Below are positions 1-64,000 of a stretch of 64,000 nt of DNA, one piece after another. The notes under the pieces were generated by a model, which worked only from the letters and a program-made list of their open reading frames with translations, was not told where the DNA came from and did no database searches. Within the stretch, counting starts at the first letter, position 1; every line of letters starts with the position of its first letter. The position numbers and the translations under genes were made by a program. The DNA comes from a virus: IMG/VR virus record IMGVR_UViG_3300030333_002885, positions 1 through 64,000 of that record. One strand, written 5' to 3'.

Positions 1-99
1 ATGGAAGTAATGCACGAGCGTAATGCTCACAACTTCCCACTTGACTTAGCATCTGCTGAGACATCTGAGGTTGCACTCATTGCTCCTTCTGTAGGTTAA
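1..99 (+). CDS. psbA: Photosystem II D1 protein, C-terminal end (partial)
   Basis: The window opens inside psbA; only the last 32 codons are present, so the codon at position 1 is an internal methionine, not the start. D1 is the photosystem II reaction-centre protein, and phages carry it to keep electron flow going in infected cyanobacteria. The visible end contains the manganese-cluster ligands: the MHERNAH stretch (His332, Glu333, His337 in D1 numbering) and the DLA end (Asp342, Ala344). Fifteen residues follow Ala344, matching the C-terminal extension that CtpA removes. Identification is firm although nine tenths of the gene lies outside the window. Confidence 0.97.
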
Positions 100-236
100 T
101 GAAATTAAAAAGACCATTGAAACACTGCAAGTTATCCCAGATGCAATTCTTTTACTGGGATGAGTTGCCTGAAGATGATGAGTCTGATATAATAGGGGGG
201 TCAAACGACCCCCTTTTTTTATGCACTTATTATTAA
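99..236 (+). CDS. Possible 45-residue ORF overlapping the psbA stop
   Basis: This ORF starts at the TAATG that ends psbA, an arrangement common for real genes in this genome. It encodes a basic start, an aromatic patch (QFFYWDE) and an acidic run. Its last third runs through the strong terminator at 196-220, which argues against it. I recognise no family. It may be a coupled small protein or chance. Confidence 0.25.
   Translation: MKLKRPLKHCKLSQMQFFYWDELPEDDESDIIGGSNDPLFLCTYY
165..193 (+). promoter_or_regulatory. Host-type promoter at the end of the psbA transcript
   Basis: TTGCCT at 165-170 and a perfect TATAAT at 188-193 are separated by 17 bases. The start point would be near 200, inside the 5' arm of the terminator hairpin at 196-220, so the new transcript would lack a complete hairpin. 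It would serve the genes from 221 onward. Confidence 0.4.
196..220 (+). terminator. Rho-independent terminator after psbA
   Basis: A perfect 7-bp stem, GGGGGTC (196-202) with GACCCCC (207-213), has an AAAC loop and is followed by seven T. It would end the psbA transcript. Confidence 0.9.
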
Positions 237-310
237 CATTGATTTGTATTGGTCTAATAGCATTAGCAATTGTATTTTCAATTCTTAACCGTTACGATCC
301 ACATGGATAA
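221..310 (+). CDS. 29-residue single-span membrane protein
   Basis: An ATG directly after the terminator T-run opens a 29-codon ORF. It is almost entirely hydrophobic (LLLTLICIGLIALAIVFSIL) with a short charged tail, so it would be one transmembrane helix. Its last codons overlap the start of the next gene (ATGGATAA, 303-310). I see no clear ribosome-binding site. Small hydrophobic ORFs near psbA occur in other cyanophages, but I cannot name this one. Confidence 0.4.
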   Translation: MHLLLTLICIGLIALAIVFSILNRYDPHG

Positions 311-557
311 AATAGATACACAAGGGATGAGTGGTCCTCCTACCAGAGGTAGTAAGGATAATGTATTTCCTAAGGATGAGAATGGTGAACCTATCTATCC
401 ACCATTTAATCCTACACCATTAACATTACTTGAACCTAAACTTAGGGAAGAACTTAAGGAGTTGATTAATGAAGTATTGGATGAGAGAGAACATCAGAAA
501 AGATTGCAAGGACCATACGATATATACGAAGATGATGATGCAGTCGGGAGTGTATGA
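303..557 (+). CDS. Conserved-looking small hypothetical protein, 84 aa
   Basis: This is a soluble, acidic protein. The N-terminal half is rich in Gly, Pro and Asn (GMSGPPTRG, PPFNPTP), followed by a charged helix (EPKLREELKELINEVLDER) and an acidic tail. I chose ATG 303 rather than the upstream in-frame ATG at 270 because 303 overlaps the stop of the small membrane ORF and the earlier codons look like shadow sequence of that ORF. The 3' end overlaps the next gene by four bases (ATGA), so it is probably co-translated. No function can be assigned. Confidence 0.6.
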   Translation: MDKIDTQGMSGPPTRGSKDNVFPKDENGEPIYPPFNPTPLTLLEPKLREELKELINEVLDEREHQKRLQGPYDIYEDDDAVGSV

Positions 558-883
558 AGAAGCTGACAAAGGAGGAGATTGGGTACAAGACCACAGATAA
601 ATTATCTAAGATGTGGTTACTCAATCCTCACGACCATCATTTTCTCTATCAGAGAGATGATGGTTCTTACTATGGATTTACTCACATGAAAGGAGAGGAT
701 CCAGAGGAATGGTTTTGGGAGGCACATGGTATACAACTAGAGTTGTTTCCACCACCACCTCCTAAGAAGATTACATTCACACAAGAGCAACTTGATCGTG
801 CTCCCCATCATAATATTCTAGAAAAATATTATGGTAAAGATTGGAAACCTGTACCACAAGAAGGATTGGAGGATCACTTCTAA
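554..883 (+). CDS. Hypothetical protein, 109 aa
   Basis: The start overlaps the previous stop (ATGA), pointing to one operon. The protein is soluble and rich in His, Trp and Tyr, with a six-proline run near residue 68 and an acidic C-terminus. There is no signal peptide or membrane helix. It ends in TAATG, handing over to the next small ORF. I recognise no domain. Confidence 0.65.
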   Translation: MKKLTKEEIGYKTTDKLSKMWLLNPHDHHFLYQRDDGSYYGFTHMKGEDPEEWFWEAHGIQLELFPPPPPKKITFTQEQLDRAPHHNILEKYYGKDWKPVPQEGLEDHF

Positions 884-1005
884 TGAGAACACAGAACAAA
901 GAAAACTATTACTATGTCTTTTGGGTCGTAGCAATGGTAGCTTTTATTATCCCTCAAGTATTCACTGCCTATGGCATTCTTAAAATAGTGGAGTATCTAC
1001 AATGA
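883..1005 (+). CDS. 40-residue membrane protein
   Basis: This small ORF starts on the TAATG of the preceding gene and its stop overlaps the purN start (ATGA at 1002-1005). It encodes a polar N-terminus and one strong hydrophobic segment (YVFWVVAMVAFIIPQVF), so it would be a single-pass membrane protein. Two tight overlaps support real translation. Function unknown. Confidence 0.5.
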   Translation: MRTQNKENYYYVFWVVAMVAFIIPQVFTAYGILKIVEYLQ

Positions 1006-1506
1006 GACTAGCTGTTATGTGCTCTGGAGAGGGTACAAACTTCGAGAACATAGTACACTCATGTCCTAAGCATGATGTTGTACTCATGGTGTATAACAAA
1101 AAGAAATGTAAGGCAAGGAAGAGAGCAGAAAGACTAGACATACCTTGCGTCTACAGTAAGGATGAGGATGATATTATTAAGATTCTCCATGCATATAATG
1201 TTGATATGATTGTCATGGCAGGGTGGATGAAGATAGTCTCTAAGAAATTCTGTGATGAATTTCCTGGTAGAATAATTAATTTACATCCATCATTACTTCC
1301 AAAGTACAAAGGACTTAATGCTATAGAGCAAGCACTTAAAGCAGGTGAATGTGAAACAGGATGCACTGTTCATTTTGTTAACGAATATCTTGACTCAGGT
1401 GCTATAATAAAGCAACAACAAGTTCCTATTCTTCCTGGAGAAACAGTTGAATCTTTAACAAGAGCAGTTCAACAATGTGAACATCACCTTCTACCCCTAG
1501 TCATCA

Positions 1507-1517
<11 letters not shown>
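1002..1517 (+). CDS. purN: Phosphoribosylglycinamide formyltransferase
   Basis: PurN moves a formyl group from 10-formyl-tetrahydrofolate to glycinamide ribonucleotide, the third step of purine synthesis. The catalytic triad of the family is visible: Asn93 and His95 in INLHPSLLPKYKGL, and Asp131 in YLDSGA. A glycine-rich phosphate-binding loop (SGEGTN) is at residues 8-13. The 171 residues are slightly short compared with bacterial PurN (about 210), mainly at the C-terminus. Cyanophages carry purN to raise purine supply during replication. It overlaps the preceding gene by four bases. Confidence 0.95.
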
Positions 1518-2385
<868 letters not shown>

Positions 2386-2405
<20 letters not shown>

Positions 2406-2973
2406 AGAGAAATTATTATTTCCTACAAAAATAATAGTTTCTGAAGATTCAGATTTTATGTCGTATAGACATGATCTAATAACATGGATGATAGATTATT
2501 CACATAAACATGAAACAAATCATAGGAGTAATTATGGTGGGTATCAAAGTCCAGATAATTTTTACTTAGAAGAATCTTTTGCACCATTATTAAATAGAAT
2601 ATCAGAACATATTGTTGCAACTAAAAAAGAATATTGTAAAGATACTGTGTTGGAGTGGGATAAACTAAGACTATGTAATATGTGGTTTAATTTTAATCAT
2701 AAGTATTGTTATAATGTAACTCATACTCATCCAGGATGTTTACTCGCTGGTGTTTTATGGATACGAATACCAGATGATGTAGACCCTCCTCCAATTAAGT
2801 TCGAGGATCCAATGGCATTTGTTACTTCAGAGATCATGGATGATACTCATATAAATTTTACTCCTGTTGACGGACAGATGGCTATGTTCCCTGCACATAT
2901 ACCTCATAGAGTTGATATAAATGATAGTGATCAGACTCGTATCTCACTATCATTTAATTTGGTGAATCACTAA
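2386..2973 (+). CDS. Putative 2OG-Fe(II) oxygenase (TIGR02466-like)
   Basis: This is probably a 2-oxoglutarate and iron dependent dioxygenase of the TIGR02466 type that is frequent in cyanophages. The visible pattern is HTHPG with His113/His115, then the FPAHIPHRV block with His171/His174, then Arg185 in RISLSFN for the 2OG carboxylate. The length (195 aa) fits the family. The substrate is unknown. It is followed directly, at a one-base overlap, by a second oxygenase-like gene, so the two are probably co-translated. Confidence 0.7.
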
Positions 2974-3461
2974 TGAATAAAGAAGTTAAAGATAATTTTT
3001 TAGAGAAGGATTACTTTGAACATCTTAAGAAAGAAGTATCAGGGTGTAATTTTCCTTGGCTTTATCAATCAAATGTTGCTAACTATGGTGAGGCACAGGC
3101 AGATCATTTTTATTTTGTTCATAGATTATATGAGGATCATGTACCTGAAAGTAGTTTCTTTGAAGAGATTAAACCTGTACTAAAACAATTGAATGTTGCA
3201 GCTCTTATCAGAGCAAGGATATTGTTGTATGTTAATCAAGGTAAGCAGATCATTCATGAGAGACATACTGATTATCCTTTTCCTCATGGTGCAGCTTTAG
3301 TTTATCTTAATACTTGTAATGGTTTTACAGAGTTTGATGATGGTGAGAGGGTATTGAATAAGGAGAATAGATTAGTAACCTTTGATGGATCTAAGGAACA
3401 TAGCAGTTCTACCTGTACTGATGAGAAGATGAGATTGGTTCTAGCAATTAATTACTTCTGA
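2973..3461 (+). CDS. Putative 2OG-Fe(II) oxygenase, 162 aa
   Basis: A small protein with the jelly-roll oxygenase signature: His98-x-Asp100 in ERHTDYP, a conserved-type strand (AALVYLNTCNGFTEF), His143 in KEHSS and Arg154 in MRLVLAINY. These residues would bind iron and 2-oxoglutarate. It starts on the stop codon of the upstream oxygenase. A late promoter lies right at its end, so it closes this transcription unit. The substrate is unknown. Confidence 0.65.
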   Translation: MNKEVKDNFLEKDYFEHLKKEVSGCNFPWLYQSNVANYGEAQADHFYFVHRLYEDHVPESSFFEEIKPVLKQLNVAALIRARILLYVNQGKQIIHERHTDYPFPHGAALVYLNTCNGFTEFDDGERVLNKENRLVTFDGSKEHSSSTCTDEKMRLVLAINYF

Positions 3462-3467
3462 TAAATA
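3460..3467 (+). promoter_or_regulatory. T4-type late promoter GATAAATA
   Basis: GATAAATA matches the cyanophage version of the T4 late -10 element (read by gp55/gp33-modified polymerase). It lies 26 bases before the first fibre gene at 3493, a suitable leader length, at the switch from metabolic to structural genes. Confidence 0.65.
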
Positions 3468-3492
3468 ACTTAGAAGCGTCTGAGCCTAGATA

Positions 3493-3957
3493 ATGCCCAC
3501 CGCAATTAAGCCAAAACGAAGTACTACCATCGGACAGATTCCAGGTCTGTCCGATCTCCAAGATGGAGAGATGGCCATTAATATTGTAGACCAAAAGATC
3601 TACATTAGAAATGGTAATAATATTGAGACGGTTGCTTCTGCTGCTACTGGTGCGGTTCCTGTATGGAATTACCAGAATGCAAACGCTGCTTTCGTTGTTA
3701 ACAAACGGTATGTAATTGATACATCTGCTGGAGAATTAACTTTCTCGATGCCCACTGTGGGATTATCAGTTGGAGATAGTATCGAACTCCATGATGCAGC
3801 AAATACTTGGCACATAAATAATGTTATTATTACTGACGCTGTGAATAAATTTCGGGATGCAATCGGAAATATAGAGGATCCCCCTCTAATTTTAGATGTT
3901 TCTACGATCACTGTTATGCTTTTATGGAACGGATCTTACTGGAGCATTGTTAGCTGA
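3493..3957 (+). CDS. Virion structural protein, tail fibre-like, 154 aa
   Basis: The N-terminal 45 residues (RRSTTIGQ-type start, LQDGEMAIN, then IYIRNG) match the short attachment module at the start of many phage fibres (Mtd-N type). The C-terminal 100 residues form a beta module that also ends the 1343-residue fibre downstream, with the shared pattern VGDSIELHDAANTW ... LLWNGSYWSI. The gene follows a late promoter and overlaps the next by one base, so it belongs to a late fibre operon. Its exact place in the virion is unknown. Confidence 0.65.
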   Translation: MPTAIKPKRSTTIGQIPGLSDLQDGEMAINIVDQKIYIRNGNNIETVASAATGAVPVWNYQNANAAFVVNKRYVIDTSAGELTFSMPTVGLSVGDSIELHDAANTWHINNVIITDAVNKFRDAIGNIEDPPLILDVSTITVMLLWNGSYWSIVS

Positions 3958-4307
3958 TGGCACTTACACTAAGTAACTCACACTTCCAACCCAAAGATTC
4001 TAAAGGCTACTATGTTTATGCTTTAAGAAGGGATGATGAAGATATGCTTCATCTTACTAAGGTGAGCACAGCATCTACTACTGAAACTTTTGAACCATTT
4101 AGATTGGATGGTACACAGGTAGAAGGCTTCGGCGACTACCAAGATTATGTGGAGGAGACTACGGAACAAAAATCCTTAAGCAACCATCCACAAGATAAAT
4201 ATCAACAGATTCGCTATGACAGGCGAAACATAAATTATTTCCTAGATTCTGATGGATATTTAGTCCTTCAAGTCAATGGATCCCACACTTACTCTGGACC
4301 TGTATAA
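3957..4307 (+). CDS. Hypothetical protein in fibre operon, 116 aa
   Basis: It starts on the stop codon of the preceding gene (TGATGG) and ends 12 bases before the large fibre. The sequence looks soluble and beta-rich with many Tyr, Asp and Gln residues and no membrane segment. A short connector, fibre subunit or assembly factor would fit the position, but no domain is recognised. Confidence 0.6.
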   Translation: MALTLSNSHFQPKDSKGYYVYALRRDDEDMLHLTKVSTASTTETFEPFRLDGTQVEGFGDYQDYVEETTEQKSLSNHPQDKYQQIRYDRRNINYFLDSDGYLVLQVNGSHTYSGPV

Positions 4308-4319
4308 AGAGCACTAACA

Positions 4320-7300
4320 ATGGCAGAATTTAGACTTGGCAGACTGAAGTTCAACTGGCGTGGAGACTGGACAACATCCACCGCCTATGTTGTAGACGAC
4401 ATCGTGAGATTCGGTGCGACTTCATATGTCTGTATCGGTAACCATACCTCACAAAACTTAGAAGCAAACTTCACTAGTGATGCTGCTAATTGGCAGACTC
4501 ATACTAGTGGTTTTGATTATAAAGGCGAGTGGACTGCCTCTACAGCATATGTCGTAGACGATGTTGTACAGGAAGGTGGTAATCTTTATATCTGTACGAG
4601 TCAGCATACCTCTACTGGTTTATCTAGTGATTGGTATAGCACTGATTTCCCTGCAAGATGGGAACTCTACGCAGAAGGTCTTAACTTCAGGGGTAACCTT
4701 ACAACTAATACCTACTATGGTATTAATGATGTTGTAACTTTTGGTGTCCAAGATTATCGTTGTATAGCACCTGTCCAGATTGCTGGAGACATTCATTCTA
4801 AGACTACCGACCCTAATGGTATTGGATCAGATGGATTCTATCCACCTGCTGCTAATTTTAGTGCATTTTCTGCTGCATATAATAATGAGGGATCTTATAT
4901 TGCTACTTCAAGGTATGAGAGAGGAGATATTGTTGAGTATAAGGGATCTACTTATGTTGCTATTGGTACTAACCCACAAGCTAAACAGCCTAACGAGAAC
5001 CCAGACGAATGGAAGTTCCTTAACTTAGGTATTGGTACAGGTGGTAATGATGCATGGGATCAAACTTCAGACTATGCTAAAGGTCAACTTGTAAGATTTG
5101 GTGGTAACACCTATCAAGCTGATGCATTAAAGATTGAGGCATGGCAGAGACCAACAGGTATTGGTAGTACTACAGTAGACACAGGTATTAATGGTTGGTC
5201 ACTAGTTCATCGTGGATTTAATTGGACTGGTGCTTATGTAACATCAACCTACTATGAGATTGGTGACATCGCTGAGTTCCAGTCTTCAGCATACATTTCA
5301 GTTGCATCTACTAACTACGGAACAACTCCTGGTACTGATCCAACTATATGGCAAGCATTTGCTATCGGAGATAGTGCAGCACTCTTAACGACTAAGGGTG
5401 ACCTACTCACTAGAAACGGTACAGGCCCAACGAGACAGGGTATTGGTACTCAAGGTACATTCCTGAATGTAAGTACGAGTGATGAAATTACATGGGAATT
5501 TGCTGCTAAAAGAACTAAAGTTTATTATGTTGACGCACAGAGGGGATCGAACGCTAAGTCTGGAGAGTCTCCCGACGCTGCATTCGGAACCATTGCGTTT
5601 GCATGTACATCAACAAATCCACAGTTAGATATTGTTGATGCAGTATATGATAATACAACTGGTATTACTACCATTTCTACAGCAACCAACCACGGTATGT
5701 TCGTGGGTGGTGAGATTAAATTAGTCGGACTACACTTCACTTGTGCCTCTGGATTAGGTCCAGGTACTGACTTCCCATCAGGTTTAGAGGGTTACTACTT
5801 TACTATCTCTGGTATTAATAGTGACAGACAGTTCGTAACTCGTGTTGGTGCTTCAACAATACCACACACATATTCAAATCCTCAGCCTGCTGGATCATTA
5901 AACCAAGTTACTAACGCAGCACCAGTTATTCTAAAACTATCTGCTGGTGTGTTCAATGAGGACTTACCTATTGTTCTACCTAAGAACTTCTCCATCGCTG
6001 GTGATGTTCTAAGAGGTTCAACAGTTCAACCTAACTCAGGTGTATCGACTGATGGTGTCACACCGAATGATCGTTCAACGATGTTCTATGTGTCTGACGC
6101 TACAACAATTCAGGGTATTACTATGAAGGGATTGAAAGGATTCGACTATGATCCTGCTGATCCATTCAATACAGATTTAATGCAACACAAGGTTGGTGTT
6201 GGTACTACTGCTTGCGGTGTGTATGTAAGACTCAACCCTAACGAATCTATCCTAACAAGATCTCCATACATCAAAGACTGTACTACATTCTCTGATGTTG
6301 CTAAAGATGGAACAGGTCATGGTGGTGGTATTGGTGTTCTAATTGAGGGTGGACAACATCACTTGAACCCAGAAGGTGCAGGATATAAGTCTATGGTGTT
6401 TGATGCATTTACTAACATCCATTCCGATGGTGTTGGATTTATGCTAGAAGATGACGCTGTTGCTGAAGTTGTATCTTGCTTCACATACTACTGTCGTTTC
6501 GGTTACTTCTCTGATGATGGATCTGAGATCAGATCTCTATCAGGTAACAACTCTTATGGTACTTACGGTTCTGTTGCTACAGGATTCTCTACTCATGAGG
6601 TTCCAAGACCAGGAAAACTTTACGGTGATAAGATGGTCACCGTTGTGGGTACTTATGTTGGTACTCTTGCTGTTGGTGCTACTATGCGTGGTACTGTATC
6701 AGGTGCTCGTGCTACCTTAACTAATGATCAGTCTGCTGCTGACGCTATCTACTTCAAGTACAATACTGGATTTGGTAACACATCTAGTGAACCTGCTCTC
6801 ATTAACGGTGCAGTAGGTATGGGTACTACAGTATTCACTCCTGGTGAGTATGTTGAACTTGATTCTGTTGGTGCAGGTGCTACTGGATACTTCCGAGTTG
6901 GTACAGGTGCTAACGCTGTTGCTGGACAGAAAGATATTCTTCTTGAGGTTGCTGGACTATCCACTACTCCTACGGTTGGAGATGCGATAGGATTCACAAC
7001 AGTTGGTCTGGGATTCTCCGATACGAACACTTATATTGTTAGAACACAGACGAATTATGTTGAGGGTAATAAGTTTGATGTTAATGAGGCAATCTATGAT
7101 CCTAATGTAGGTATCGTAACAGTCTATACATCAGAACCTCACAACTTACTCTACGGAGATTATATTAGAGTTACTACTGGATCTCTCTGCTTTACTTGTG
7201 ATAAGGATGGTAACATATCATCTACTGCATATCCTAGAGCGACTGACCCAATCGCTAACCAGCCAATTCCTGTTCTTACAGGTACTGGTTCAACAACTCT

Positions 7301-8351
7301 AGTCTTTAACTGCTTAAACACTAGTGGTGAAAATGAAGCATCTACTTATACTGGAGACCATGCATACATTGGTATGCAAGGTGGTATAGGTAAGACATCT
7401 ACTGATGCAATCCTTGCTGCTACTGGTCGTGCTACTGTTACTATCGCTCCTGGAAAAGGAGGCTCACCTGATATAGGTAATGACGGTCAAGAATTTGTAA
7501 TGAGAAGTAAGTTCTCCAAGATCAGACTAACTGGTCATGACTTCCTACTCATTGGTGTTGGTAACACAACTGAAACAAATTATCCTAATGTAAATGAGAA
7601 CAATGCTTCTCAGGGTAATGAGACTACGATTCAGAACACTGGTAAGATCTTCTTCGTATCTACTGACCAAGGAGGTAACTTCAGGGTTGGAGAATACTTC
7701 TCAGTTAACCAGTTAACTGGTGCTGCTACCTTGGACGCTTCCGCATTCAACCTTTCTGGTTTGACCGAACTACGATTGGGTGCTATCGGTGGTCAGATTG
7801 GTGAAGCGATTAACGAATTCTCCTCTGATGAAACAATGAGTGGAGATTCTAACCTCGCTGTTCCTACTGAGAAAGCAACTCGTGGATTCCTAACGAGAGG
7901 TAAGATGGATGGAACATCTGGCATCTTAGTTCCTCCTCGTGGTGCTCAGTCAGGTAGACCTACTGGTGCTGACTTACTAGAAGGTGGTCTCCGTTATGAC
8001 ACTGATGCTAATGGATTTGAATTCTACAATGGTACAGGATGGTTACCACTAGGTGCTTACGCTAATGTTAATGTAACTGGTAACGGTACTACTCTTAAGA
8101 ACAAAGAGCAAGCATTCTGTAACACAACAAGCGGTTCATTTACCATCACGCTACCTGGATCTCCAGTCCAAGGTGACACAATTAGAATCTTTGATGTCGC
8201 AGACACATTTGATTCCAGTCCATTAACTATCAATAGAAACGGCAACCCAATCATGGGTGATGCTCAAGACATGACAGTTAATACTGAGGGTGCTGCATTT
8301 GAAATGGTCTTCTATGATGGCGTACAAGGATGGAGAATTATCACCATCTAA
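4320..8351 (+). CDS. Large modular tail fibre protein, 1343 aa
   Basis: The first 340 residues hold about six copies of a short beta module of the CBM5/12 type (pattern W..ST.YVVDDIV...G..Y.C), known in chitinases and phage fibres as a sugar-binding fold. The middle contains a right-handed beta-helix-like region that starts with YVDAQRGSNAKSGESPDAAFGTI, the usual entry of pectate-lyase-like phage fibres. The last 100 residues (from about TGNGTTLKNK) repeat the terminal module of the gene at 3493. It probably binds host surface polysaccharide. A terminator follows at 8360. Confidence 0.85.
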   Translation: MAEFRLGRLKFNWRGDWTTSTAYVVDDIVRFGATSYVCIGNHTSQNLEANFTSDAANWQTHTSGFDYKGEWTASTAYVVDDVVQEGGNLYICTSQHTSTGLSSDWYSTDFPARWELYAEGLNFRGNLTTNTYYGINDVVTFGVQDYRCIAPVQIAGDIHSKTTDPNGIGSDGFYPPAANFSAFSAAYNNEGSYIATSRYERGDIVEYKGSTYVAIGTNPQAKQPNENPDEWKFLNLGIGTGGNDAWDQTSDYAKGQLVRFGGNTYQADALKIEAWQRPTGIGSTTVDTGINGWSLVHRGFNWTGAYVTSTYYEIGDIAEFQSSAYISVASTNYGTTPGTDPTIWQAFAIGDSAALLTTKGDLLTRNGTGPTRQGIGTQGTFLNVSTSDEITWEFAAKRTKVYYVDAQRGSNAKSGESPDAAFGTIAFACTSTNPQLDIVDAVYDNTTGITTISTATNHGMFVGGEIKLVGLHFTCASGLGPGTDFPSGLEGYYFTISGINSDRQFVTRVGASTIPHTYSNPQPAGSLNQVTNAAPVILKLSAGVFNEDLPIVLPKNFSIAGDVLRGSTVQPNSGVSTDGVTPNDRSTMFYVSDATTIQGITMKGLKGFDYDPADPFNTDLMQHKVGVGTTACGVYVRLNPNESILTRSPYIKDCTTFSDVAKDGTGHGGGIGVLIEGGQHHLNPEGAGYKSMVFDAFTNIHSDGVGFMLEDDAVAEVVSCFTYYCRFGYFSDDGSEIRSLSGNNSYGTYGSVATGFSTHEVPRPGKLYGDKMVTVVGTYVGTLAVGATMRGTVSGARATLTNDQSAADAIYFKYNTGFGNTSSEPALINGAVGMGTTVFTPGEYVELDSVGAGATGYFRVGTGANAVAGQKDILLEVAGLSTTPTVGDAIGFTTVGLGFSDTNTYIVRTQTNYVEGNKFDVNEAIYDPNVGIVTVYTSEPHNLLYGDYIRVTTGSLCFTCDKDGNISSTAYPRATDPIANQPIPVLTGTGSTTLVFNCLNTSGENEASTYTGDHAYIGMQGGIGKTSTDAILAATGRATVTIAPGKGGSPDIGNDGQEFVMRSKFSKIRLTGHDFLLIGVGNTTETNYPNVNENNASQGNETTIQNTGKIFFVSTDQGGNFRVGEYFSVNQLTGAATLDASAFNLSGLTELRLGAIGGQIGEAINEFSSDETMSGDSNLAVPTEKATRGFLTRGKMDGTSGILVPPRGAQSGRPTGADLLEGGLRYDTDANGFEFYNGTGWLPLGAYANVNVTGNGTTLKNKEQAFCNTTSGSFTITLPGSPVQGDTIRIFDVADTFDSSPLTINRNGNPIMGDAQDMTVNTEGAAFEMVFYDGVQGWRIITI

Positions 8352-8359
8352 TTCCTCAC

Positions 8360-8382
8360 GGGAGTGTCTATCACTCCCTTTT
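8360..8382 (+). terminator. Terminator after the large fibre
   Basis: GGGAGTG (8360-8366) pairs perfectly with CACTCCC (8372-8378) around a TCTAT loop, followed by TTTT. It ends the first fibre transcript 15 bases before the next late promoter. Confidence 0.75.
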
Positions 8383-8396
8383 CGTTATATCTTTTT

Positions 8397-8403
8397 CTAA
8401 ATA
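8397..8403 (+). promoter_or_regulatory. Late promoter CTAAATA
   Basis: CTAAATA lies between the terminator at 8360-8382 and the ATG at 8426. The predicted start is about six bases downstream, giving a leader of roughly 17 bases for the cysteine-rich protein. Confidence 0.6.
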
Positions 8404-8425
8404 CTAATACCACAGAGTATCAGCA

Positions 8426-9271
8426 ATGGCTAATTATCAAACATATAAAAAATTGCAGGGGGACCAAGCGGTTATAGCAAACTCGTTAGGACCAGCACAG
8501 GTTAGTGGATTCTCTACTGCTGTAACATGTAGGTACATGTTTAGTAACTGCTGTTACTGGAGTCCATCAAACGGAGGTTGCTGTTGCTTATGGACTGCAC
8601 CAGCTAAGGCATTGACAATTCGATTTGAATTACAAGCATCTGGTGGATCAGGTGGTGGAGGAAGATGTTGCCAGTCTAACATGGGAATTCCTGGTGGATC
8701 TGGTTCTTATGCGATGAAGCAAATATATTCACACAAAGGAGACTATACTCCAGGATCTTCACAATATACAATCTGTGCAGGTGGTAGTAACAGATGTAGT
8801 TGTTGTGGATGCTGTCATGGTAGAACAGGTTGCGGATTCTGTGGTTGCGTAACTTATGTTCAGGGTAGTGGATTGAATAATTTCTGTGCTAACGGTGGTG
8901 CTTGGGGTAGACAGAAGTGTGGTGGTTGGTGCTACAACTGTGCTTACCATGCTCAGTGCAACCAGTGCTACAGTGAGGTTCAGTCTTGCTCATGTGGTTA
9001 CGACTTTGCTATCGGTGGAGTTCGTTCTACATATCACGCTAACCAGTATTGCCATACTGAGTTTAGACAAATGGCATCAGGTGCTTCTGGTCCTTGGGGT
9101 GCTCCAGCATCATACGGAAGAGACTTCTGTTCTAGAGGACCGATTCGTGGATGCTGTAATGGTCACTCACTCTATCCAGGTGGCGGTGGATTTAGTCCAT
9201 CTACTCAAGGTTCTAACTGTTGGGGTGATTGGGGACAAGCAGGTATGGTTGTCGTCACTACATGGTCTTAA
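8426..9271 (+). CDS. Cysteine- and glycine-rich structural protein, 281 aa
   Basis: By my count 30 of 281 residues are cysteine, many in CC, CCC or CxC groups (NGGCCCLW, RCSCCGCCHGR, CGYDF). It is also rich in Gly, Tyr and Trp. The start is a short polar segment and the end (QAGMVVVTTW) is a strand seen at the end of glycine-rich phage fibre domains. It has its own late promoter and terminator-bounded slot between fibre genes, so it is probably a virion component. There is no signal peptide. Disulfide cross-linking or metal binding are both possible. Codon use looks like its neighbours. Confidence 0.7.
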   Translation: MANYQTYKKLQGDQAVIANSLGPAQVSGFSTAVTCRYMFSNCCYWSPSNGGCCCLWTAPAKALTIRFELQASGGSGGGGRCCQSNMGIPGGSGSYAMKQIYSHKGDYTPGSSQYTICAGGSNRCSCCGCCHGRTGCGFCGCVTYVQGSGLNNFCANGGAWGRQKCGGWCYNCAYHAQCNQCYSEVQSCSCGYDFAIGGVRSTYHANQYCHTEFRQMASGASGPWGAPASYGRDFCSRGPIRGCCNGHSLYPGGGGFSPSTQGSNCWGDWGQAGMVVVTTWS

Positions 9272-9277
9272 TAAATA
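9270..9277 (+). promoter_or_regulatory. Late promoter ATAAATA
   Basis: ATAAATA (9271-9277) overlaps the stop region of the cysteine-rich gene and lies 32 bases before the ATG at 9309. An AAGGAG-like stretch follows in the leader. Confidence 0.6.
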
Positions 9278-9308
9278 ACAAATGAAGGAGAACACCTGAA
9301 AAAATCCA

Positions 9309-10016
9309 ATGGCTAACATAAACAAAACATTTTTATTTCCAGTACCTAGTGTTTGGAAGGGACAAGACCAAGACGATGCACAAGTAGGTGTTGACACCTA
9401 TGTTGGTCCACAATATCTTTCTGTTATAATGAAGAAAGATGCTGATGGAAATAGAACTAGTGAGATATTTGATGTATATGATACTAATGGTCCTGAGTTT
9501 CCAACACCACCTATAGATACATATGTTGTTAGTCTAGATGCAGATAAGTATCCTATACATGCTGCTGCTATGTACGGTGGAGTATCAGCACCTCAGAGGA
9601 TAGAAGTTGTATGTGGTCCTTCATCAGAACCTAATCCTAAGATTGAAGATCCTCATCACTTCCATGAAGTGTATGATATGAGATCATTCTATTATGATCC
9701 TGCACTTAATGATGGTGCTGGTGGTTGGTCTACTCCTAGGTTCTCTAATCAACAACCTGATAATGATACACTTGATGATAATAGTTTTGGATGGGATTGG
9801 GTGAGAGCAGAGAGAACTGCTAGACTTAACTCTAGTGACACTCGTATTGCAGAGGACATGCCTGATGCAGTTAAGCAACGCTGGAAGGACTATCGTACTA
9901 AGTTAAGAAATCTCCCACAGGATTGGGCAGGTGTTGGTACTGCAACTCATTTGATTGTATGGCCAATGGATCCTGATGATCAGGACAATCCAAACTTCGT
10001 ACAAGTTGCTGACTAG
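9309..10016 (+). CDS. Fibre-associated protein with tail-assembly-chaperone-like domain, 235 aa
   Basis: The first 150 residues are an unassigned beta-rich domain. Residues 162-206 (WVRAERTARLNSSDTRI ... VKQRWKDYRTKLRNLP) match the helical pattern of the phage tail assembly chaperone domain, in which a basic RxxRxxLLxxTD-like helix is followed by W..YR..LR.LP. Proteins of this type usually follow the fibre gene they help to fold or attach. It is the last gene of the first fibre block; a strong terminator follows. Confidence 0.65.
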   Translation: MANINKTFLFPVPSVWKGQDQDDAQVGVDTYVGPQYLSVIMKKDADGNRTSEIFDVYDTNGPEFPTPPIDTYVVSLDADKYPIHAAAMYGGVSAPQRIEVVCGPSSEPNPKIEDPHHFHEVYDMRSFYYDPALNDGAGGWSTPRFSNQQPDNDTLDDNSFGWDWVRAERTARLNSSDTRIAEDMPDAVKQRWKDYRTKLRNLPQDWAGVGTATHLIVWPMDPDDQDNPNFVQVAD

Positions 10017-10048
10017 ACCTGAAACGAAATTCACTTTTTAGTTACCAG

Positions 10049-10079
10049 AATTCGGGAAAAAAATTCCCGAATTTTTTTT
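10049..10079 (+). terminator. Terminator closing the first fibre block
   Basis: AATTCGGGAA (10049-10058) pairs with TTCCCGAATT (10064-10073) around an A-rich loop, followed by eight T. A very similar sequence stands after the epimerase gene at 23653. Confidence 0.85.
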
Positions 10080-10099
10080 GACCTACAGGATTTTATAAA

Positions 10100-10831
10100 A
10101 TGTTTGACCTTAATAATGAATTAGAAATTAAAGTTGCTAGAGATATACTAGGCCGAAATGCTGTAGTTGTAGATAATTTTTATAAGAATCCAGATCAGGT
10201 AAGAGAGTTTGCTTTATCTAATATAGACAATAGGGGTAGAGAAGCACCTTCTATACCTGGTGGTAGAATATATGTTGATACTGATGAGGTTAAAGATAAA
10301 TTAAAAGATATTTTTCATACCTTATGTTTTGATCCAGATATATGGAGAAGGGATCAGGTATATGATGAAGATTTTTTTAATGAAAGGTGGGATGAGCAGG
10401 GATTCATGTGTAATGTTATAAATGATGATACTCTTTTAAATAATCCATTAGGTATCATACCTCATCAAGATTATTATCCATGTGATGATGATACCTTTAC
10501 TGGTATTATTAGATCTAGGTATGGATGTGTTATCTATTTAAATACTCCAGAAGAATGTCATGGTGGCACTAATCTTTATAGTTTTGGTGGTAATATAAGT
10601 ATTATGGAGAGAGTTACTAGTGGTATACCTAGATTAAATGATGCAACCCCAACAGAATTGTATAATCATATTAGATCTCACCTAGATAATGGTTACTGTA
10701 GGGTTGAGCACTCATTTGAAATGGTATATAATAGAATGGTATTGTATGAAGCTGATGTTCTTCACGGACAGAACGCAGAGTTAGGATACTTTACTAACTT
10801 TGATCGTATTAACCAAGTACTTTTTATGTAA
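10100..10831 (+). CDS. DUF6445-like putative 2OG oxygenase, copy 1
   Basis: The protein opens with VVVDNFYKNPDQVREFAL, typical of DUF6445, a phage family with an oxygenase-like fold. Candidate iron ligands are His122 and Asp124 in PHQDYY and His222 in DVLHGQ; Arg236 near the end (DRINQVLFM) could hold 2-oxoglutarate. It is 243 residues long. A near copy follows directly at 10833. It opens the sugar-modification block, so a carbohydrate or fibre residue may be the substrate, but that is inference. Confidence 0.65.
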   Translation: MFDLNNELEIKVARDILGRNAVVVDNFYKNPDQVREFALSNIDNRGREAPSIPGGRIYVDTDEVKDKLKDIFHTLCFDPDIWRRDQVYDEDFFNERWDEQGFMCNVINDDTLLNNPLGIIPHQDYYPCDDDTFTGIIRSRYGCVIYLNTPEECHGGTNLYSFGGNISIMERVTSGIPRLNDATPTELYNHIRSHLDNGYCRVEHSFEMVYNRMVLYEADVLHGQNAELGYFTNFDRINQVLFM

Positions 10832-10832
10832 T

Positions 10833-11576
10833 ATGGATCCTAGATTTGAACTAAATGATTCGTTAGATGTAAAAGTCTTTCAACATAAGGGTAGAGGTGC
10901 AGTCATTATTGATGACTTCTATAAGAATCCTGATGAGGTAAGAAAGTTAGCACTCACTGAACCTATCAGTGATGATGAAAAATTAGTTAGTGGATTTCCT
11001 GGTTGGAGAGTATTTAAAAAATTTGAATTTTTAGATACACGAATCTATGATTTATTCTTAGATTTGTGTTTCGATAATGATATTTGGAGAGCTGAGAGTC
11101 TAGGGGATGTAGCTGGTTTTGATATAAATTGGATGAACGCTGGATTTATGGTGAATATTTTGAATGATTCGTCATTGATGAAAGATCCTCTTGCTATAGT
11201 TCCACATCAAGATGCTTATACTGGTGTAAAAGAACCTGGTCTACCTAATTTTCAGTTTGGTGCTAACATATATTTAAATACTCCAGAGGAATGTGCAGGA
11301 GGGACTGCATGGTATAGTTTTGATGGTAAAATGAGTATACCTAAGAGAGAGATCAGTGGTATTCCAGTGCCACCTAATGCAGATAAGTTATCTAACAGGG
11401 AAATCTTTAATCATGTTAAGAAACATACACTTGGTCCTCGATGGAAACTTGAACATGAGTTTGAGATGGTGTATAATAGAATGGTATTATATCAAGCTGA
11501 TGTCTTACATGGTCAGAGTGTTGACTTGGGTATGTTTACCGACTATAATCGAATGAATCAGGTTCTTTTCATGTAA
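10833..11576 (+). CDS. DUF6445-like putative 2OG oxygenase, copy 2
   Basis: This is a tandem paralog of the upstream gene. It shares the DFYKNPDEVRKLAL start, PHQDAY (His125, Asp127), the YLNTPEECAGGTAWYSF block and the ADVLHGQ (His226) ... NQVLFM ending. I chose ATG 10833, one base after the upstream stop, because the longer in-frame start at 10800 lies inside the upstream gene and adds only shadow sequence. The two copies have diverged strongly in their middle parts, suggesting different substrates. Confidence 0.65.
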   Translation: MDPRFELNDSLDVKVFQHKGRGAVIIDDFYKNPDEVRKLALTEPISDDEKLVSGFPGWRVFKKFEFLDTRIYDLFLDLCFDNDIWRAESLGDVAGFDINWMNAGFMVNILNDSSLMKDPLAIVPHQDAYTGVKEPGLPNFQFGANIYLNTPEECAGGTAWYSFDGKMSIPKREISGIPVPPNADKLSNREIFNHVKKHTLGPRWKLEHEFEMVYNRMVLYQADVLHGQSVDLGMFTDYNRMNQVLFM

Positions 11577-11601
11577 CTATATAAATTGTTGAAACAATAC
11601 T

Positions 11602-12630
11602 ATGAGATCTAAGGCATTTTTTATTAATGGTGGAGCAGGTAGAGTTATCTGTTCTATCCCTGCACTTGAAAAGTATGCAGAAAATCACGACGATTTTATA
11701 ATCGTTGCAGAAGGTGGTATGAATTTCTTTAAAGGTCATCCAGTTCTGCATAAACATGCCTATGATATTTGGCATAAAGGATTGTTTGAAGATAAGATTA
11801 AAGATAGAGACTGTGTAACACCAGAACCATATAGAATGTGGCATTACTACAATCAACAGTGTAGTCTTGCTCAAGCATATGATATGGAAATCAATGGTTT
11901 AGATGAACCTAGAGAACTACCTGCACCTAATCTTAAGATTACTAAGCAAGAAGGTATAGGAGCAATACAAACCATTGAGAATATTAAGAGTCAATGTGGT
12001 AAAGATAAAGTAATTATAGTACAACCATTTGGTAGGGGTGTGATGAATACTGATGGATATATTTTTGATCCATCCTCTCGTAGTTTTAATGTGTCAGATA
12101 TATCTGAGATTATAAACACTCTTAAGAAAGACTATACTGTTATTGTTATGAGTGAATTTAAATTTGATACTGGTGATAGCAAATACAATCATGCATTCCC
12201 TGAAGTACCAGACATTCGTTTATGGGCAGGGTTAATTGAATGTGCTGATCATTTTCTAGGATGTGATAGTGTCGGTCAACATATTGCTAAGGCAGTTGGG
12301 ACAACAGCAACAGTTGTTGTGGGATCTACATACCCTATTAATATATCCTATCCTAATGATAAGGATGTTGACATCATTGATCTTGGTGAAGGTAAGAGGA
12401 CATTCTCTCCTCTTAGGTTGACTACAGAAGATCAGCAGGACATGCAGAATGATGAGTGTATGAGTATGAGTAAGGATGATATTAAAAATGTTATTGAATC
12501 ATGTAAGAAAAGATTGGGTAAGTCTAAAGATATTCCTATAGTTAAACAATCTGAACAGAAACAAGATTCTTGTTGTGAGGATCCTGCCTGTCCTACAAGT
12601 ACAGTTACTAAGAAGGGTTTTGGGAAATGA
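11602..12630 (+). CDS. GT9-like glycosyltransferase, 342 aa
   Basis: The fold pattern resembles GT-B heptosyltransferases of family GT9. It starts with FFINGGAGRVICSIPAL, like the G-x-GD-hh-h-t-P-hh start of ADP-heptose:LPS heptosyltransferases. A second Rossmann part begins near residue 135 (KVIIVQPFGRG), and the donor-site region FLGCDSVGQHIAKAVGTTATVVVGST resembles the D-S-G-hh-H-hA block of GT9. Neighbouring genes make ADP-heptose, so a heptosyl transfer is plausible. The Cys-rich tail (DSCCEDPACP) is unusual. The stop overlaps the next start by four bases. Confidence 0.65.
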   Translation: MRSKAFFINGGAGRVICSIPALEKYAENHDDFIIVAEGGMNFFKGHPVLHKHAYDIWHKGLFEDKIKDRDCVTPEPYRMWHYYNQQCSLAQAYDMEINGLDEPRELPAPNLKITKQEGIGAIQTIENIKSQCGKDKVIIVQPFGRGVMNTDGYIFDPSSRSFNVSDISEIINTLKKDYTVIVMSEFKFDTGDSKYNHAFPEVPDIRLWAGLIECADHFLGCDSVGQHIAKAVGTTATVVVGSTYPINISYPNDKDVDIIDLGEGKRTFSPLRLTTEDQQDMQNDECMSMSKDDIKNVIESCKKRLGKSKDIPIVKQSEQKQDSCCEDPACPTSTVTKKGFGK

Positions 12631-14531
12631 CACAGTGGATCGCAGCAGTTGCTAGAGGACACAATGCTGGAGTAGCATTGTTAAAAGATGGTCAGTTAGT
12701 CTTTGCTATGGAGGAAGAAAGACTTACTCGTGCAAAGTATGATGGTGGTCCCATAGCATCCATCCTTAAGATTAAAGAATATACTGACAGGTTAGACTTT
12801 TTTGTAACTGTTCATACTACAAGGTTGGATGCTCATCCAGACATGAAGTTGGATTATTGTCTAAATGATCCTTACTATGGTCTTGCTAGAAAGATAGGTT
12901 TGTTAAAGGATACTAATTCTCTCACTGAGGATGAGGTAAAGAAAAGAAAGTGTGGTGCTACTGTTCCTAAAAATGTCATTGACATGGGACACATACATCA
13001 TAGGACACATGCTGCTGCTGCATTTTATAACTCTGGATTTGAATCAGCAGTTGCAGTTATTGTAGATGGTGCTGGATCATGGTGTAAGTTTGGTGCTAAG
13101 AAAGAACAGGTTGAAGACTACTGGGAAACAGAAACTATATTTGATTGTGCATACCCTCATAAGTTTGACACAAAATATAAGCATCTAGGTTCTAAGTTTG
13201 CTTCACCTTTTAATTATTTTAATAATTTTGCTTCTGAATTTTGGTGTGGATATGGTGAGGATATAAACTGGGAGTCACCTCAGAATGATCATCACGAATT
13301 AATTGCCACACATAAATGTGGTATAGTAAAAACTTATGAGGCAGTGACTGAGTACTGTGGGTTCCCTGCTATTGAAGCAGGTAAAACAATGGGTCTGTCA
13401 CCATATGGAGGACCATGTGATTATATTCCAGACTTATTCCATAAGTGTGGAATGATACCAGTTAAACTTGCAGATAGTAATATCTTTACTCCAATGTATC
13501 CTAATGGTGCAATTCAAAATCTATGGTATGAACCTGAGATCAATGAGATTGTACCAGAAGTAGAGTATGAAACAGGGATAGATGATGATAGGATTAAAAA
13601 AGCATATGATTGTGAGGGTAGAAAGAATTTTGCATGGAAGGTGCAGAATGATACCCAAGAGCAGGTGTTAGAGTTAATTAGAAAGGCAGTGCATGATAGT
13701 GGAAATAGAAATGTTGTTGTGTCAGGTGGATATGGATTGAATTGTGTTGCTAATTATTGGTATCTTGATCAGTTAAAAGATGAAGGTATTAATCTTTATG
13801 TTGAACCTGTCAGTAATGATGCTGGTACAGCATTAGGTGCTGCATTATTATGGCATCATTATCATAATAAAGATCATAGAGTGCGTGAGCGTATTGATAA
13901 TCTTTATTTTGGTCCACAATACAATTACACAAATGAATACATTACTGACATGGTAGACTCTTATGATGCTGAAGTAAAAGATGCAACACATGCAGATGTT
14001 GTTAAACTTATTACTGATAAGAACATCGTTGCACTATTCCAAGGTAGATCAGAGGCAGGACCAAGAGCACTTGGTAATCGTAGTCTACTATATGATCCTC
14101 GTGATCCTAATGGTAAAGATCATGTTAATACATTAAAGAAACGAGAGTTCTTTAGACCATTTGCAGGTAGTATCCTTAAGGAACATGTACATGAGTGGTT
14201 TGATCTTCGTGGTATGGATGAGACTCCATTCATGATGTATGCTGTTAATTGTCAACCAGGTATAGAAGAAAAGATTCCTGCTATTATTCATGTTGATAAG
14301 ACATGTAGGATACAGACAGTAACAGAAGAACAAAACAAACATTACTATGACATCATCCAAGAATTCTTTGAACAGACTGGTTGCCCTATCATCTTTAATA
14401 CTTCCTTTAATTTGGGTGGAGAACCTCTGGTTGAAACACTCGATGATGCGTTACATACTCTTTCCAATAGTGGTCTTGAGTATTTGTATCTTCCTGAGTA
14501 TGGTAAATTAATTACGGTTAAAAATGATTAG
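12627..14531 (+). CDS. NodU/CmcH-type O-carbamoyltransferase, 634 aa
   Basis: The enzyme would move a carbamoyl group from carbamoyl phosphate to a hydroxyl, usually on a sugar. The N-terminal Kae1-like domain shows GHNAGVALL (residues 11-19), EEERLTRAK, and HIHHRTHAAAAFY with His124/His128 as metal ligands, then VIVDGAGSW. The C-terminal YrdC-like domain holds GRSEAGPRALGNRS (473-486), the carbamoyl-adenylate binding stretch, and FNTSFN. The length is normal for a full two-domain enzyme. It overlaps both neighbours. Context points to decoration of a heptose-containing glycan. Confidence 0.88.
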   Translation: MTQWIAAVARGHNAGVALLKDGQLVFAMEEERLTRAKYDGGPIASILKIKEYTDRLDFFVTVHTTRLDAHPDMKLDYCLNDPYYGLARKIGLLKDTNSLTEDEVKKRKCGATVPKNVIDMGHIHHRTHAAAAFYNSGFESAVAVIVDGAGSWCKFGAKKEQVEDYWETETIFDCAYPHKFDTKYKHLGSKFASPFNYFNNFASEFWCGYGEDINWESPQNDHHELIATHKCGIVKTYEAVTEYCGFPAIEAGKTMGLSPYGGPCDYIPDLFHKCGMIPVKLADSNIFTPMYPNGAIQNLWYEPEINEIVPEVEYETGIDDDRIKKAYDCEGRKNFAWKVQNDTQEQVLELIRKAVHDSGNRNVVVSGGYGLNCVANYWYLDQLKDEGINLYVEPVSNDAGTALGAALLWHHYHNKDHRVRERIDNLYFGPQYNYTNEYITDMVDSYDAEVKDATHADVVKLITDKNIVALFQGRSEAGPRALGNRSLLYDPRDPNGKDHVNTLKKREFFRPFAGSILKEHVHEWFDLRGMDETPFMMYAVNCQPGIEEKIPAIIHVDKTCRIQTVTEEQNKHYYDIIQEFFEQTGCPIIFNTSFNLGGEPLVETLDDALHTLSNSGLEYLYLPEYGKLITVKND

Positions 14532-15141
14532 CATTGATACTAATACAACACTGTTAGATTTCTCTCAGTATAATATTGATGAGGAAAAGATTGTTGTTAT
14601 CGATAATCTATTTCCAAATTGGTTTATTAGTTATGTTCATCGTCAGATTATGGACTCGTCTGGATGGAGGTTCGGTCACTATACTGAGTCTAGAAATCCA
14701 GAGAAAGAGATACCTGCATTTTCTCAGAAGATATTTCCTGACCCATTGTCACCTATATCTAATGACAGTTTATTCCCTATGATATATCATGCTGTTACTC
14801 ATAGTATGATAGACAATCCAGAGATAGGAGAGATATTAATTAACGGTCAGCAGTACTATCATAATACTATCTTCCATCAAGATTGTAAGGACAATGGTAT
14901 TACTATGCTTTATTATGTTAATGCAAATGCTAAAGAAGAATGGGGTGGAGAGACACACATTAAAGTACCTACTAGTTCTAAAGATAGCATTACAAATTCA
15001 GATGATATAATTAAAGTTGCTCCTAGACCAGGAAGAATTTGTTTATTCTTGGGTAAGTTAATGCATAAGGGAGAATCATTTAACTCTAAGACTAATACTC
15101 TTAGAGCAACCATAGCATATAAGATAGGTAGAGATGGCTAA
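14524..15141 (+). CDS. 2OG-Fe(II) oxygenase, 205 aa
   Basis: The iron-binding triad is clear: His118-x-Asp120 (FHQDCKD), His181 (LMHKGES) and Arg194 for 2-oxoglutarate. Strands around YYVNANAKEEWGGETHI and PGRICLFLG are typical for the prolyl-4-hydroxylase-like superfamily. It overlaps the carbamoyltransferase by eight bases and the cytidylyltransferase gene by eight. The position inside the sugar cluster suggests hydroxylation of a sugar, nucleotide sugar or fibre protein. The substrate is not known. Confidence 0.8.
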   Translation: MISIDTNTTLLDFSQYNIDEEKIVVIDNLFPNWFISYVHRQIMDSSGWRFGHYTESRNPEKEIPAFSQKIFPDPLSPISNDSLFPMIYHAVTHSMIDNPEIGEILINGQQYYHNTIFHQDCKDNGITMLYYVNANAKEEWGGETHIKVPTSSKDSITNSDDIIKVAPRPGRICLFLGKLMHKGESFNSKTNTLRATIAYKIGRDG

Positions 15142-15565
15142 ACCATTTATTCATGAGAAAAAATTGGTTAAGGTATTTGTCAATGGAACCTTTGACTTAC
15201 TACATCCAGGTCATATATCATTACTTAGCTGGGCAAAATCTCTTGGAGATTATCTTGTAGTTGGTATTGATACTGACGATAGAGTACGGGAAAAGAAAGG
15301 ACCAACCCGTCCCATATATAATCAGACTGATAGAGGAATCATGCTTGTTGCTCTTGAATCAGTTGATGAGGTGACTTACTTTCATAGCGATGAATCTCTA
15401 GAGGCATTGGTAAAAGAAGTTAAACCTGATATAATGGTGGTAGGTTCTGACTGGAAAGATAAATCAGTCATAGGTTCCTACTGGGCTGCCGAATTAAAAT
15501 TCTATGATAGGATAGAAGAGTATGCGACTTCAAAGACAGTACAATGTATTATTGATAGGGGATAG
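15134..15565 (+). CDS. rfaE2: HldE/RfaE2-type nucleotidyltransferase domain protein
   Basis: This is a cytidylyltransferase-fold protein of 143 residues. FVNGTFDLLHPGHISLL carries the H-x-G-H motif (His24, His27) that activates the nucleotide. VVGSDWKDKSVIGS near the end matches the C-terminal half of HldE, which joins ADP to D-glycero-beta-D-manno-heptose 1-phosphate. The kinase half of HldE is the next gene, overlapping by 44 bases, so the phage has a split HldE with the domains in reversed gene order. Glycerol-3-phosphate cytidylyltransferase is a less likely alternative. Confidence 0.8.
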   Translation: MAKPFIHEKKLVKVFVNGTFDLLHPGHISLLSWAKSLGDYLVVGIDTDDRVREKKGPTRPIYNQTDRGIMLVALESVDEVTYFHSDESLEALVKEVKPDIMVVGSDWKDKSVIGSYWAAELKFYDRIEEYATSKTVQCIIDRG

Positions 15566-16307
15566 TTGCACCGATGAATGGGTGTATGGATCCTGTGATC
15601 GTTTAAGTCCTGAAGGACCGATCCCTGTCATGAAGTATAGGGAGAAGCAGTCTGCTCCTGGTATGGCAGCGAATGTTTATGAGAATTTAAAGTCCCTTGG
15701 TATCAATGTAAACTTCTTGACTCATAAGGAGAAGATTACTAAGACAAGATATGTTCATGAGAAATCTAATCAACAGATCATGCGTCTGGATACAGAACCA
15801 GAGGTAGAACCATTACATCCTTCTCAAATTACTATGGCAGCAGTGCATCAAAGTTATGATGCTGTTGTCATATCAGATTATGATAAGGGGTTTGTATCTG
15901 TAGAAGACATTGAACATCTTGCTAGTAGGAATCCAGACATAAAAATATTTGTTGATACTAAGAAGAAGAAGTTACCTACACAGTATCCTAATATAGTATA
16001 TAAAATTAATCAGAAAGAATTTAATTTATTAGACCCAGATCATATACCTAAGGGTGAGAATATGATTGTAACTGCTGGTGCTGATGGTGCTCTATGGAAT
16101 AAGAAACAGTTCCAAGTACCTATCACTAGAGTGTTTGATGTAACAGGTGCAGGTGATACATTCTTAGCAGCATTAGTCTTCTATTATATACAGTTACCTT
16201 CTATGGAAGAGTCAATTGCTTTTGCTAATAGAGCAGCAGCAATTGCAGTCCAGAATCCTGGTACATATACTATGACTATGGAGGATGTGGATGGTATCCT
16301 CAAATAA
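15522..16307 (+). CDS. rfaE1: HldE/RfaE1-type heptose 7-phosphate kinase
   Basis: This PfkB-family sugar kinase has 261 residues. It shows GDSCTDEWVYG at the start, DRLSPEGPIPV (substrate-binding region of RfaE1), and DVTGAGDTFLAAL with the anion hole and catalytic Asp212 at residues 209-212. It would phosphorylate D-glycero-D-manno-heptose 7-phosphate at C1. It is shorter than the bacterial kinase domain (about 310), mainly in the middle. It overlaps the nucleotidyltransferase gene upstream by 44 bases and the next gene downstream. Confidence 0.8.
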   Translation: MRLQRQYNVLLIGDSCTDEWVYGSCDRLSPEGPIPVMKYREKQSAPGMAANVYENLKSLGINVNFLTHKEKITKTRYVHEKSNQQIMRLDTEPEVEPLHPSQITMAAVHQSYDAVVISDYDKGFVSVEDIEHLASRNPDIKIFVDTKKKKLPTQYPNIVYKINQKEFNLLDPDHIPKGENMIVTAGADGALWNKKQFQVPITRVFDVTGAGDTFLAALVFYYIQLPSMEESIAFANRAAAIAVQNPGTYTMTMEDVDGILK

Positions 16308-17307
16308 TATATTATCTTATAATTGTTCTCATGATGCTGCTGTATGTTATTTAAAGGATGGTAAGATAGAATGGTTTATAGAAGAAGAAAGAGTAAGTAG
16401 AAAGAAGCATGATTACAGACCATACTTATCATTGGTTGATGGTGTTAGAAGAGTAGATGATATAGACATAGCATTGCATACTACATTACATCATACTGAT
16501 GATCCAGAACTTGCTGACAGAGTATTAAATTTTACATGTGAATTGATACAGAAGGTGAAAGATAAACCTAATTTTATGGACTGTAGTGCTGAACATCATT
16601 TACATCATGCAGCACTAGCATTTTATAACTCTGGGTTTGAAGAGGCAGCATGTCTTATTGTTGATGGTGCTGGAGCATATGTTGAGGGTGGAGGACATGA
16701 GGTAGAGACAATTTATAAAGTATCTTATCCTCATTCATTTGATAAGATATATCAGAGAGCAGTACCTTGGTATAAAGGATCTACTTTGACTGACTATACT
16801 ATTGGTATAGGATTTGTTTATGCTGGTATCAGTGAGTACCTTGGGTTTGGTACTCTAGGTTGTGGTAAACTCATGGGTCTTGCTCCTTATGGTAAGGAAG
16901 ATCCTAATGTTAAATCATTTTTGGTAGATGGTGAGGTTGATAAAACCTTATGGGAGAGAGATCCTAATGGTGTTAAGTTTAAACCTTATGGTGATGTTAG
17001 TCCTGCTAATTTAGCATGGAGATGTCAGAAAGATTTTGAAACATATATGATTGCATTGATCAAGAAAGCATCAAAGGTTAGTAATAATATAGTATTGTCA
17101 GGAGGTTGTGCTCTAAATTGTGTAGCAAACTATGAGTACTTGAAACATCTTCCAGAAGGTGCTAAACTGTATGTCGAACCAGTGTCTAGTGATGCTGGTA
17201 CTGCTGCTGGTATGGCAATGTATGGTTGGAGAAACCTTACTAAGTCAACAGAAATTTATCCTTTAAAAGATTTGTATTGGGGACCACAACATGAGATATT
17301 GCTTTGA
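16285..17307 (+). CDS. NodU-type carbamoyltransferase lacking its C-terminal domain
   Basis: This is a paralog of the gene at 12627 covering only the Kae1-like N-terminal domain. NCSHDAAVCYL, EEERVSRKK, HHLHHAALAFYNSGFEE (metal histidines), VDGAGAYVEG, LMGLAPYG and LSGGCALNCVAN are all intact. The protein stops at YWGPQHEILL, the point that corresponds to about residue 430 of the 634-residue paralog. The whole YrdC-like domain that binds carbamoyl-adenylate is absent, and the HAD gene starts in the last codons. No frame carries remnants of the missing part. ATG 16291 is an alternative start. Confidence 0.75.
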   Translation: MWMVSSNNILSYNCSHDAAVCYLKDGKIEWFIEEERVSRKKHDYRPYLSLVDGVRRVDDIDIALHTTLHHTDDPELADRVLNFTCELIQKVKDKPNFMDCSAEHHLHHAALAFYNSGFEEAACLIVDGAGAYVEGGGHEVETIYKVSYPHSFDKIYQRAVPWYKGSTLTDYTIGIGFVYAGISEYLGFGTLGCGKLMGLAPYGKEDPNVKSFLVDGEVDKTLWERDPNGVKFKPYGDVSPANLAWRCQKDFETYMIALIKKASKVSNNIVLSGGCALNCVANYEYLKHLPEGAKLYVEPVSSDAGTAAGMAMYGWRNLTKSTEIYPLKDLYWGPQHEILL

Positions 17308-17632
17308 TATAGATGGTACGATATGTACACCTGGTACATGTAAGTCGTGTCAGTATGAAGGTGCTACTCCCAAGAAGGAGAGGATAGAAAAGATTAATAA
17401 GTTATATGAGGAGGGTCACTACATAATATACATGACTGCTCGTGCAATGGGTAGGAATCATGATCTTCCTAATGATGTAGCTACTGCACATGCAAAGGAA
17501 ATTATAGAACCCCTTACTAAATTACAACTAGATATATGGGGGTGTAAATATCATGAGTTGATCTTTGGTAAACCTCATGCCGATCTCTTTATTGATGATA
17601 AAGGCATAACCGATTATGATTTTTTTAAATGA
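17291..17632 (+). CDS. HAD-family phosphatase, 113 aa
   Basis: A small HAD hydrolase with the catalytic motif FDIDGTI (Asp6 and Asp8) at the start, YMTARAMGR as the Ser/Thr motif region, and LFIDDKG near residues 103-108 as the acidic metal motif. The pattern WGCKYHELIFGKPHAD is typical of small HAD proteins in capsule and LPS gene clusters. In this context it could be the heptose bisphosphate phosphatase step (GmhB-like), but it is much shorter than GmhB. The start overlaps the truncated carbamoyltransferase. Confidence 0.75.
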   Translation: MRYCFDIDGTICTPGTCKSCQYEGATPKKERIEKINKLYEEGHYIIYMTARAMGRNHDLPNDVATAHAKEIIEPLTKLQLDIWGCKYHELIFGKPHADLFIDDKGITDYDFFK

Positions 17633-17991
17633 AAGAAACTAAACCTAAATTTGTACCGAAAGGATGGGGTTGGGAGAAATGGATTGCCAATTCTCCTGAG
17701 TATTGTGGTAAGTTATTGTTTATTAAGAAGAACCACAGGTGCTCATGGCATTATCACATACTAAAAGATGAGACCTTCTACCTGCATTCAGGTATGATTC
17801 ATCTCTTCTATGGTAAGACAGATAATTTAGAGGATGCAAAGACTATGATCCTAGAACCTGGTGATAGTTTCCATTGTTGTAGGAAGACTAGACATCAGAT
17901 GGTAGCAATACAAGATGCAGAATTATTTGAATTTTCTACACAGCATTTTGATGAGGATTCACACAGAGTTATACCTGGAGATACTCTTTAA
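17629..17991 (+). CDS. Cupin-domain protein, 120 aa
   Basis: A single cupin barrel with a full set of metal ligands: His41, His43 and Glu48 in SWHYHILKDETF, and His89 in KTRHQM. The GWGWEKWI start is common in cupins of sugar clusters, such as sugar epimerase- or isomerase-like members. It overlaps the HAD gene by four bases. Its 3' end overlaps the 3' end of the minus-strand hldD gene by 23 bases. The substrate is probably a phosphosugar or nucleotide sugar. Confidence 0.7.
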   Translation: MKETKPKFVPKGWGWEKWIANSPEYCGKLLFIKKNHRCSWHYHILKDETFYLHSGMIHLFYGKTDNLEDAKTMILEPGDSFHCCRKTRHQMVAIQDAELFEFSTQHFDEDSHRVIPGDTL

Positions 17992-18748
17992 CTGTTTTAA
18001 ATTTGTAATCTTTTAACCAACTCATGTCAGCTATGGTATAATATTGGTACTTACCCTTTAAGTGAGGTGGAAATGGGATTGGAGACAATTTCGACCCAGT
18101 TTTTAATGAAACTAGTTGAGCTACAGTGTCAATTGTTATTGGCGATCCTGTGCCAAGATCGAATATGCCAGAACCCGCAGTGTTCGATAACACTACATTC
18201 ACCAGATCCCCAACCCACACATAGTCACGGTGTATCTGATCGCTCCCTTCAAACGGATGTATTTGACCAGTGGCAGCCTGCCATTGAAACTGACTGACTA
18301 GTGATGCCATCTGTCCCTTATGATGCTCACCTGATCCATATACATTAAAGTATCTAAACCCCTGAACATATCTAAAGCGTTCTATATTATCTAAGACCCA
18401 GTAATCTACTGTTGCTTTTGATAATGCATAGTAATTCAGGGGATTTATAATGCAAGATTGATTACCGTAGACAGATGCTGAACTGGCATACTTAACAGGG
18501 ATACCATACTCTATTGCCTTCTCGAATAATTTAATACTAAAGTCTATATTATATTTGTATACCATCTCAAGGTTCTTGTTGGTTGTAGAGGACAACGCAC
18601 CTTGATGGATAATCATATCTATCTTGTCCCAACTCTTGAAGTTATCTAAAAAGTCTAAACAATTTTCTAGGTCAACTTCAACTACACCATCGAGAGAATT
18701 TTTAAAGTGTTTCCCAATGAATCCATCAGCACCTGTTAGAATATTCAT
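17969..18748 (-). CDS. hldD: ADP-L-glycero-D-manno-heptose 6-epimerase-like
   Basis: This is an extended short-chain dehydrogenase on the minus strand. The NAD(P)-binding loop TGADGFIG is at residues 5-12 and the catalytic Tyr107-x3-Lys111 is in NYYALSK. IIHQGALSSTT, FRYFNVYGSGEHHKG and RDYVWVGDLV are HldD-specific blocks. HldD inverts C6 of the heptose in ADP-heptose. At 259 residues it is about 50 shorter than the E. coli enzyme. It is the only minus-strand gene of the sugar block and runs convergent to the cupin gene. Confidence 0.87.
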   Translation of the reverse strand: MNILTGADGFIGKHFKNSLDGVVEVDLENCLDFLDNFKSWDKIDMIIHQGALSSTTNKNLEMVYKYNIDFSIKLFEKAIEYGIPVKYASSASVYGNQSCIINPLNYYALSKATVDYWVLDNIERFRYVQGFRYFNVYGSGEHHKGQMASLVSQFQWQAATGQIHPFEGSDQIHRDYVWVGDLVNVVLSNTAGSGIFDLGTGSPITIDTVAQLVSLKTGSKLSPIPFPPHLKGKYQYYTIADMSWLKDYKFKTVKEYLQV

Positions 18749-18780
18749 GCCAAAATCTTTACTGTATATATTCTACCACA

Positions 18781-18788
18781 GATAAATA
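18781..18788 (+). promoter_or_regulatory. Late promoter GATAAATA
   Basis: GATAAATA lies between hldD (minus) and the next fibre gene (plus). The expected start point, about 18794, is only a few bases before the GTG at 18798. Confidence 0.65.
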
Positions 18789-18797
18789 CTAAAAAAA

Positions 18798-21551
18798 GTG
18801 CATAGAGCCGTGATAGGAAGACTCGCATCGTTAAAAACGACACTCCAGAAGGGTACAGTTAGTAACACTTTACTGTATACTGCTACTGAGATGGTAACTG
18901 CTAATGTCTCGGCAGCAAACCAAACAGAAGAGAAGTTAACTCATTCAGTTGCTATCTCTGGTGATAAGTCTATTACAACCTTTGGGATTAGTGATGGAGG
19001 GACAGGATATGCAAATGGAACCAACATAGTACTGACTGGAGGTAATGGTACTGGAGCACTTGCTAATATTACAACTACAAATGGTGTTATAACAGAATTA
19101 GAACTTGTTGATAATGGACAAGGATATGATATTGGTGATGTTCTTTCAGTAACAAATGCAAATGCAGATGGAGTTGCTACATTAACTGGTGTTAATAATC
19201 CTGGTGATGGTTATGCTGTTGGTACACAAACAGATGTTGCTACTACTAGTAATGGATCAGGTACAGGATTGACTCTTGATCTTGTAGTTAATGTTAACGG
19301 TAAGATTGAATCTGCCACTGTTAATACAGATGGAGAAGGGTACGCAGTCAATGAAATCATATCTATCAGTGGTGGTGATGGGTTTGGATCTGTAAGTGTT
19401 GCATCTATTCATGGTAACAGTGGACAAATTACAGTTCAAGATTCTACAGGTAATAAAGTTTCAGACTCCATTGCTTATGGTATTCCATTGGCAGTGGGTG
19501 GCAATGCAATGTATGATGATATTACATTGAAGCCAGGTGATTCAATATATGTTTCATCATCTAAACCTGGTGTAAGTTTTACTATCATTTCTAATACAGC
19601 ATACGGTAATGTTAATGCTGATGTTCAGAAAAATTTAGGTAGAGGTAATTCATATATTAGTAGCACTGCATTCCCACAGATCAATGATAATGTAGGACTA
19701 GTTACTGCAAAGTATGATGGTGTTGCAACCATTCATGTATCAAATAGAAATTCAGATAAAATTGCTGCAGTCTCTGTTGGTATTGCTTCAGGAGATATCA
19801 GTACCTTTGATGTTGCTGATTACTTTGTCTTTGGTCAGAGATTACAACCACTACAAGATTTAACGATAGACAATATAGGTATTGCTAGTGGTCAGACTCT
19901 AGTTACTAGAGCATCAAAGACTGATGTAGCATTTGCTGCATACACCAAACCTATTGAACTTCAGTTTGCTGGTGTTGGTACTGATGGTAGTATTAATACT
20001 ATTGGTGTCATCACTGCTACAGCATTTGCTGGTGATGGATCTGCTATCACTGGTGTGATCGCTGCTGGATCAGGTGTTAGTATTACTAGTAATGGATCTC
20101 AGGTTGGTGTTGCTGCTACTATAGATTTTGGATCAGAATTTAATATTACTAATGTATCTGCTGGTGTTGCTACAATCACTGCTGGCACAGTACCTTTAGC
20201 AACTACTGCAGACTATGCTAACCTTGCTGGCATAGCAACAGTTGCTAACGAAGCAAACGCTCTTGCTGTAGGTGTTGCTGTTACTCTTGCAGATGTTGCT
20301 ACTAATGCACTACAGTGTACAGGTAACGCTGCCACTGCTGATATTGCATCAGGTATTACGAGTAACTTTGATATCTTTACTAACAATCCTATTAGAACTA
20401 CTGACAAATTCTATGGTGATGGTAGTCAGTTAACAAATATTACTGCAACAGGTACTGGTATTGGTATCAGAAATAATAATAGTTTCGTAGGAACAGCACA
20501 GACAGTAAACTTTGGGTTGAGTCTTGATACTATCATCTCATCCTCTGGTGTTGCTACTATCACTGTTCAGAAGGTTCCTCATGCTGACATCTGTGGTGTC
20601 TCTAGTTACTCAGACAAGTGTGGTGTTGCTACCTATGCAACTAACGCAGGGATCGCTTCACAGGCGACCAATGCTACCTTTGCTAACACTTCGTCATTCT
20701 CTACCTTAACAGGTGCTGCAGAGACCTCCAAGAGTCTTTACACAGAGCATAAAGCAAACTTCTTACCACTACCTGTTACTCTTGGTACTAAAACTGTCAA
20801 CCATAGGTACTATGGTATTGGATCTGATAGATCAGTAAACATTCAGGGATATGAGTCACCTTACTTAAGGTTTGAAGTTGGACAGACATATAGATTTGAG
20901 AATGCATCACAGCAAGCAACTTATCCTATTACATTCTATACATCAGCATCAGGTGATCCAGTAGGTTATGGTAGTACCACACCTTCTGTAATGACACAGG
21001 ATGTTACTGTGACTGGATCTTATACAGAGATTACTGTTACTGAGTACACACCATCTTTATTCTATTATGGTGTTGGAGTTGGTACTACTATGGGTAGTAT
21101 GGGTAACTCCATTCAGGTGTTTAACTCTGAGATGAATAGAGTCCTTAAGGTAGGAGAGTATAAGAATACTGCTGGACTTAAGACATGTACACACACTCAA
21201 ATGTTTGAGGGTCGTGCTACTGCATGGTATATGAACACCAACTTAGGTGTAGGTAACAGTGACTATGTTCCTGGAGATCGTTCACATAATGTTAGTTCGA
21301 TTGAGCAGTCATCTACTGGTGTTTACACAGTTAACTTTGCTGATGCAATGAATGATAATAATTATGCTGTAGTAATAAATGGTAGAGGTACTAATAATTT
21401 CCCAGGTGGTTTGGTCAGGGGAACAGTATTTGACAGGACAACAACAGGATTTGGTGTTACAATATACAACGGGATCCCTGCTCCAGAAGACCTACGAGAT
21501 GTTAACATCGTTGTGTATGGAGGACAAGACGGAGAACCTGCCTTCCTATAA
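18798..21551 (+). CDS. Tail fibre protein, 917 aa
   Basis: The start is a GTG; a second in-frame GTG at 18810 (VIGRLASLK) is equally possible and leaves a longer leader. The first 200 residues carry several GxGY repeats (GGTGYANGT, GQGYDIGD, GDGYAVGT, GEGYAVNE), also seen in the hub protein at 41737. The middle is rich in Ala/Thr/Gly repeats (ATVANEANAL, GNAATADIASG) typical of elongated fibre shafts. The C-terminal part (from about 660) is a globular beta domain. It stands alone between a late promoter and glutaredoxin. Confidence 0.8.
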   Translation: MHRAVIGRLASLKTTLQKGTVSNTLLYTATEMVTANVSAANQTEEKLTHSVAISGDKSITTFGISDGGTGYANGTNIVLTGGNGTGALANITTTNGVITELELVDNGQGYDIGDVLSVTNANADGVATLTGVNNPGDGYAVGTQTDVATTSNGSGTGLTLDLVVNVNGKIESATVNTDGEGYAVNEIISISGGDGFGSVSVASIHGNSGQITVQDSTGNKVSDSIAYGIPLAVGGNAMYDDITLKPGDSIYVSSSKPGVSFTIISNTAYGNVNADVQKNLGRGNSYISSTAFPQINDNVGLVTAKYDGVATIHVSNRNSDKIAAVSVGIASGDISTFDVADYFVFGQRLQPLQDLTIDNIGIASGQTLVTRASKTDVAFAAYTKPIELQFAGVGTDGSINTIGVITATAFAGDGSAITGVIAAGSGVSITSNGSQVGVAATIDFGSEFNITNVSAGVATITAGTVPLATTADYANLAGIATVANEANALAVGVAVTLADVATNALQCTGNAATADIASGITSNFDIFTNNPIRTTDKFYGDGSQLTNITATGTGIGIRNNNSFVGTAQTVNFGLSLDTIISSSGVATITVQKVPHADICGVSSYSDKCGVATYATNAGIASQATNATFANTSSFSTLTGAAETSKSLYTEHKANFLPLPVTLGTKTVNHRYYGIGSDRSVNIQGYESPYLRFEVGQTYRFENASQQATYPITFYTSASGDPVGYGSTTPSVMTQDVTVTGSYTEITVTEYTPSLFYYGVGVGTTMGSMGNSIQVFNSEMNRVLKVGEYKNTAGLKTCTHTQMFEGRATAWYMNTNLGVGNSDYVPGDRSHNVSSIEQSSTGVYTVNFADAMNDNNYAVVINGRGTNNFPGGLVRGTVFDRTTTGFGVTIYNGIPAPEDLRDVNIVVYGGQDGEPAFL

Positions 21552-21554
21552 ATA
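21547..21554 (+). promoter_or_regulatory. Late promoter TATAAATA
   Basis: A full T4 consensus TATAAATA overlaps the stop codon of the fibre gene, 17 bases before the glutaredoxin ATG at 21571. Confidence 0.6.
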
Positions 21555-21570
21555 TTATTTTAACTAAAAG

Positions 21571-21822
21571 ATGTTCACAATCTATTCGATGAACGGTTGC
21601 GGTTATTGCGACAAAGTTAAAGAGCTAATGAGCTTGACAAAACAACGGTTTGTAGTTTATACTCTAGACGAACATTTTACCATCGAGGAATTTGATGGTG
21701 AGTTTAATACTCTTCAGTTCCCACAAGTAGTTGCTGATCTTCCGTCAGGAGATCGAAAACATATTGGTGGTGCTGCAGAAGTTGCGGAGTATTTTAAGGA
21801 GCATAATCTTGCTGCTAAATAA
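21571..21822 (+). CDS. Glutaredoxin
   Basis: A single thioredoxin-fold domain of 83 residues with the dithiol active site Cys10-Gly-Tyr-Cys13 right after the first strand, and the cis-proline region FPQVVAD near residue 50. It reduces disulfides, classically those of ribonucleotide reductase, as T4 NrdC does. It follows a late promoter, unusual for a purely metabolic gene, and lies shortly after the fibre genes. It might therefore also act on structural disulfides, which is speculation. Confidence 0.88.
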   Translation: MFTIYSMNGCGYCDKVKELMSLTKQRFVVYTLDEHFTIEEFDGEFNTLQFPQVVADLPSGDRKHIGGAAEVAEYFKEHNLAAK

Positions 21823-21881
21823 AAACAATTAGCATGGAGGGGCATTAAAGTTTACTTTATAAACCCTATAGAGGCAGGAAA

Positions 21882-22112
21882 ATGTTATCAGTATCTTTGG
21901 TCTTCGGATCTTTTTTCATCATATTAACAGCGATTGTATCAGTCATGTTAGGATGGGTACTCCGAGAGTATATGCTCTATCATCATGATAGACCACAGTA
22001 TAATCCTCCCTCACATCCAGAAATGTATGATGAGAATGGTAATATAATACCAGACTCATTAATAGCATTCCGATTTGACAATTTTGCCGATGAGGAAGAC
22101 GACGACGATTAA
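21882..22112 (+). CDS. Single-span membrane protein, 76 aa
   Basis: An N-terminal hydrophobic helix (VSLVFGSFFIILTAIVSVMLGWVL, residues 4-27) is followed by a polar, Pro/Tyr-rich segment and an acidic tail of Asp and Glu. The ORF has an AGGCAGGA ribosome-binding stretch eight bases upstream. Similar short proteins with one helix and a YDENGN-like segment occur in other cyanophages. Function unknown. Confidence 0.65.
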   Translation: MLSVSLVFGSFFIILTAIVSVMLGWVLREYMLYHHDRPQYNPPSHPEMYDENGNIIPDSLIAFRFDNFADEEDDDD

Positions 22113-22126
22113 CCTTTGAGTTTATT

Positions 22127-22576
22127 ATGCCAAAACTACCACCAAAACCCCTTGTCAGCGAGGTATTAGACGCTGTACATAAAGCGAAGACTAAGGACAA
22201 AAAGATAGAGGTACTTCGACAGTACGATTCCAAAGCAGTTAGGTATTGTCTCATCTGGAATTATGATGAGAGTTTGAAGAGTGCTTTGCCAGAAGGTGAA
22301 GTACCTTATACTCCTAATCCATCACCAACAATAGAATCTCAGAGTAAGCTTGCATCTGAGTACAAAACCCTGTATAATTTCATTGAAGGAGGCAATTACG
22401 AACTATCGAGTACTCGTAGGGAAGTATTGTTTATTCAACTGCTTGAAGCCTTGAATCCAGGTGAAGCAGAAGTATTATGTTTAGCAAAGGACAAAAAACT
22501 TGGCAGAAAATACAGATGCAGCTTCCCAGTCGTTAAAGAAGCCTACCCCGATATCGTCTGGGGAAACAGAACCTAA
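22127..22576 (+). CDS. DUF6433-like phage protein, 149 aa
   Basis: The sequence VSEVLDAVHKAKTKDKKIEVLRQYDSKAVR at the start is the signature I associate with DUF6433, a T4-like phage family of unknown role. The rest is mostly helical, ending in LLEALNPGEAEVLCLAKDKKLGRKYR. The end overlaps the next gene by 77 bases in a different frame. Position among early genes suggests a regulatory or replication-linked role, but this is not shown. Confidence 0.7.
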   Translation: MPKLPPKPLVSEVLDAVHKAKTKDKKIEVLRQYDSKAVRYCLIWNYDESLKSALPEGEVPYTPNPSPTIESQSKLASEYKTLYNFIEGGNYELSSTRREVLFIQLLEALNPGEAEVLCLAKDKKLGRKYRCSFPVVKEAYPDIVWGNRT

Positions 22577-22889
22577 GACTTGGAGTGCTGAAGACAAAAA
22601 AGAGGCAAGAGAAAAGTATTGGATTAATATCCATGCACCTGATTGTTCTCTTGAAAAATCTAATGTCAAATCATTGCCTACCAATTCTTATTTGGTAGAG
22701 TATACTGTTGATAATTCTGATAAGATTCACTATGATATAGTGATTGCTAGTAAAAGAGTAGATGTATTTGATTTCTATTGGGACAAACTTAAAGGTGGTC
22801 TTAAAAAGATAGGGTACACTAATGGTACACGGAACCCTGCTATGTGGGGCAATCCTCCTATAAAAGAATCTAAAAAGAAAAAGAAATGA
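22500..22889 (+). CDS. Hypothetical protein with TTG start, 129 aa
   Basis: The start is TTG at 22500, supported by AAGGA at 22489-22493 with about seven bases of spacing, and by the absence of any ATG before the middle of the ORF. The protein is polar, with a flexible N-terminal third, a beta-rich centre (NSYLVEYTVDN, HYDIVIASKRVDVFDFYWDKLK) and a poly-lysine C-terminus. It overlaps the DUF6433 gene by 77 bases and the next gene by four. Function unknown. Confidence 0.6.
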   Translation: MAENTDAASQSLKKPTPISSGETEPKTWSAEDKKEAREKYWINIHAPDCSLEKSNVKSLPTNSYLVEYTVDNSDKIHYDIVIASKRVDVFDFYWDKLKGGLKKIGYTNGTRNPAMWGNPPIKESKKKKK

Positions 22890-23653
22890 CAAAGATCCTT
22901 GTTACTGGTCATAAGGGATTCATAGGCAGTTATGTCTTCAATCACCTTAGACATGATGCAGGTTATGGATACCTAGTTGATGGTATGGATTTCCCCGATG
23001 ATGTCGGGGATTTTCAGTCTGAGATTAGTATGTTTGAAAAACCATATGATTATGTCATACATCTCGCAGCATTTGCTAACATCAGAGGCAGTTTAGATAA
23101 CCCAGATGTATTCTGGGAGAATAATGTAGAGAAGTCTAAACCTATCTTTGAATATTGTAGGAGATATAATGTCAGACTACTCTATGCTAGTTCAGCACAG
23201 GTAGAGGAGTGGTGGCAGAATCCTTATGGTATTACCAAGAAGGTTAATGAACTACAAGCACCACCTAATAGTGTAGGAATGAGGTTCCAGACTGTTTATG
23301 GTGAGAACAGTAGGTCTGATATGTTATTCAGAATGCTACAGGATAAGACTGCTAAGTATATTACTAATCATAAGAGAGACTGGATCCATGTTAAGGATGT
23401 TGCTAGAGCAATTTGTTACCTAATGTCTAGTACATATACTGGACACATAGATGTAGGAACAGGTGAGACTATAACAGTCAGAGAATTAGCAGAAGCATTT
23501 GGTCAGGCAAATCTACCAGTCAAGGAGAACACACCAGGTGAGAGAGATGTCACATGTGCTGACACTACTGCCTTGCGTGAACTCGGTTGGTTTCCAAGGG
23601 AAAAAGTTTTAGACTGTATTCCTGAGGGAAAACCGAACTCTCGTTTCAAATAA
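22886..23653 (+). CDS. NAD-dependent sugar epimerase/dehydratase (extended SDR)
   Basis: A Rossmann enzyme of 255 residues with TGHKGFIGS at 7-15 and Tyr114-x3-Lys118 in NPYGITKK. The DWIHVKDVARA and DVGTGETITVRELAEAF blocks are typical for nucleotide-sugar epimerases. It is shorter than bacterial members (about 310), mostly in the substrate half. The substrate is unknown; it stands away from the sugar cluster. A GC-rich hairpin lies inside its coding sequence at 22992. A terminator follows directly. Confidence 0.8.
   Translation: MTKILVTGHKGFIGSYVFNHLRHDAGYGYLVDGMDFPDDVGDFQSEISMFEKPYDYVIHLAAFANIRGSLDNPDVFWENNVEKSKPIFEYCRRYNVRLLYASSAQVEEWWQNPYGITKKVNELQAPPNSVGMRFQTVYGENSRSDMLFRMLQDKTAKYITNHKRDWIHVKDVARAICYLMSSTYTGHIDVGTGETITVRELAEAFGQANLPVKENTPGERDVTCADTTALRELGWFPREKVLDCIPEGKPNSRFK
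22992..23014 (+). other. Hairpin with T-run inside the epimerase gene
   Basis: TCCCCGA (22992-22998) pairs with TCGGGGA (23004-23010) around TGATG, followed by TTTT. It has terminator form but lies in coding sequence, about 105 bases after the start. It could be an attenuator or a chance result of the encoded FPDDVGDF. Confidence 0.3.
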
Positions 23654-23659
23654 TCGGGA

Positions 23660-23681
23660 AAAAAAATTCGGGAATTTTTTT
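23660..23681 (+). terminator. AT-rich terminator after the epimerase gene
   Basis: AAAAAAATT pairs with AATTTTTTT around a CGGG loop. The flanks (TCGGGAAAA upstream, ACAGGATTT downstream) match those of the terminator at 10049-10095. Confidence 0.65.
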
Positions 23682-23701
23682 GAGCCACAGGATTTCAAAA
23701 A

Positions 23702-23717
23702 TGTAACAGTTGTTACA
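23702..23717. promoter_or_regulatory. Inverted repeat, possible operator
   Basis: TGTAAC and GTTACA form a perfect inverted repeat with a four-base centre, 27 bases upstream of a TATAAT box at 23745. Its place fits a binding site for a dimeric regulator. No regulator is identified. Confidence 0.35.
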
Positions 23718-23744
23718 GTTCTGGTCTTATACATAGTAATGTGT

Positions 23745-23750
23745 TATAAT
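23745..23750 (+). promoter_or_regulatory. -10 box TATAAT ahead of the candidate riboswitch
   Basis: A perfect TATAAT stands seven bases before the start of the candidate RNA element. The -35 region (TGGTCT, 23722-23727) is weak, so an activator may be needed. RNA starting near 23757 would begin exactly with the riboswitch fold. Confidence 0.55.
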
Positions 23751-23756
23751 GCACAT

Positions 23757-23803
23757 ATCGTTCAGTCCCAACAGGGACCGCAAGTAAGCCGACTCGGAAC
23801 GGG
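23757..23803 (+). ncRNA. Candidate downstream-peptide (glutamine-II) riboswitch
   Basis: CGTTC (23759-23763) pairs with GAACG (23797-23801) as the closing helix. GTCCC (23765-23769) pairs with GGGAC (23774-23778) as an inner hairpin. CGCAAGTAAG and CCGACTCGG follow. This layout and the CGTTCA, G(G/C)AAGTA and GGAACG blocks match the glutamine-II riboswitch as I remember it, apart from one base in the GGAAGTA core. The family is known from cyanobacteria and typically precedes very short ORFs, as here. It would bind glutamine and thus sense nitrogen state. A covariance-model match would settle it. Confidence 0.6.
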
Positions 23804-23817
23804 TTATCGTTCATCCC

Positions 23818-23982
23818 ATGTTTCATCTAGCAGCAATAGCAGCAACCTTTTCTTGCATCGATGCTCAAATGTTGATCGATAAGATCAATGAGTTTAAGAT
23901 TGAAGAGGAAACACGAGCTGAGATGATCAGCGTAGTGTTAGACGAAACACCTCATTGTGAGTGGGACGCAAAAGCCGACTGA
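23818..23982 (+). CDS. 54-residue peptide downstream of the riboswitch
   Basis: This ORF begins 15 bases after the candidate glutamine riboswitch. It has a mildly hydrophobic start (FHLAAIAATFSCIDAQML), a charged helix (DKINEFKIEEETRAEMI) and the end PHCEWDAKAD. It may be the downstream peptide after which the riboswitch class is named. I believe similar short proteins occur in other T4-like cyanophages. The first segment could be a weak export signal or just an amphipathic helix. Function unknown. Confidence 0.6.
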   Translation: MFHLAAIAATFSCIDAQMLIDKINEFKIEEETRAEMISVVLDETPHCEWDAKAD

Positions 23983-24000
23983 AGGAACGGGTCTAATCCA
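23971..24000 (+). other. Second riboswitch-like 3' half
   Basis: GCCGACT followed by GAAGGAACGGG nearly repeats the 3' half of the element at 23757 and matches the glutamine-II GAAGGAACG block exactly. It overlaps the stop codon of the 54-residue ORF. Its possible 5' partner, CGTTCATCCCA at 23809-23819, lies before that ORF. This may be a remnant, a coincidence, or an unusual element with an ORF in its loop. Confidence 0.3.
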
Positions 24001-24020
24001 CCCTACCTAAGGTAACCAAA

Positions 24021-24164
24021 ATGGCAAAAGTCACTTATCGTGGTGTCGAGTACGACACTGAAGAGTACAACGCAAAAATTCTCGATGAGAATGCAAGGCG
24101 TAACAGACACGATCTAATGTATCGTGGACTCAAGGTAAAAAGTGCTGCAATTCCTTGCAGTTAA
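24021..24164 (+). CDS. DUF4278-like small protein, 47 aa
   Basis: VTYRGVEYD near the start and MYRGLKV near the end fit the paired YRG motifs of DUF4278, a short protein family of cyanobacteria and their phages. It has no membrane segment. It follows the second riboswitch-like sequence and precedes a strong terminator, so it is the last gene of this short transcript. Function unknown; nitrogen or light stress responses are possible only by context. Confidence 0.65.
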   Translation: MAKVTYRGVEYDTEEYNAKILDENARRNRHDLMYRGLKVKSAAIPCS

Positions 24165-24191
24165 ACTAGCAAAACCTGTGCATAGTAAAAG

Positions 24192-24217
24192 GAGGGGTAG
24201 ACACCCCTCTTTTTTTA
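24192..24217 (+). terminator. Terminator closing the small-ORF unit
   Basis: GAGGGGT (24192-24198) pairs with ACCCCTC (24203-24209) around AGAC, followed by eight T. Confidence 0.88.
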
Positions 24218-24226
24218 TACTATAAT
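24198..24226 (+). promoter_or_regulatory. Host-type promoter overlapping the terminator
   Basis: TAGACA (24198-24203, five of six to consensus) and TATAAT (24221-24226) are 17 bases apart. The -35 box sits in the terminator loop. A GGAGG ribosome site and the ATG at 24246 follow. It should drive the early run from 24246 to thyX. Confidence 0.7.
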
Positions 24227-24245
24227 ATCCAAAACGGAGGATCTT

Positions 24246-24479
24246 ATGTTACACATGCGAGAACAACTCCTTAGAGCAGTATTAGCACATGCTCAAGGTG
24301 AAATTGCTAAACATAGAGCAAATGTGGAAGTTTATCTAGAACATCCTGCAGGTATCGGAGAGCATTCAGATATTACTGAAGCAATTCAAGTTGAACTTGA
24401 TAAGATTGCTAGGTATGATGATCAAGTTGAAGTTATAAACAAATATTTTAGATCACCAAAAGAAACTTTAAATGGTTAA
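24246..24479 (+). CDS. Conserved cyanophage helical protein, 77 aa
   Basis: The ATG is preceded by GGAGG with five bases of spacing and by a strong promoter. The sequence is helical (MREQLLRAVLAHAQGEIAKHRANVEVYL, then a second charged helix) with the segment PAGIGEHSDI between. I associate this pattern with a short conserved protein of T4-like cyanophages without known function. First gene of an early operon. Confidence 0.7.
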   Translation: MLHMREQLLRAVLAHAQGEIAKHRANVEVYLEHPAGIGEHSDITEAIQVELDKIARYDDQVEVINKYFRSPKETLNG

Positions 24480-24630
24480 TAAAGCTAAATTAAAAGTTTT
24501 GGTCATGGCTCTTAAGGAGATTGTTGAAGAGTTAGAGTCGGAAGTTTATTCTGACACTGAAGCATATACACAACCTCCTGTAGGTGATATTGAAGAGGTG
24601 TGGGATGACGATGACGGATATCCTGACTAA
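24472..24630 (+). CDS. Small acidic hypothetical, 52 aa
   Basis: The ATG at 24472 overlaps the preceding stop by eight bases. It encodes a basic helix (NKAKLKVLVMALKEIVEELESEVYSD) and an acidic end (EEVWDDDDGYPD). The pattern looks like a small conserved cyanophage protein. The 3' end overlaps the next gene. Confidence 0.55.
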   Translation: MVNKAKLKVLVMALKEIVEELESEVYSDTEAYTQPPVGDIEEVWDDDDGYPD

Positions 24631-25015
24631 CAGGTATCATTCTTGCTCTATTTCGGTTTATGGTGATTGGCGAATATCTAGCAAAGATGTTAAAATACAC
24701 CTTGCTGACATTGCACACCTATTAACCAAAAAACGGTTAAAAATGGTAGATCACGAAAATATTGCTTGGAAGGGTATGAACCTTTTAGAGGAATATGCTA
24801 CAAATCGGTGTATTTGTTGTAAAGGCGAAAGATACCGAAATTGTGATTTTCATTTTCCTGGCATTTTAGTCGAAAATGCTCCAAATCCGTTTAATCTCAA
24901 ATTTCGCATGATAGACGGAAAACACAGAATTGCAAAAATGCGTAAAATGGGCATTTTTCGCAGTATGTACTATGTAATCCCTTTTAAAAAATTTAAAAAA
25001 TATTGTTATGGATGA
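24605..25015 (+). CDS. Putative ParB-like fold protein, 136 aa
   Basis: The block FRMIDGKHRIAKMRKMGIFRSMYYV near residues 108-132 resembles the D-G-x-H-R-h motif of the ParB N-terminal nuclease-like fold. A small Cys group (NRCICCKGERYRNC) lies upstream and could bind zinc. I used ATG 24605 (a second ATG is at 24611); the longer ORF start at 24584 lies in the preceding gene. The ParB assignment is weak, and role and substrate are unknown. Confidence 0.5.
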   Translation: MTMTDILTNRYHSCSISVYGDWRISSKDVKIHLADIAHLLTKKRLKMVDHENIAWKGMNLLEEYATNRCICCKGERYRNCDFHFPGILVENAPNPFNLKFRMIDGKHRIAKMRKMGIFRSMYYVIPFKKFKKYCYG

Positions 25016-25223
25016 TGCAAAACTTAAGTTAAGGCAAGAGGTCTTGAAAATCTTGATGTCTAAATACGGTAATAGTACCTACTCAAATCGTGCCATTTAC
25101 GAATGTGCAGACGATTGGTGTAGTAAGCAGGTTACAACGCACGGACTAGCAGGTTATTTTAAAGCGTATTATGCGACTAAAGGAAACGATCAAGTTGGTG
25201 AAAAAGGCACTCAAGCATCCTGA
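25008..25223 (+). CDS. Hypothetical protein, 71 aa
   Basis: The ATG overlaps the preceding stop by eight bases. It is a mostly helical, soluble protein with ECADDWCSK in the centre. The end overlaps the next small gene by 53 bases. No domain recognised; it forms part of the early small-gene run that leads to thyX. Confidence 0.6.
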   Translation: MDDAKLKLRQEVLKILMSKYGNSTYSNRAIYECADDWCSKQVTTHGLAGYFKAYYATKGNDQVGEKGTQAS

Positions 25224-25353
25224 GATGTATAATGAGGAAGAACTCCATTATATGCGTCAGGCAAAACGAGAGGCTAAAGCAAAACTTAAATTGAAACAAC
25301 TTAGAAAACTACAAAATGACTGTAAAACTGATTCAGATAACACCAAAACCTGA
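25171..25353 (+). CDS. Basic helical small protein, 60 aa
   Basis: A highly charged helical protein (KETIKLVKKALKHPEMY, then KREAKAKLKLKQLRKLQ) with lysine and arginine in excess, suitable for nucleic-acid or protein binding. It overlaps both the preceding gene (53 bases) and thyX (38 bases) in different frames. Despite the overlaps the sequence looks selected rather than random. Function unknown. Confidence 0.5.
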   Translation: MRLKETIKLVKKALKHPEMYNEEELHYMRQAKREAKAKLKLKQLRKLQNDCKTDSDNTKT

Positions 25354-25957
25354 GGAACAAATAGCGTATATCGCTAGGGTATCAAATCCCAAAAATCAGG
25401 ATAATCCAGATTATGCTAAATTGCTTGCTTATTGTATTAAGCATCAACATTGGTCTATATTTGAACAGGCATTTATGACATTGGAGATCGAGACCACTAG
25501 AGGTCTTGCTGCTCAGATATTGCGTCATAGATCTTTTACTTTCCAAGAATTTTCTCAGCGTTATGCTGATACTTCTTTAATGACAAAAGGTAGTTTAATA
25601 CCTATACCAGAATTGCGTCGTCAAGATTTAAAGAATCGTCAAAATTCTACAGATGATCTTGACCCAGAAAAGGTAAAAATGTTAGAGAAGGAAATTGCTC
25701 AACATTTTCATGATGCTCAGGATCTCTATCGTTATATGATAGATATGGGTGTTGCTAAAGAATGTGCCAGATTTGTATTACCACTTGCTGTACCAACTAA
25801 ACTGTACATGAGTGGTAGTGTAAGATCTTGGATACATTATATTGATCTTAGATCTGCTCATGGTACTCAGAAGGAGCATAAGGTTATTGCAGAGGAATGT
25901 AGAGAAATATTTAAGGTACAATTACCAACAGTATCTGAAGCATTGGGTTGGACATGA
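25316..25957 (+). CDS. thyX: Flavin-dependent thymidylate synthase
   Basis: ThyX makes dTMP from dUMP with methylene-tetrahydrofolate, FAD and NADPH. The signature RHRSFTFQEFSQRY is at residues 70-83. The LPLAVPTKLYMSGSVRSW segment and the IDLRSAHGTQKEH stretch are further family blocks. Length (213 aa) is normal. Cyanophages often carry thyX for DNA replication. It overlaps the upstream gene by 38 bases and the downstream oxygenase by four. Confidence 0.96.
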   Translation: MTVKLIQITPKPEEQIAYIARVSNPKNQDNPDYAKLLAYCIKHQHWSIFEQAFMTLEIETTRGLAAQILRHRSFTFQEFSQRYADTSLMTKGSLIPIPELRRQDLKNRQNSTDDLDPEKVKMLEKEIAQHFHDAQDLYRYMIDMGVAKECARFVLPLAVPTKLYMSGSVRSWIHYIDLRSAHGTQKEHKVIAEECREIFKVQLPTVSEALGWT

Positions 25958-26628
25958 CAAAGGTAACTCGTTTTACCAGTGATCCTCCACAATCACCTTA
26001 TGCTCCTATATGGGATTATTGTATTGCTGAGAAGGAGACTAATATTGATGTAGAAGAACTTGCTAAAATTATTTTATCTAAAGAAGAAGAAATTAAAGAA
26101 AAATATCCAGATGATTGGGATCAATATGATGACGGAGATACTGGTTTGGGTGCAGATAGTTTAACTGCTAGATTTAACTATTTTAATGTGTTAAAATGGG
26201 ATAGTCCAGTATGTGAGGAACTTCATAAGGAGATTAGAGGATTTCATGCAGAATACACGAGAAATACTATTGGTAATCTTAGTGACCATCAATTCTTTAA
26301 GGATGGTGGTGAATTAAAGGTTAGATGTTGGGCAAATGTGATGCGTAATGGTCAACAGATCAAAAAGCATTCTCATTCAAGTTACCCTCATTGTTATCTT
26401 AGTGGACATTTTACTGTTCAATGTGATAATACTTCAACGATATATTATCATCCATATCATCAAGAATCATACCCTTTTAAAAATTCACCTAATAGTATGA
26501 CATTATTCCCTACATGGGTTCCCCATAGTACGGATAAACATCAATCAGATGTACCTCGTATTACGATTGCATTTGATATACTATTACATAACAAACCGAA
26601 CAGTGAGGGAGAATTAGTCTCTCTCTAA
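25954..26628 (+). CDS. Putative 2OG-Fe(II) oxygenase (TIGR02466-like), 224 aa
   Basis: The ATG at 25954 overlaps the thyX stop (ATGA); a TTG six bases earlier is less likely. The C-terminal half carries KKHSHSSYPHCYLSGHF (His139, His141), LFPTWVPHST (His191) and RITIAFDI (Arg202), the same pattern as the gene at 2386. The N-terminal 90 residues are acidic and family-specific. The substrate is unknown. Confidence 0.68.
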   Translation: MTKVTRFTSDPPQSPYAPIWDYCIAEKETNIDVEELAKIILSKEEEIKEKYPDDWDQYDDGDTGLGADSLTARFNYFNVLKWDSPVCEELHKEIRGFHAEYTRNTIGNLSDHQFFKDGGELKVRCWANVMRNGQQIKKHSHSSYPHCYLSGHFTVQCDNTSTIYYHPYHQESYPFKNSPNSMTLFPTWVPHSTDKHQSDVPRITIAFDILLHNKPNSEGELVSL

Positions 26629-26631
26629 ATA
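26625..26631 (+). promoter_or_regulatory. Late promoter CTAAATA
   Basis: CTAAATA overlaps the stop codon of the oxygenase gene and lies 20 bases before the ATG at 26652. Confidence 0.5.
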
Positions 26632-26651
26632 ACACTACCTTGTAAAGTTTT

Positions 26652-26906
26652 ATGGCTACTTATCCTGTAATCCACAAAAAGACTGGCGAACAAAAAGAAG
26701 TTGCAATGAGCATCACAGAGTGGTCTAAGTGGTGCGATGACAATCCTGACTGGCAGAGAGACTGGTCTGACCCCTCAACAATGCCTGGTGTAGGAGAAGT
26801 TGGTGAGTGGAAAGATAAACTTAGAAAATCTAAACCTGGTTGGAATGAGATCTTAGGGAGAGCTCAAAAAACAGGTAGAAATCGCCAAAAACTTACTTTA
26901 GACTAA
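26652..26906 (+). CDS. Small conserved cyanophage protein, 84 aa
   Basis: The start MATYPVIHKKTGEQKEVAM resembles the N-terminus of short phage proteins related to FmdB-type regulators, but the zinc-binding cysteine pairs of FmdB are missing. The middle is Trp- and Asp-rich (WSKWCDDNPDWQRDWSDPS). It ends in a basic stretch, two bases before phoH. Function unknown. Confidence 0.6.
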   Translation: MATYPVIHKKTGEQKEVAMSITEWSKWCDDNPDWQRDWSDPSTMPGVGEVGEWKDKLRKSKPGWNEILGRAQKTGRNRQKLTLD

Positions 26907-26907
26907 T

Positions 26908-27663
26908 ATGCCACGCAAAAGAAAAACCGCATCCGTTGTCACTGGTATCGGCATGACTGCCAAACAGATGAGAAGGAAGAAACCTATTAATAGTGACTTC
27001 TTAAATGATATTCAACCATTAACAGAGAATCAGAAAAAATTCTTTGATGATTATAACGAAGGTAAACATCTTTTTGCATATGGATGTGCTGGTACAGGTA
27101 AGACCTTTATAGCACTCTACAACGCTCTTAAAGAGGTATTAGACTATACGACACCTTATCAGAAGATCTACATGGTTAGATCTCTTGTATCGACCAGAGA
27201 GATTGGTTTCCTACCTGGTGACCATGAAGATAAGTCTGCACTATATCAGATTCCTTATAAGAACATGGTGAAATACATGTTTGAGATGAATAGTGATGCA
27301 GATTTTGAGATGTTGTATGGAAACCTCAAGACTCAGGAGACCATTTCCTTCTGGAGTACATCATTTATAAGGGGTACTACTTTAGATAATGCTATTGTAA
27401 TCGTGGATGAGTGCCAAAACTTGAATTTTCACGAGTTAGATAGTATAATAACAAGAGTTGGAGAAGATACCAAAATTCTTTTCTGTGGTGATGCTACTCA
27501 AAGTGACCTTACCAGAGATAAAGAGAGAAATGGTATCATTGACTTTATGAGAATCCTACAACAGATGGAATCATTTTCATGTATCGAATTCGGTCTTGAA
27601 GATATTGTTCGTTCTGGATTGTGTAAAGAGTATCTGACCACAAAACACGCTATGTCTATGTAA
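26908..27663 (+). CDS. phoH: PhoH-like ATPase
   Basis: A P-loop NTPase with Walker A GCAGTGKT (residues 59-66) and Walker B AIVIVDECQN (residues 162-171). RSLVSTREIGFLPGD and FCGDATQSDLT are typical PhoH blocks. PhoH is very common in marine phages, also under the phosphate-starvation label, though its role is still debated (RNA or nucleotide metabolism). It overlaps the exonuclease gene by one base. Confidence 0.93.
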   Translation: MPRKRKTASVVTGIGMTAKQMRRKKPINSDFLNDIQPLTENQKKFFDDYNEGKHLFAYGCAGTGKTFIALYNALKEVLDYTTPYQKIYMVRSLVSTREIGFLPGDHEDKSALYQIPYKNMVKYMFEMNSDADFEMLYGNLKTQETISFWSTSFIRGTTLDNAIVIVDECQNLNFHELDSIITRVGEDTKILFCGDATQSDLTRDKERNGIIDFMRILQQMESFSCIEFGLEDIVRSGLCKEYLTTKHAMSM

Positions 27664-28340
27664 TGTTTAATCATGTTGATGTGACACTCCCTCGATTAGA
27701 GAGGGAAACTATTGATGGTGTTAGATACTATAAAGTTCCTAATGGGGAAGATTTATTAAAATTAGTATCTATTACTTCTGTAACCAGTCATTATAATAGA
27801 GAGAAATTTGCTAAATGGCGTAAAAAGGTTGGTGATGCAGAGGCAAACAAGATTACTGCGAGAGCAACCTCTCGTGGTACTGACATGCATACCCTTACAG
27901 AGCATTATCTGAAGAATGAAGAACTACCTGTAGTTCAACCATTATCAGATCTCTTGTTTAAAATTGCTAAACCTACTCTTAATAAGATTGATAATATTCA
28001 TTCTTTAGAGGGTGCTCTTTATAGTAAAGAATTAGGTGTTGCTGGTACAGTAGACTGTATAGCAGAATATGAGGGAGAATTATCAGTCATTGACTTTAAA
28101 ACTTCTAAAGCACCTAAACCACGCAAATGGATTGATGGTTATTTTGTACAGGCAGCAGCATATGCTTGCATGTATTATGAATTAACAGGAACACCAGTCA
28201 AGAAACTAGTCATTATTATGGCATGTGAAGATGGAACTTGTGAGGTTTACGAGGAGAGAGATAAGTTAAAATATATGAGATTACTCGTTACCTACATTAG
28301 AACATTTTTAAATTACCAATTGCAATTACATGGAAAATGA
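27663..28340 (+). CDS. PD-(D/E)XK exonuclease (MGME1/RecB-like)
   Basis: The nuclease core is visible: Glu116 (SLEGAL), Asp131 (AGTVDCIAEY) and Asp144-x-Lys146 (VIDFKTSK), preceded by RGTDMHTLTEHY with His76, a block shared with mitochondrial genome maintenance exonuclease 1. YFVQAAAYACMYYEL is the usual QxxxY helix. It would degrade single-stranded ends, probably in replication, recombination or host DNA turnover. Such genes are usual near gp33 in cyanophages. Confidence 0.88.
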   Translation: MFNHVDVTLPRLERETIDGVRYYKVPNGEDLLKLVSITSVTSHYNREKFAKWRKKVGDAEANKITARATSRGTDMHTLTEHYLKNEELPVVQPLSDLLFKIAKPTLNKIDNIHSLEGALYSKELGVAGTVDCIAEYEGELSVIDFKTSKAPKPRKWIDGYFVQAAAYACMYYELTGTPVKKLVIIMACEDGTCEVYEERDKLKYMRLLVTYIRTFLNYQLQLHGK

Positions 28341-28584
28341 ATTTACACAAGCTGTAGCTAAGAAATTTATGAATTCTACTAAGTTTGCTCAAGAGATTGA
28401 GAAACTTGTTAAGAATGAAAAAATTAACTACATTGATGCTATAGTATTATTCTGTGAGGAGAATAATATTGAAATTGATTCTATTACTAAATTAATTTCT
28501 AAACCTCTTAAGGAGAAATTAAAATGTGATGCTCAACAGTTGAACTTTATGAAAAAGACTACTCGTGCTAAACTCCCTCTCTAA
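28330..28584 (+). CDS. gp33: Late transcription coactivator gp33
   Basis: An 84-residue helical protein. The region NYIDAIVLFCEENNIEIDSITKLISKPLKEKL matches the conserved core of cyanophage gp33. Gp33 links the sliding clamp and host RNA polymerase with the phage sigma factor gp55 and allows late transcription from ATAAATA promoters, which are plentiful in this window. It overlaps the exonuclease gene by 11 bases. Gp55 is not in the window. Confidence 0.8.
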   Translation: MENEFTQAVAKKFMNSTKFAQEIEKLVKNEKINYIDAIVLFCEENNIEIDSITKLISKPLKEKLKCDAQQLNFMKKTTRAKLPL

Positions 28585-29086
28585 TCCAAAGACTCCTCAT
28601 TACAAAGAGTTTAAGAAATGGGTTCTTGGACCTGATTTCTATTGGAAGTATAATGCTGAAGGAGGTGTAAAGTTTCCAGGTGGTTATTCAGATAGAAGTG
28701 TACCGTTTTATACTAGAGCTTTTATTCAAAGACCAGAGATAGCAAAATATCCTGTAACAGTACAAGACCCTCATGAGGTTGATAGTGTTGTTAAAGTAAT
28801 GACTGAAATATTGGAACATAATAAGTATAATTTTAATAGTATACTGAGATTAGCAGTTAATTGTGTTCATCCAGAGAAAGTGGTTACATCCTCTTTTGCA
28901 CATGTAGATCATTATTTTCCTCATAAGAATTTTATCATATATCTTACCAGTGCAGGTGGTTCTACTTTTGTAGAAGGAAAGGAATATTCTCCTAAAGAAG
29001 ATGATGCTATTGTGTTTTCTGGAGAGCATTATATGAAGACTCCCGAACATAATCGTAGGGTTATTTTGGTTGCAACTATGATATAA
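28565..29086 (+). CDS. Putative 2OG-Fe(II) oxygenase, 173 aa
   Basis: The start is GTG at 28565 inside the gp33 3' end; no ATG occurs before residue 80. The C-terminal half holds His113-x-Asp115 (SFAHVDHYF), NFIIYLTSAGGSTFVEG, His155 (GEHYM) and the Arg pair 164/165 before VILVATM. This is the jelly-roll pattern of small phage oxygenases. The substrate is unknown. Confidence 0.6.
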   Translation: MLNSLSNPKTPHYKEFKKWVLGPDFYWKYNAEGGVKFPGGYSDRSVPFYTRAFIQRPEIAKYPVTVQDPHEVDSVVKVMTEILEHNKYNFNSILRLAVNCVHPEKVVTSSFAHVDHYFPHKNFIIYLTSAGGSTFVEGKEYSPKEDDAIVFSGEHYMKTPEHNRRVILVATMI

Positions 29087-29090
29087 TAAA

Positions 29091-29098
29091 GATAAATA
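29091..29098 (+). promoter_or_regulatory. Late promoter GATAAATA
   Basis: GATAAATA lies directly after the oxygenase gene and 20 bases before the ATG at 29119, with GAGAGGAG as ribosome site in between. Confidence 0.6.
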
Positions 29099-29118
29099 GA
29101 GGTGTTCAGAGAGGAGTT

Positions 29119-29457
29119 ATGTCTGATTTTTTTGATTCCGATTTCGTCAAAGATGAGATGGAAACAATTAATGAAATGCAAGAGGAGATTTATTCACAAG
29201 TGTTTAAATTCCCCAAACTTCCTCGTGACGAACAGCTTGAGCATCTAGAACAGTTAGATGATTTGCTTGAAAAACAGCAGATTCTTTATACTCGTATGAA
29301 ACTGTCTGATGACCCTCGTGCTAAAGAGATTGCTGACAATGTTCGACAATCTGCTATAGTAATGGGGTTCCCTAAGGATGTTGATTGTAATCTCTTGTTT
29401 TCTAACATGAGACAAACTCTCAACAGAGTCCGTGAAGGTCTTGACAAAGCAGTATGA
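29119..29457 (+). CDS. DUF1825 family protein
   Basis: The start FFDSDFVKDEMETINEMQEEIYSQVFKF is characteristic of DUF1825, a family of unknown function common in cyanobacteria and their phages. The protein is helical and coiled-coil-like (EHLEQLDDLLEKQQILYTRMKL). A GAGAGGAG ribosome site precedes the ATG. The last 17 bases before the stop carry the -35 box of the gp32 promoter, so coding and regulatory sequence overlap. Confidence 0.8.
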   Translation: MSDFFDSDFVKDEMETINEMQEEIYSQVFKFPKLPRDEQLEHLEQLDDLLEKQQILYTRMKLSDDPRAKEIADNVRQSAIVMGFPKDVDCNLLFSNMRQTLNRVREGLDKAV

Positions 29458-29469
29458 GCGGCTTATAAT
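29441..29469 (+). promoter_or_regulatory. Perfect sigma70-type promoter for gp32
   Basis: TTGACA (29441-29446) and TATAAT (29464-29469) are both perfect consensus with exactly 17 bases between. The start would be near 29476, 34 bases ahead of the gp32 ATG at 29510. Confidence 0.88.
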
Positions 29470-29509
29470 AGACTCACACAAGCCAAATCCAATTACACAG
29501 GCCAAATCT

Positions 29510-30370
29510 ATGTCTTTCGCATCGCTTAAAAAGCAATCATCTCTTGGTAGTCTTACTGCCAAACTTGTTAAAGAGGTTGAGAAAACCAATTCAGCAAACA
29601 AAGGAGATGAGCGACTCTGGAAACCAGAAGTCGATAAAGCAGGTAATGGTTATGCCGTTATCCGATTTCTTCCAGCACCTGATGGAGAAGATCTCCCTTG
29701 GGTAAAACTATACTCCCATGCCTTCCAAGGACCAGGTGGGTGGTATATTGAAAATTCACTAACTACAGTGAATCAAAAAGATCCAGTCTCTGAATTTAAT
29801 ACTCAACTATGGAATAGTGGAGTTGATTCGGATAAAGAAATTGCTCGTAGACAGAAGCGTAAGCTTTCGTACTACACTAACATATATGTCGTGAAGGATC
29901 CAGCAAATCCTCAGAATGAGGGTAAGGTATTCCTTTATAAGTTTGGTAAGAAAATCTTCGATAAGATTATGGGTGCAATGCAACCAGAATTTGAAGATGA
30001 GTCACCAATCAATCCATTTGATTTCTGGCAAGGAGCAGACTTTAAGGTCAAGATTAAGAAGGTAGCAGGATACTGGAACTATGACAGTTCTGAGTTTGCT
30101 GCAGTTAGTCCTCTACTTGACGATGATGATGCTCTAGAGGCACTCTGGAAGAAGGAGTACTCTCTAGCAGAACTTGTTGATTCATCTCAGTTCAAATCTT
30201 ATGATGAACTTAAGACTCGTCTTAATGCAGTTCTAAAACTTAATTCTGCACCTGCTAAGAAAGCAATTAGTGTAGAAGAAGAGTTAGAGGAGGAGATTCA
30301 GACTCGTCGTTCAGCACCAGCAGAAGAAGATGATGCATTATCATACTTCCAGCAGTTAGCTGAAGAGTAA
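29510..30370 (+). CDS. gp32: Single-stranded DNA-binding protein gp32
   Basis: Gp32 coats single-stranded DNA in replication and recombination. MSFASLKKQSSLGSLTAKL is the short N-terminal cooperativity segment. The OB-fold core runs from about residue 35 (WKPEVDKAGNGYAVIRFLPA) to 210, and an acidic tail (EEELEEEIQ ... EEDDALSYFQQLAEE) recruits partner proteins. The ATG at 29510 was chosen because it follows the perfect promoter; the longer ORF start at 29432 lies upstream of it. The protein has no cysteine, so the zinc site of T4 gp32 is missing. Confidence 0.92.
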   Translation: MSFASLKKQSSLGSLTAKLVKEVEKTNSANKGDERLWKPEVDKAGNGYAVIRFLPAPDGEDLPWVKLYSHAFQGPGGWYIENSLTTVNQKDPVSEFNTQLWNSGVDSDKEIARRQKRKLSYYTNIYVVKDPANPQNEGKVFLYKFGKKIFDKIMGAMQPEFEDESPINPFDFWQGADFKVKIKKVAGYWNYDSSEFAAVSPLLDDDDALEALWKKEYSLAELVDSSQFKSYDELKTRLNAVLKLNSAPAKKAISVEEELEEEIQTRRSAPAEEDDALSYFQQLAEE

Positions 30371-30378
30371 TATAAATA
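30371..30378 (+). promoter_or_regulatory. Late promoter TATAAATA overlapping a terminator
   Basis: A full TATAAATA lies right after the gp32 stop. The predicted start (about 30384) is inside the 5' arm of the hairpin that follows, so its own transcript would lack a complete hairpin. Confidence 0.5.
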
Positions 30379-30382
30379 ACCA

Positions 30383-30406
30383 GAGGGAGTTTACTCCCTC
30401 TTTTTT
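30383..30406 (+). terminator. Terminator after gp32
   Basis: GAGGGAGT (30383-30390) pairs with ACTCCCTC (30393-30400) with a two-base loop, then six T. Confidence 0.82.
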
Positions 30407-30425
30407 GTACAATTTAAATAGAAAA

Positions 30426-30596
30426 ATGGCAGCATACAAAGGAGATCATTACATCGCCAGCTTTGACGATGGTAATAATGCTAACACTCAGAAAATCGAC
30501 ATCTATGGTAAAGATGATGCTGATGCTAGAGCAAAAGTTTTACTTGCATATCCTTGGGCAAAGAGTATTGTAATTGCAACAGCAGCTAACTCATAA
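30426..30596 (+). CDS. Small hypothetical, 56 aa
   Basis: The ATG at 30426 was preferred over the TTG at 30405, which lies in the terminator T-run. It is a compact alpha/beta sequence (YIASFDDGN, QKIDIYGKDDADARAKVLLAYPWAKSIVIA). The pattern of an asparagine/aspartate-rich loop between strands recurs in short cyanophage proteins. It overlaps the next gene by one base (TAATG). Confidence 0.6.
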   Translation: MAAYKGDHYIASFDDGNNANTQKIDIYGKDDADARAKVLLAYPWAKSIVIATAANS

Positions 30597-31000
30597 TGGC
30601 ACGAGATAAAGTCATAGTCTTTAATGGCGTAGATGGCAAGTGTAGAGTGGTAATCCCCACGGTGGATTGCACTCTATCGGACGATGCTATCATTTCTAAA
30701 GATATCTCTGCTTCAGAGTATTCTTTAATTGATGCATCTGATTTGCCCAATACTGCATTTAGATCAGCATGGAAGTATTACCATGACAGTAAGAATGTTA
30801 TTGCTGAATTAGCAGATGCCAAAACTATTACTAAAGAAATTTTAGAGACAAGATATCTTGCTACTAAGAAAGAAAACGAAGATATACAGTCAATAGCAGA
30901 CATGAAGGGTGAGTCTGCATCTCTTAAATCAAACCCTGCAGTACCATATTCTACAATTACTAACGCTACCTCTGTATCCCAACTTGAAGCACTCTTGTAA
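30596..31000 (+). CDS. Phage hypothetical, 134 aa
   Basis: The N-terminal half is beta-rich (VIVFNGVDGKCRVVIPT) and includes SLIDASDLPNTAFRSAWKYYHDSKNVI, followed by a charged helix. Sequences with this DASDLP..xF..AW pattern occur near fibre and baseplate genes of many phages, but I know no function. It starts on the stop of the previous gene and ends on the start of the next. Confidence 0.65.
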   Translation: MARDKVIVFNGVDGKCRVVIPTVDCTLSDDAIISKDISASEYSLIDASDLPNTAFRSAWKYYHDSKNVIAELADAKTITKEILETRYLATKKENEDIQSIADMKGESASLKSNPAVPYSTITNATSVSQLEALL

Positions 31001-31620
31001 TGATCAGAAAAAGAACTCTCACTGAGAGAGCACAGACAAATGAGACCATGAATAGGTCTCATGAGGATCCTTTTTATATTTTTGCAATAAATGATGATGC
31101 TATTGCAAGATTAAGTAGATATGTTGCTACTATACCAGAAGATGTATGGATACCTGAGAAGTGTGGTTATGCTGATCCTAATTTAGGTGTAGATCCTAGA
31201 GATGATTATAGGGTATGTGATGTACATTGTCCTAAGACTGGATCAGATGTAGAAGTTATTGGACAGTCTTTGTTTAATGTAGTTAATAATAAGCATTACC
31301 AGTTTGATATTAATACCTTTGAATTTCAAATTCTTAGGTATCGTGCTGGTGGTCAGTTTGACTGGCACTGTGATTATGGTGTTGCTCCTAATAAGCAAGT
31401 CTGGAGAAAATTATCTATGAGTGTTCAACTCTCTGCCCCTGAAGATTATAAGGGTGGAGAGTTAATTATTGTGGATTATTTTAATAAGCATTGTCAGATA
31501 CCTAATCCCCAAGGTGCTTGTGTTGTATTTGATTCTAGATGTCCTCATAGAGCACAACCAGTAACAGAAGGAATTAGATATGTTTTAGTAGGATGGGCTA
31601 GTGGTCCTAAGCTCCGATAA
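31000..31620 (+). CDS. Prolyl-4-hydroxylase-type 2OG oxygenase (PKHD family)
   Basis: A clear P4H-fold enzyme of 206 residues: His123-x-Asp125 in FDWHCDYG, LSMSVQLSAPEDYKGGEL, VVFDSRCPHRA with His183, and Arg193 in GIRYVLVGW. All residues needed for iron and 2-oxoglutarate are present. It is related to the two enzymes at 61248 and 61852. Its 3' end overlaps the 3' end of minus-strand gp53 by 14 bases. The substrate is unknown. Confidence 0.85.
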   Translation: MIRKRTLTERAQTNETMNRSHEDPFYIFAINDDAIARLSRYVATIPEDVWIPEKCGYADPNLGVDPRDDYRVCDVHCPKTGSDVEVIGQSLFNVVNNKHYQFDINTFEFQILRYRAGGQFDWHCDYGVAPNKQVWRKLSMSVQLSAPEDYKGGELIIVDYFNKHCQIPNPQGACVVFDSRCPHRAQPVTEGIRYVLVGWASGPKLR

Positions 31621-32266
31621 TATTAGGATTAAACGCTTTCTTTAGGTTACGACTCTTAGTCTGAGAGGAATCTTTATAACTTAATGCTTCTTTCATCTCT
31701 AGTATGAATGATGTTAGATACTCTCTTCTCATAAGTTTTATATTCCTTTTATCCTCATTTGCTCTAGTCTCAGCCATCCAGTTACTAATACCAAGAACTA
31801 TTTTCTCTCCAGATAATGTAATATTGTGATTGTCTGGATCTGGTATTGTAAAAGTTTTATCAACTCTTAGACCTTTTGGCATAACTAGTCTACCATTAGA
31901 GTCTTTAACTTCTATTGTTTCATAGAATTTTGTTGCGTTTAGATCTGGACCGTATTTCCTTTCACAATAATTATACAGAGTTTTACTACTCATTGGCCAG
32001 TCAGTTCTAGCATTAATAATATTAGCACCTATTAATACAATCCAATCTAGTGATGGATCTCCATATGCTTTATCAGCTACATCCATTGGTCTTTCACCAT
32101 CTTCAATAGTATATGATCTGAGGTATGCTACATTTGGTATCATATCATCTCTTATTTTTGCTCTTAGAAAAATATTCTTTGCAGTAACATAGTTTTCATT
32201 ATCGTAACTACTGGATAGTGGGTTACGATATTGTATATCTGGTAGTTGTGAGAAATAATGTGCCAT
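31607..32266 (-). CDS. gp53: Baseplate wedge subunit gp53
   Basis: A 219-residue minus-strand protein. The early segment YFSQLPDIQYRNP and the LysM-like stretch DGERPMDVADKAYGDPSLDWIVLIGANI (residues 58-85) are typical of T4-like gp53, which joins neighbouring baseplate wedges. It is directly downstream of gp48 with one base between them, in the order known from other cyanophages. The pair shares the late promoter at 33292. Confidence 0.88.
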   Translation of the reverse strand: MAHYFSQLPDIQYRNPLSSSYDNENYVTAKNIFLRAKIRDDMIPNVAYLRSYTIEDGERPMDVADKAYGDPSLDWIVLIGANIINARTDWPMSSKTLYNYCERKYGPDLNATKFYETIEVKDSNGRLVMPKGLRVDKTFTIPDPDNHNITLSGEKIVLGISNWMAETRANEDKRNIKLMRREYLTSFILEMKEALSYKDSSQTKSRNLKKAFNPNIIGA

Positions 32267-32267
32267 T

Positions 32268-33272
32268 TTAGTATCCTACTCCTTTTAGTGCAAATGAACC
32301 ACCTTCACCATAATCTTCAGCATATATTGGATTAAGTTCTTGGAATTTTAGTTGTAATGTCAGATGTACAGGTGTACCATCAGGATATGTTGCATAAGTT
32401 CCACTACCTGTATAGTTTATACCCATACTGGCTAAGGCACATGGTTTAAAACTATTAAGGAAATCATGCTTGTTAGCACCTGTCATGTAAGTTATTCTAA
32501 AGATATCAGGTGCATTTAAAAATCCTGTTCGTGTTTTGGCTCTTTTAGGAGCCATTTTTTGTTTCAATGTTCTTATAATATCTTTAACCACACCTGCTTC
32601 TTGTTGATTTCTAGGTGCTATATCCCATTTAAAATCAAACCCTCTCATCTTAACACCTTTAAATATCAATTCTTCATTCTGGGCAATTGTTCTTCCAGTC
32701 GATCTTGATAACATAGACTCTACACTCATATTACCACCAGCAACATTAGCAACAGCAGCTGCTGCTTTTGCTTTAATTAGATCTATTACTTGGTTTGCTC
32801 TTGACCTACCACCAGGTTGCTTAAAGTTTTCGTTTATCCATGCTTCCCGATTGTCTGCGTTTGCCAAATCATTCCATGATTTACCCATCAATTTTCCAGT
32901 ATTAGCCGCTAACCATGCACTAAGATCATTTAATTGGTCTTCTCTCCAACCAGCAGCATTACTATCGTTAATACTTTTCGGTATTGGTAGTATTATTGTT
33001 TGATCTGCTACACCAGATACCATGTCTGATATATCTTGAGCACCTCCTGTTGTTATTCCACCTTGATCGAATAAACTGCTTAATTTATTTCCAGTACCAC
33101 CTCTAGGATATTTTAGAACTTCTATTTTAAAGTAATCTGTTGTCGAACTTATAATATCATATGGATACCTTAAAGTTTCACCCTTAGATTCTGCAACTGA
33201 TGAATTTGCATTGGATTTGGATGATAAACTATCTAATATATTAGATGTAAAATTTGTGTCTAGTGTCGCCAT
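32268..33272 (-). CDS. gp48: Baseplate tail-tube junction protein gp48
   Basis: A 334-residue protein whose C-terminal half (FKGVKMRGFDFKWDIAPRN, then FRITYMTGANKHDFLNSFKPCALASMGINY) matches the tube-like fold of T4 gp48, which caps the hub and starts the tail tube with gp54. The middle is Ala-rich and probably helical. The minus strand holds gp48, gp53, a small gene and gp4 as one block. Confidence 0.85.
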   Translation of the reverse strand: MATLDTNFTSNILDSLSSKSNANSSVAESKGETLRYPYDIISSTTDYFKIEVLKYPRGGTGNKLSSLFDQGGITTGGAQDISDMVSGVADQTIILPIPKSINDSNAAGWREDQLNDLSAWLAANTGKLMGKSWNDLANADNREAWINENFKQPGGRSRANQVIDLIKAKAAAAVANVAGGNMSVESMLSRSTGRTIAQNEELIFKGVKMRGFDFKWDIAPRNQQEAGVVKDIIRTLKQKMAPKRAKTRTGFLNAPDIFRITYMTGANKHDFLNSFKPCALASMGINYTGSGTYATYPDGTPVHLTLQLKFQELNPIYAEDYGEGGSFALKGVGY

Positions 33273-33286
33273 TACACACTATCTTT

Positions 33287-33640
33287 TTATGTATTTAGCT
33301 TGAATTTCGCATATGACAGTGATCTAGCATCTTGCACTTCTTGTCCTGCCATTAATTCATGGAATTCTCCTACTACTTCTGGCCATGTATAATTTCTCAT
33401 TTTACCCCAATGATAATTAAATCCTTTAATACCCCATCTTTTTATTTCCATACATGCTATTAGAGGAAATTCATCATATTCTATACCAACAGTCTTTGGT
33501 AGATATACGAAAGTATAGTATTTACCTGTCTCTGGGAGTATTACCTTACTATCTTGTAAAACATTTAAAATTTCCAGCATGGTATCTTCTGGATCTTCTG
33601 TTCCAATGAACTCATCTACAATTGGCTGCAGTCTAGACAC
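33287..33640 (-). CDS. Conserved phage structural-block protein, 117 aa
   Basis: This small protein lies between gp4 and gp48. YYTFVYLPKTVGIEYDEFPLIACMEIKRWGIKGFNYHW is a pattern I know from T4-like phages next to baseplate genes. No function is established. The start overlaps the gp4 3' end by eight bases. Confidence 0.65.
   Translation of the reverse strand: MSRLQPIVDEFIGTEDPEDTMLEILNVLQDSKVILPETGKYYTFVYLPKTVGIEYDEFPLIACMEIKRWGIKGFNYHWGKMRNYTWPEVVGEFHELMAGQEVQDARSLSYAKFKLNT
33292..33298 (-). promoter_or_regulatory. Minus-strand late promoter CTAAATA for gp48-gp53
   Basis: TATTTAG on the plus strand reads CTAAATA on the minus strand. The predicted start is about 33286, 14 bases ahead of the gp48 ATG at 33272. 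Confidence 0.6.
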
Positions 33641-34067
33641 CTAAATTATCCTCCGTTAGTATCTTAAATTCCATCATTCTATCCTTACAGAAGGTTGTTG
33701 CAGCATTCCATTTAGCCTGATTTTTAGTATATTCCATAACTTCTCTGATATATTTTTTCGTCTTAACCCTTTGTATGACTGGTTCCTTGCACTGTTTTTT
33801 CGGTTTAATCTCTATAATGTACTTCTGTAGTGATCCTGAACGATCTTTGAGTTTTATGTAGAAATCAGGGAAGTAACGATGAATTCTGTTGTCAAGAGGA
33901 GAACGATAAGGAATTATAACTTCTTCGCTACCCCATTCTAAAATATTATTATTTCTGTCACAATATTTCATAAACTTTCTCTCCCAGAGAGACCTATAAA
34001 TAATATTACGATGATCCCCTCGATATTTTGTAATATTAGTAGGTCTAAACCTTCCTGAATACGCCAT
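33633..34067 (-). CDS. gp4: Head completion nuclease-like protein gp4
   Basis: MAYSGRFRPTNITKYRGD and SLWERKFMKYCDRNNNILEWGSEEVIIPYRSP are hallmark blocks of T4 gp4 (gp50/gp65), which completes the DNA-filled head and has a PD-(D/E)XK-like fold (RYFPDFYI and IIEIKP residues). I used ATG at 34067 because the minus-strand late promoter at 34090-34096 lies downstream of the longer ORF start at 34133. Length is 144 residues. Confidence 0.88.
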   Translation of the reverse strand: MAYSGRFRPTNITKYRGDHRNIIYRSLWERKFMKYCDRNNNILEWGSEEVIIPYRSPLDNRIHRYFPDFYIKLKDRSGSLQKYIIEIKPKKQCKEPVIQRVKTKKYIREVMEYTKNQAKWNAATTFCKDRMMEFKILTEDNLGV

Positions 34068-34089
34068 ATCATACACCATTTCTGTTAGG

Positions 34090-34096
34090 TATTTAT
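34090..34096 (-). promoter_or_regulatory. Minus-strand late promoter ATAAATA for gp4
   Basis: TATTTAT on the plus strand reads ATAAATA on the minus strand. The expected start near 34084 gives a 16-base leader for gp4. It overlaps the intergenic gap between gp4 and gp54. Confidence 0.65.
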
Positions 34097-34097
34097 T

Positions 34098-34991
34098 GTG
34101 ACCCGTTATCCAAGAGTCAAAAAGACAAGTCAAATTGTAAGTTTATTTCAAAAGGTTGCCACAACCAACCATTATGAAGTATTCTTTAGTGGTTTTGGTG
34201 CTATGACTAAACTGAGAGGTCATATAAGCAGTAGAGCACCATTAGTTAACAATTGGTTTATCACTAGAGATCTAGGTTTACTTTGTTCAGCAGCTGAATT
34301 GCCAGCAACATCTTTTGGTACAGCACAGATAGAAGGTAATAGGATGGGTGTGGTAGAGAAGATGGCTCATACTAGGATATTTACTGACACCTCTATGACA
34401 TTTTATTGTGATATGGATTATAGAGTGGTTCAATTCTTTGAATTATGGCAAGATTTTATTGCATCTGGTGGTGAAGTTGGAAGACAGTCTGGTATTAATA
34501 GAAAGATAGAGAAGGGTTATTACTACCGTATGCAATATCCACAGGAATATAAAGTAGACACTATAAGAATACAGAAATTTAATAAAGATCATTTTAGAAA
34601 TATTGAATATACTTTCCTTAATGCTTGGCCTGTTAATGTAACTTCAATGCCAGTTGCATATAATGGTAATAGAGTGCTAGAATGTACAGTAACATTCGCT
34701 TATGATCGTTACTACTTTGGTGCTATTGATAGTAGATCTCGTTCTATGGTAGGTTCAAATCTACAGAATGATGGTACTGTTGGTACTACTGTTGAAACAG
34801 GAGTAGGTGGATTTGCCGATCAGACTGGTGCTAACCTAAATGAAACGACTATTTACAAATTAGATGGTCTTGAGAAAACTGGATTTACACTTACTCAGGA
34901 TGATTTAGATAAAGCTAAGGCAGATAGAGCTATAAAAGATAATAGTGTAGGAGATTTCCCTACAAAAAGTTTTATAAATGATATTGCATAA
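34098..34991 (+). CDS. gp54: Baseplate tail-tube initiator gp54
   Basis: A 297-residue protein starting with GTG, divergent from gp4 with only 30 bases between starts. The core RDLGLLCSAAELPATSFGTAQIEG ... MTFYCDMDYRVVQFFELWQDFI ... NVTSMPVAYNGNRVLECTVTFAYDRYY is the tail-tube fold shared by gp19, gp48 and gp54. Position next to gp48/gp53 favours gp54, which starts tube polymerisation on the baseplate. Tube protein gp19 is the alternative but is shorter (about 160-210). Confidence 0.8.
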   Translation: MTRYPRVKKTSQIVSLFQKVATTNHYEVFFSGFGAMTKLRGHISSRAPLVNNWFITRDLGLLCSAAELPATSFGTAQIEGNRMGVVEKMAHTRIFTDTSMTFYCDMDYRVVQFFELWQDFIASGGEVGRQSGINRKIEKGYYYRMQYPQEYKVDTIRIQKFNKDHFRNIEYTFLNAWPVNVTSMPVAYNGNRVLECTVTFAYDRYYFGAIDSRSRSMVGSNLQNDGTVGTTVETGVGGFADQTGANLNETTIYKLDGLEKTGFTLTQDDLDKAKADRAIKDNSVGDFPTKSFINDIA

Positions 34992-34998
34992 ATTATGC

Positions 34999-35004
34999 TA
35001 TAAT
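34999..35004 (+). promoter_or_regulatory. -10 box TATAAT ahead of ho1
   Basis: A perfect TATAAT stands 20 bases before the ho1 ATG, with GGAG (35014-35017) as ribosome site. No good -35 box is visible at 17 bases. Confidence 0.5.
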
Positions 35005-35024
35005 ATACATGATGGAGTTTCAGT

Positions 35025-35717
35025 ATGGCATTAGCGAAAGATCTTAAAGAAGGGACTAAACAGTCTCACTCAGCAGCAGAGAATACAAAATTTGTATCAT
35101 CATTCCTGCGTGGAGTAGTTAATAAAGAAAAGTATAGGCAACTTGTTGCCAACTATTACTTCATCTATCAAGCGATGGAGGTAGAAGTACTTCGATTAAA
35201 AGATGATCCTATTGTAGGACCATTGAACATGAAGGAACTTTATAGACATCGTAGTCTAGCAAAAGACTGCGAGTATTTTTATGGAAAAGATTGGGACAAG
35301 ACGATCTATCCTACTGAAGCATGTCAACAGTATGTTAACCGTATCCGTGAAGTAGCACATGACGAGACTGAACTTCTTGTGGGTCATCATTATACTAGAT
35401 ATTTGGGTGATCTCTCTGGGGGTCAGATCCTTAGAAATATTGCTAAGAACGCTCTTAAGTTAGATGATGGTGGTTTAGACTTCTATGAGTTCCCTGAGAT
35501 AGAGAATAAGAAGGAGTTTAAAAATAACTATCGTGCTACACTAAATACACTGCCTGTGACAGAATCACAAGTATCTGCTATCGTATCAGAGGCAAACTAT
35601 GCATTTCGTCTGAATATGTTTATGTTTGATGAGTTAGATGGCAACGCACTCAAATCCACATTGGCTTACATATGTGGTATAATTAAAGGAAAAACTGATG
35701 CCACTACCAAAGATTAA
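35025..35717 (+). CDS. ho1: Heme oxygenase
   Basis: HO1 opens heme to biliverdin, with release of CO and iron, using ferredoxin electrons. The proximal heme ligand is His15 in TKQSHSAAEN. The distal helix GDLSGGQ is at residues 128-134. Length (230 aa) is normal. Biliverdin is the substrate of PebS, encoded at 1631, so the phage can make phycoerythrobilin from heme. The gene sits within the baseplate block and overlaps gp26 by 20 bases. Confidence 0.95.
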   Translation: MALAKDLKEGTKQSHSAAENTKFVSSFLRGVVNKEKYRQLVANYYFIYQAMEVEVLRLKDDPIVGPLNMKELYRHRSLAKDCEYFYGKDWDKTIYPTEACQQYVNRIREVAHDETELLVGHHYTRYLGDLSGGQILRNIAKNALKLDDGGLDFYEFPEIENKKEFKNNYRATLNTLPVTESQVSAIVSEANYAFRLNMFMFDELDGNALKSTLAYICGIIKGKTDATTKD

Positions 35718-36414
35718 TGCACCAACCTATGAGATGGTGATTCCTTCTTCTAAGAAGAAGATTCGTTATAGACCATTTCTAGTTAAAGAAGAAAAGATCC
35801 TTGTTATTGCTATGGAGAGTAATAATATTAAGGAGATTGCTACTGCAGTTAAGCAGGTTCTTAATAATTGTATTCTAACTAGAGGTATTAAGATTGAGAA
35901 ACTATCTACATTTGATATTGAATATCTATTCCTTAATGTTAGGGGTAAGTCTGTTGGTGAGACTGTAGATATTAAAGTTACTTGTCCTGATGATGGTGAA
36001 ACTGTTGTAGATGCAACTGTAGCATTAGATGATATTAAACTTTTAGAGGATCCAGAACATACTACTGAAATTAAATTAGATGAAAAAATATCTATGAAGA
36101 TGAAGTATCCTTCATTGAATGAGTTTATTAAGGAAAATTTTGAATTAGAGAAAGTTGGATTTGATCAGTCATTTGAAATGATTGCTAGTTGTGTAGACAT
36201 CATTTATAATGATGAGGAAACTTGGAATTCTAGTGATTTTAGTAGGAAAGAGTTGATAGCATTTTTGGAACAATTAGGTTCTAAGCAGTTTAAAGAGTTG
36301 GAGAAATTCTTTGCTACTATGCCTAGACTGTTCCATGAGATTACTGTAGTTAACCCTAAGACTAAAGTTGAAAATACTATTCCATTGGAGGGATTAGCAG
36401 CTTTTTTCAACTAG
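35698..36414 (+). CDS. gp26: Baseplate hub subunit gp26
   Basis: KKKIRYRPFLVKEEKILVIAMES near the start and the VKQVLNNCI region are typical of the T4 gp26 family (baseplate hub or hub-assembly protein). The C-terminal half (SFEMIASCVDIIYNDEETW ... FLEQLGSKQFKELEKFFATMPRL) resembles chaperone-like proteins of tail tape-measure loci. The length of 238 fits (T4: 208). The ATG lies in the ho1 3' end, so the genes are coupled. Confidence 0.82.
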   Translation: MPLPKINAPTYEMVIPSSKKKIRYRPFLVKEEKILVIAMESNNIKEIATAVKQVLNNCILTRGIKIEKLSTFDIEYLFLNVRGKSVGETVDIKVTCPDDGETVVDATVALDDIKLLEDPEHTTEIKLDEKISMKMKYPSLNEFIKENFELEKVGFDQSFEMIASCVDIIYNDEETWNSSDFSRKELIAFLEQLGSKQFKELEKFFATMPRLFHEITVVNPKTKVENTIPLEGLAAFFN

Positions 36415-36416
36415 CG

Positions 36417-36599
36417 ATGTTGCATGAGGATCTTGTATCATACTACAAGATCAACTTTGCCCTCATGCAGCATCATAAATATAGCTTGAGTGATATTGAG
36501 AATATGATTCCTTGGGAGAGAGAAATCTATCTATCCCTACTAAAACAACACATTGAGGAAGAAAATTCTAAAAATCAGCAAGCTAACGCAGGTATGTAA
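36417..36599 (+). CDS. Small baseplate-hub assembly protein (gp51-like)
   Basis: A 60-residue helical protein with DLVSYYKINFALMQHHKYSLSDIENMIPWEREIYLSLL. The order gp26 then this gene resembles loci where a programmed frameshift makes a longer chaperone; here a stop and two bases separate them. In cyanophages this small gene has been labelled gp51 (hub assembly catalyst), but it is far shorter than T4 gp51, so I leave the symbol empty. It overlaps the next ORF by one base. Confidence 0.6.
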   Translation: MLHEDLVSYYKINFALMQHHKYSLSDIENMIPWEREIYLSLLKQHIEEENSKNQQANAGM

Positions 36600-38356
36600 T
36601 GGCAGTACAGGCAAGTAAAGTATTTCCGCAATCTAGTAGATCTGATCGTCAAAGAGCACAGAGTGCTCAAGATGCTAGTGGTGGAATTACTACGAAAGAT
36701 TATAATTCAATTACAAATAGTATAGCATCTATTAATAGAAATTTACTGGGTGTTCAGAAATTAATTGCTGCGGATTTGCAGCAAGATAATGAGGATGCTT
36801 TAAGAGAATCGAAAATTTCTAAAGCAAAGGCCGATGCACTTAAGAAAAAGAAGAAAGAAAATTTTATAGAGTTTGTTACTCAGAAAGCTTTAGTACAACC
36901 AGTTAAAAAAGGTGCTAAGGTTGCTAAGAATGTTTTCAAAAAGTTTTTTGAAGCTCTTGGTCTGGTTTTTATTGGATGGTTAGCTGATAAAGGTGGTAAG
37001 TTATGGAAGGCAATTCAAGAAGGTGATCAGGAAAAGATACAGGAGATGAAGAATAATATTATAGGAGGACTAGCTGTTGCAGGTGGTGTCTTATTTGCCT
37101 TGAATGGTGGTATAGGATTGATTGTTACTGGTATTGGTGCTCTTATTGGTACTATTATTTCTAGTATTCCAGCAGTAATAGGTCTTCTTGCTAATCCTCT
37201 TGTATGGATGGGTATTGCTGCAGCAATAGCAACAACGGATGTAAAATCTGGCACAGATAAAGAAATATGGGATATGGTAGAGAATGCTAAAGGTGATAGA
37301 TCTGTAGCAATTGCTGAGATGAAAAAGAGAATTAATGAGTTGGAACAGAGAAAAAATGAACCTGGATTTAATATTAAGGATGAGTTGGAAGTTAATACTG
37401 CTATAGCAGAATGGAATAGGCAATTAAGAGCATTAGAATTAGGATATTGGGGTACAGGTGATCCTAGATTCAGACATTCTGGATATGAAAGAACTAATAT
37501 TCTAGGTGGACATATTGGTAATGTTCAATTCTTTAATAAACATGATCGTTCATCCATATGGATGGATGATGATTTATATCTTGATGCTAAGAATGCTACT
37601 AAGACACCAGAAAATATTGCTAATTTAATTAGGTATCAGGGACATCTAAGAGATATGAGTCGTATACGACAGAATCAACTCAATCTTAAAAAGCAGTTAG
37701 AGAATGATAAAATACAAGGTCAAGATAGAGAACATATTAAGGAATTAATTAGGTTAGAACAAGTTAAATTTGAACAAAATTATGTTGCATCAGAGAAGAT
37801 TAAAGAAGGATTGGGTGAAGATCATAAGAAAGTGCTTGATACTTTATATCTAAGAATATTAAATTTGGATGGTGTAGGTAATAGGAGTGACTCTGAAGGT
37901 CCAGATAACAAGTTAGGTACTCTTGACGATGTTGTCATGAATCCTAAAGTTTATGAACAATTTGCTAGAATTCTGGAGAGAGTATATCCTGATACAAGAC
38001 CAGAACAACATATGGAGATGCCTATAGGTACTGAGGGTGTGTTAGGGAAAACTGAATCCTTAGAGGGTACTCCTCCAGGCAACAGTAAAACTAATAATTT
38101 CAGAGCTCCTAATCCTTTTGAGGTGGGTACTATTAATGGTACTAATGGTTCTAGTGAGACTAGTGTAGCAGTAAATCAGAGTACTGAAAAAACTCCTAAT
38201 TTTGAGTTTGTTCCTTTAGGTTTAGAAGATATACAAACAGTGGATAATAATGATACAGGAGAAGTTGATAATTCTTTAACTGGTGTTAAGTCTATTGCTA
38301 CTAGTAATAGTCAGAATAGTTTTGTGTGGCATTATAGTAATGTATATAACTCATGA
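36599..38356 (+). CDS. Virion structural protein, tape-measure or hub candidate, 585 aa
   Basis: The first 110 residues are polar and helical with a poly-lysine stretch (DALKKKKKENFIEF). Residues about 115-215 are strongly hydrophobic, with several Gly/Ala/Ile-rich segments (IIGGLAVAGGVLFALNGGIGLIVTGIGALIGTIISSIP), as in tape-measure proteins that insert into membranes. The rest is helical then disordered, rich in Asn/Thr/Ser. Its size is close to T4 gp29 (590) and it precedes the hub genes. It shares the IGWL hydrophobic start with the next gene. Confidence 0.6.
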   Translation: MAVQASKVFPQSSRSDRQRAQSAQDASGGITTKDYNSITNSIASINRNLLGVQKLIAADLQQDNEDALRESKISKAKADALKKKKKENFIEFVTQKALVQPVKKGAKVAKNVFKKFFEALGLVFIGWLADKGGKLWKAIQEGDQEKIQEMKNNIIGGLAVAGGVLFALNGGIGLIVTGIGALIGTIISSIPAVIGLLANPLVWMGIAAAIATTDVKSGTDKEIWDMVENAKGDRSVAIAEMKKRINELEQRKNEPGFNIKDELEVNTAIAEWNRQLRALELGYWGTGDPRFRHSGYERTNILGGHIGNVQFFNKHDRSSIWMDDDLYLDAKNATKTPENIANLIRYQGHLRDMSRIRQNQLNLKKQLENDKIQGQDREHIKELIRLEQVKFEQNYVASEKIKEGLGEDHKKVLDTLYLRILNLDGVGNRSDSEGPDNKLGTLDDVVMNPKVYEQFARILERVYPDTRPEQHMEMPIGTEGVLGKTESLEGTPPGNSKTNNFRAPNPFEVGTINGTNGSSETSVAVNQSTEKTPNFEFVPLGLEDIQTVDNNDTGEVDNSLTGVKSIATSNSQNSFVWHYSNVYNS

Positions 38357-40161
38357 AAATAGTAAATAGCAAAGAATTTTTTAATACAATGTCTTTCGGG
38401 TTGTTAGCAATCCGACAGACTACTCTTGGTATTAAAAAATCTTTAGAGCAAAAGACTAGGGCAGATAAGAAAAGGCAGATACAGAGATCTATTGATGCTA
38501 AAAAGTTGATGGATACTCAGCAGAAGGCTGATAAGGAAAAATTATTAGAACAGAAGAAGGATGATGGTGCAGATGTATCAGAGAATCCAATAAAGAAAAC
38601 TGTAGGTAGTTTTTGGCAGAGACTTATTACTGCTATTGGGTGGGTTCTTGTTGGATGGTTAACACAATATCTTCCCAAATTTTTAAAGATAGTTAAAGAT
38701 GTAACCGAAAAGATTAAAAAGATTATTAAAGCTGTTGTAGATGTTGTTCAGGCTGTTGTTGGAACGATAAAAGAAGTGTGGGATGTTTTAGCACAATTTG
38801 GTGAGAATATGCTTAAAGGTGATTGGTTGGATAGTGAAGGTAAGTTAAGAGCTGAGTTTAGAGAGATGGAGATGTCCTTAGGTAATTCAATAGATACCAC
38901 TAGGAAATCTTTTAGAGATATTGGTGATTTAATTCAAAATTATGGTGGAAAAAAAGATGCGAAATGGCAGAGACCTGATAGAAGAAATATAATACTTCCT
39001 GCAAATGAGCAAAAACCAATAGTTGAAGATGGAAAAAATATTTTTGATGGATCTGAGGTAATTAGCGAGGAGAAAAAGGAAGAACTTAATAGTGCTCCTA
39101 TTGGTCCTGATTTTAAATCTGTATATAATTTAATTGCTGAACTTAACGGTAGAAATTATAACAGTGTTGGCAACTCTACTGTAGATGATCTTACTAGTAA
39201 GACTATCGGTGAGGTAATGAAAATGGAGGGTGAAGTTGGAAGATATGGATTTGCTCCTGCTCGTTTAAAGACAAATGCTGAAAGAGCTCTTTTAACTGAA
39301 GATGATGTATTTGATGAGAAGAATCAAGATAAAATGGCACATTACGCTTTATTAGCTGCAGGTATTAATGAGAATGTTACGGTTGAAAAGTTTGAGGAAA
39401 TTATTGAGAGGGTAGCAAAAGTAGATATTCCAGAGGCTAAGGTAGAAGAAGCATGGCATAGGTTTATGAGAACTAAACCTCAAGGTGGTGCTGATGGTAA
39501 AAACAATCGTGCTTTACAGTTTATGACTGGTAGAAAACCTACTGAGACAAGAGTTGTTGGATATGTAGGAAGTACTGGTAATTCTACTGGTCCTCACATT
39601 CATATCCAAAGATTCCCACCACCTAGAGATTTTGAGTCAGATCATATTAATACTGATCATCCTGTATTAGATCATATTTTTGTTGGTGGTAAACCTCTAA
39701 AATCATGGGAGATGACATCTCCACCAATGCCTGATCGTTGGGGTAGACCTCATTATGGTCCTGATTATGGTGGTTATGGTATTAATGGACAACCTATTCA
39801 ATTCTCAGATCAAATAACTTATGGTGATAATTTATATCAAGAGGCTCCTGACGCTGCTGAAGGAAATAATATATTATTTACATTTGGTGGAGAACAATTT
39901 ACTATATTCCATTTAAGTGCAGGACCAGATCCTATTGATATTAAACCTCAGAATAAAAATATTAAGACTAGTAGGACTAGTAGTAGTCTAGAATTACCTG
40001 TTATGGAGAGTGATGTAGTTACCGTCCCAATTCCTTCTCTAAATAATGGTGGTATGGTAGCATCTATACCATCTGGACAAATGGTTGAACTTCCAGAGTC
40101 AGGTAGTGGTAGTATAGATGCTTTGACTCTTTTAAAAAATCTTAATACACACTATACATAA
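38353..40161 (+). CDS. Tail peptidoglycan hydrolase with lysozyme-like and permuted M23 domains, 602 aa
   Basis: N-terminal 75 residues are helical and basic; a hydrophobic segment follows (LITAIGWVLVGWLTQYL). Residues about 257-330 look like a lysozyme or transglycosylase-type domain (LIAELNGRNYNSV with Glu263, TIGEVMKMEGEVGRYGFAPARLK). Residues about 397-525 carry all M23 endopeptidase residues but in permuted order: the C-terminal motif TGNSTGPHIHIQ (His415, His417) comes first, then RWGRPHYGPDYGG (His467, Asp471), then FHLS (His520). It would cut peptidoglycan during injection. It overlaps both neighbours. Confidence 0.75.
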   Translation: MKIVNSKEFFNTMSFGLLAIRQTTLGIKKSLEQKTRADKKRQIQRSIDAKKLMDTQQKADKEKLLEQKKDDGADVSENPIKKTVGSFWQRLITAIGWVLVGWLTQYLPKFLKIVKDVTEKIKKIIKAVVDVVQAVVGTIKEVWDVLAQFGENMLKGDWLDSEGKLRAEFREMEMSLGNSIDTTRKSFRDIGDLIQNYGGKKDAKWQRPDRRNIILPANEQKPIVEDGKNIFDGSEVISEEKKEELNSAPIGPDFKSVYNLIAELNGRNYNSVGNSTVDDLTSKTIGEVMKMEGEVGRYGFAPARLKTNAERALLTEDDVFDEKNQDKMAHYALLAAGINENVTVEKFEEIIERVAKVDIPEAKVEEAWHRFMRTKPQGGADGKNNRALQFMTGRKPTETRVVGYVGSTGNSTGPHIHIQRFPPPRDFESDHINTDHPVLDHIFVGGKPLKSWEMTSPPMPDRWGRPHYGPDYGGYGINGQPIQFSDQITYGDNLYQEAPDAAEGNNILFTFGGEQFTIFHLSAGPDPIDIKPQNKNIKTSRTSSSLELPVMESDVVTVPIPSLNNGGMVASIPSGQMVELPESGSGSIDALTLLKNLNTHYT

Positions 40162-41477
40162 TGTCTGCCTCACCTTCACAAGGATCAGAATATAATCAGA
40201 TTGTTATATACTCCTTTGATGGTAGTAAGAACGCTGATTTAAAATCTGGTGTCGTAGAGTTTCAGTATTTTGAAGATTTATATTCACCTACATTTACTGC
40301 TACTCTTAGTGTAGTAAATACTGCTGCTAAAGGCGATGATAAGATCAAAGGTATATACCATGAGCTTCCTATTCAAGGAGGAGAAAAGGTTCATATTGAT
40401 ATAACAACTCCTATCGAAATGTCGAGAAAGGCTAAAGGAGAATTTGTAGTTGATATGTATGTTAATGGGATATCAAATTATGTGCAAGAAAAAAATATGG
40501 AATCCTTTACATTGCATTTGGTATCAAAAGAATCTATTATAAATCAGAATACACGAATTATTGAAAAATTTGTTAGTAAAAAAATTAGTGAACTTATAGA
40601 GGTATTTTTAAAAGCAGTTAAACTTAAGGAAGATCAATGGGATATTGAGGAGACAAGAGATAAGATTAATTTTATTGGGAACATGAGAAAACCTTATACT
40701 CTTGCTCCTATGCTTGCTAATAGAGCAAGACCAGTAGAAGGTGGTGCTGGAACGGCAGGATTTTTCTTCTGGCAGACCAGAACTAAGATGAATTTTAAAT
40801 CTATAGAATCTTTAATTAAAGCGGAGACTAAAGCAGAGTATGAATTTGAGCGTATTGTTGATACACATGGAAATCCAGAGAAGAATTTTAAAAAGGTATT
40901 GACATATGAACTTATTAAAAGTAGTGGTGTTATAGATTCTGCAAGAGCTGGTGAGTATTCTACTTATAGGATATATTTTAATCCTCATACATTTGGATTT
41001 ACCCAACATGATTCAGCAATGGCTGGTACATGGGATAAGATTGGTGGTGAGCATTTGGGTACAGAAGAAGGTAAACCAGCACCAGTTGTAGATCCTGATC
41101 CTAAAGGTGACGGTGAGAATAAATTTACTAAACCATACATGGCACATAGAATTGTATCTGGTATCAATGCTACAGGATGTATGGAACCTAAGGTAGATAC
41201 CACTGTAGTTCAACCTCAGACACATGATGTTGCTCAATCTATATGGAGATATGGATCCTTATTTTCGCAAGTCATGACATTAACAGTCCCAGTTAACATA
41301 GGACTCTTCGCAGGTGATAAAATAGAGTGTCTGTTTCCTCAAGTCTCTGGTGAAGATGACATTGATAGTCACGGATCAGGTCTATATATTATTAAAGAAA
41401 TTAGTCATTTCTTTGAGCCCAATAGATCATACACAGCCATGAAAGTCCTTAGGGATACTAGTGGTCAGAAAAAATAA
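40161..41477 (+). CDS. gp27: Baseplate hub subunit gp27
   Basis: A 438-residue protein with the gp27 start pattern YSFDGSKNADLKSGVVEFQYFEDLYSPTFTATLSVVN and the domain boundary IHDITTPIEMSRKA-like region. Later ESFTLHLVSKESIINQNTRI and the last part (VPVNIGLFAGDKIECLFPQV ... YIIKEISHFFEPNRSYTAMKV) resemble the tube-like domains of gp27, which forms the trimeric torus of the hub. It follows the hydrolase and precedes the gp5-like gene, as in T4-like phages. It starts on the preceding stop. Confidence 0.85.
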   Translation: MSASPSQGSEYNQIVIYSFDGSKNADLKSGVVEFQYFEDLYSPTFTATLSVVNTAAKGDDKIKGIYHELPIQGGEKVHIDITTPIEMSRKAKGEFVVDMYVNGISNYVQEKNMESFTLHLVSKESIINQNTRIIEKFVSKKISELIEVFLKAVKLKEDQWDIEETRDKINFIGNMRKPYTLAPMLANRARPVEGGAGTAGFFFWQTRTKMNFKSIESLIKAETKAEYEFERIVDTHGNPEKNFKKVLTYELIKSSGVIDSARAGEYSTYRIYFNPHTFGFTQHDSAMAGTWDKIGGEHLGTEEGKPAPVVDPDPKGDGENKFTKPYMAHRIVSGINATGCMEPKVDTTVVQPQTHDVAQSIWRYGSLFSQVMTLTVPVNIGLFAGDKIECLFPQVSGEDDIDSHGSGLYIIKEISHFFEPNRSYTAMKVLRDTSGQKK

Positions 41478-41485
41478 GAGGTTCT

Positions 41486-41737
41486 ATGAGCACTCAACAC
41501 CCACACGAATACATTGATCCTAAGGATCATAAAGAGCATGTCAATCATGGCATGTTAGAGTACACTGAAGAAGATCTAAAACTTCATAATGATGCATTTC
41601 ATGCACATGATGAAAATGAAGAAAATCTTGGTGGTGCAAAGATCAATGATTGGCACACACGCCATGAGGATCAGCACTTAGAAGTTTATTGTGATAATCA
41701 TCCAGATTCATTTGAATGTAGAGTATACGACGACTAA
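41486..41737 (+). CDS. His/Asp/Glu-rich small protein, 83 aa
   Basis: A highly polar protein with many His, Asp and Glu residues (HPHEYIDPKDHKEHVNHG, HAHDENEENL, HTRHEDQHLEVYCDNHPD) and two cysteines, suggesting metal binding. AAGAGG lies upstream of the ATG. It lies between gp27 and the gp5-like hub gene and ends on the start of the latter. Function unknown. Confidence 0.65.
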   Translation: MSTQHPHEYIDPKDHKEHVNHGMLEYTEEDLKLHNDAFHAHDENEENLGGAKINDWHTRHEDQHLEVYCDNHPDSFECRVYDD

Positions 41738-44079
41738 TGATAGAAGAAGCTCTATTAGGTAAAAGTCAATTCATGGGCAGAGACGGATTCCGTTGGTGGA
41801 TCGGTCAGGTTGCCCCTAGGGAAGCTCAGTCTGATCAGATTAACGAGGGTGAAGGATGGGCTTACAGATACAAAGTTCGTATCATGGGGTATCATCCTTT
41901 CAGTGAGGATCCTGGTATCAAAAATGAAGACTTACCTTGGGCAATGTGTTTGTTACCAACTACCGCAGGTAGTGGTGGTGCAAACTATTCAACATCTACA
42001 ATGTTGCAGCAGGGTGACATTGTATTTGGATTCTTCTTAGACGGTGATGAAGCACAAATCCCTGCTATTTTAGGTCATTTTGGTAGAGCAGGTGGAGTTG
42101 AATTAAACAAAGGAGATCAAGAATTTTCTGGACCATTTGTTCCCTTTACAGGATTTACTGAAAAGTGGACTCCACAAAGATTAAAGGTTAAAACAGAGCA
42201 GAGTGGTGAACAGAACGCACAATCACAGATAACAAATACTAGTGCTAACGAAGGACAATATGTAGATCAAAATGGATCTGGTCGTAAAGAGATTACTCCA
42301 GATACATGTAGTACAACTTCTATTTCTAGAATGTCTACTGCTATAGAGAATATGGCAGAGAGAATAGAACAATTTAGTCTGACTGGAATGAAGTTAGAGG
42401 CCGAGATTGATGCAGTTGCTGATCTAATAGAAACTCAGGCAAATAGTTTTGTTGGTCGAATGATGGATGTGGCATATGATAACTTAGAACCTAAGTTACA
42501 AGAAGGATTGGAGAAATTATATAATGATACTTTTGGTAAAGTATTTTCTCAAATGGGTAATACTCCACAATCATATGCAGTTGCTCATGCGTCTGGTAGA
42601 GCAGCACAGATTGGAGAGATTCCTAAGATTAAAAATGCAGAGAATGCTTTATCTTGTGTTGCTAATAAGGTAGTAGAAGGATTGAGAGATACTGTATCAG
42701 ATATGCTGAAGGATCTACTTGCTTCTGGTCTTGGTATAGCAGGTTGTGTTGCTACTAATTTTGCTGCTAATTTCTTAAATAAAATCACAAATGCGATTGC
42801 AGATGGTTTAAAGAGTCCACTTGCTAATCTGAGTAATATATTAGCACCAGGTTTAGATATAGCAGATCTATTAAGAGGAACAGCAAGTGCTTTAGATGAC
42901 TTCTCTGGATTCTTAGATTGTGGACAGACTAATAAGGATAAGTGTCCACCTATCAGAAAGTATGAGGTATCTGGTGGACCTATGGAGAAGGGTGCTGATC
43001 CATTTGCTTATGTCTCTTATGCTATGAATAAGCAGTCTACGGGAGGTGGCACTAAAGGTACTATTGGTAATATTACTGGTGCTATTGATGGTATTTCAGG
43101 TGCTATTGGTGGTATAACTGATACTGTACAAGGAATAACGGGTGCATTACAGAATCCTGGTGGTCTTGTTGGTGGTTTAGTTAAGAGTCAGTTTGGTAAT
43201 TTGATACCATCTGGAGTTACTAACAGTCTTGGTGGTGCTGGTAGAATATCTGGATTGATTGAAGATCTTTCTGCTGGTGGATCATGTACAGGTGGTAAGC
43301 AAAATTGTGGTAATCCTACCATGCAAATTTTTGGTGGTGGTGGAATAGGTGCTCTAGGAAATGTTGTGTTAGGTAAGGTAATTGAGAACTCTGGTGCTAT
43401 GGGATTAGCTGATTCTATTAGTAGGACTGCTAGTATTATTGGAGTTGATATAAAAGTTCCTGGTAGAAATTATAAATCACCACCTGCTATTAGTTTCACA
43501 GATAAGTGTGGTAAGGGATATGGTGCTCATGGTGAAGCAATTATTAATGAGGATGGAGAGGTTATTGGTGCAATAATAACCAGTGTGGGTGAGGGATATC
43601 CTGTAGTGGATGATGGTAGTATAGACATTAATGTTGGTGTAACTACTGTATTTGTTGAGAATCCTGGTACTGGATATACACCAGGTGATAAGATTGATGA
43701 AACTATATTTGTATATGATCCAGGAATAACAGATTTAGTGGATGATGATGTAACTACTCCAGAGGTACAGAGAGTTGATCCAACAACAGGTGAAGATATT
43801 CCATCAGATGTTGCTGATCCATATAAAGAACTTATTCCTACTGGTCAGAGAATAACAGCAGCAAATATCAAAGACAAGCCATCCTTTGAACTTGTTATTG
43901 ATCCTGTTACTGGTGGTATCGCTGCTGTTAAGGTTCTAAATACGCTTAGGTTCGAGACTCCACCTGTATTATCAATAGTTAGTTCTACTGGTCAAGGTGC
44001 TGTTATTAGACCAATATTTGGTCCTATACCAGAACCAGCACAACAAGGTGTACTTACCGTAATAGACTGTTCACGCTAA
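41737..44079 (+). CDS. gp5: Gp5-like baseplate hub protein without lysozyme domain, 780 aa
   Basis: Residues 10-130 form the OB-fold typical of gp5/VgrG proteins (FRWWIGQVAPRE ... YKVRIMGYHPF ... LPWAMCLLPTTAG ... LQQGDIVFGFFLDGDEAQIPAILG). No T4-type lysozyme domain follows. The middle is helical and glycine-rich (GNITGAIDGISGAIGGITDTVQG), and the C-terminal part has GxGY repeats (KGYGAHG, GEGYPVV, GTGYTPGDK). It would sit below gp27 at the tip of the tail. The needle part may come from the next gene. Confidence 0.78.
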   Translation: MIEEALLGKSQFMGRDGFRWWIGQVAPREAQSDQINEGEGWAYRYKVRIMGYHPFSEDPGIKNEDLPWAMCLLPTTAGSGGANYSTSTMLQQGDIVFGFFLDGDEAQIPAILGHFGRAGGVELNKGDQEFSGPFVPFTGFTEKWTPQRLKVKTEQSGEQNAQSQITNTSANEGQYVDQNGSGRKEITPDTCSTTSISRMSTAIENMAERIEQFSLTGMKLEAEIDAVADLIETQANSFVGRMMDVAYDNLEPKLQEGLEKLYNDTFGKVFSQMGNTPQSYAVAHASGRAAQIGEIPKIKNAENALSCVANKVVEGLRDTVSDMLKDLLASGLGIAGCVATNFAANFLNKITNAIADGLKSPLANLSNILAPGLDIADLLRGTASALDDFSGFLDCGQTNKDKCPPIRKYEVSGGPMEKGADPFAYVSYAMNKQSTGGGTKGTIGNITGAIDGISGAIGGITDTVQGITGALQNPGGLVGGLVKSQFGNLIPSGVTNSLGGAGRISGLIEDLSAGGSCTGGKQNCGNPTMQIFGGGGIGALGNVVLGKVIENSGAMGLADSISRTASIIGVDIKVPGRNYKSPPAISFTDKCGKGYGAHGEAIINEDGEVIGAIITSVGEGYPVVDDGSIDINVGVTTVFVENPGTGYTPGDKIDETIFVYDPGITDLVDDDVTTPEVQRVDPTTGEDIPSDVADPYKELIPTGQRITAANIKDKPSFELVIDPVTGGIAAVKVLNTLRFETPPVLSIVSSTGQGAVIRPIFGPIPEPAQQGVLTVIDCSR

Positions 44080-45566
44080 TGGCAACAGAAGATACTAATA
44101 AACCAAATTGGGGTAGGAGGATTATTGATTCAAGGGGATCTCATTTCCGTATAGAATCTGGTAGTCCTTTAATTGGTAGAGATGGTGCAGAAACCTTTAA
44201 GATATATGCTGTCAATGATAATGAGGAAGTATTCTTAATTACTCATGGTCATGGATCTGGATTGGGTCGTATGGCATGTGACAAGTCTATTGAAATTAGA
44301 GCTGGAGATAAGAATAATCCTAATAGTGTTGACATTAGAGTAAGTGCTGCTACAGGAGATATCACTATCAATGCTGATAGAGGTAGAGTTCGTGTTAATG
44401 CCAAGGATATTGGTGTTCATGCTGAAAGAGATATTGATTTAAATGCTGGTAGGAATGTCAACATTAAAGCAGGTACAGGTCGTATATTACTTAAAGCTAA
44501 TACTGTATCCTCACATGGTAAGAAGGGTAACTTAATACCTAAAACATGGGGTGCTAAAGTTCTTGCTAACAGTTATGTTCCTGATGATAGTATTGCTAAG
44601 TTCTTTGATCCTAAATCTCAATCAACTTCATTAGGTGCTGGACCTTTCTCTGATAATGGTGTTGCTGGTGCAGCAGCAGATGGATTGGGATTTAGTCTTC
44701 AGGATCTTGGTATTACTAACCCTGAGATTGGTGGTATTGAACCTATAGAGGTTGCACTAGAAAAAGCTGTATTAGGAGAAAAAAGTCCTTTAGCAGATCT
44801 TACAAACTTCATAGAAGGAGAAGGTGCTAATAAATTAACAACGGCATTAGGAGGTTTAGAAGATAAACTTGGTGATAAGTTTAAAGGATTGTCAGGTAAA
44901 TTGGGTGGTAGTTCAGGATTTGGTGGATTTAGTAGTTTAGTAGATAAAGCTAGTGGTGTTATTAGTGATGGACCTTCATCATTAGTTGGTGGTGCTTTGG
45001 TAGATAAGTTCAAAGGTGCGACTGATCTTGCTTCAGGAGGTGGTTTGATAAATTCTGCTAGTGGTCTTATTTTAGATGGAACAGAGACTGATTCTGGGGT
45101 GATGAGAAAGGTGCTTAAAGATTCTGCTATAGGTAAGGTATCAGGCATTGGTAAGAACTTGGCAGCAGGTGAGATAGGATCATTAACTGCCTCTGCTAAA
45201 TCTCTTCTTGGTGTTACTCAGGGTGGTCATTCTCTCACTGGAGTTGTGGATCAAATTGCATCTGGAACTGTTGGTAAGGGTGCTGCTGCTACTGTTGGTA
45301 ATAAGTCTGGTGATCCATTAGCAGTAATGGATTCTATTGTTCCTAGTGGATTCAATTTGGCACAGGTTAAATCACTTAAGAAGACAGTGAGTGAAAGGTT
45401 AAATATAGCAGATGCTGCTACTCTCGCATCAGAGGAAGCACAGAAGGACATTACTAGAGCTCTTAAAGACGCTCAAGGTGGCATTGATATCGCTAGTGAT
45501 GAAATTAAGGTACTACTTGAAGGTGGTAGCACAACTGGTAAAGAAAACAAAACATTTAATGTATAA
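44079..45566 (+). CDS. Needle/spike-like hub protein, 495 aa
   Basis: Residues about 70-150 consist of short strands with alternating hydrophobic and charged residues (GDITINADRGRVRVNAKDIGVHAERDIDLNAGRNVNIKAGTGRILLKA), the triple beta-helix pattern of the gp5 C-terminal needle and VgrG tips. The rest is glycine-, serine- and leucine-rich. It starts on the stop of the gp5-like gene. I infer that OB-fold and needle are encoded separately here. Confidence 0.65.
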   Translation: MATEDTNKPNWGRRIIDSRGSHFRIESGSPLIGRDGAETFKIYAVNDNEEVFLITHGHGSGLGRMACDKSIEIRAGDKNNPNSVDIRVSAATGDITINADRGRVRVNAKDIGVHAERDIDLNAGRNVNIKAGTGRILLKANTVSSHGKKGNLIPKTWGAKVLANSYVPDDSIAKFFDPKSQSTSLGAGPFSDNGVAGAAADGLGFSLQDLGITNPEIGGIEPIEVALEKAVLGEKSPLADLTNFIEGEGANKLTTALGGLEDKLGDKFKGLSGKLGGSSGFGGFSSLVDKASGVISDGPSSLVGGALVDKFKGATDLASGGGLINSASGLILDGTETDSGVMRKVLKDSAIGKVSGIGKNLAAGEIGSLTASAKSLLGVTQGGHSLTGVVDQIASGTVGKGAAATVGNKSGDPLAVMDSIVPSGFNLAQVKSLKKTVSERLNIADAATLASEEAQKDITRALKDAQGGIDIASDEIKVLLEGGSTTGKENKTFNV

Positions 45567-45568
45567 CT

Positions 45569-46417
45569 ATGTCAGCATCTGAATCAAACCCAACAAATTT
45601 TAATTGTGATACTAAAGTTGATGTCGCTAATAAGCCATATGCTTATAAGGATCATATCAATTACAGTGAAGATCCCACTCTAATTGGTAGTTTCGTTGAC
45701 ATTCTTGGTACACCAGATAGAAATACTGATGTTGAGATAACACATGGTAGTATTAGAGTCTTTACTGGTAATGTATTAGTCAGACCTGGTATTACTACAG
45801 TACAGCAACTACAGGTTGAAAGAGAAATATATGTTTGTGAGAGTGCAGATATAATGGGAGATACCTTTATTAAAGGTACTAGTTCATATCCTTTACAGGT
45901 AGGTGGTAACGCATTCTTTGATCATGGTAACATAGGTGATCTATCATCTAGATTTAATGCAGCAGATGCTTCACCAAAACCATTTGATTTGGTACATCCT
46001 ACTAAAGGTAAAGGTCACAGACTTAGACATGCTTGTATTGAGGGACCAGAGGTAGCAGTATATTATAGAGGAAGATTAAAGGGTTCTAATACAATTGAAT
46101 TGCCATATTATTGGAAAGATTTAGTACATGAGGATAGTATTACAGTACAGTTACAACCTATTGGTATGAGACATTTTCATCTCAATGTAGTTCAATTTGA
46201 TAATGAAAAAATTATTGTAGCAGATCCAGATGATAAACCAATTGATTGTTTCTACCATGTATATGGAGAGAGAAAGGATGTTAACCCACTAATCACTGAG
46301 TATGAGGGTGATAGTTGGAAAGATTATCCTGACCCTCATCATTATAGTGATGATTTTGTGAATCGTAGATACGATCATCCAGACTTTGCTGGTCCTCCTA
46401 ATACTAATACAAGATGA
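45569..46417 (+). CDS. Virion structural protein with fibre-type C-terminal domain, 282 aa
   Basis: The C-terminal domain (PKPFDLVHPTKGKGHRLRHACIEGPEVAVYYRGRLKGSNTIELPYYWKDLV ... ITVQLQPIG) is a widespread phage module found at the end of fibre and tailspike proteins. The N-terminal part is beta-rich with short repeats. A short tail spike or baseplate fibre is likely. The stop overlaps the oxygenase that follows. Confidence 0.7.
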   Translation: MSASESNPTNFNCDTKVDVANKPYAYKDHINYSEDPTLIGSFVDILGTPDRNTDVEITHGSIRVFTGNVLVRPGITTVQQLQVEREIYVCESADIMGDTFIKGTSSYPLQVGGNAFFDHGNIGDLSSRFNAADASPKPFDLVHPTKGKGHRLRHACIEGPEVAVYYRGRLKGSNTIELPYYWKDLVHEDSITVQLQPIGMRHFHLNVVQFDNEKIIVADPDDKPIDCFYHVYGERKDVNPLITEYEGDSWKDYPDPHHYSDDFVNRRYDHPDFAGPPNTNTR

Positions 46418-46923
46418 GTCTACCATACACTGAAGAGGACTTTATCTCTGCTAGTGAATGTCAGAGATTGATAGACTATGCTATTGCAAATAAGAAGGCA
46501 GATGTCAGTAGTGATGATGAGTATTCTACTGAGGTAGAATGGAAGGATCATGGTGCAAAGTATTATGGAAATAATGTAGATCCAGTAACACCTACATCTG
46601 ATGATCCAGTAGTAACAGCAGTTAATAATAAATGTAAGACCTTTGTTGATTGTGAATTAGACTATGTTGGTATAGTAAGATGGCCAGTTGGTACATTTAT
46701 GAAACCACATGTCGATAGTAATACAGGACATAAACAAAATATTATAGCAGCTATGCTATACTTGAATGATAATTTCACTGGTGGTGATTTAATTTTTCAG
46801 GATAGAGTGGTAGAACCAAAGCCAGGAAAATTATTCATATTCAAAAATGCAGAGAATTTGCACTATGTTAATAAGGTAGAGGGTTCTGAAAGGTTTGCTT
46901 TGTCGTTCTGGTATCATATATAA
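46414..46923 (+). CDS. Prolyl-4-hydroxylase-type 2OG oxygenase, 169 aa
   Basis: The core His99-x-Asp101 (MKPHVDSN), AAMLYLNDNFTGGDLIFQD, PGKLFIFKNAENLH with His150 and Arg160 (SERFALSFWY) is a complete P4H signature. It is coupled by a four-base overlap to the fibre-type structural gene upstream, which could be its substrate. No experimental support is visible. Confidence 0.82.
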   Translation: MSLPYTEEDFISASECQRLIDYAIANKKADVSSDDEYSTEVEWKDHGAKYYGNNVDPVTPTSDDPVVTAVNNKCKTFVDCELDYVGIVRWPVGTFMKPHVDSNTGHKQNIIAAMLYLNDNFTGGDLIFQDRVVEPKPGKLFIFKNAENLHYVNKVEGSERFALSFWYHI

Positions 46924-46937
46924 TTGTAGTGTTAGGG

Positions 46938-46966
46938 TTGACCCCATGATCCTATCGTGCTACAAT
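46938..46966 (+). promoter_or_regulatory. Host-type promoter TTGACC-N17-TACAAT
   Basis: TTGACC (46938-46943) and TACAAT (46961-46966) with a 17-base spacer lie just after the oxygenase stop. The start would be near 46973, upstream of the ATG at 46991. It opens a cluster of very short genes. Confidence 0.7.
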
Positions 46967-46990
46967 AACCATATCTGGTTGCATCATTCT

Positions 46991-47191
46991 ATGGGTAAAG
47001 AAGACGAATGGATTATGAGGGTTGTCATCAACATGGGCAGGAGGACATGCCTCTGTGTCTCATCTGATGGTGACGAGAAACTAGTGGAGTGTGATACCCC
47101 ACAAGAGTTTATAAATGTTGTTGAGTTCTGCAAAACTGTATTAGATCCTGAGGACATTTTCTATGAAGAAATCAAAGTCGCAAGAGTCTGA
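46991..47191 (+). CDS. Small hypothetical, 66 aa
   Basis: I chose ATG 46991 because the promoter at 46938-46966 lies downstream of the longer TTG start (46895) and around the ATG at 46946. The protein is small and alpha/beta (EWIMRVVINMGRRTCLCVSSDGDEKLVECDTPQEFINVVEFCKT). The end overlaps the next ORF. Function unknown. Confidence 0.55.
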   Translation: MGKEDEWIMRVVINMGRRTCLCVSSDGDEKLVECDTPQEFINVVEFCKTVLDPEDIFYEEIKVARV

Positions 47192-47315
47192 GGTCACATG
47201 TTGGATTGATGAGGAGCAGGTAGACTGTTCTACCTGGGATCCAATAGAGAGTGATGTTACAGTTGAAGTAACCGATGATGAATTTGTCAGGTTACATAAG
47301 GAGTTTGATTTATGA
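47163..47315 (+). CDS. Small acidic hypothetical, 50 aa
   Basis: ATG 47163 lies in the 3' end of the previous gene (29-base overlap). A basic start (KKSKSQES) is followed by an acidic sequence with two cysteines (VTCWIDEEQVDCSTWD). Its stop overlaps the next ATG (ATGA). Chained overlaps support translation. Confidence 0.45.
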   Translation: MKKSKSQESEVTCWIDEEQVDCSTWDPIESDVTVEVTDDEFVRLHKEFDL

Positions 47316-47437
47316 ATGATACTACAAAAGAAAGAATAGAGATGGCAAGAAAGAGGATAGATGAACTTATACTACTAATCGACACATGGAAAAACAATGA
47401 CAAAAAAGACATTCACACAAGAAAAGAAGAATCCTAA
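47312..47437 (+). CDS. Small helical hypothetical, 41 aa
   Basis: It begins on ATGA with the previous stop. One charged helix (KERIEMARKRIDELILLIDTW) and a polar tail. It overlaps the next ORF by 41 bases. Function unknown. Confidence 0.4.
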   Translation: MNDTTKERIEMARKRIDELILLIDTWKNNDKKDIHTRKEES

Positions 47438-47519
47438 GCACACTAATGTGTGGGAATGGGAGGAGACTCCTGAGGTCAGGGCAGCATTAGACAAACTACA
47501 CAAAAGAGTAACTCTATAA
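47397..47519 (+). CDS. Small hypothetical, 40 aa
   Basis: ATG 47397 to the TAATG at 47517-47521. Basic start (TKKTFTQEKKNPK), Trp/Glu-rich centre (NVWEWEETPEV) and a short helix. The TAATG hand-over to the next gene supports it. Confidence 0.42.
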   Translation: MTKKTFTQEKKNPKHTNVWEWEETPEVRAALDKLHKRVTL

Positions 47520-47824
47520 TGCATCCTAACGGATACACAAAGGAGATGGTCAAGGAGCTTCTAGGATCTTCTTGGCCTACTATTGATCCAAACCATGAGA
47601 CTGGTAATCAGTTAAGAAAAAGAATAGGTAGAGAGATAAGGGAAGGTAAGAGACCTAAACCCACATACCCATCAAAGGAGTCAAGGATTGCAGATACTTC
47701 AGGCAACTTTGACGAGAATGGACAATACATATATCCAGAGAACTCTGGATTCAGTTATGTTCAATGGATTAAAGACCATCCTGACTCAACAGAAGCAGGA
47801 ACTTACGGATCAAAAGTCTCCTGA
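47519..47824 (+). CDS. Hypothetical protein, 101 aa
   Basis: This is the largest ORF in the short-gene cluster. It has a basic helix (NQLRKRIGREIREGKRPKP) and a polar C-terminal half (SGNFDENGQYIYPENSGFSYVQWIKDHPD). It begins on the TAATG of the previous ORF. No domain recognised. Confidence 0.55.
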   Translation: MHPNGYTKEMVKELLGSSWPTIDPNHETGNQLRKRIGREIREGKRPKPTYPSKESRIADTSGNFDENGQYIYPENSGFSYVQWIKDHPDSTEAGTYGSKVS

Positions 47825-47909
47825 TACATACTATGAATATCTTAAAAGACAGCATTACTTAGCATGTCACATGGAGGATGATTATGACGAATGTAGGGAA
47901 GATTCCTGA
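47757..47909 (+). CDS. Possible overlapping small ORF, 50 aa
   Basis: It overlaps the 3' end of the 101-residue ORF and the 5' end of the next. The C-terminal segment (YYEYLKRQHYLACHMEDDYDECREDS) looks protein-like, so I report it. The start is uncertain (ATGs at 47688, 47718 and 47757 are possible). Confidence 0.35.
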   Translation: MFNGLKTILTQQKQELTDQKSPDTYYEYLKRQHYLACHMEDDYDECREDS

Positions 47910-48219
47910 TCACATGTATCCATTCTATAGGGTATATGATGAGAAAGGAGAACAGTATTGTGATTGTGGATGGGAGAAACATGCACAAGAACTTATTGAA
48001 TTGAATAGAACTTGTTCTATCATAGCAGATAGGAAGGAGTTGACCTATAAAAGAATAGATGCACCTAAACCGATTGATCCAGAAACAGTAGATGTTGATG
48101 CAGTAGTAGATAAACAATTACCAGGTCAGCAAGGATTACCTGCTGCTACCGAAAGATTACATGCAGATATTAAGAAAAAATTATTAGAACACAGTGAGGC
48201 ACAGGCTTTAGAATTTTAA
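47878..48219 (+). CDS. Hypothetical protein, 113 aa
   Basis: Two start codons are possible, 47878 and 47884. The N-terminal half carries a Cys pair (EQYCDCGWEKHAQELIELNRTC), and the rest is polar with a helical end (ATERLHADIKKKLLEHSEAQ). Last gene before the exported-protein cluster. Function unknown. Confidence 0.55.
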   Translation: MIMTNVGKIPDHMYPFYRVYDEKGEQYCDCGWEKHAQELIELNRTCSIIADRKELTYKRIDAPKPIDPETVDVDAVVDKQLPGQQGLPAATERLHADIKKKLLEHSEAQALEF

Positions 48220-48246
48220 TATTGATTTTACATTCCGTAACGCATA

Positions 48247-48252
48247 TATAAT
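48247..48252 (+). promoter_or_regulatory. Weak promoter: TATAAT before the exported-protein genes
   Basis: TATAAT at 48247-48252 with TTGATT at 48222-48227; the spacer of 19 bases is longer than ideal. It lies 25 bases before the ATG at 48277. Confidence 0.35.
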
Positions 48253-48276
48253 ATACAAAGAGTAGGTATTTATTTT

Positions 48277-48768
48277 ATGAAAAGGATACTTCCTTTCATA
48301 ATGATTATGATGAGTGCTCCGCTTGCAGCGAGAGCAGATTTAACATCAAGATTTACATCCAGTGTTCAACTACAGGTTAATGCTGCTGCAACACAGATGC
48401 AGAGAGTAGGTAACTCGTATAGTATCTCTGGTACTAATGTAGATACAACCGATGGAACCACTGCTAACACAGTTAGTGCTGGTACTATAGCATCAGGTAT
48501 CTATGGACCAGGAACTATTAGTGTAACACAAGACGATCCAGGTGAGGCGTTCAGCTTCTCAACTGCGTTCACTCAAGGTGATGCTCTGGTAACATCTGCA
48601 CCTTCAGTTGGTTCTGTTAGTGCATTAAGTAACCAATTGTCTACCGCAGCAGGATCCGCAGGTGATTTGGCTGGAACTGTGAATTCGCAGGGTGCTCTGA
48701 CCGTAACAGCTGGTGGGGCTGGCACTGTGGCAACGGGACAGTTCGTATCTGAGCTTCAAATCGACTAG
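48277..48768 (+). CDS. Exported protein with signal peptide, 163 aa
   Basis: A Sec signal peptide is clear: Lys-Arg start, hydrophobic core (ILPFIMIMMSAPLAA), cleavage motif ARA before Asp21. The mature part is Ser/Thr/Gly/Ala-rich, likely beta-rich (GNSYSISGTNVDTTDGTTANTV, GPGTISVTQDDPGEAFSF). It resembles the next protein in the GEAFSFS / GGAFQFSQ segment. Exported phage proteins of this kind might act in the periplasm or at the cell surface. Function unknown. Confidence 0.65.
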   Translation: MKRILPFIMIMMSAPLAARADLTSRFTSSVQLQVNAAATQMQRVGNSYSISGTNVDTTDGTTANTVSAGTIASGIYGPGTISVTQDDPGEAFSFSTAFTQGDALVTSAPSVGSVSALSNQLSTAAGSAGDLAGTVNSQGALTVTAGGAGTVATGQFVSELQID

Positions 48769-48773
48769 GAGCC

Positions 48774-49241
48774 ATGAAAAGGCTTATAACTATTATATTG
48801 CTATTAGGTAGTGCTGGTGCTGCAAGAGCAGTGCCAGTGGTCCCAAACTTTCAGCAGGGCTCTATGACGAGCCATACCGAAACTGAATCTACAGTAACGG
48901 AAACAATTAATTCCATTGATTATAGGACAGGATGGGAATACTCAGTGACTGGGGTAGGCATCGACAACAACGGAGAGGCTTTGAATCCCCCAACATCAAC
49001 ATCGACAGTAACAATCAGCCCAACAGTAGGGTCAGGAGACGGAGCCCTAACAGGGTCAGTAACTTCTTCGTTCGATGCTTTAGACATGTCAGCAACAAAC
49101 AATTTCACAATACACGAACCTGGTGGAGCCTTCCAATTCAGTCAAAGCTATCAAGGACCAGGTATGACCAACCAGACTCTCATACAGAGGGTAACCACTA
49201 TAAAAAGCGTCACAGATACAACAAGCACATTTACGCAATAG
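48774..49241 (+). CDS. Exported protein with signal peptide, 155 aa (paralog)
   Basis: A second Sec signal peptide (KRLITIILLLGSAGAARA, cleaved before Val20). The mature part is Thr/Ser-rich with DPGEAF-like EPGGAFQFSQSY and GPG motifs, parallel to the gene upstream, so the two probably arose by duplication. Its 3' end overlaps the beginning of the third exported ORF in the -1 frame. Function unknown. Confidence 0.62.
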   Translation: MKRLITIILLLGSAGAARAVPVVPNFQQGSMTSHTETESTVTETINSIDYRTGWEYSVTGVGIDNNGEALNPPTSTSTVTISPTVGSGDGALTGSVTSSFDALDMSATNNFTIHEPGGAFQFSQSYQGPGMTNQTLIQRVTTIKSVTDTTSTFTQ

Positions 49242-50260
49242 CTACTATAGGTAGTCTTATATCACCTAATGTAGCATTAGCAGAAGGAGTAGGTGGAGTT
49301 AGTGCTACTGCCAATCCCATAGCCAATAGTTCGGGCTCGGTCACGAACCAGGCAATCCAGGTTTTACAAGGTCCATATGTAACTAATACCTACGGTGGTG
49401 GGGTGTCATGTCAGGGTACGACTCTCAATATGACACCGTATGTTCAGTTTGCCGACTCTAGGAAGTGGCCATGGGAAGATTATTATAACGAACCACAATA
49501 TAACCTAACAGATGTAGAAGGAAGGACAGTTAAACAGACAGTAACAGTAAAGAATTATCCTTGGGAAGAATGGTATGATGATCGTACTAAGGATGATGGT
49601 ACTAGATGGTTTGAAGATGGAGACGATATACAAATAGAAATAGATGTTCCTGCTGCTGATGGTGTACCTGACATTGTAGGTAGTGGAGGGGAAATGACCC
49701 CGACATGGTATAAACCAATTAGAACAGATATGAGAGCGAACCAGAGTTTCAACTTAGGTATCTCTGCTACGCTTTCAATACCATTGAACAGAGGTATGCA
49801 AAGAAGATGTAAGGAGGCAGCACAGGCACAGATTAATCATCAAGTACAGTTGACATCTAACAAAAGATTGGATTTTGAAATCGCAAGATTGAAAAATTGT
49901 GGTGAGCTAAAAAAAGCTGGAATATTTTTCCACCCTGCATCGCCGTATCATAGTATATGTGCTGATGTTGTAGTAACATCTCCTGGTGGTCAGATATTAC
50001 CTCACGAACATCAGATACCACAACCTACTTGGACGCAACCTTCTTCTTCCCAAACTTCAACGGAAGTAGACCCTTCTTCTCTCGATACTGATTCGTCTGG
50101 ATCTCAGATAAAGTTGGACGGTACGGAGTCTTCCCAAGAATCTTCTGACCTTTCGCAATCACTTTCTTCACAATCGGCTTCACAACTTTCAGAAGAAGAT
50201 CAGCGAGGGGTTTTGCAAGTAGGGCAGATGTCGTTGCCACAGCAGCAATCGTTGCCGTAG
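49199..50260 (+). CDS. Third exported protein, start codon unclear
   Basis: The reading frame encodes KKRHRYNKHIYAIATIGSLISPNVALAEG, a textbook signal peptide with cleavage after ALA, but the codon before the lysines is TAT, not a start; no ATG, GTG or TTG lies nearby in frame. The ATG at 48932 is in frame but would overlap the real upstream gene by 310 bases. A -1 slip on the AAAAAG at 49202 from the upstream gene would enter this frame. The mature part (VTNQAIQVLQGPYVTNTYGGGVSCQG, then a basic helix region) looks genuine. The last 236 bases are antisense to the next gene. Confidence 0.45.
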   Translation, partial: YKKRHRYNKHIYAIATIGSLISPNVALAEGVGGVSATANPIANSSGSVTNQAIQVLQGPYVTNTYGGGVSCQGTTLNMTPYVQFADSRKWPWEDYYNEPQYNLTDVEGRTVKQTVTVKNYPWEEWYDDRTKDDGTRWFEDGDDIQIEIDVPAADGVPDIVGSGGEMTPTWYKPIRTDMRANQSFNLGISATLSIPLNRGMQRRCKEAAQAQINHQVQLTSNKRLDFEIARLKNCGELKKAGIFFHPASPYHSICADVVVTSPGGQILPHEHQIPQPTWTQPSSSQTSTEVDPSSLDTDSSGSQIKLDGTESSQESSDLSQSLSSQSASQLSEEDQRGVLQVGQMSLPQQQSLP

Positions 50261-50936
50261 TAGATACTACAGGTATAGATGGTAGAAATTGCTCTATTGT
50301 TGGAACAGGTTCCCATATGGTTTCACATATCTTACCATCAGGTGTCAATTTATATTCTTTAACTTTCTCTGTACCTGCCTGATTCAGGTCTCCTATGCGT
50401 CTTGCATTGAGTGGAGGACATTCTACAGGTCCATCGTTATTTCCTCCTGCTGGAGGTGGTGGAGGAGTATCTAAATCAGGAGATGGTGGTTTACCAGTAT
50501 CGACACCTTCTGCTTCTTCTTGTTCTTGAGTAATAGTTTGCCAAGTTAATTCTCTATAATCATAATCAGGTGGTTCATAGTATGGAGCACCAGCATCACA
50601 CAATACTACATTTCCTTTGGGGTCATCATTGACCAGCATTTTATTTTTATTTCCTTCAAACTTAGTATTATTCTCCTTACTTACCTTAACACAACCAGGC
50701 ATATTAACAATAGGAGTTCCAACTCTTTCAGTAACAGGAACTACTACTGGTATTGCTTGAGATGGTTCTACTAACCATATGCGAGCATCAGCAATCTTAT
50801 TAACACCAACCTTTTGTATATTTGTATTACCAATTCGTCTGGTTCCGATAAACTGGATACCACTATTGTCAACTCGTATCAGAGGGATACCAGTACCGTT
50901 AACTTCTACCTTAGGTATATTATTAATTTCGCTCAT
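50025..50936 (-). CDS. Membrane-anchored hypothetical, 303 aa
   Basis: A minus-strand protein with a beta-rich N-terminal 150 residues, a Pro/Gly-rich linker (DTPPPPPAGGNNDGP) and a C-terminal hydrophobic segment (IPVVSTTATIAAVATTSALLAKPLADLLL) followed by a basic tail. It starts 13 bases inside the 3' end of the small membrane gene at 50923. It ends convergent with, and overlapping, the third exported gene. Structural or cell-surface roles are possible, but no domain is recognised. Confidence 0.65.
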   Translation of the reverse strand: MSEINNIPKVEVNGTGIPLIRVDNSGIQFIGTRRIGNTNIQKVGVNKIADARIWLVEPSQAIPVVVPVTERVGTPIVNMPGCVKVSKENNTKFEGNKNKMLVNDDPKGNVVLCDAGAPYYEPPDYDYRELTWQTITQEQEEAEGVDTGKPPSPDLDTPPPPPAGGNNDGPVECPPLNARRIGDLNQAGTEKVKEYKLTPDGKICETIWEPVPTIEQFLPSIPVVSTTATIAAVATTSALLAKPLADLLLKVVKPIVKKVIAKGQKILGKTPYRPTLSEIQTNQYREKKGLLPLKFGKKKVASK

Positions 50937-51189
50937 TTGGTACTACCTGTTTATAATCTTGTTGAGGTACTGTTAAACCTTTAACTGGACCTGAGGATTT
51001 TGGCCAAGCATTCACTAATTGTTTATATACTTCCTCTCTAACTACTTGTCTTATTTTCTCTATTTGTGCATCCTCTCGTTTTTGGGGACCACCAGTTTGT
51101 TGGTCAATAACATGATTACCACCAACAACTGCACCAGTACCAACTACAACAACTGCTGTTCCAGTTGATGCTATTTTCTGAAAGTCCAT
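50923..51189 (-). CDS. Small membrane protein, 88 aa
   Basis: A short N-terminal segment (KIASTGTAVVVVGTGAVVGGNHV) of glycine and valine could span the membrane once, followed by a charged helix and a polar end. It is the first gene of a minus-strand pair under a late promoter at 51209. Function unknown. Confidence 0.62.
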   Translation of the reverse strand: MDFQKIASTGTAVVVVGTGAVVGGNHVIDQQTGGPQKREDAQIEKIRQVVREEVYKQLVNAWPKSSGPVKGLTVPQQDYKQVVPNERN

Positions 51190-51208
51190 CTATTTATTAG
51201 TAACGAAG

Positions 51209-51215
51209 TATTTAT
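51209..51215 (-). promoter_or_regulatory. Minus-strand late promoter ATAAATA
   Basis: The plus strand shows TATTTAT. The predicted start near 51203 gives a 14-base leader for the gene at 51189. It is divergent from the plus-strand late promoter at 51222. Confidence 0.6.
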
Positions 51216-51221
51216 CCATGA

Positions 51222-51228
51222 CTAAATA
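51222..51228 (+). promoter_or_regulatory. Late promoter CTAAATA for the second fibre block
   Basis: CTAAATA lies 32 bases before the ATG at 51260, with GAGAG as ribosome site. Confidence 0.62.
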
Positions 51229-51259
51229 ACATCAGCACAATGTATCTTATAATAGAGAG

Positions 51260-54200
51260 ATGCCTTTAAATAAGTTAGAGAATTTTATTAAGAATACTGA
51301 GGGTAGGATTCTCTATGTTAATCCAAATGACTTGGACTCTACCGATAGTATTACTAATCAGGGTAACTCTTTAACCAAACCCTTCAAAACGATACAGAGA
51401 GCACTGTTAGAATCTGCTAGATTCTCATATCAGTCAGGTATTGATAACGATGAAAGTGATAAGACAACAATTCTAATATATCCAGGTGAACACCAAATTG
51501 ATAACAGACCTGGATTTGCTATTAAACCAGATCCAACAGATCCTACCAGAGCAAAGGTTGTATCTCCTGCTGGTGCAGAAACTTTAGGTACAGCAACACT
51601 TAGTCTTTCATTGACTAGTGAATGGGATCTTACTGTAGAAGATAATATTCTTTACAAATTTAATTCAGTACATGGTGGAGTTATAGTACCTCGTGGTACA
51701 TCCATCGTAGGTATGGACCTCAGAAAGACTAAACTCCGTCCATTATATGTTCCAAACCCTACAGATGATACTGTTCCTGAGTCTGCTATATTCAGAATTA
51801 CTGGTAACTGCTACTTCTGGCAGTTCTCATTCTTTGATGGATTAACAGAAGGATTAGTATATACTGACCATCAACAGTTTACAGCACAGAACCAGTCTAA
51901 ACCAACATTTTCACACCATAAGTTAACATGCTTTGAGTATGCTGATGGTATTAATGATGTCAAGGGATATGATAATACTGATCTTAGCATGTATTATTAC
52001 AAGCTAAGTTATGCTTATCAAGAACCAACAGGTCGTGCTATTAACTATGAGTGGCCAAACTTTGAGGGAGACTTTGATGCAGTTCGTGAGGAATATGAGA
52101 TAGTTGGTGCTCTTGGTACTGACCCATTAATTATATCATCAATTATATCTGGTGATGGACTAACACCTACTGCTCAGATAACTGTAACTACACAGGGATC
52201 ACATGGATTAACTGCTGGTACTCCAATTAAGATTAGTGGAGTTAATGTTAGTCAATATAATGTATCAACACAGGTACAGAGTGTCATATCAGATACTGAA
52301 TTTACATATTTAATTACTAATTTCCCCAATAATTTACCTGCTAAACCTACTAATATTACTGCTGCTAGAGTAACTATTGAATCTGATACTGTTAAGGGTG
52401 CATCACCTTATATCTTTAACTGTTCAATGAGATCAGTTTATGGTATGAATGGAATGAAGGCAGATGGATCTCAAGCAACTGGTTTCCGTTCAATGGTTGT
52501 TGCTCAGTTCACTGGTATTTCATTGCAGAAAGATGATAGAGCATTTACAAAATATAACCCTGAGACAAGATTGTATGAATCTATATCATATAGCACAGTT
52601 AAAGGAGCACAATTAGCAGCAGAATCTAGTTCTACTGACCCAAGCACTGTATATCACTTAGATTCAAGAGCAATATACAGAAAAGGATGGGAACAAGCTC
52701 ATGTTACTATAAAGAAAGATGCTGTCTTGCAGATAGTATCTGTGTTCGCTATTGGATTTAATGCACATCTATTAGGAGAGAGTGGTGCTGACGCATCTAT
52801 TACTAACTCTAACTCTAACTTTGGTCAGTATGCTTTAGTTACTGATGGATTTAGAAATAGTGCATTCCCTAGAGATGATGAAGGATATATTACTCATATT
52901 ATATCACCTGAATATGTACCAACATTCTCAGAAGATTTAGATAATATTACATATTTCCAGTTGGATGTACCTAAAACACAACAGGCAGGTATATCTTCAC
53001 ATCTATATCTCTCTGGATTTAATAAGCAAGACTTGTCTCCATTATCATTAACACAGGGATATAGACTTGGTGCTAACTTGAATGAAAATCTATATGTTTC
53101 TATTGGTGGTAGTGAGTTTAGTTCTCCAGTCTACATGCCAGAGAATGTAGTAGTTGGTTTGCAGACTGCTAGTGTTGGTATCAATTCTAATAGAGGTACT
53201 AAGTTTAGTACAGCTAGTGTACCTAATGCTAATTATGAGATGACCGTACAGGATATAGGTATTATTAGTGGTGAGAGTATTCGTGTCTTTAGTGATTATG
53301 GTGATCTTCCTGAAGGTTTATCACCCAATACAGTATATTATGCTATTAAAGTTGATCCTACTACACTTAAGGTTGCTAAGACATTCTCTAATGCAATTAA
53401 TAACATTCCTATCTCATTATATGGTGGTAGTAATTTAAGAATTGAAAGTAGAGTTAGTGATAAAGATCCTAGTGTAATAGGACATCCAGTACAATGGGAT
53501 CCTAATCAGAATAACTGGTATGTATTAACAGAAACTAATAGTGACATTTATAACGAACTTGTTAATAATACTAATGTTAATAGTATAGATGCAACAGACT
53601 CTTCATACTTTAAGAGATATGAGGATAAGAGAGGTATTGAGAACAAACTATACAAGGTTCGTTATGTAATACCTAAGGAGTCTGACAACTCTAGAAATCC
53701 TGTAGACGGGTTTATTCTTCAGAATACGGGTTCTACTGGTTTTGCTAAGACTGCTGATATTACTGCTACAAGTATTACAGCACAGGATAATAATTATAAG
53801 AGATCTTATGGTTTCATTGCTACATGTAGTGAAACATCTGATACTGTCACAGTTAGAGCAGAGTTACCACACAATGTTAAGGTTGGTGATATTGTATATA
53901 CTCAAAATATTGCAGATTCAAATAATACTCTAGCAGTAGATAATAAAGGATATAATGGTTACTATGAGGTAACTGCTGTACCTAATAATATGGAGTTCCA
54001 GTATAGTAATACTGATATTGAAGGTGATAAGAAGAATACTGGTAATTATATTGAGGAGAATTCTAATAGAACTATTGATCTACCTAGATTCTCTATTAAT
54101 GATAATAAGGGTAACTTTGACATCTATAGATCTACAGTTATATCTGATTGGGCTAAAGATGAGAGTGATGGTGTTTATATATTAGAAGTATTAGCATCTG

Positions 54201-56512
54201 ACTATGCACCACCAACAGAATTTACAGATCAGAAGTATAGTCAACAGGTTACTGATTTCTATCCACAGTTAGATAGAGATAATATAAGAAAGAACCCACC
54301 ACCAACTGTATCATTTGCAAGAAGAGATCCTATTGGTAGAGTTGATACTAATAGTCTTCTTAACTCTGTAACTAGAGAGTCAATAGATAAGTTTACTAAG
54401 AACTTTGGTGTAGGTATTGCTATATCCAGTGTTACTCCTGTATCTGCTGGTATAGCAACTATTCAACTTACAGGTCAGCATACTTATAATGGTTTTGTTG
54501 AGTATGAGAACCTCTCACCATATAATAGTGGTGCTGGATTTGCTGAAACTACCAAATATAATGTCAGATTGTTAGATAGTCTTGGTGGTTGGGATGGTGC
54601 AACAGCTACTGTTGTTGTAGGTGTTGGTTCTACTCAAATTACTGGTCTTACTATACAATCTCCTGGTTCTGGTTATCAGGGTGGTGAAACATTATTCCCT
54701 GAGAATTTTGCTGGTGCATCTATTGGAGTACCAACTACAGGTATTATAAGCAATGTTAATGATGGAATACAAGTAACTGGTGCTGGTGAGACTACTGGTG
54801 GATACTTTAGAATTGTTGGTGTTCCAACTAAGGATTCTATTACTATTGGTATATCTACCTTAGATCCAACAATTAATGCACACCAATACATCTATAGAAT
54901 TGGACCTACTGTTGCCATAGCATCTACAGAGTTTGATAGTACTACAGGTATTACTACATTTGTTACATCTAGTGCTCATGGGTTGAGACAGGGTGGACAG
55001 TTTACTCTTATTAATGCTAATAATGAGAAGGTAGGAGACTTTTATACCACTAACATTCTAAGTGGTGTTACATCATTTACATCTAGAACTGTTACAGATC
55101 CAACAGTGTCTAGTAACTATAGAATAATACAACATGCTTTCTCTGATAATAATCAACCAGTAAATGTTACTGAAGCTATTGGATCTAGGTTCTTTAACTT
55201 CTATGGTGGTGATTCAGTTGGTCTTAAGACTGATATTACTACTACAGATACATCATTACCAGTACAACATGCTAGTGGTATTGGTACTGGTAACAGATTC
55301 CAATTAGGTGACTATCTAGAAATTGGTGAGGAGATAGTTCGTGTAGTAAGCACTGGTCTTGGTGGAGCAGCAAATGATGCACTTACGGTTGTTCGTGGTG
55401 CAATGGGTACAGTTCCTAAGACACATAGTATAGACTCTATTCTTAAGAAGATTAAACTTCTAGCAGTAGAGACTAGACGACCATCTATTCTTAGAGCATC
55501 AGGTCACACATTTGAATACCTTGGTTATGGTCCAGGTAACTATTCAACATCATTGCCACAGGTTCAGAACAGATCACTGAGTGAAGTTGAAGAATATCTT
55601 GCACAGGCACAGAATAGAGGTGGTGGTTCAGTTGTATATACTGGACTGAATAACAGAGGTGACTTCTTCATTGGTAATAAGAAGATTAACTCTGCTACTG
55701 GACAGGAAAAATCATTCGACATTCCTATTCCTACTATTACTGGTGAGGATCCATCTGCTAACTCTATTGTAGTTGATGAAATTACAGTTAAGCAGAGAAT
55801 TAATGTTGAGGGTGGACCTCAACAGAATATCCTGTCACAGTTTGATGGTCCTGTTACATTTACCAATGATGTAAACTTCACTGGTAAGGTTGTATCTAGT
55901 GGTAGTATTGAACTAGCAGGTGATATAGCATTTACTGGTCAGTTCCCAACTGGTGCAGATATCAATAATATACAGATTGGTATTGGTACACAGAAGACTG
56001 AGATCACTACTAAATTTAATGCTGGTGATTTAGTTCTTAATGCAGCACCAGGATTTAAGGTTGCTATCGCAACTGATACTGCCTATGATGCACCAGTGTT
56101 CTTTAATGAACAGACTAACATTAGTGGATTCACTACCTTTAGTGGTGATGTATTCTTTAGTGGTGCTGGTGTTACATTCTGTGGTGGTCCAATTCACTGC
56201 TGTGATGATATTATCGCATTCTATGGTCAATCATCTGATGCTACATTAAAAGAGAACATATCCACATTGGATAATCCTCTTGAGAAACTTGTTGGTATTC
56301 GTGGTACTGAATATGATTGGAAGGAAGGTAACAAGAACTATCAAGGACATGATATTGGTGTCATTGCCCAAGATGTTGAAAAGGTTCTTCCAGAAGCAGT
56401 ATCAACTAAACCTGACGGCACTAAGGGTGTCCATTATAATAAACTAATTCCTCTATTAATAGAGGCAGTCAAAGACTTATCACAACAGGTCGATGACATC
56501 AAAGATAAATAA
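51260..56512 (+). CDS. Giant tail fibre with S74 intramolecular chaperone, 1750 aa
   Basis: The N-terminal part begins with ILYVNPNDLDSTDSITNQGNSLTKPFKTIQRAL, the usual entry of pectate-lyase-like beta-helix fibres, and continues in long beta repeats. A GxGY module occurs near residue 1135 (PGSGYQGGETL). The last 90 residues form a peptidase S74 chaperone (SSDATLKENISTL with the autocleavage serine region, then YDWKEGNKNYQGHDIGVIAQDVEKVLPEAV), which folds the trimer and cuts itself off. A receptor-binding long fibre is likely. Confidence 0.9.
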   Translation: MPLNKLENFIKNTEGRILYVNPNDLDSTDSITNQGNSLTKPFKTIQRALLESARFSYQSGIDNDESDKTTILIYPGEHQIDNRPGFAIKPDPTDPTRAKVVSPAGAETLGTATLSLSLTSEWDLTVEDNILYKFNSVHGGVIVPRGTSIVGMDLRKTKLRPLYVPNPTDDTVPESAIFRITGNCYFWQFSFFDGLTEGLVYTDHQQFTAQNQSKPTFSHHKLTCFEYADGINDVKGYDNTDLSMYYYKLSYAYQEPTGRAINYEWPNFEGDFDAVREEYEIVGALGTDPLIISSIISGDGLTPTAQITVTTQGSHGLTAGTPIKISGVNVSQYNVSTQVQSVISDTEFTYLITNFPNNLPAKPTNITAARVTIESDTVKGASPYIFNCSMRSVYGMNGMKADGSQATGFRSMVVAQFTGISLQKDDRAFTKYNPETRLYESISYSTVKGAQLAAESSSTDPSTVYHLDSRAIYRKGWEQAHVTIKKDAVLQIVSVFAIGFNAHLLGESGADASITNSNSNFGQYALVTDGFRNSAFPRDDEGYITHIISPEYVPTFSEDLDNITYFQLDVPKTQQAGISSHLYLSGFNKQDLSPLSLTQGYRLGANLNENLYVSIGGSEFSSPVYMPENVVVGLQTASVGINSNRGTKFSTASVPNANYEMTVQDIGIISGESIRVFSDYGDLPEGLSPNTVYYAIKVDPTTLKVAKTFSNAINNIPISLYGGSNLRIESRVSDKDPSVIGHPVQWDPNQNNWYVLTETNSDIYNELVNNTNVNSIDATDSSYFKRYEDKRGIENKLYKVRYVIPKESDNSRNPVDGFILQNTGSTGFAKTADITATSITAQDNNYKRSYGFIATCSETSDTVTVRAELPHNVKVGDIVYTQNIADSNNTLAVDNKGYNGYYEVTAVPNNMEFQYSNTDIEGDKKNTGNYIEENSNRTIDLPRFSINDNKGNFDIYRSTVISDWAKDESDGVYILEVLASDYAPPTEFTDQKYSQQVTDFYPQLDRDNIRKNPPPTVSFARRDPIGRVDTNSLLNSVTRESIDKFTKNFGVGIAISSVTPVSAGIATIQLTGQHTYNGFVEYENLSPYNSGAGFAETTKYNVRLLDSLGGWDGATATVVVGVGSTQITGLTIQSPGSGYQGGETLFPENFAGASIGVPTTGIISNVNDGIQVTGAGETTGGYFRIVGVPTKDSITIGISTLDPTINAHQYIYRIGPTVAIASTEFDSTTGITTFVTSSAHGLRQGGQFTLINANNEKVGDFYTTNILSGVTSFTSRTVTDPTVSSNYRIIQHAFSDNNQPVNVTEAIGSRFFNFYGGDSVGLKTDITTTDTSLPVQHASGIGTGNRFQLGDYLEIGEEIVRVVSTGLGGAANDALTVVRGAMGTVPKTHSIDSILKKIKLLAVETRRPSILRASGHTFEYLGYGPGNYSTSLPQVQNRSLSEVEEYLAQAQNRGGGSVVYTGLNNRGDFFIGNKKINSATGQEKSFDIPIPTITGEDPSANSIVVDEITVKQRINVEGGPQQNILSQFDGPVTFTNDVNFTGKVVSSGSIELAGDIAFTGQFPTGADINNIQIGIGTQKTEITTKFNAGDLVLNAAPGFKVAIATDTAYDAPVFFNEQTNISGFTTFSGDVFFSGAGVTFCGGPIHCCDDIIAFYGQSSDATLKENISTLDNPLEKLVGIRGTEYDWKEGNKNYQGHDIGVIAQDVEKVLPEAVSTKPDGTKGVHYNKLIPLLIEAVKDLSQQVDDIKDK
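56505..56511 (+). promoter_or_regulatory. Late promoter ATAAATA
   Basis: ATAAATA overlaps the stop of the giant fibre, 29 bases before the ATG at 56540. Confidence 0.62.
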
Positions 56513-56539
56513 CTCAAAGGTCTTGCCTACTAAAAGATA

Positions 56540-59305
56540 ATGCCTAGCAATTATAAAACCGTCATCAATTTTAGAGATGGTATTCAGGTTGATACCGATG
56601 ACCTGATATCTAATAATGGTCTGGTGGGTATTGGTAGTACCATACCTAGGCAACAGTTAGATGTTCGTGGTAATGCAATAGTTGAAGATAATACATTTGT
56701 AAATAATCTGACTGTAACGGGAGTTCAGACTAATTACGGGGTCTTAAATGTAGGTACTGGATATTCGGTAGGAATCGGAACCACAGTTCCTGAGGCAGCA
56801 TTTCAGGTTGGTATTGGTACTACTGGATTCACTGTTAGTGAATCTGGTGCTGTTGTTGCCCAGTCATTTACGGGTGATGGATCAGGATTAACGGGATTAC
56901 CAGCAGCACAATGGATTAATCCTGGTGCTGGTAATACGATATATGCACTCAAGGATGTTGGTATAGGTACTGAATTAACTAGAGGTGGTGCTGATTTTGG
57001 TGTAGGATATGAGATATACATGGATGCTGAGAGTGGCATTGGAACATTTGAAGGAATAAAAGCAAAGAATATAACTGCTGTTAATGTTAGTGGTCAGGGA
57101 CAGGGTACTGTTGTTGGTGATGTTGGTACATTTTCTACTGTAACTGCAACAACGCAGATAGAAGCACCACAATTTATTGGTACAGTTACTAATGCTACAA
57201 GATCAGTCGTAGCAGCAGGTTTGACTGATAGTCCTGATATTGATGTTAATTATATTACGGGTGTTGGTGGAACATTTACGGGTATCACTAGCTTTAGTAC
57301 ACTTCAGATTAGCGGTGGTATTGTTGCTAACGGTGGAATAATAACTGCAACAACATTTGCTGGTACTGCCTCAACTGCTGTTGGTGCTCAAACTGCATAT
57401 AGTCTACTAGGACAACCAGATATATTGGTTGATAGTGTGACAGTAGATGGTATTGCACCTTCTATTATTAAGGGTGTAGGTGTTAGTACTATTGGTCAAG
57501 ATTTATTGGTAGGTGAGTTCCTAGGTGTTGGTGCAACAACATCAGCTTCAGGACAGGCAGCAGGATTTATTGGTACTGTTAGAGTATCTGATGGTGATAT
57601 TATCCTAGGTGGTAGTATTTCTATTGGTGGAAGTATTGTAGGTAATCTATCTCTTGGTGGAGATACTGATGTTAATACATTAAATGTTGGTGCTGGATTA
57701 TCTGTTGCTGGTATTACTTCATTCACTGGTACTGTCACTGGTGCAGGTGACATGTCATTCCAAGGAGATATATCTTGTGATGAATTAAATACAACACAAG
57801 GAATGACCGTTGGTGGTGCATTTACTTGTGGTTCTGTAGTATCATCTGGTTCTGGTACATTCTCTGGTGGTGGAGTCGTAGCTAATGGTGGTCTTACTGG
57901 TACTGGTGGTGGATTAGTTGTTGGTGGTGGTGCTACTCTAGGAGGAGATATTAGTCTTACTGCTGGTGGTGCTATAGGATTATCAGGAGTTAATCTTCCT
58001 GGTGCTGCTGTTACATGTGGTAAGATTGAATCTGTTGGTGGTCTTGTTGATTCATCTGGTGGTATTCAGGTTGCTGGTGGTGCTACTATTGGTGGTCCTC
58101 TTAAGGGTGCTACTGATATTGCAGGAACTGGGACATGTACTGTATCTGGTGGATTCTATGGTGCAGTAGTAGATGCTACTAATGGAAACTTTGCAGGTGT
58201 TGTAACTACAAATTCACTATCTGTTGGAGGTGACCTAGAGGTAAATGGCATTGGTACTATTGTTTTAGGATATACTAAACTTGATGGATTAACTGGTTTA
58301 ACAACTGGTAATGCTTATATTGGATACGCTGGTGTCAGCACATTTGTTGATATTAATATGACAGAGGGTAGTACCTCTAAACTTAGAGCTAAGAATATTT
58401 GCTGTGGTGATGGTGTATCTGGATACACTACTAGTCTTACTACAGGTTTAGCAGTAGTTAGTGGTGGAGAGATATGGGTAGATACTGAAGGTGCTACAGG
58501 TGGTATTGGTATTGGATCTACCTCTGGACAGAGAACTGGTACTGACGCATTACATGTTGGATTAATCAGACAAGGTGGAACATTAGTCAATACTCAGTCA
58601 ATATTTGAAGGTAGTGTTGGTATTGGAACCACATCAACTTTAAATGCTGGTAATAATGGTGGAACACTTGAGATCTATAAGAATACAGTGTTCTGGAATA
58701 ACCACACTGGTGTTGGTGGAACTATTGGTGTTGCTGGTACTACTACATTAAGAATTGGTATTAATAGTGGAGAACCAGGTGGTAGTCTTGATATGAGATA
58801 TGCTGGTGAGGCATTTATCTTACCAAGAAATTATACTCCTAGTGGTGGTGTAAACGACAACCCTGCCTATGTTGATGTCAATGATGCTGACTATGAAGGC
58901 AGTATGTGGTATGATGGTCATAACAAAGTATTCAGGGTCAGGATGGAAGGTCCTGGTGCTGTTGGATTAGCAACAGATCCTGGATTTGATTTCTTCCAAG
59001 AAAGAGGATGGAAAGGACAATTGATTAATCAACAAATATCAGGTAGTTTTGAAAGGTACAGGGATACTGGACCTGGAGGTGGTGGTGTATCACCTACTAA
59101 TCCACCACAATTCCCTGTAGGTTGGGGTACTGCTAACCAGTGCTATTATCAACCAACAAATCAACTTCAGATTTATGGATCAGATAGTATATGGAGATCA
59201 TTAGTAGGTAGTGCTACAACTGGAGTTGAATTTATTATTGATGGTACTACTGCTAAACTAAATGTAGCAGGAGTCGGATCAATTTCATTGGGTACACTAT
59301 CCTGA
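56540..59305 (+). CDS. Tail fibre protein, 921 aa
   Basis: The start YKTVINFRDGIQVDTDDLISNNGLVGIGSTIPRQQLDV is a frequent phage-fibre opening. Long stretches of Gly/Val/Thr repeats with the motif VGIGTT or GGIxxxG (VGGGATLGGDISLTAGGAIGL) follow, suggesting a beta-helical shaft. The C-terminal 150 residues (DADYEGSMWYDGHNKVFRVRMEG) are a globular domain. It has its own late promoter and is followed directly by the collagen-like gene. Confidence 0.82.
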   Translation: MPSNYKTVINFRDGIQVDTDDLISNNGLVGIGSTIPRQQLDVRGNAIVEDNTFVNNLTVTGVQTNYGVLNVGTGYSVGIGTTVPEAAFQVGIGTTGFTVSESGAVVAQSFTGDGSGLTGLPAAQWINPGAGNTIYALKDVGIGTELTRGGADFGVGYEIYMDAESGIGTFEGIKAKNITAVNVSGQGQGTVVGDVGTFSTVTATTQIEAPQFIGTVTNATRSVVAAGLTDSPDIDVNYITGVGGTFTGITSFSTLQISGGIVANGGIITATTFAGTASTAVGAQTAYSLLGQPDILVDSVTVDGIAPSIIKGVGVSTIGQDLLVGEFLGVGATTSASGQAAGFIGTVRVSDGDIILGGSISIGGSIVGNLSLGGDTDVNTLNVGAGLSVAGITSFTGTVTGAGDMSFQGDISCDELNTTQGMTVGGAFTCGSVVSSGSGTFSGGGVVANGGLTGTGGGLVVGGGATLGGDISLTAGGAIGLSGVNLPGAAVTCGKIESVGGLVDSSGGIQVAGGATIGGPLKGATDIAGTGTCTVSGGFYGAVVDATNGNFAGVVTTNSLSVGGDLEVNGIGTIVLGYTKLDGLTGLTTGNAYIGYAGVSTFVDINMTEGSTSKLRAKNICCGDGVSGYTTSLTTGLAVVSGGEIWVDTEGATGGIGIGSTSGQRTGTDALHVGLIRQGGTLVNTQSIFEGSVGIGTTSTLNAGNNGGTLEIYKNTVFWNNHTGVGGTIGVAGTTTLRIGINSGEPGGSLDMRYAGEAFILPRNYTPSGGVNDNPAYVDVNDADYEGSMWYDGHNKVFRVRMEGPGAVGLATDPGFDFFQERGWKGQLINQQISGSFERYRDTGPGGGGVSPTNPPQFPVGWGTANQCYYQPTNQLQIYGSDSIWRSLVGSATTGVEFIIDGTTAKLNVAGVGSISLGTLS

Positions 59306-59316
59306 GGTAAGAGCGA

Positions 59317-61239
59317 ATGGCAGCTAATGATTGGTCAAATACTACTCAGTTATTGCTTACTGGTTCTTCTGGCACTCAAATATCCTTTGGTGATGTAAGA
59401 GCAGCAGTTGGTGATACTAGTAAACCTATCTCTGCATCAGAGATGTGGAGACAGACAGATCTTGATGCACCATATCAATTTGCATCATTACCTACATCAT
59501 CTGGTACTCCTCATGTACCTTATGTACTAGATTCTACTGAGAATGTTGGTGTACCTACTAGTGGTGCTATATCTCCTAATAATGTAAGAAATGTTATTAA
59601 AGAATATGTCATTGAGCAAGCACCTAATACAGAAGAAACACAATTTGATGCTGGTACTCTTACAGGACCAACAACACCTACTGCTAGTGTAAACTGGAAT
59701 TCAAATTTAAATAAAAATATAACAAAATATCTAAGGATTAGAGGGAGGATGGTTTCTCCTTCTGTTTCCACACCTGCTGTATCTATTGCTAGTTCTTCAT
59801 CATCTAACTTAAAATTATATGTACATGACACACCTCAGGGTGATGGCATCTATGGTGCTGGTGGTGTAAAGAATCAAGCAGGTGGTAATGCTATTAGGAT
59901 AACTAATCCTTCTGCACCTTCTACTCGTTATGTCTATGTTGAGTGTGAAGGAGCACAGTCTAGGATATGGGCAGGTGGTGGAGGAGGAAGAGATGGTGTT
60001 GATGGTGTAGATGGTGTTGATGGATCAGCATGGACTGGTAATGGTGTAGATGGTGTTGATGGGTCACCTGGAACTCCTGGATCACCTGGATCTGACGGAA
60101 CTCCTGGAACTGATGGAACACCTGGAGGTAACGGATCTTCTGGATCTGGTGGTGGTAGTGGTAGTAATGGGTCACCTGGACAACCTGGATCACCTGGAAG
60201 TTATGGTACTCCTGCAATGCAGAGGACTACCCAGACATTTACTTATGCTTTCCAACAAACAGGCACAGGACAACAGGCAAATCCACAAGAAAGGAGAAGT
60301 AGACGAGGATGGTGGGGTCAAGGTAGGAGTAGATATACAGTATATTCACAGGTAACAGTAACAACTAGAACTGCTGTTCAACAATCTAATACATCACAAT
60401 ATAAGGTTGCTTGCTTCGGTGGAGGACCAGGATCTGGTGGATCAGGAGGATCTGGAGGATCTGGTGGTGGCGGTGGCTCAGGTGGTGGCGGTGGATCAGG
60501 AGGATCTGGCGGTAGTGCTGGTGCTGGTGGAACTAAAGGATACGGTGGAGGTGGTGGTTCAGGTGGACAAGGTGGAAATAAAGGATACGGTGGATTCAAT
60601 GGTGTTAAAGGTTATAAAGGTTATGCTGGATCAGGATCAGATGGTAGGGGATGGAATAATTTAACTGGAGCACTCTCCTCATCTGGAGGTACACCTGGAA
60701 CTCCTGGAACTCCTGGAGGTAACGGAACACCTGGAACCCCTGGTACACCTGGAACTCCAGGTGGTGCTGGAACTCCTGGAACCTCAGGTACACCTGGAAC
60801 GCCAGGTCAACCTGGAACACCTGGAGGTAGTGGTTCAGGAGGAGGTAGTGGAACGCCAGGAACTCCTGGATCTGCTGGAACTCCTGGAGGTAGTGGTGGA
60901 TGTGGAGGTGCTACACCTGGCACACCTGGAACTCCTGGAACTCCTGGATCTGATGGAACACCTGGAGGTGGAGGAACACCTGGAACTCCTGGAGGCGATG
61001 GCACACCTGGAACTCCTGGAACTGATGGAACACCTGGAACTCCTGGAGATGACGGTGACGATGGAACACCTGGAACTCCAGGTGGTGACGGACAACCTGG
61101 AACTCCTGGAACACCTGGTCAACCTGGAATTGCAGGTGGTGACTGGGGTATGCCTGGAGCAGAACCTGGTGGTAGAGCAGTTGCTGGATCACCATACCAA
61201 GTAATACCTAACGGAGGTAGCATTAGAGTCGTCTATTAA
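59317..61239 (+). CDS. Collagen-like tail fibre protein, 640 aa
   Basis: The first 200 residues form a globular beta domain (LLLTGSSGTQISFGDVRAAVGDTSKPISASEMWR, the usual phage-fibre head-binding start). Gly-x-y tracts begin near 225 (RDGVDGVDGVDG) and a first GTPG/GSPG run ends near 295. A basic, Arg/Gln-rich insert is followed by a poly-Gly/Ser stretch. The long collagen tract of GTPGTPG, GQPGTPG and GSDGTPG runs from about 458 to 610. Proline is in the third (y) position of the triplets, the substrate site of prolyl 4-hydroxylases. Two such enzymes follow directly. Confidence 0.92.
   Translation: MAANDWSNTTQLLLTGSSGTQISFGDVRAAVGDTSKPISASEMWRQTDLDAPYQFASLPTSSGTPHVPYVLDSTENVGVPTSGAISPNNVRNVIKEYVIEQAPNTEETQFDAGTLTGPTTPTASVNWNSNLNKNITKYLRIRGRMVSPSVSTPAVSIASSSSSNLKLYVHDTPQGDGIYGAGGVKNQAGGNAIRITNPSAPSTRYVYVECEGAQSRIWAGGGGGRDGVDGVDGVDGSAWTGNGVDGVDGSPGTPGSPGSDGTPGTDGTPGGNGSSGSGGGSGSNGSPGQPGSPGSYGTPAMQRTTQTFTYAFQQTGTGQQANPQERRSRRGWWGQGRSRYTVYSQVTVTTRTAVQQSNTSQYKVACFGGGPGSGGSGGSGGSGGGGGSGGGGGSGGSGGSAGAGGTKGYGGGGGSGGQGGNKGYGGFNGVKGYKGYAGSGSDGRGWNNLTGALSSSGGTPGTPGTPGGNGTPGTPGTPGTPGGAGTPGTSGTPGTPGQPGTPGGSGSGGGSGTPGTPGSAGTPGGSGGCGGATPGTPGTPGTPGSDGTPGGGGTPGTPGGDGTPGTPGTDGTPGTPGDDGDDGTPGTPGGDGQPGTPGTPGQPGIAGGDWGMPGAEPGGRAVAGSPYQVIPNGGSIRVVY
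60691..61125 (+). repeat. Collagen Gly-Thr-Pro triplet repeat region
   Basis: GGAACTCCT / GGAACACCT / GGTACACCT nonamers recur throughout with GGA-GGT interruptions. Third-base variation shows the repeat is old enough to have drifted but kept its protein phase. The number of triplets should vary between relatives. Confidence 0.9.
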
Positions 61240-61247
61240 CTATTATT

Positions 61248-61850
61248 ATGTCAATTTATCCTATATTACCTCATCCTACATATGATGAGAATGATTTTGC
61301 AACTTGGGAAGGAGGTTTCACACCATCAGAGTGTGATGCTATTATCCGTTTAGGAGAGGAGCAAACATTAATTAACTCAACAGTTGGTGCTGGTCTTGTT
61401 GACCCATCCAAAGAAAATATTGCGATTAGAAAATCAAAGAATGGATGGATAGAATTAAATGATCGAAGTAAGTGGGTATATGATAGGATTGCGAATATTT
61501 CTAGGTGTTTGAATGGATTAAATTGGAGATTTGAAATAAGTGGGTTTAATGAGCATTTACAATATACAAGGTATGATGCAGCAGATAAGGATTTCTATGG
61601 GTGGCATACAGATGGATCTGTCAAAGGAGATGGACCACCTCGTAAATTATCACTAACAATACAATTATCCGACCCTAATGACTATGAGGGTGGAGACTTT
61701 CAACTACATGGTACTAAATTATCTACAGTTGCTAAAGAGAGAGGGTTGACAGTATGTTTTCCTAGTTATACACTACATCAGGTTACTCCTGTAACTAAAG
61801 GAGTTAGAAAGAGTTTAGTCGTATGGTTGGTCGGTCCACCTTTTAAATAA
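61248..61850 (+). CDS. Prolyl-4-hydroxylase-like 2OG oxygenase (copy 1)
   Basis: A complete PKHD/P4H signature: His120-x-Asp122 in FYGWHTDGS, LSLTIQLSDPNDYEGGDFQL, VCFPSYTLHQVTPV with His177, and Arg187 in KGVRKSLVVWL. Length is 200 residues. It starts nine bases after the collagen-like gene, so the two are probably translated from the same late transcript. Hydroxylation of fibre prolines is the obvious hypothesis; PiuC-type enzymes with other substrates are the alternative. Confidence 0.87.
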   Translation: MSIYPILPHPTYDENDFATWEGGFTPSECDAIIRLGEEQTLINSTVGAGLVDPSKENIAIRKSKNGWIELNDRSKWVYDRIANISRCLNGLNWRFEISGFNEHLQYTRYDAADKDFYGWHTDGSVKGDGPPRKLSLTIQLSDPNDYEGGDFQLHGTKLSTVAKERGLTVCFPSYTLHQVTPVTKGVRKSLVVWLVGPPFK

Positions 61851-61851
61851 T

Positions 61852-62403
61852 ATGAATCCACGAATTGATCCCCATTGTATAGCTAATGCTTTTAGCAATT
61901 CAGAGTGCGAAAGTATTATTGAACTAGGTGAATCTATAGGACTTAAAGCATCAGGAATTGATGTAAATTCATTAAATCCTATTAGAAAGTCATGGAATTC
62001 ATTCATAAATTTTGATAAAGAAGTTGAGTGGATTTACAACCGAGTAGGTGACATTGCTAGAGAAATTAACCATAAATGGTATCATTTTGAAGCAGATGGA
62101 TTTGAGAATATACAATATATTAAATATGAAAGTGATGGATGTCATTATAATTGGCATGTAGATAATGACCTTAGTGATAATGCACCTTCAAGAAAGATTG
62201 GATTCTCGTTACAACTTAGTGACTCAGATGAGTACGAAGGTGGTAACTTAGAAATACATCATACGGAATTGTTTAATGATTTACCTAGAGAAAAAGGAAC
62301 TATGATCGTTTTTCCTAGTTTTTGTCTACATAGAATTACACCTGTCACTCGTGGTGTTCGTAGATCTATGGTAGCACACCTAGCAGGTAAACCATTCAGA
62401 TGA
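61852..62403 (+). CDS. Prolyl-4-hydroxylase-like 2OG oxygenase (copy 2)
   Basis: A paralog of the preceding gene, one base after its stop. His102-x-Asp104 in YNWHVDND, ISFSLQLSDSDEYEGGNLEI-like core, FPSFCLHRITPV with His160, and Arg170 in RGVRRSMVAHL. At 183 residues it lacks the N-terminal extension of copy 1. The shared PVTxGVR and GGP/GKPF ends show common origin, while active-site surroundings differ, so the two may act on different residues. Confidence 0.85.
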   Translation: MNPRIDPHCIANAFSNSECESIIELGESIGLKASGIDVNSLNPIRKSWNSFINFDKEVEWIYNRVGDIAREINHKWYHFEADGFENIQYIKYESDGCHYNWHVDNDLSDNAPSRKIGFSLQLSDSDEYEGGNLEIHHTELFNDLPREKGTMIVFPSFCLHRITPVTRGVRRSMVAHLAGKPFR

Positions 62404-63632
62404 TACCAGTTTCTAAAGTGTCCACTAAATCACCCATAAACCCTGTCATGGACTATAATAAGGGTATGAAAAACACACACTTAGAGCATCTCGAAGATAC
62501 TATTCTTAACAGTGGTACTGTTGGTGGATTTGAGGTGGTTGAATTCCTACAGCAATTTGGGTATGTATTGCAGGGTAGGAAAACAGATCTAACTATTAGT
62601 ACAAAATGGGATGGAGCACCTGCTATTATATGTGGTACTGATCCTGTTACTGGACAATTCTTTGTAGGTACTAAGAGTGTATTTAATAAGACTAATCCTA
62701 AAGTATGTTATGATAATGTTGACATTGATCGTTTTTATCAGGCAGAAGTATTAAGAAATAAACTAAAGACTTGCCTTAGACTATTACCAGAATTAAATAT
62801 TAAAGGTATTATTCAAGGTGATCTATTATATACTGCTGATGATAAACAATGGGCAAATGTAGGTAGTAAGAAATATATCTCATTCCAACCTAATGCTCTT
62901 AGATATGCTATTCACCCTGATAGTGCAATAGGTAAGCAAGTTCTTAATTCACAAATGGGAATAGTATTTCACACAGTATATAAAGGTGATACTATCGCTG
63001 GATCTACTGCTGTATATAATAAAGCACCACAATATAATAGCACATCAAATGTATATGTTGCTAGTTCAAATTATAGTGGTGTATCTAACTTTGATGTTCG
63101 TGACTCTGCAAAGTATAGTGCTATTGTTAATAGAGCAATAGGATCATTGAAGAGATCATCTAAATTCTTAGATATTATACAAGATTATGGACAGTCTAAG
63201 TTTGTAATGGCAGTATTATTCAAACAATTCTTTAACCAGAGAATTAGAACTGGTAAAGGTGTTGCTGATGTTAGAAGAGTTGCTAGTGATTTTGCACAAT
63301 TCTATTCTACTAAGATGGATGAGGAGATTGCTAAAAAGAAAACAGAAAAGACTAAATCAAAGTATAATAATATTAAAAGCAATGGATTAGCATTTATTGC
63401 TAAGTATGAGCAAGAGATATATTTTACTGTTGCATCTTATATCTCAATTCGTGCTGCTAAGAAGATGATTATAGATCAGTTAAATAAAGTTACTGATTTT
63501 AAAACATTTGTTGATGGTAGACCTTCACAACCAGAGGGTTATGTGGTATCATATAATGATAACGCTCTGAAATTTGTTGATGACGATTTTAGAAGAGCAA
63601 ACATAACGGTTATCAAACAATGGGCAAAGTAG
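62400..63632 (+). CDS. Putative nucleotidyltransferase/ligase-fold protein, 410 aa
   Basis: TISTKWDGAPAI (Lys69-x-Asp71-Gly72) matches motif I of covalent nucleotidyltransferases such as DNA and RNA ligases. IIQGDLLY (139-144) could be motif III, QPEGYVV (Glu379-Gly380) motif IV and ALKFV with Lys391 motif V. The spacing between motifs III and IV is longer than in T4 RNA ligase. It may be related to DUF6267. The start overlaps the second hydroxylase (ATGA). The nucleic acid or protein target is unknown. Confidence 0.6.
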   Translation: MIPVSKVSTKSPINPVMDYNKGMKNTHLEHLEDTILNSGTVGGFEVVEFLQQFGYVLQGRKTDLTISTKWDGAPAIICGTDPVTGQFFVGTKSVFNKTNPKVCYDNVDIDRFYQAEVLRNKLKTCLRLLPELNIKGIIQGDLLYTADDKQWANVGSKKYISFQPNALRYAIHPDSAIGKQVLNSQMGIVFHTVYKGDTIAGSTAVYNKAPQYNSTSNVYVASSNYSGVSNFDVRDSAKYSAIVNRAIGSLKRSSKFLDIIQDYGQSKFVMAVLFKQFFNQRIRTGKGVADVRRVASDFAQFYSTKMDEEIAKKKTEKTKSKYNNIKSNGLAFIAKYEQEIYFTVASYISIRAAKKMIIDQLNKVTDFKTFVDGRPSQPEGYVVSYNDNALKFVDDDFRRANITVIKQWAK

Positions 63633-63883
63633 CAACATTCAAAGATTTTATTAAGGTTAGAGAGTATATTTACCTTAAGTATAATTATTATGCTGAATTG
63701 GGTAGGATGAGAGATAATTTATCACCTGAAGAAGAATTACAGCAACACGCATGTTGGGAACTAATAAGAGATCTAAAAGGTTTCATGGATAATGTAGAGG
63801 AGAACTTTACTGATCCTGATATACTTAATGATTTTCTTATAAATGATAAAATAATACCTATAAACTTTAAAGATGAAATTTGA
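63620..63883 (+). CDS. Hypothetical protein, 87 aa
   Basis: The ATG lies in the last codons of the ligase-fold gene (13-base overlap). It is helical and charged (FIKVREYIYLKYNYYAELGRMRDNL, HACWELIRDLKGFMDNVEENF) and overlaps the next start by 11 bases. No domain recognised. Confidence 0.6.
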   Translation: MGKVATFKDFIKVREYIYLKYNYYAELGRMRDNLSPEEELQQHACWELIRDLKGFMDNVEENFTDPDILNDFLINDKIIPINFKDEI

Positions 63884-64000
63884 AGTATTTGATGACTACA
63901 TAACACCTACTTATCAAGAGATTATTAAGGATTTTATTTGTAGTCCAGAAACACATTGGTGTTATCAACCACACATGGATGAGAGTAATAAAGGTTACTC
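63873..64000 (+). CDS. Unfinished ORF at window end
   Basis: ATG 63873 opens an ORF still running at 64000 (at least 42 codons). The visible start KFEVFDDYITPTYQEIIKDFI, followed by a W-x-YQPH segment, resembles the N-terminus of small phage 2OG oxygenases (FxVxDNFLPxxxxxxI), but the catalytic part lies outside the window. Confidence 0.4.
   Translation, partial: MKFEVFDDYITPTYQEIIKDFICSPETHWCYQPHMDESNKGY

Follow-up and report, generated by a model that had tools for sequence, protein, structure and literature searches.

An open reading frame nested in the loop of a tandem glutamine-type riboswitch aptamer in ocean cyanophages

Riboswitches are usually viewed as leaders that precede a gene; at the locus described here, as in hundreds of marine virus contigs, a gene lies inside the sensor. 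The window, that is, the whole stretch of 64,000 nucleotides of viral DNA that was analysed, had been read in a first-pass annotation as carrying a −10 box and a candidate glutamine-II riboswitch in the downstream-peptide layout, followed by a 54-residue open reading frame (ORF) and a DUF4278-like protein. All the elements named there, the P1 and P2 helices, the AAGTAAG core and the 54-codon ORF, are found in the sequence. The layout proved to be another one: host loci have a single aptamer directly before the DUF4278 ORF, whereas the window has two in tandem, and the 54-codon ORF (ORF-A) lies not downstream of the riboswitch but inside the second aptamer, which had been missed. The architecture is almost certainly that of two back-to-back glutamine-type aptamers of ocean cyanophages, the P2 loop of the second accommodating the whole of ORF-A. 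The features, all on the + strand, are as follows.

23728..23735, + strand: TATACATA, candidate T4-late-type promoter motif, read from the sequence
23740..23755, + strand: P0 hairpin TGTGT-TATAAT-GCACA, directly 5' of aptamer 1, stem conserved across loci
23759..23801, + strand: aptamer 1, compact (RF01739 33.9 bits, RF01704 24.3 bits)
23759-23763 CGTTC and 23797-23801 GAACG, + strand: P1 of aptamer 1, read from the sequence
23765-23769 GTCCC and 23774-23778 GGGAC, + strand: P2 of aptamer 1, read from the sequence
23779-23795, + strand: core of aptamer 1, CGCAAGTAAGCCGACTC, with AAGTAAG at 23782-23788
23802..23807, + strand: GGTTAT, inter-aptamer spacer and loop of the alternative hairpin GAACG(1)/CGTTC(2)
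23808..23818, + strand: 5' half of aptamer 2, CGTTCATCCC, just before ORF-A, kept in 68/68 loci anchored on ORF-B
23808-23812 CGTTC and 23814-23818 TCCCA, + strand: 5' strands of P1 and P2 of aptamer 2, the last A being the A of the ORF-A ATG
23818..23982, + strand: ORF-A, 54 codons, phrog_504, inside the aptamer 2 P2 loop
23962..23989, + strand: 3' half of aptamer 2, TGGGACGCAAAAGCCGACTGAAGGAACGG, recognized by stop position, P2 covariation and frozen codons
23962-23966 TGGGA and 23985-23989 GAACG, + strand: 3' strands of P2 and P1 of aptamer 2
23967-23983, + strand: core of aptamer 2, CGCAAAAGCCGACTGAA, including the ORF-A stop TGA at 23980-23982
24021..24164, + strand: ORF-B, 47 codons, DUF4278-like (PF14105, phrog_5049)
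24192..24216, + strand: stem-loop GAGGGGTAGACACCCCTC resembling a terminator, with seven T after it, read from the sequence, closing the transcription unit (the scan lists this stem-loop on the − strand only)

Aptamer 2 begins six bases after aptamer 1 and is split. Its two halves flank ORF-A and overlap both ends of it, the 3' half covering the last codons and the stop, so that the entire ORF falls within the P2 hairpin loop. The same split organization is seen in P-SSM2, P-HM2, P-RSM1, ACG-2014b and other phages, and P-TIM68 and S-PM2 harbour two complete, compact tandem aptamers at this place. Two aptamers in one leader constitute a tandem riboswitch, and Rfam matches both of them in compact loci, where the ORF-less aptamer 2 reaches up to 38.1 bits with RF01739; in ORF-bearing loci it matches aptamer 1 only.

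The assignment of aptamer 1 to the glutamine superfamily rests on covariance scores. A covariance search like that proposed in the first-pass annotation (cmscan, 701 nt) does return both families at the site, RF01739 with 33.9 bits (E 1.8e-5) and RF01704 with 24.3 bits (E 9e-4), each under its gathering score of 35 and 33 bits, respectively, which is why Rfam at default settings finds nothing in the 64 kb window. Equivalent loci, found at this position in other phages, attain 35.1–39.6 bits with RF01739 and, in some cases, 33–39.3 bits with RF01704, the best score of a phage aptamer 1 with the latter being 39.3 bits (L255). As these homologous loci clear the threshold for one family or the other, the window aptamer is regarded as a real member of the superfamily, and the glutamine-type call made from the raw sequence is upheld. 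The label 'glutamine-II' fares less well: the type I family scores higher, and in the window alignment five of the eight pairs of the RF01704 3' stem, the pseudoknot partner (CCAGG/CCUGG), are non-standard. P1 (CGUUC/GAACG) and a P2 stem, as in RF01739, are present in both window aptamers. The type I loop-E signature, AGUA plus GAA around P3, is incomplete: aptamer 1 has AAGUA without GAA, and aptamer 2 has GAA only, keeping GAAGGAACG without GUA. Judged by these motifs, aptamer 1 of the window is intermediate between types I and II and no clean member of glutamine-II.

How general the arrangement is was assessed in two samples obtained independently of each other, by pattern scans of viral contigs and by a protein search with ORF-B; the contigs are mostly metagenomic, and their cyanophage origin rests on the isolates. 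In the sample found through ORF-B, aptamer 2 (CGTTCA...GGAACG) is present in all 68 distinct loci whose upstream sequence is long enough, 42 of them compact and 26 ORF-bearing, and every one of the 26 ORFs stops 4 nt before GGAACG. Pooling yields 295 distinct tandem loci, all with an inter-aptamer spacer of 3–6 nt: aptamer 2 holds a nested ORF in 213 and is compact, with a tiny loop, in 80, and a requirement for CGCA in the core removed 2 of the 295. The stop lies exactly within the aptamer 2 core in 200 of the 213. A nested ORF is found in aptamer 1 as well in 64 of the pooled loci (for instance L004 1293-1518 and L195 807-1029); they are of a different family (phrog_6471 in P-HM2, a phage with nested ORFs in both aptamers), and most of them end at the UAA of CGCAAG-UAA-GCC. 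Among 15 isolate genomes, ORF-A (phrog_504) occurs once each in 13, always in the loop of aptamer 2, and the two that lack it, P-TIM68 and S-PM2, are the two with a compact aptamer 2. A filled site and an empty one can be compared directly in L115 (CCTC-ATG...TTTGAGG) and L050 (CCTC-TT-TGAGG), which share 83% identity across 702 nt downstream. No nested ORF was seen in the readable host type-II loci. A scan of 84,980 genomes with the 3'-half pattern returned three contigs, two of which are short contigs from metagenome-assembled genomes (MAGs) that look like phage DNA; one of the three may be the phage contig behind L056. Two loci from MAGs labelled Dehalococcoidia and Acidimicrobiia (L134, L135) carry the cyanophage cassette and are therefore probably misbinned phage DNA.

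Several loci depart from the common pattern. Other small, apparently unrelated ORFs occupy the aptamer 2 loop of L314, L317, L010, L340 and L093, those of L314 and L010 starting with apparent signal peptides, and aptamer 2 of L076 holds an ORF that resembles the aptamer 1 type. An apparent second set of aptamer pieces lies close to the first in L096 and L032. As to genomic surroundings, many isolates (L191-L199) have the cassette flanked by nrdB and talC; it precedes thyX in the window, S-PM2, P-SSM2 and P-TIM68, with phoH farther along in the window, S-PM2 and P-TIM68. A manA RNA (RF01745) is located ∼0.7–1.5 kb downstream of the cassette in L221 (2305-2491) and L257 (2228-2327).

The nested ORF has the marks of a coding sequence. 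ORF-A matches the phrog_504 profile with 43 bits (E 5.7e-11), the median dN/dS of its body is 0.22 across 216 pairs, and most variation resides at third codon positions. The proteins begin with a short hydrophobic segment and share two cysteines and a pair of predicted helices; the AlphaFold model (mean pLDDT 82) is a two-helix hairpin with helices at 13–25 and 30–43. On this comparative evidence ORF-A is a genuine protein gene. It has no match in Pfam or NCBIfam, and no Shine-Dalgarno sequence is evident before it. A host origin was considered and set aside: phrog_504 is found in one of 101 host-family genomes, with a weak match (17 bits).

The same bases appear to be selected as RNA. In aptamer 2, 97.3% of P2 cells are paired in register, compared with at most 64% when one strand is slid by one to four bases, and the contiguous P2 pairs number 675, whereas 5000 partner shuffles average 563 (sd 6.9) and never exceed 591. 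This excess persists within start-offset classes. Common ancestry is only in part accounted for by the shuffles, a concern lessened by keeping one locus for each of 30 ORF clusters at 40% identity, which leaves 164 pairs against 124.5 (maximum 147 in 5000 shuffles). Codon usage offers no explanation for the covariation, because one P2 strand is 5' noncoding and the other is coding; L340, for example, has GATTATG/CATAATC where most loci have TCCCA/TGGGA. In both length classes the last P2 base is typically the A of the ATG. At the other end of the gene, the tail codons GAC GCA and GAC are frozen at synonymous sites: the final Asp codon is GAC in 195 ORFs and GAT in 2, compared with 142 GAC and 423 GAT for the remaining Asp of the same ORFs. 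Since the 3'-half patterns behind the first loci fix GACGCA, the codons were counted again in the sample anchored on ORF-B, where GAC, GCA and GAC recur in 18/18, the script there requiring CGCA in the core. The predicted ORF-A tail is of low confidence (pLDDT 51), which fits a constraint on the RNA and not on the protein. Between the two ends, predicted P2 closure is 0.71 for native ORFs, 0.29 with a dinucleotide-shuffled interior and 0.47 after within-gene synonymous permutation (p 1e-8), and the folding energy of the ORF has a z of −2.9 relative to synonymous permutations; control genes on these contigs give −0.94 (p 9e-14). No conserved helix was found inside ORF-A, RNAalifold conserving P1 and P2 only; selection thus seems to act on compaction and not on one specific fold. 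Taken as covariation, codon choice and modelled folding, the evidence indicates selection on aptamer 2 as a folded structure that spans the entire ORF. Covariation was also suspected by eye in a hairpin immediately following aptamer 2, but its 59% pairing was no improvement on the 57% of shuffled sequence, and it was dropped.

Downstream, ORF-B is DUF4278-like and probably the true homolog of the host downstream peptide, with 24.0 bits to PF14105 (E 4.9e-5; below the gathering score of 25.3), 26.0 bits for its P-TIM68 counterpart and an E of 3.1e-21 to phrog_5049. It follows the aptamers in 146 loci scanned for aptamers and, by construction, in all ORF-B-anchored loci. Upstream, TATAAT does stand at 23745-23750, where a −10 box had been proposed; it is located in the loop of the P0 hairpin, and a scan of 23600-24300 for −35/−10 hexamers 16–18 nt apart found no sigma-70 promoter at 23745. 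A P0 stem of at least 6 bp is present in 216 of 270 loci compared with 111 of 810 shuffles, with arms that differ yet remain complementary; the window stem has 5 bp, one of them G-T. In most loci this hairpin ends 0–5 nt before aptamer 1. At the position of TATACATA, other loci among the 270 have CTAAATA, CTATATA or CATAAATA. As CTAAATA and CTATATA resemble T4-type late promoters and lie upstream of P0, the transcript may start with the P0 hairpin. The cassette as a whole is likely to be a small autonomous phage RNA, composed of 5' hairpin, aptamer 1, aptamer 2 with ORF-A in its P2 loop, ORF-B and the terminator-like hairpin.

How such an RNA might switch can be approached from the sequence and from thermodynamic models that contain no ligand. 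All P1 strands are identical, and GAACG of aptamer 1 precedes CGUUC of aptamer 2 by 3–6 nt. In the ligand-free ensemble the hairpin between these two strands has a probability of 0.77 in ORF-bearing loci, 0.81 in compact ones and 0.67 in the window, and either P1 stays below 0.1. As the hairpin draws a strand from each aptamer, the two should open and close jointly; as ORF-A lies within the aptamer 2 hairpin, its translation and the folding of the aptamer should be mutually exclusive. In the absence of ligand, pairing of GAACG(1) with CGUUC(2) would leave both aptamers open and let ribosomes enter ORF-A; by terminating inside the aptamer 2 core, these would keep the aptamer from refolding. Binding of the ligand, most likely glutamine, would close P1 and P2 of aptamer 2 and lock the ORF-A start codon. 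The bound fold costs ∼9 kcal/mol before ligand and tertiary contacts are counted. In models of 14 loci the start is mostly paired in both states and slightly less accessible in the bound one (0.24 vs 0.30, p 1e-4), a small change, from which we would tentatively expect the ligand to lower ORF-A. Exclusion between ribosome and ligand on aptamer 2 with this sign is a model that has somewhat less than even odds. The broader reading, to which we assign a probability of roughly 0.6, is that the aptamer loop is a whole gene with its start atop the closing helix and its stop in the binding core, that ribosome and metabolite compete for it, that the coding sequence has been shaped to hold the sensor, and that both tandem aptamers can be used in this way, with different genes.

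The strongest competitor, though rather unlikely, is an ON switch of the host kind in which both aptamers control ORF-B only and ORF-A is a passenger tolerated by the P2 loop. Many RNA hairpin loops do tolerate insertions, the same ORF-B often follows a compact aptamer 2 (42/68), ORF-B follows in the 146 aptamer-scanned loci, and in hosts the type-2 glutamine riboswitches that precede DUF4278 genes act as ON switches, raising these genes at high glutamine (PMC6316151, PMC6698751). Under the exclusion model too, this host precedent suggests that ORF-B might be raised by glutamine. An ATG whose A ends P2, a stop in the core and a coding sequence selected for folding are, however, more than passive tolerance would leave, and the idea that the aptamer hides the ORF-B ribosome site was rejected, as the modelled accessibility of the site is alike in the two folds (0.45 and 0.46).

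The ligand is most likely glutamine. With half of the loop-E signature missing from each aptamer, ligand or affinity may differ, and both aptamers score between types I and II, as members of a variant class sensing another metabolite (glutamate, asparagine or a phage-induced compound, for example) might do. Such a class is improbable: CGUUCA, CGCA and GGAACG are invariant and common to host glutamine aptamers, and several loci exceed the Rfam cut-off of either glutamine family. Least credible is the idea that the aptamer halves persist as homologous recombination sites swapping small leader-bearing ORFs, which the matching flanks of L115 and L050, the apparently unrelated loop ORFs (L314, L317, L010 and L340 among them) and the aptamer-1-type-like ORF of L076 would suit, since recombination needs identity and not compensatory change, whereas P2 stays paired while its sequence shifts and the synonymous structure within the ORF is selected; exchange may act in addition.

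The cassette offers a directly testable case of translation and sensing on the same bases, with synonymous sites selected for riboswitch folding. Cyanophage infection would be linked to a nitrogen signal of the host, glutamine, and to a homolog of a domain of IF17, the factor that inactivates glutamine synthetase. DUF4278 corresponds to the N-terminal portion of IF17, and a glutamine aptamer precedes the coding region of gifB/IF17 in Synechocystis and of DUF4278 genes in marine picocyanobacteria (PMC6316151). In host cyanobacteria a single type-II aptamer, scoring up to 75 bits, immediately precedes an ORF with TYRG (DUF4278). In contrast to the gifB/IF17 system, phage ORF-B has the DUF4278 part only, and the phage adds a second aptamer and ORF-A. 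With glutamine-II RNAs (RF01704) the phage aptamers share CGCA after P2 and a DUF4278 gene downstream; they differ in that the 3' pseudoknot of the window is mostly unformed, and hosts have a single aptamer with no nested ORF. With glutamine-I (glnA motif, RF01739) they share P1 CGUUC/GAACG, the P2 hairpin and AGUA (aptamer 1) or GAAGGAACG (aptamer 2); unlike it, they have half a loop-E each, a tandem spacer of 3–6 nt and an ORF in P2.

Tandem glnA RNAs have already been noted (PMC2864571), and glutamine riboswitches are on record in the phages S-CREM1 (PMC9964418) and Melnitz, Mosig and AG-345-P14 (PMC9004378; see also PMC9602691). The aptamers of PMC9964418 and PMC9004378 belong to the same superfamily, and the accessible sections of these reports make no mention of a tandem, a split aptamer or an ORF within one. 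Within the literature searched, no description of a riboswitch aptamer that contains an ORF was found. The supplement of PMC2864571 deals with a conserved peptide, whose sequence, to judge from host loci, would be LTYRG.

A split aptamer escapes standard RNA searches, and nested genes may hide likewise in other aptamer families. A parallel is provided by group I and II introns, which carry ORFs in peripheral loops: in both cases a functional RNA, when folded, holds a protein gene in one of its loops. The introns are ribozymes with intron-encoded enzymes, whereas the phage RNA holds a gene of 50–70 residues in what is probably a metabolite aptamer, and it differs from them in that the start and stop codons are built into the aptamer itself.
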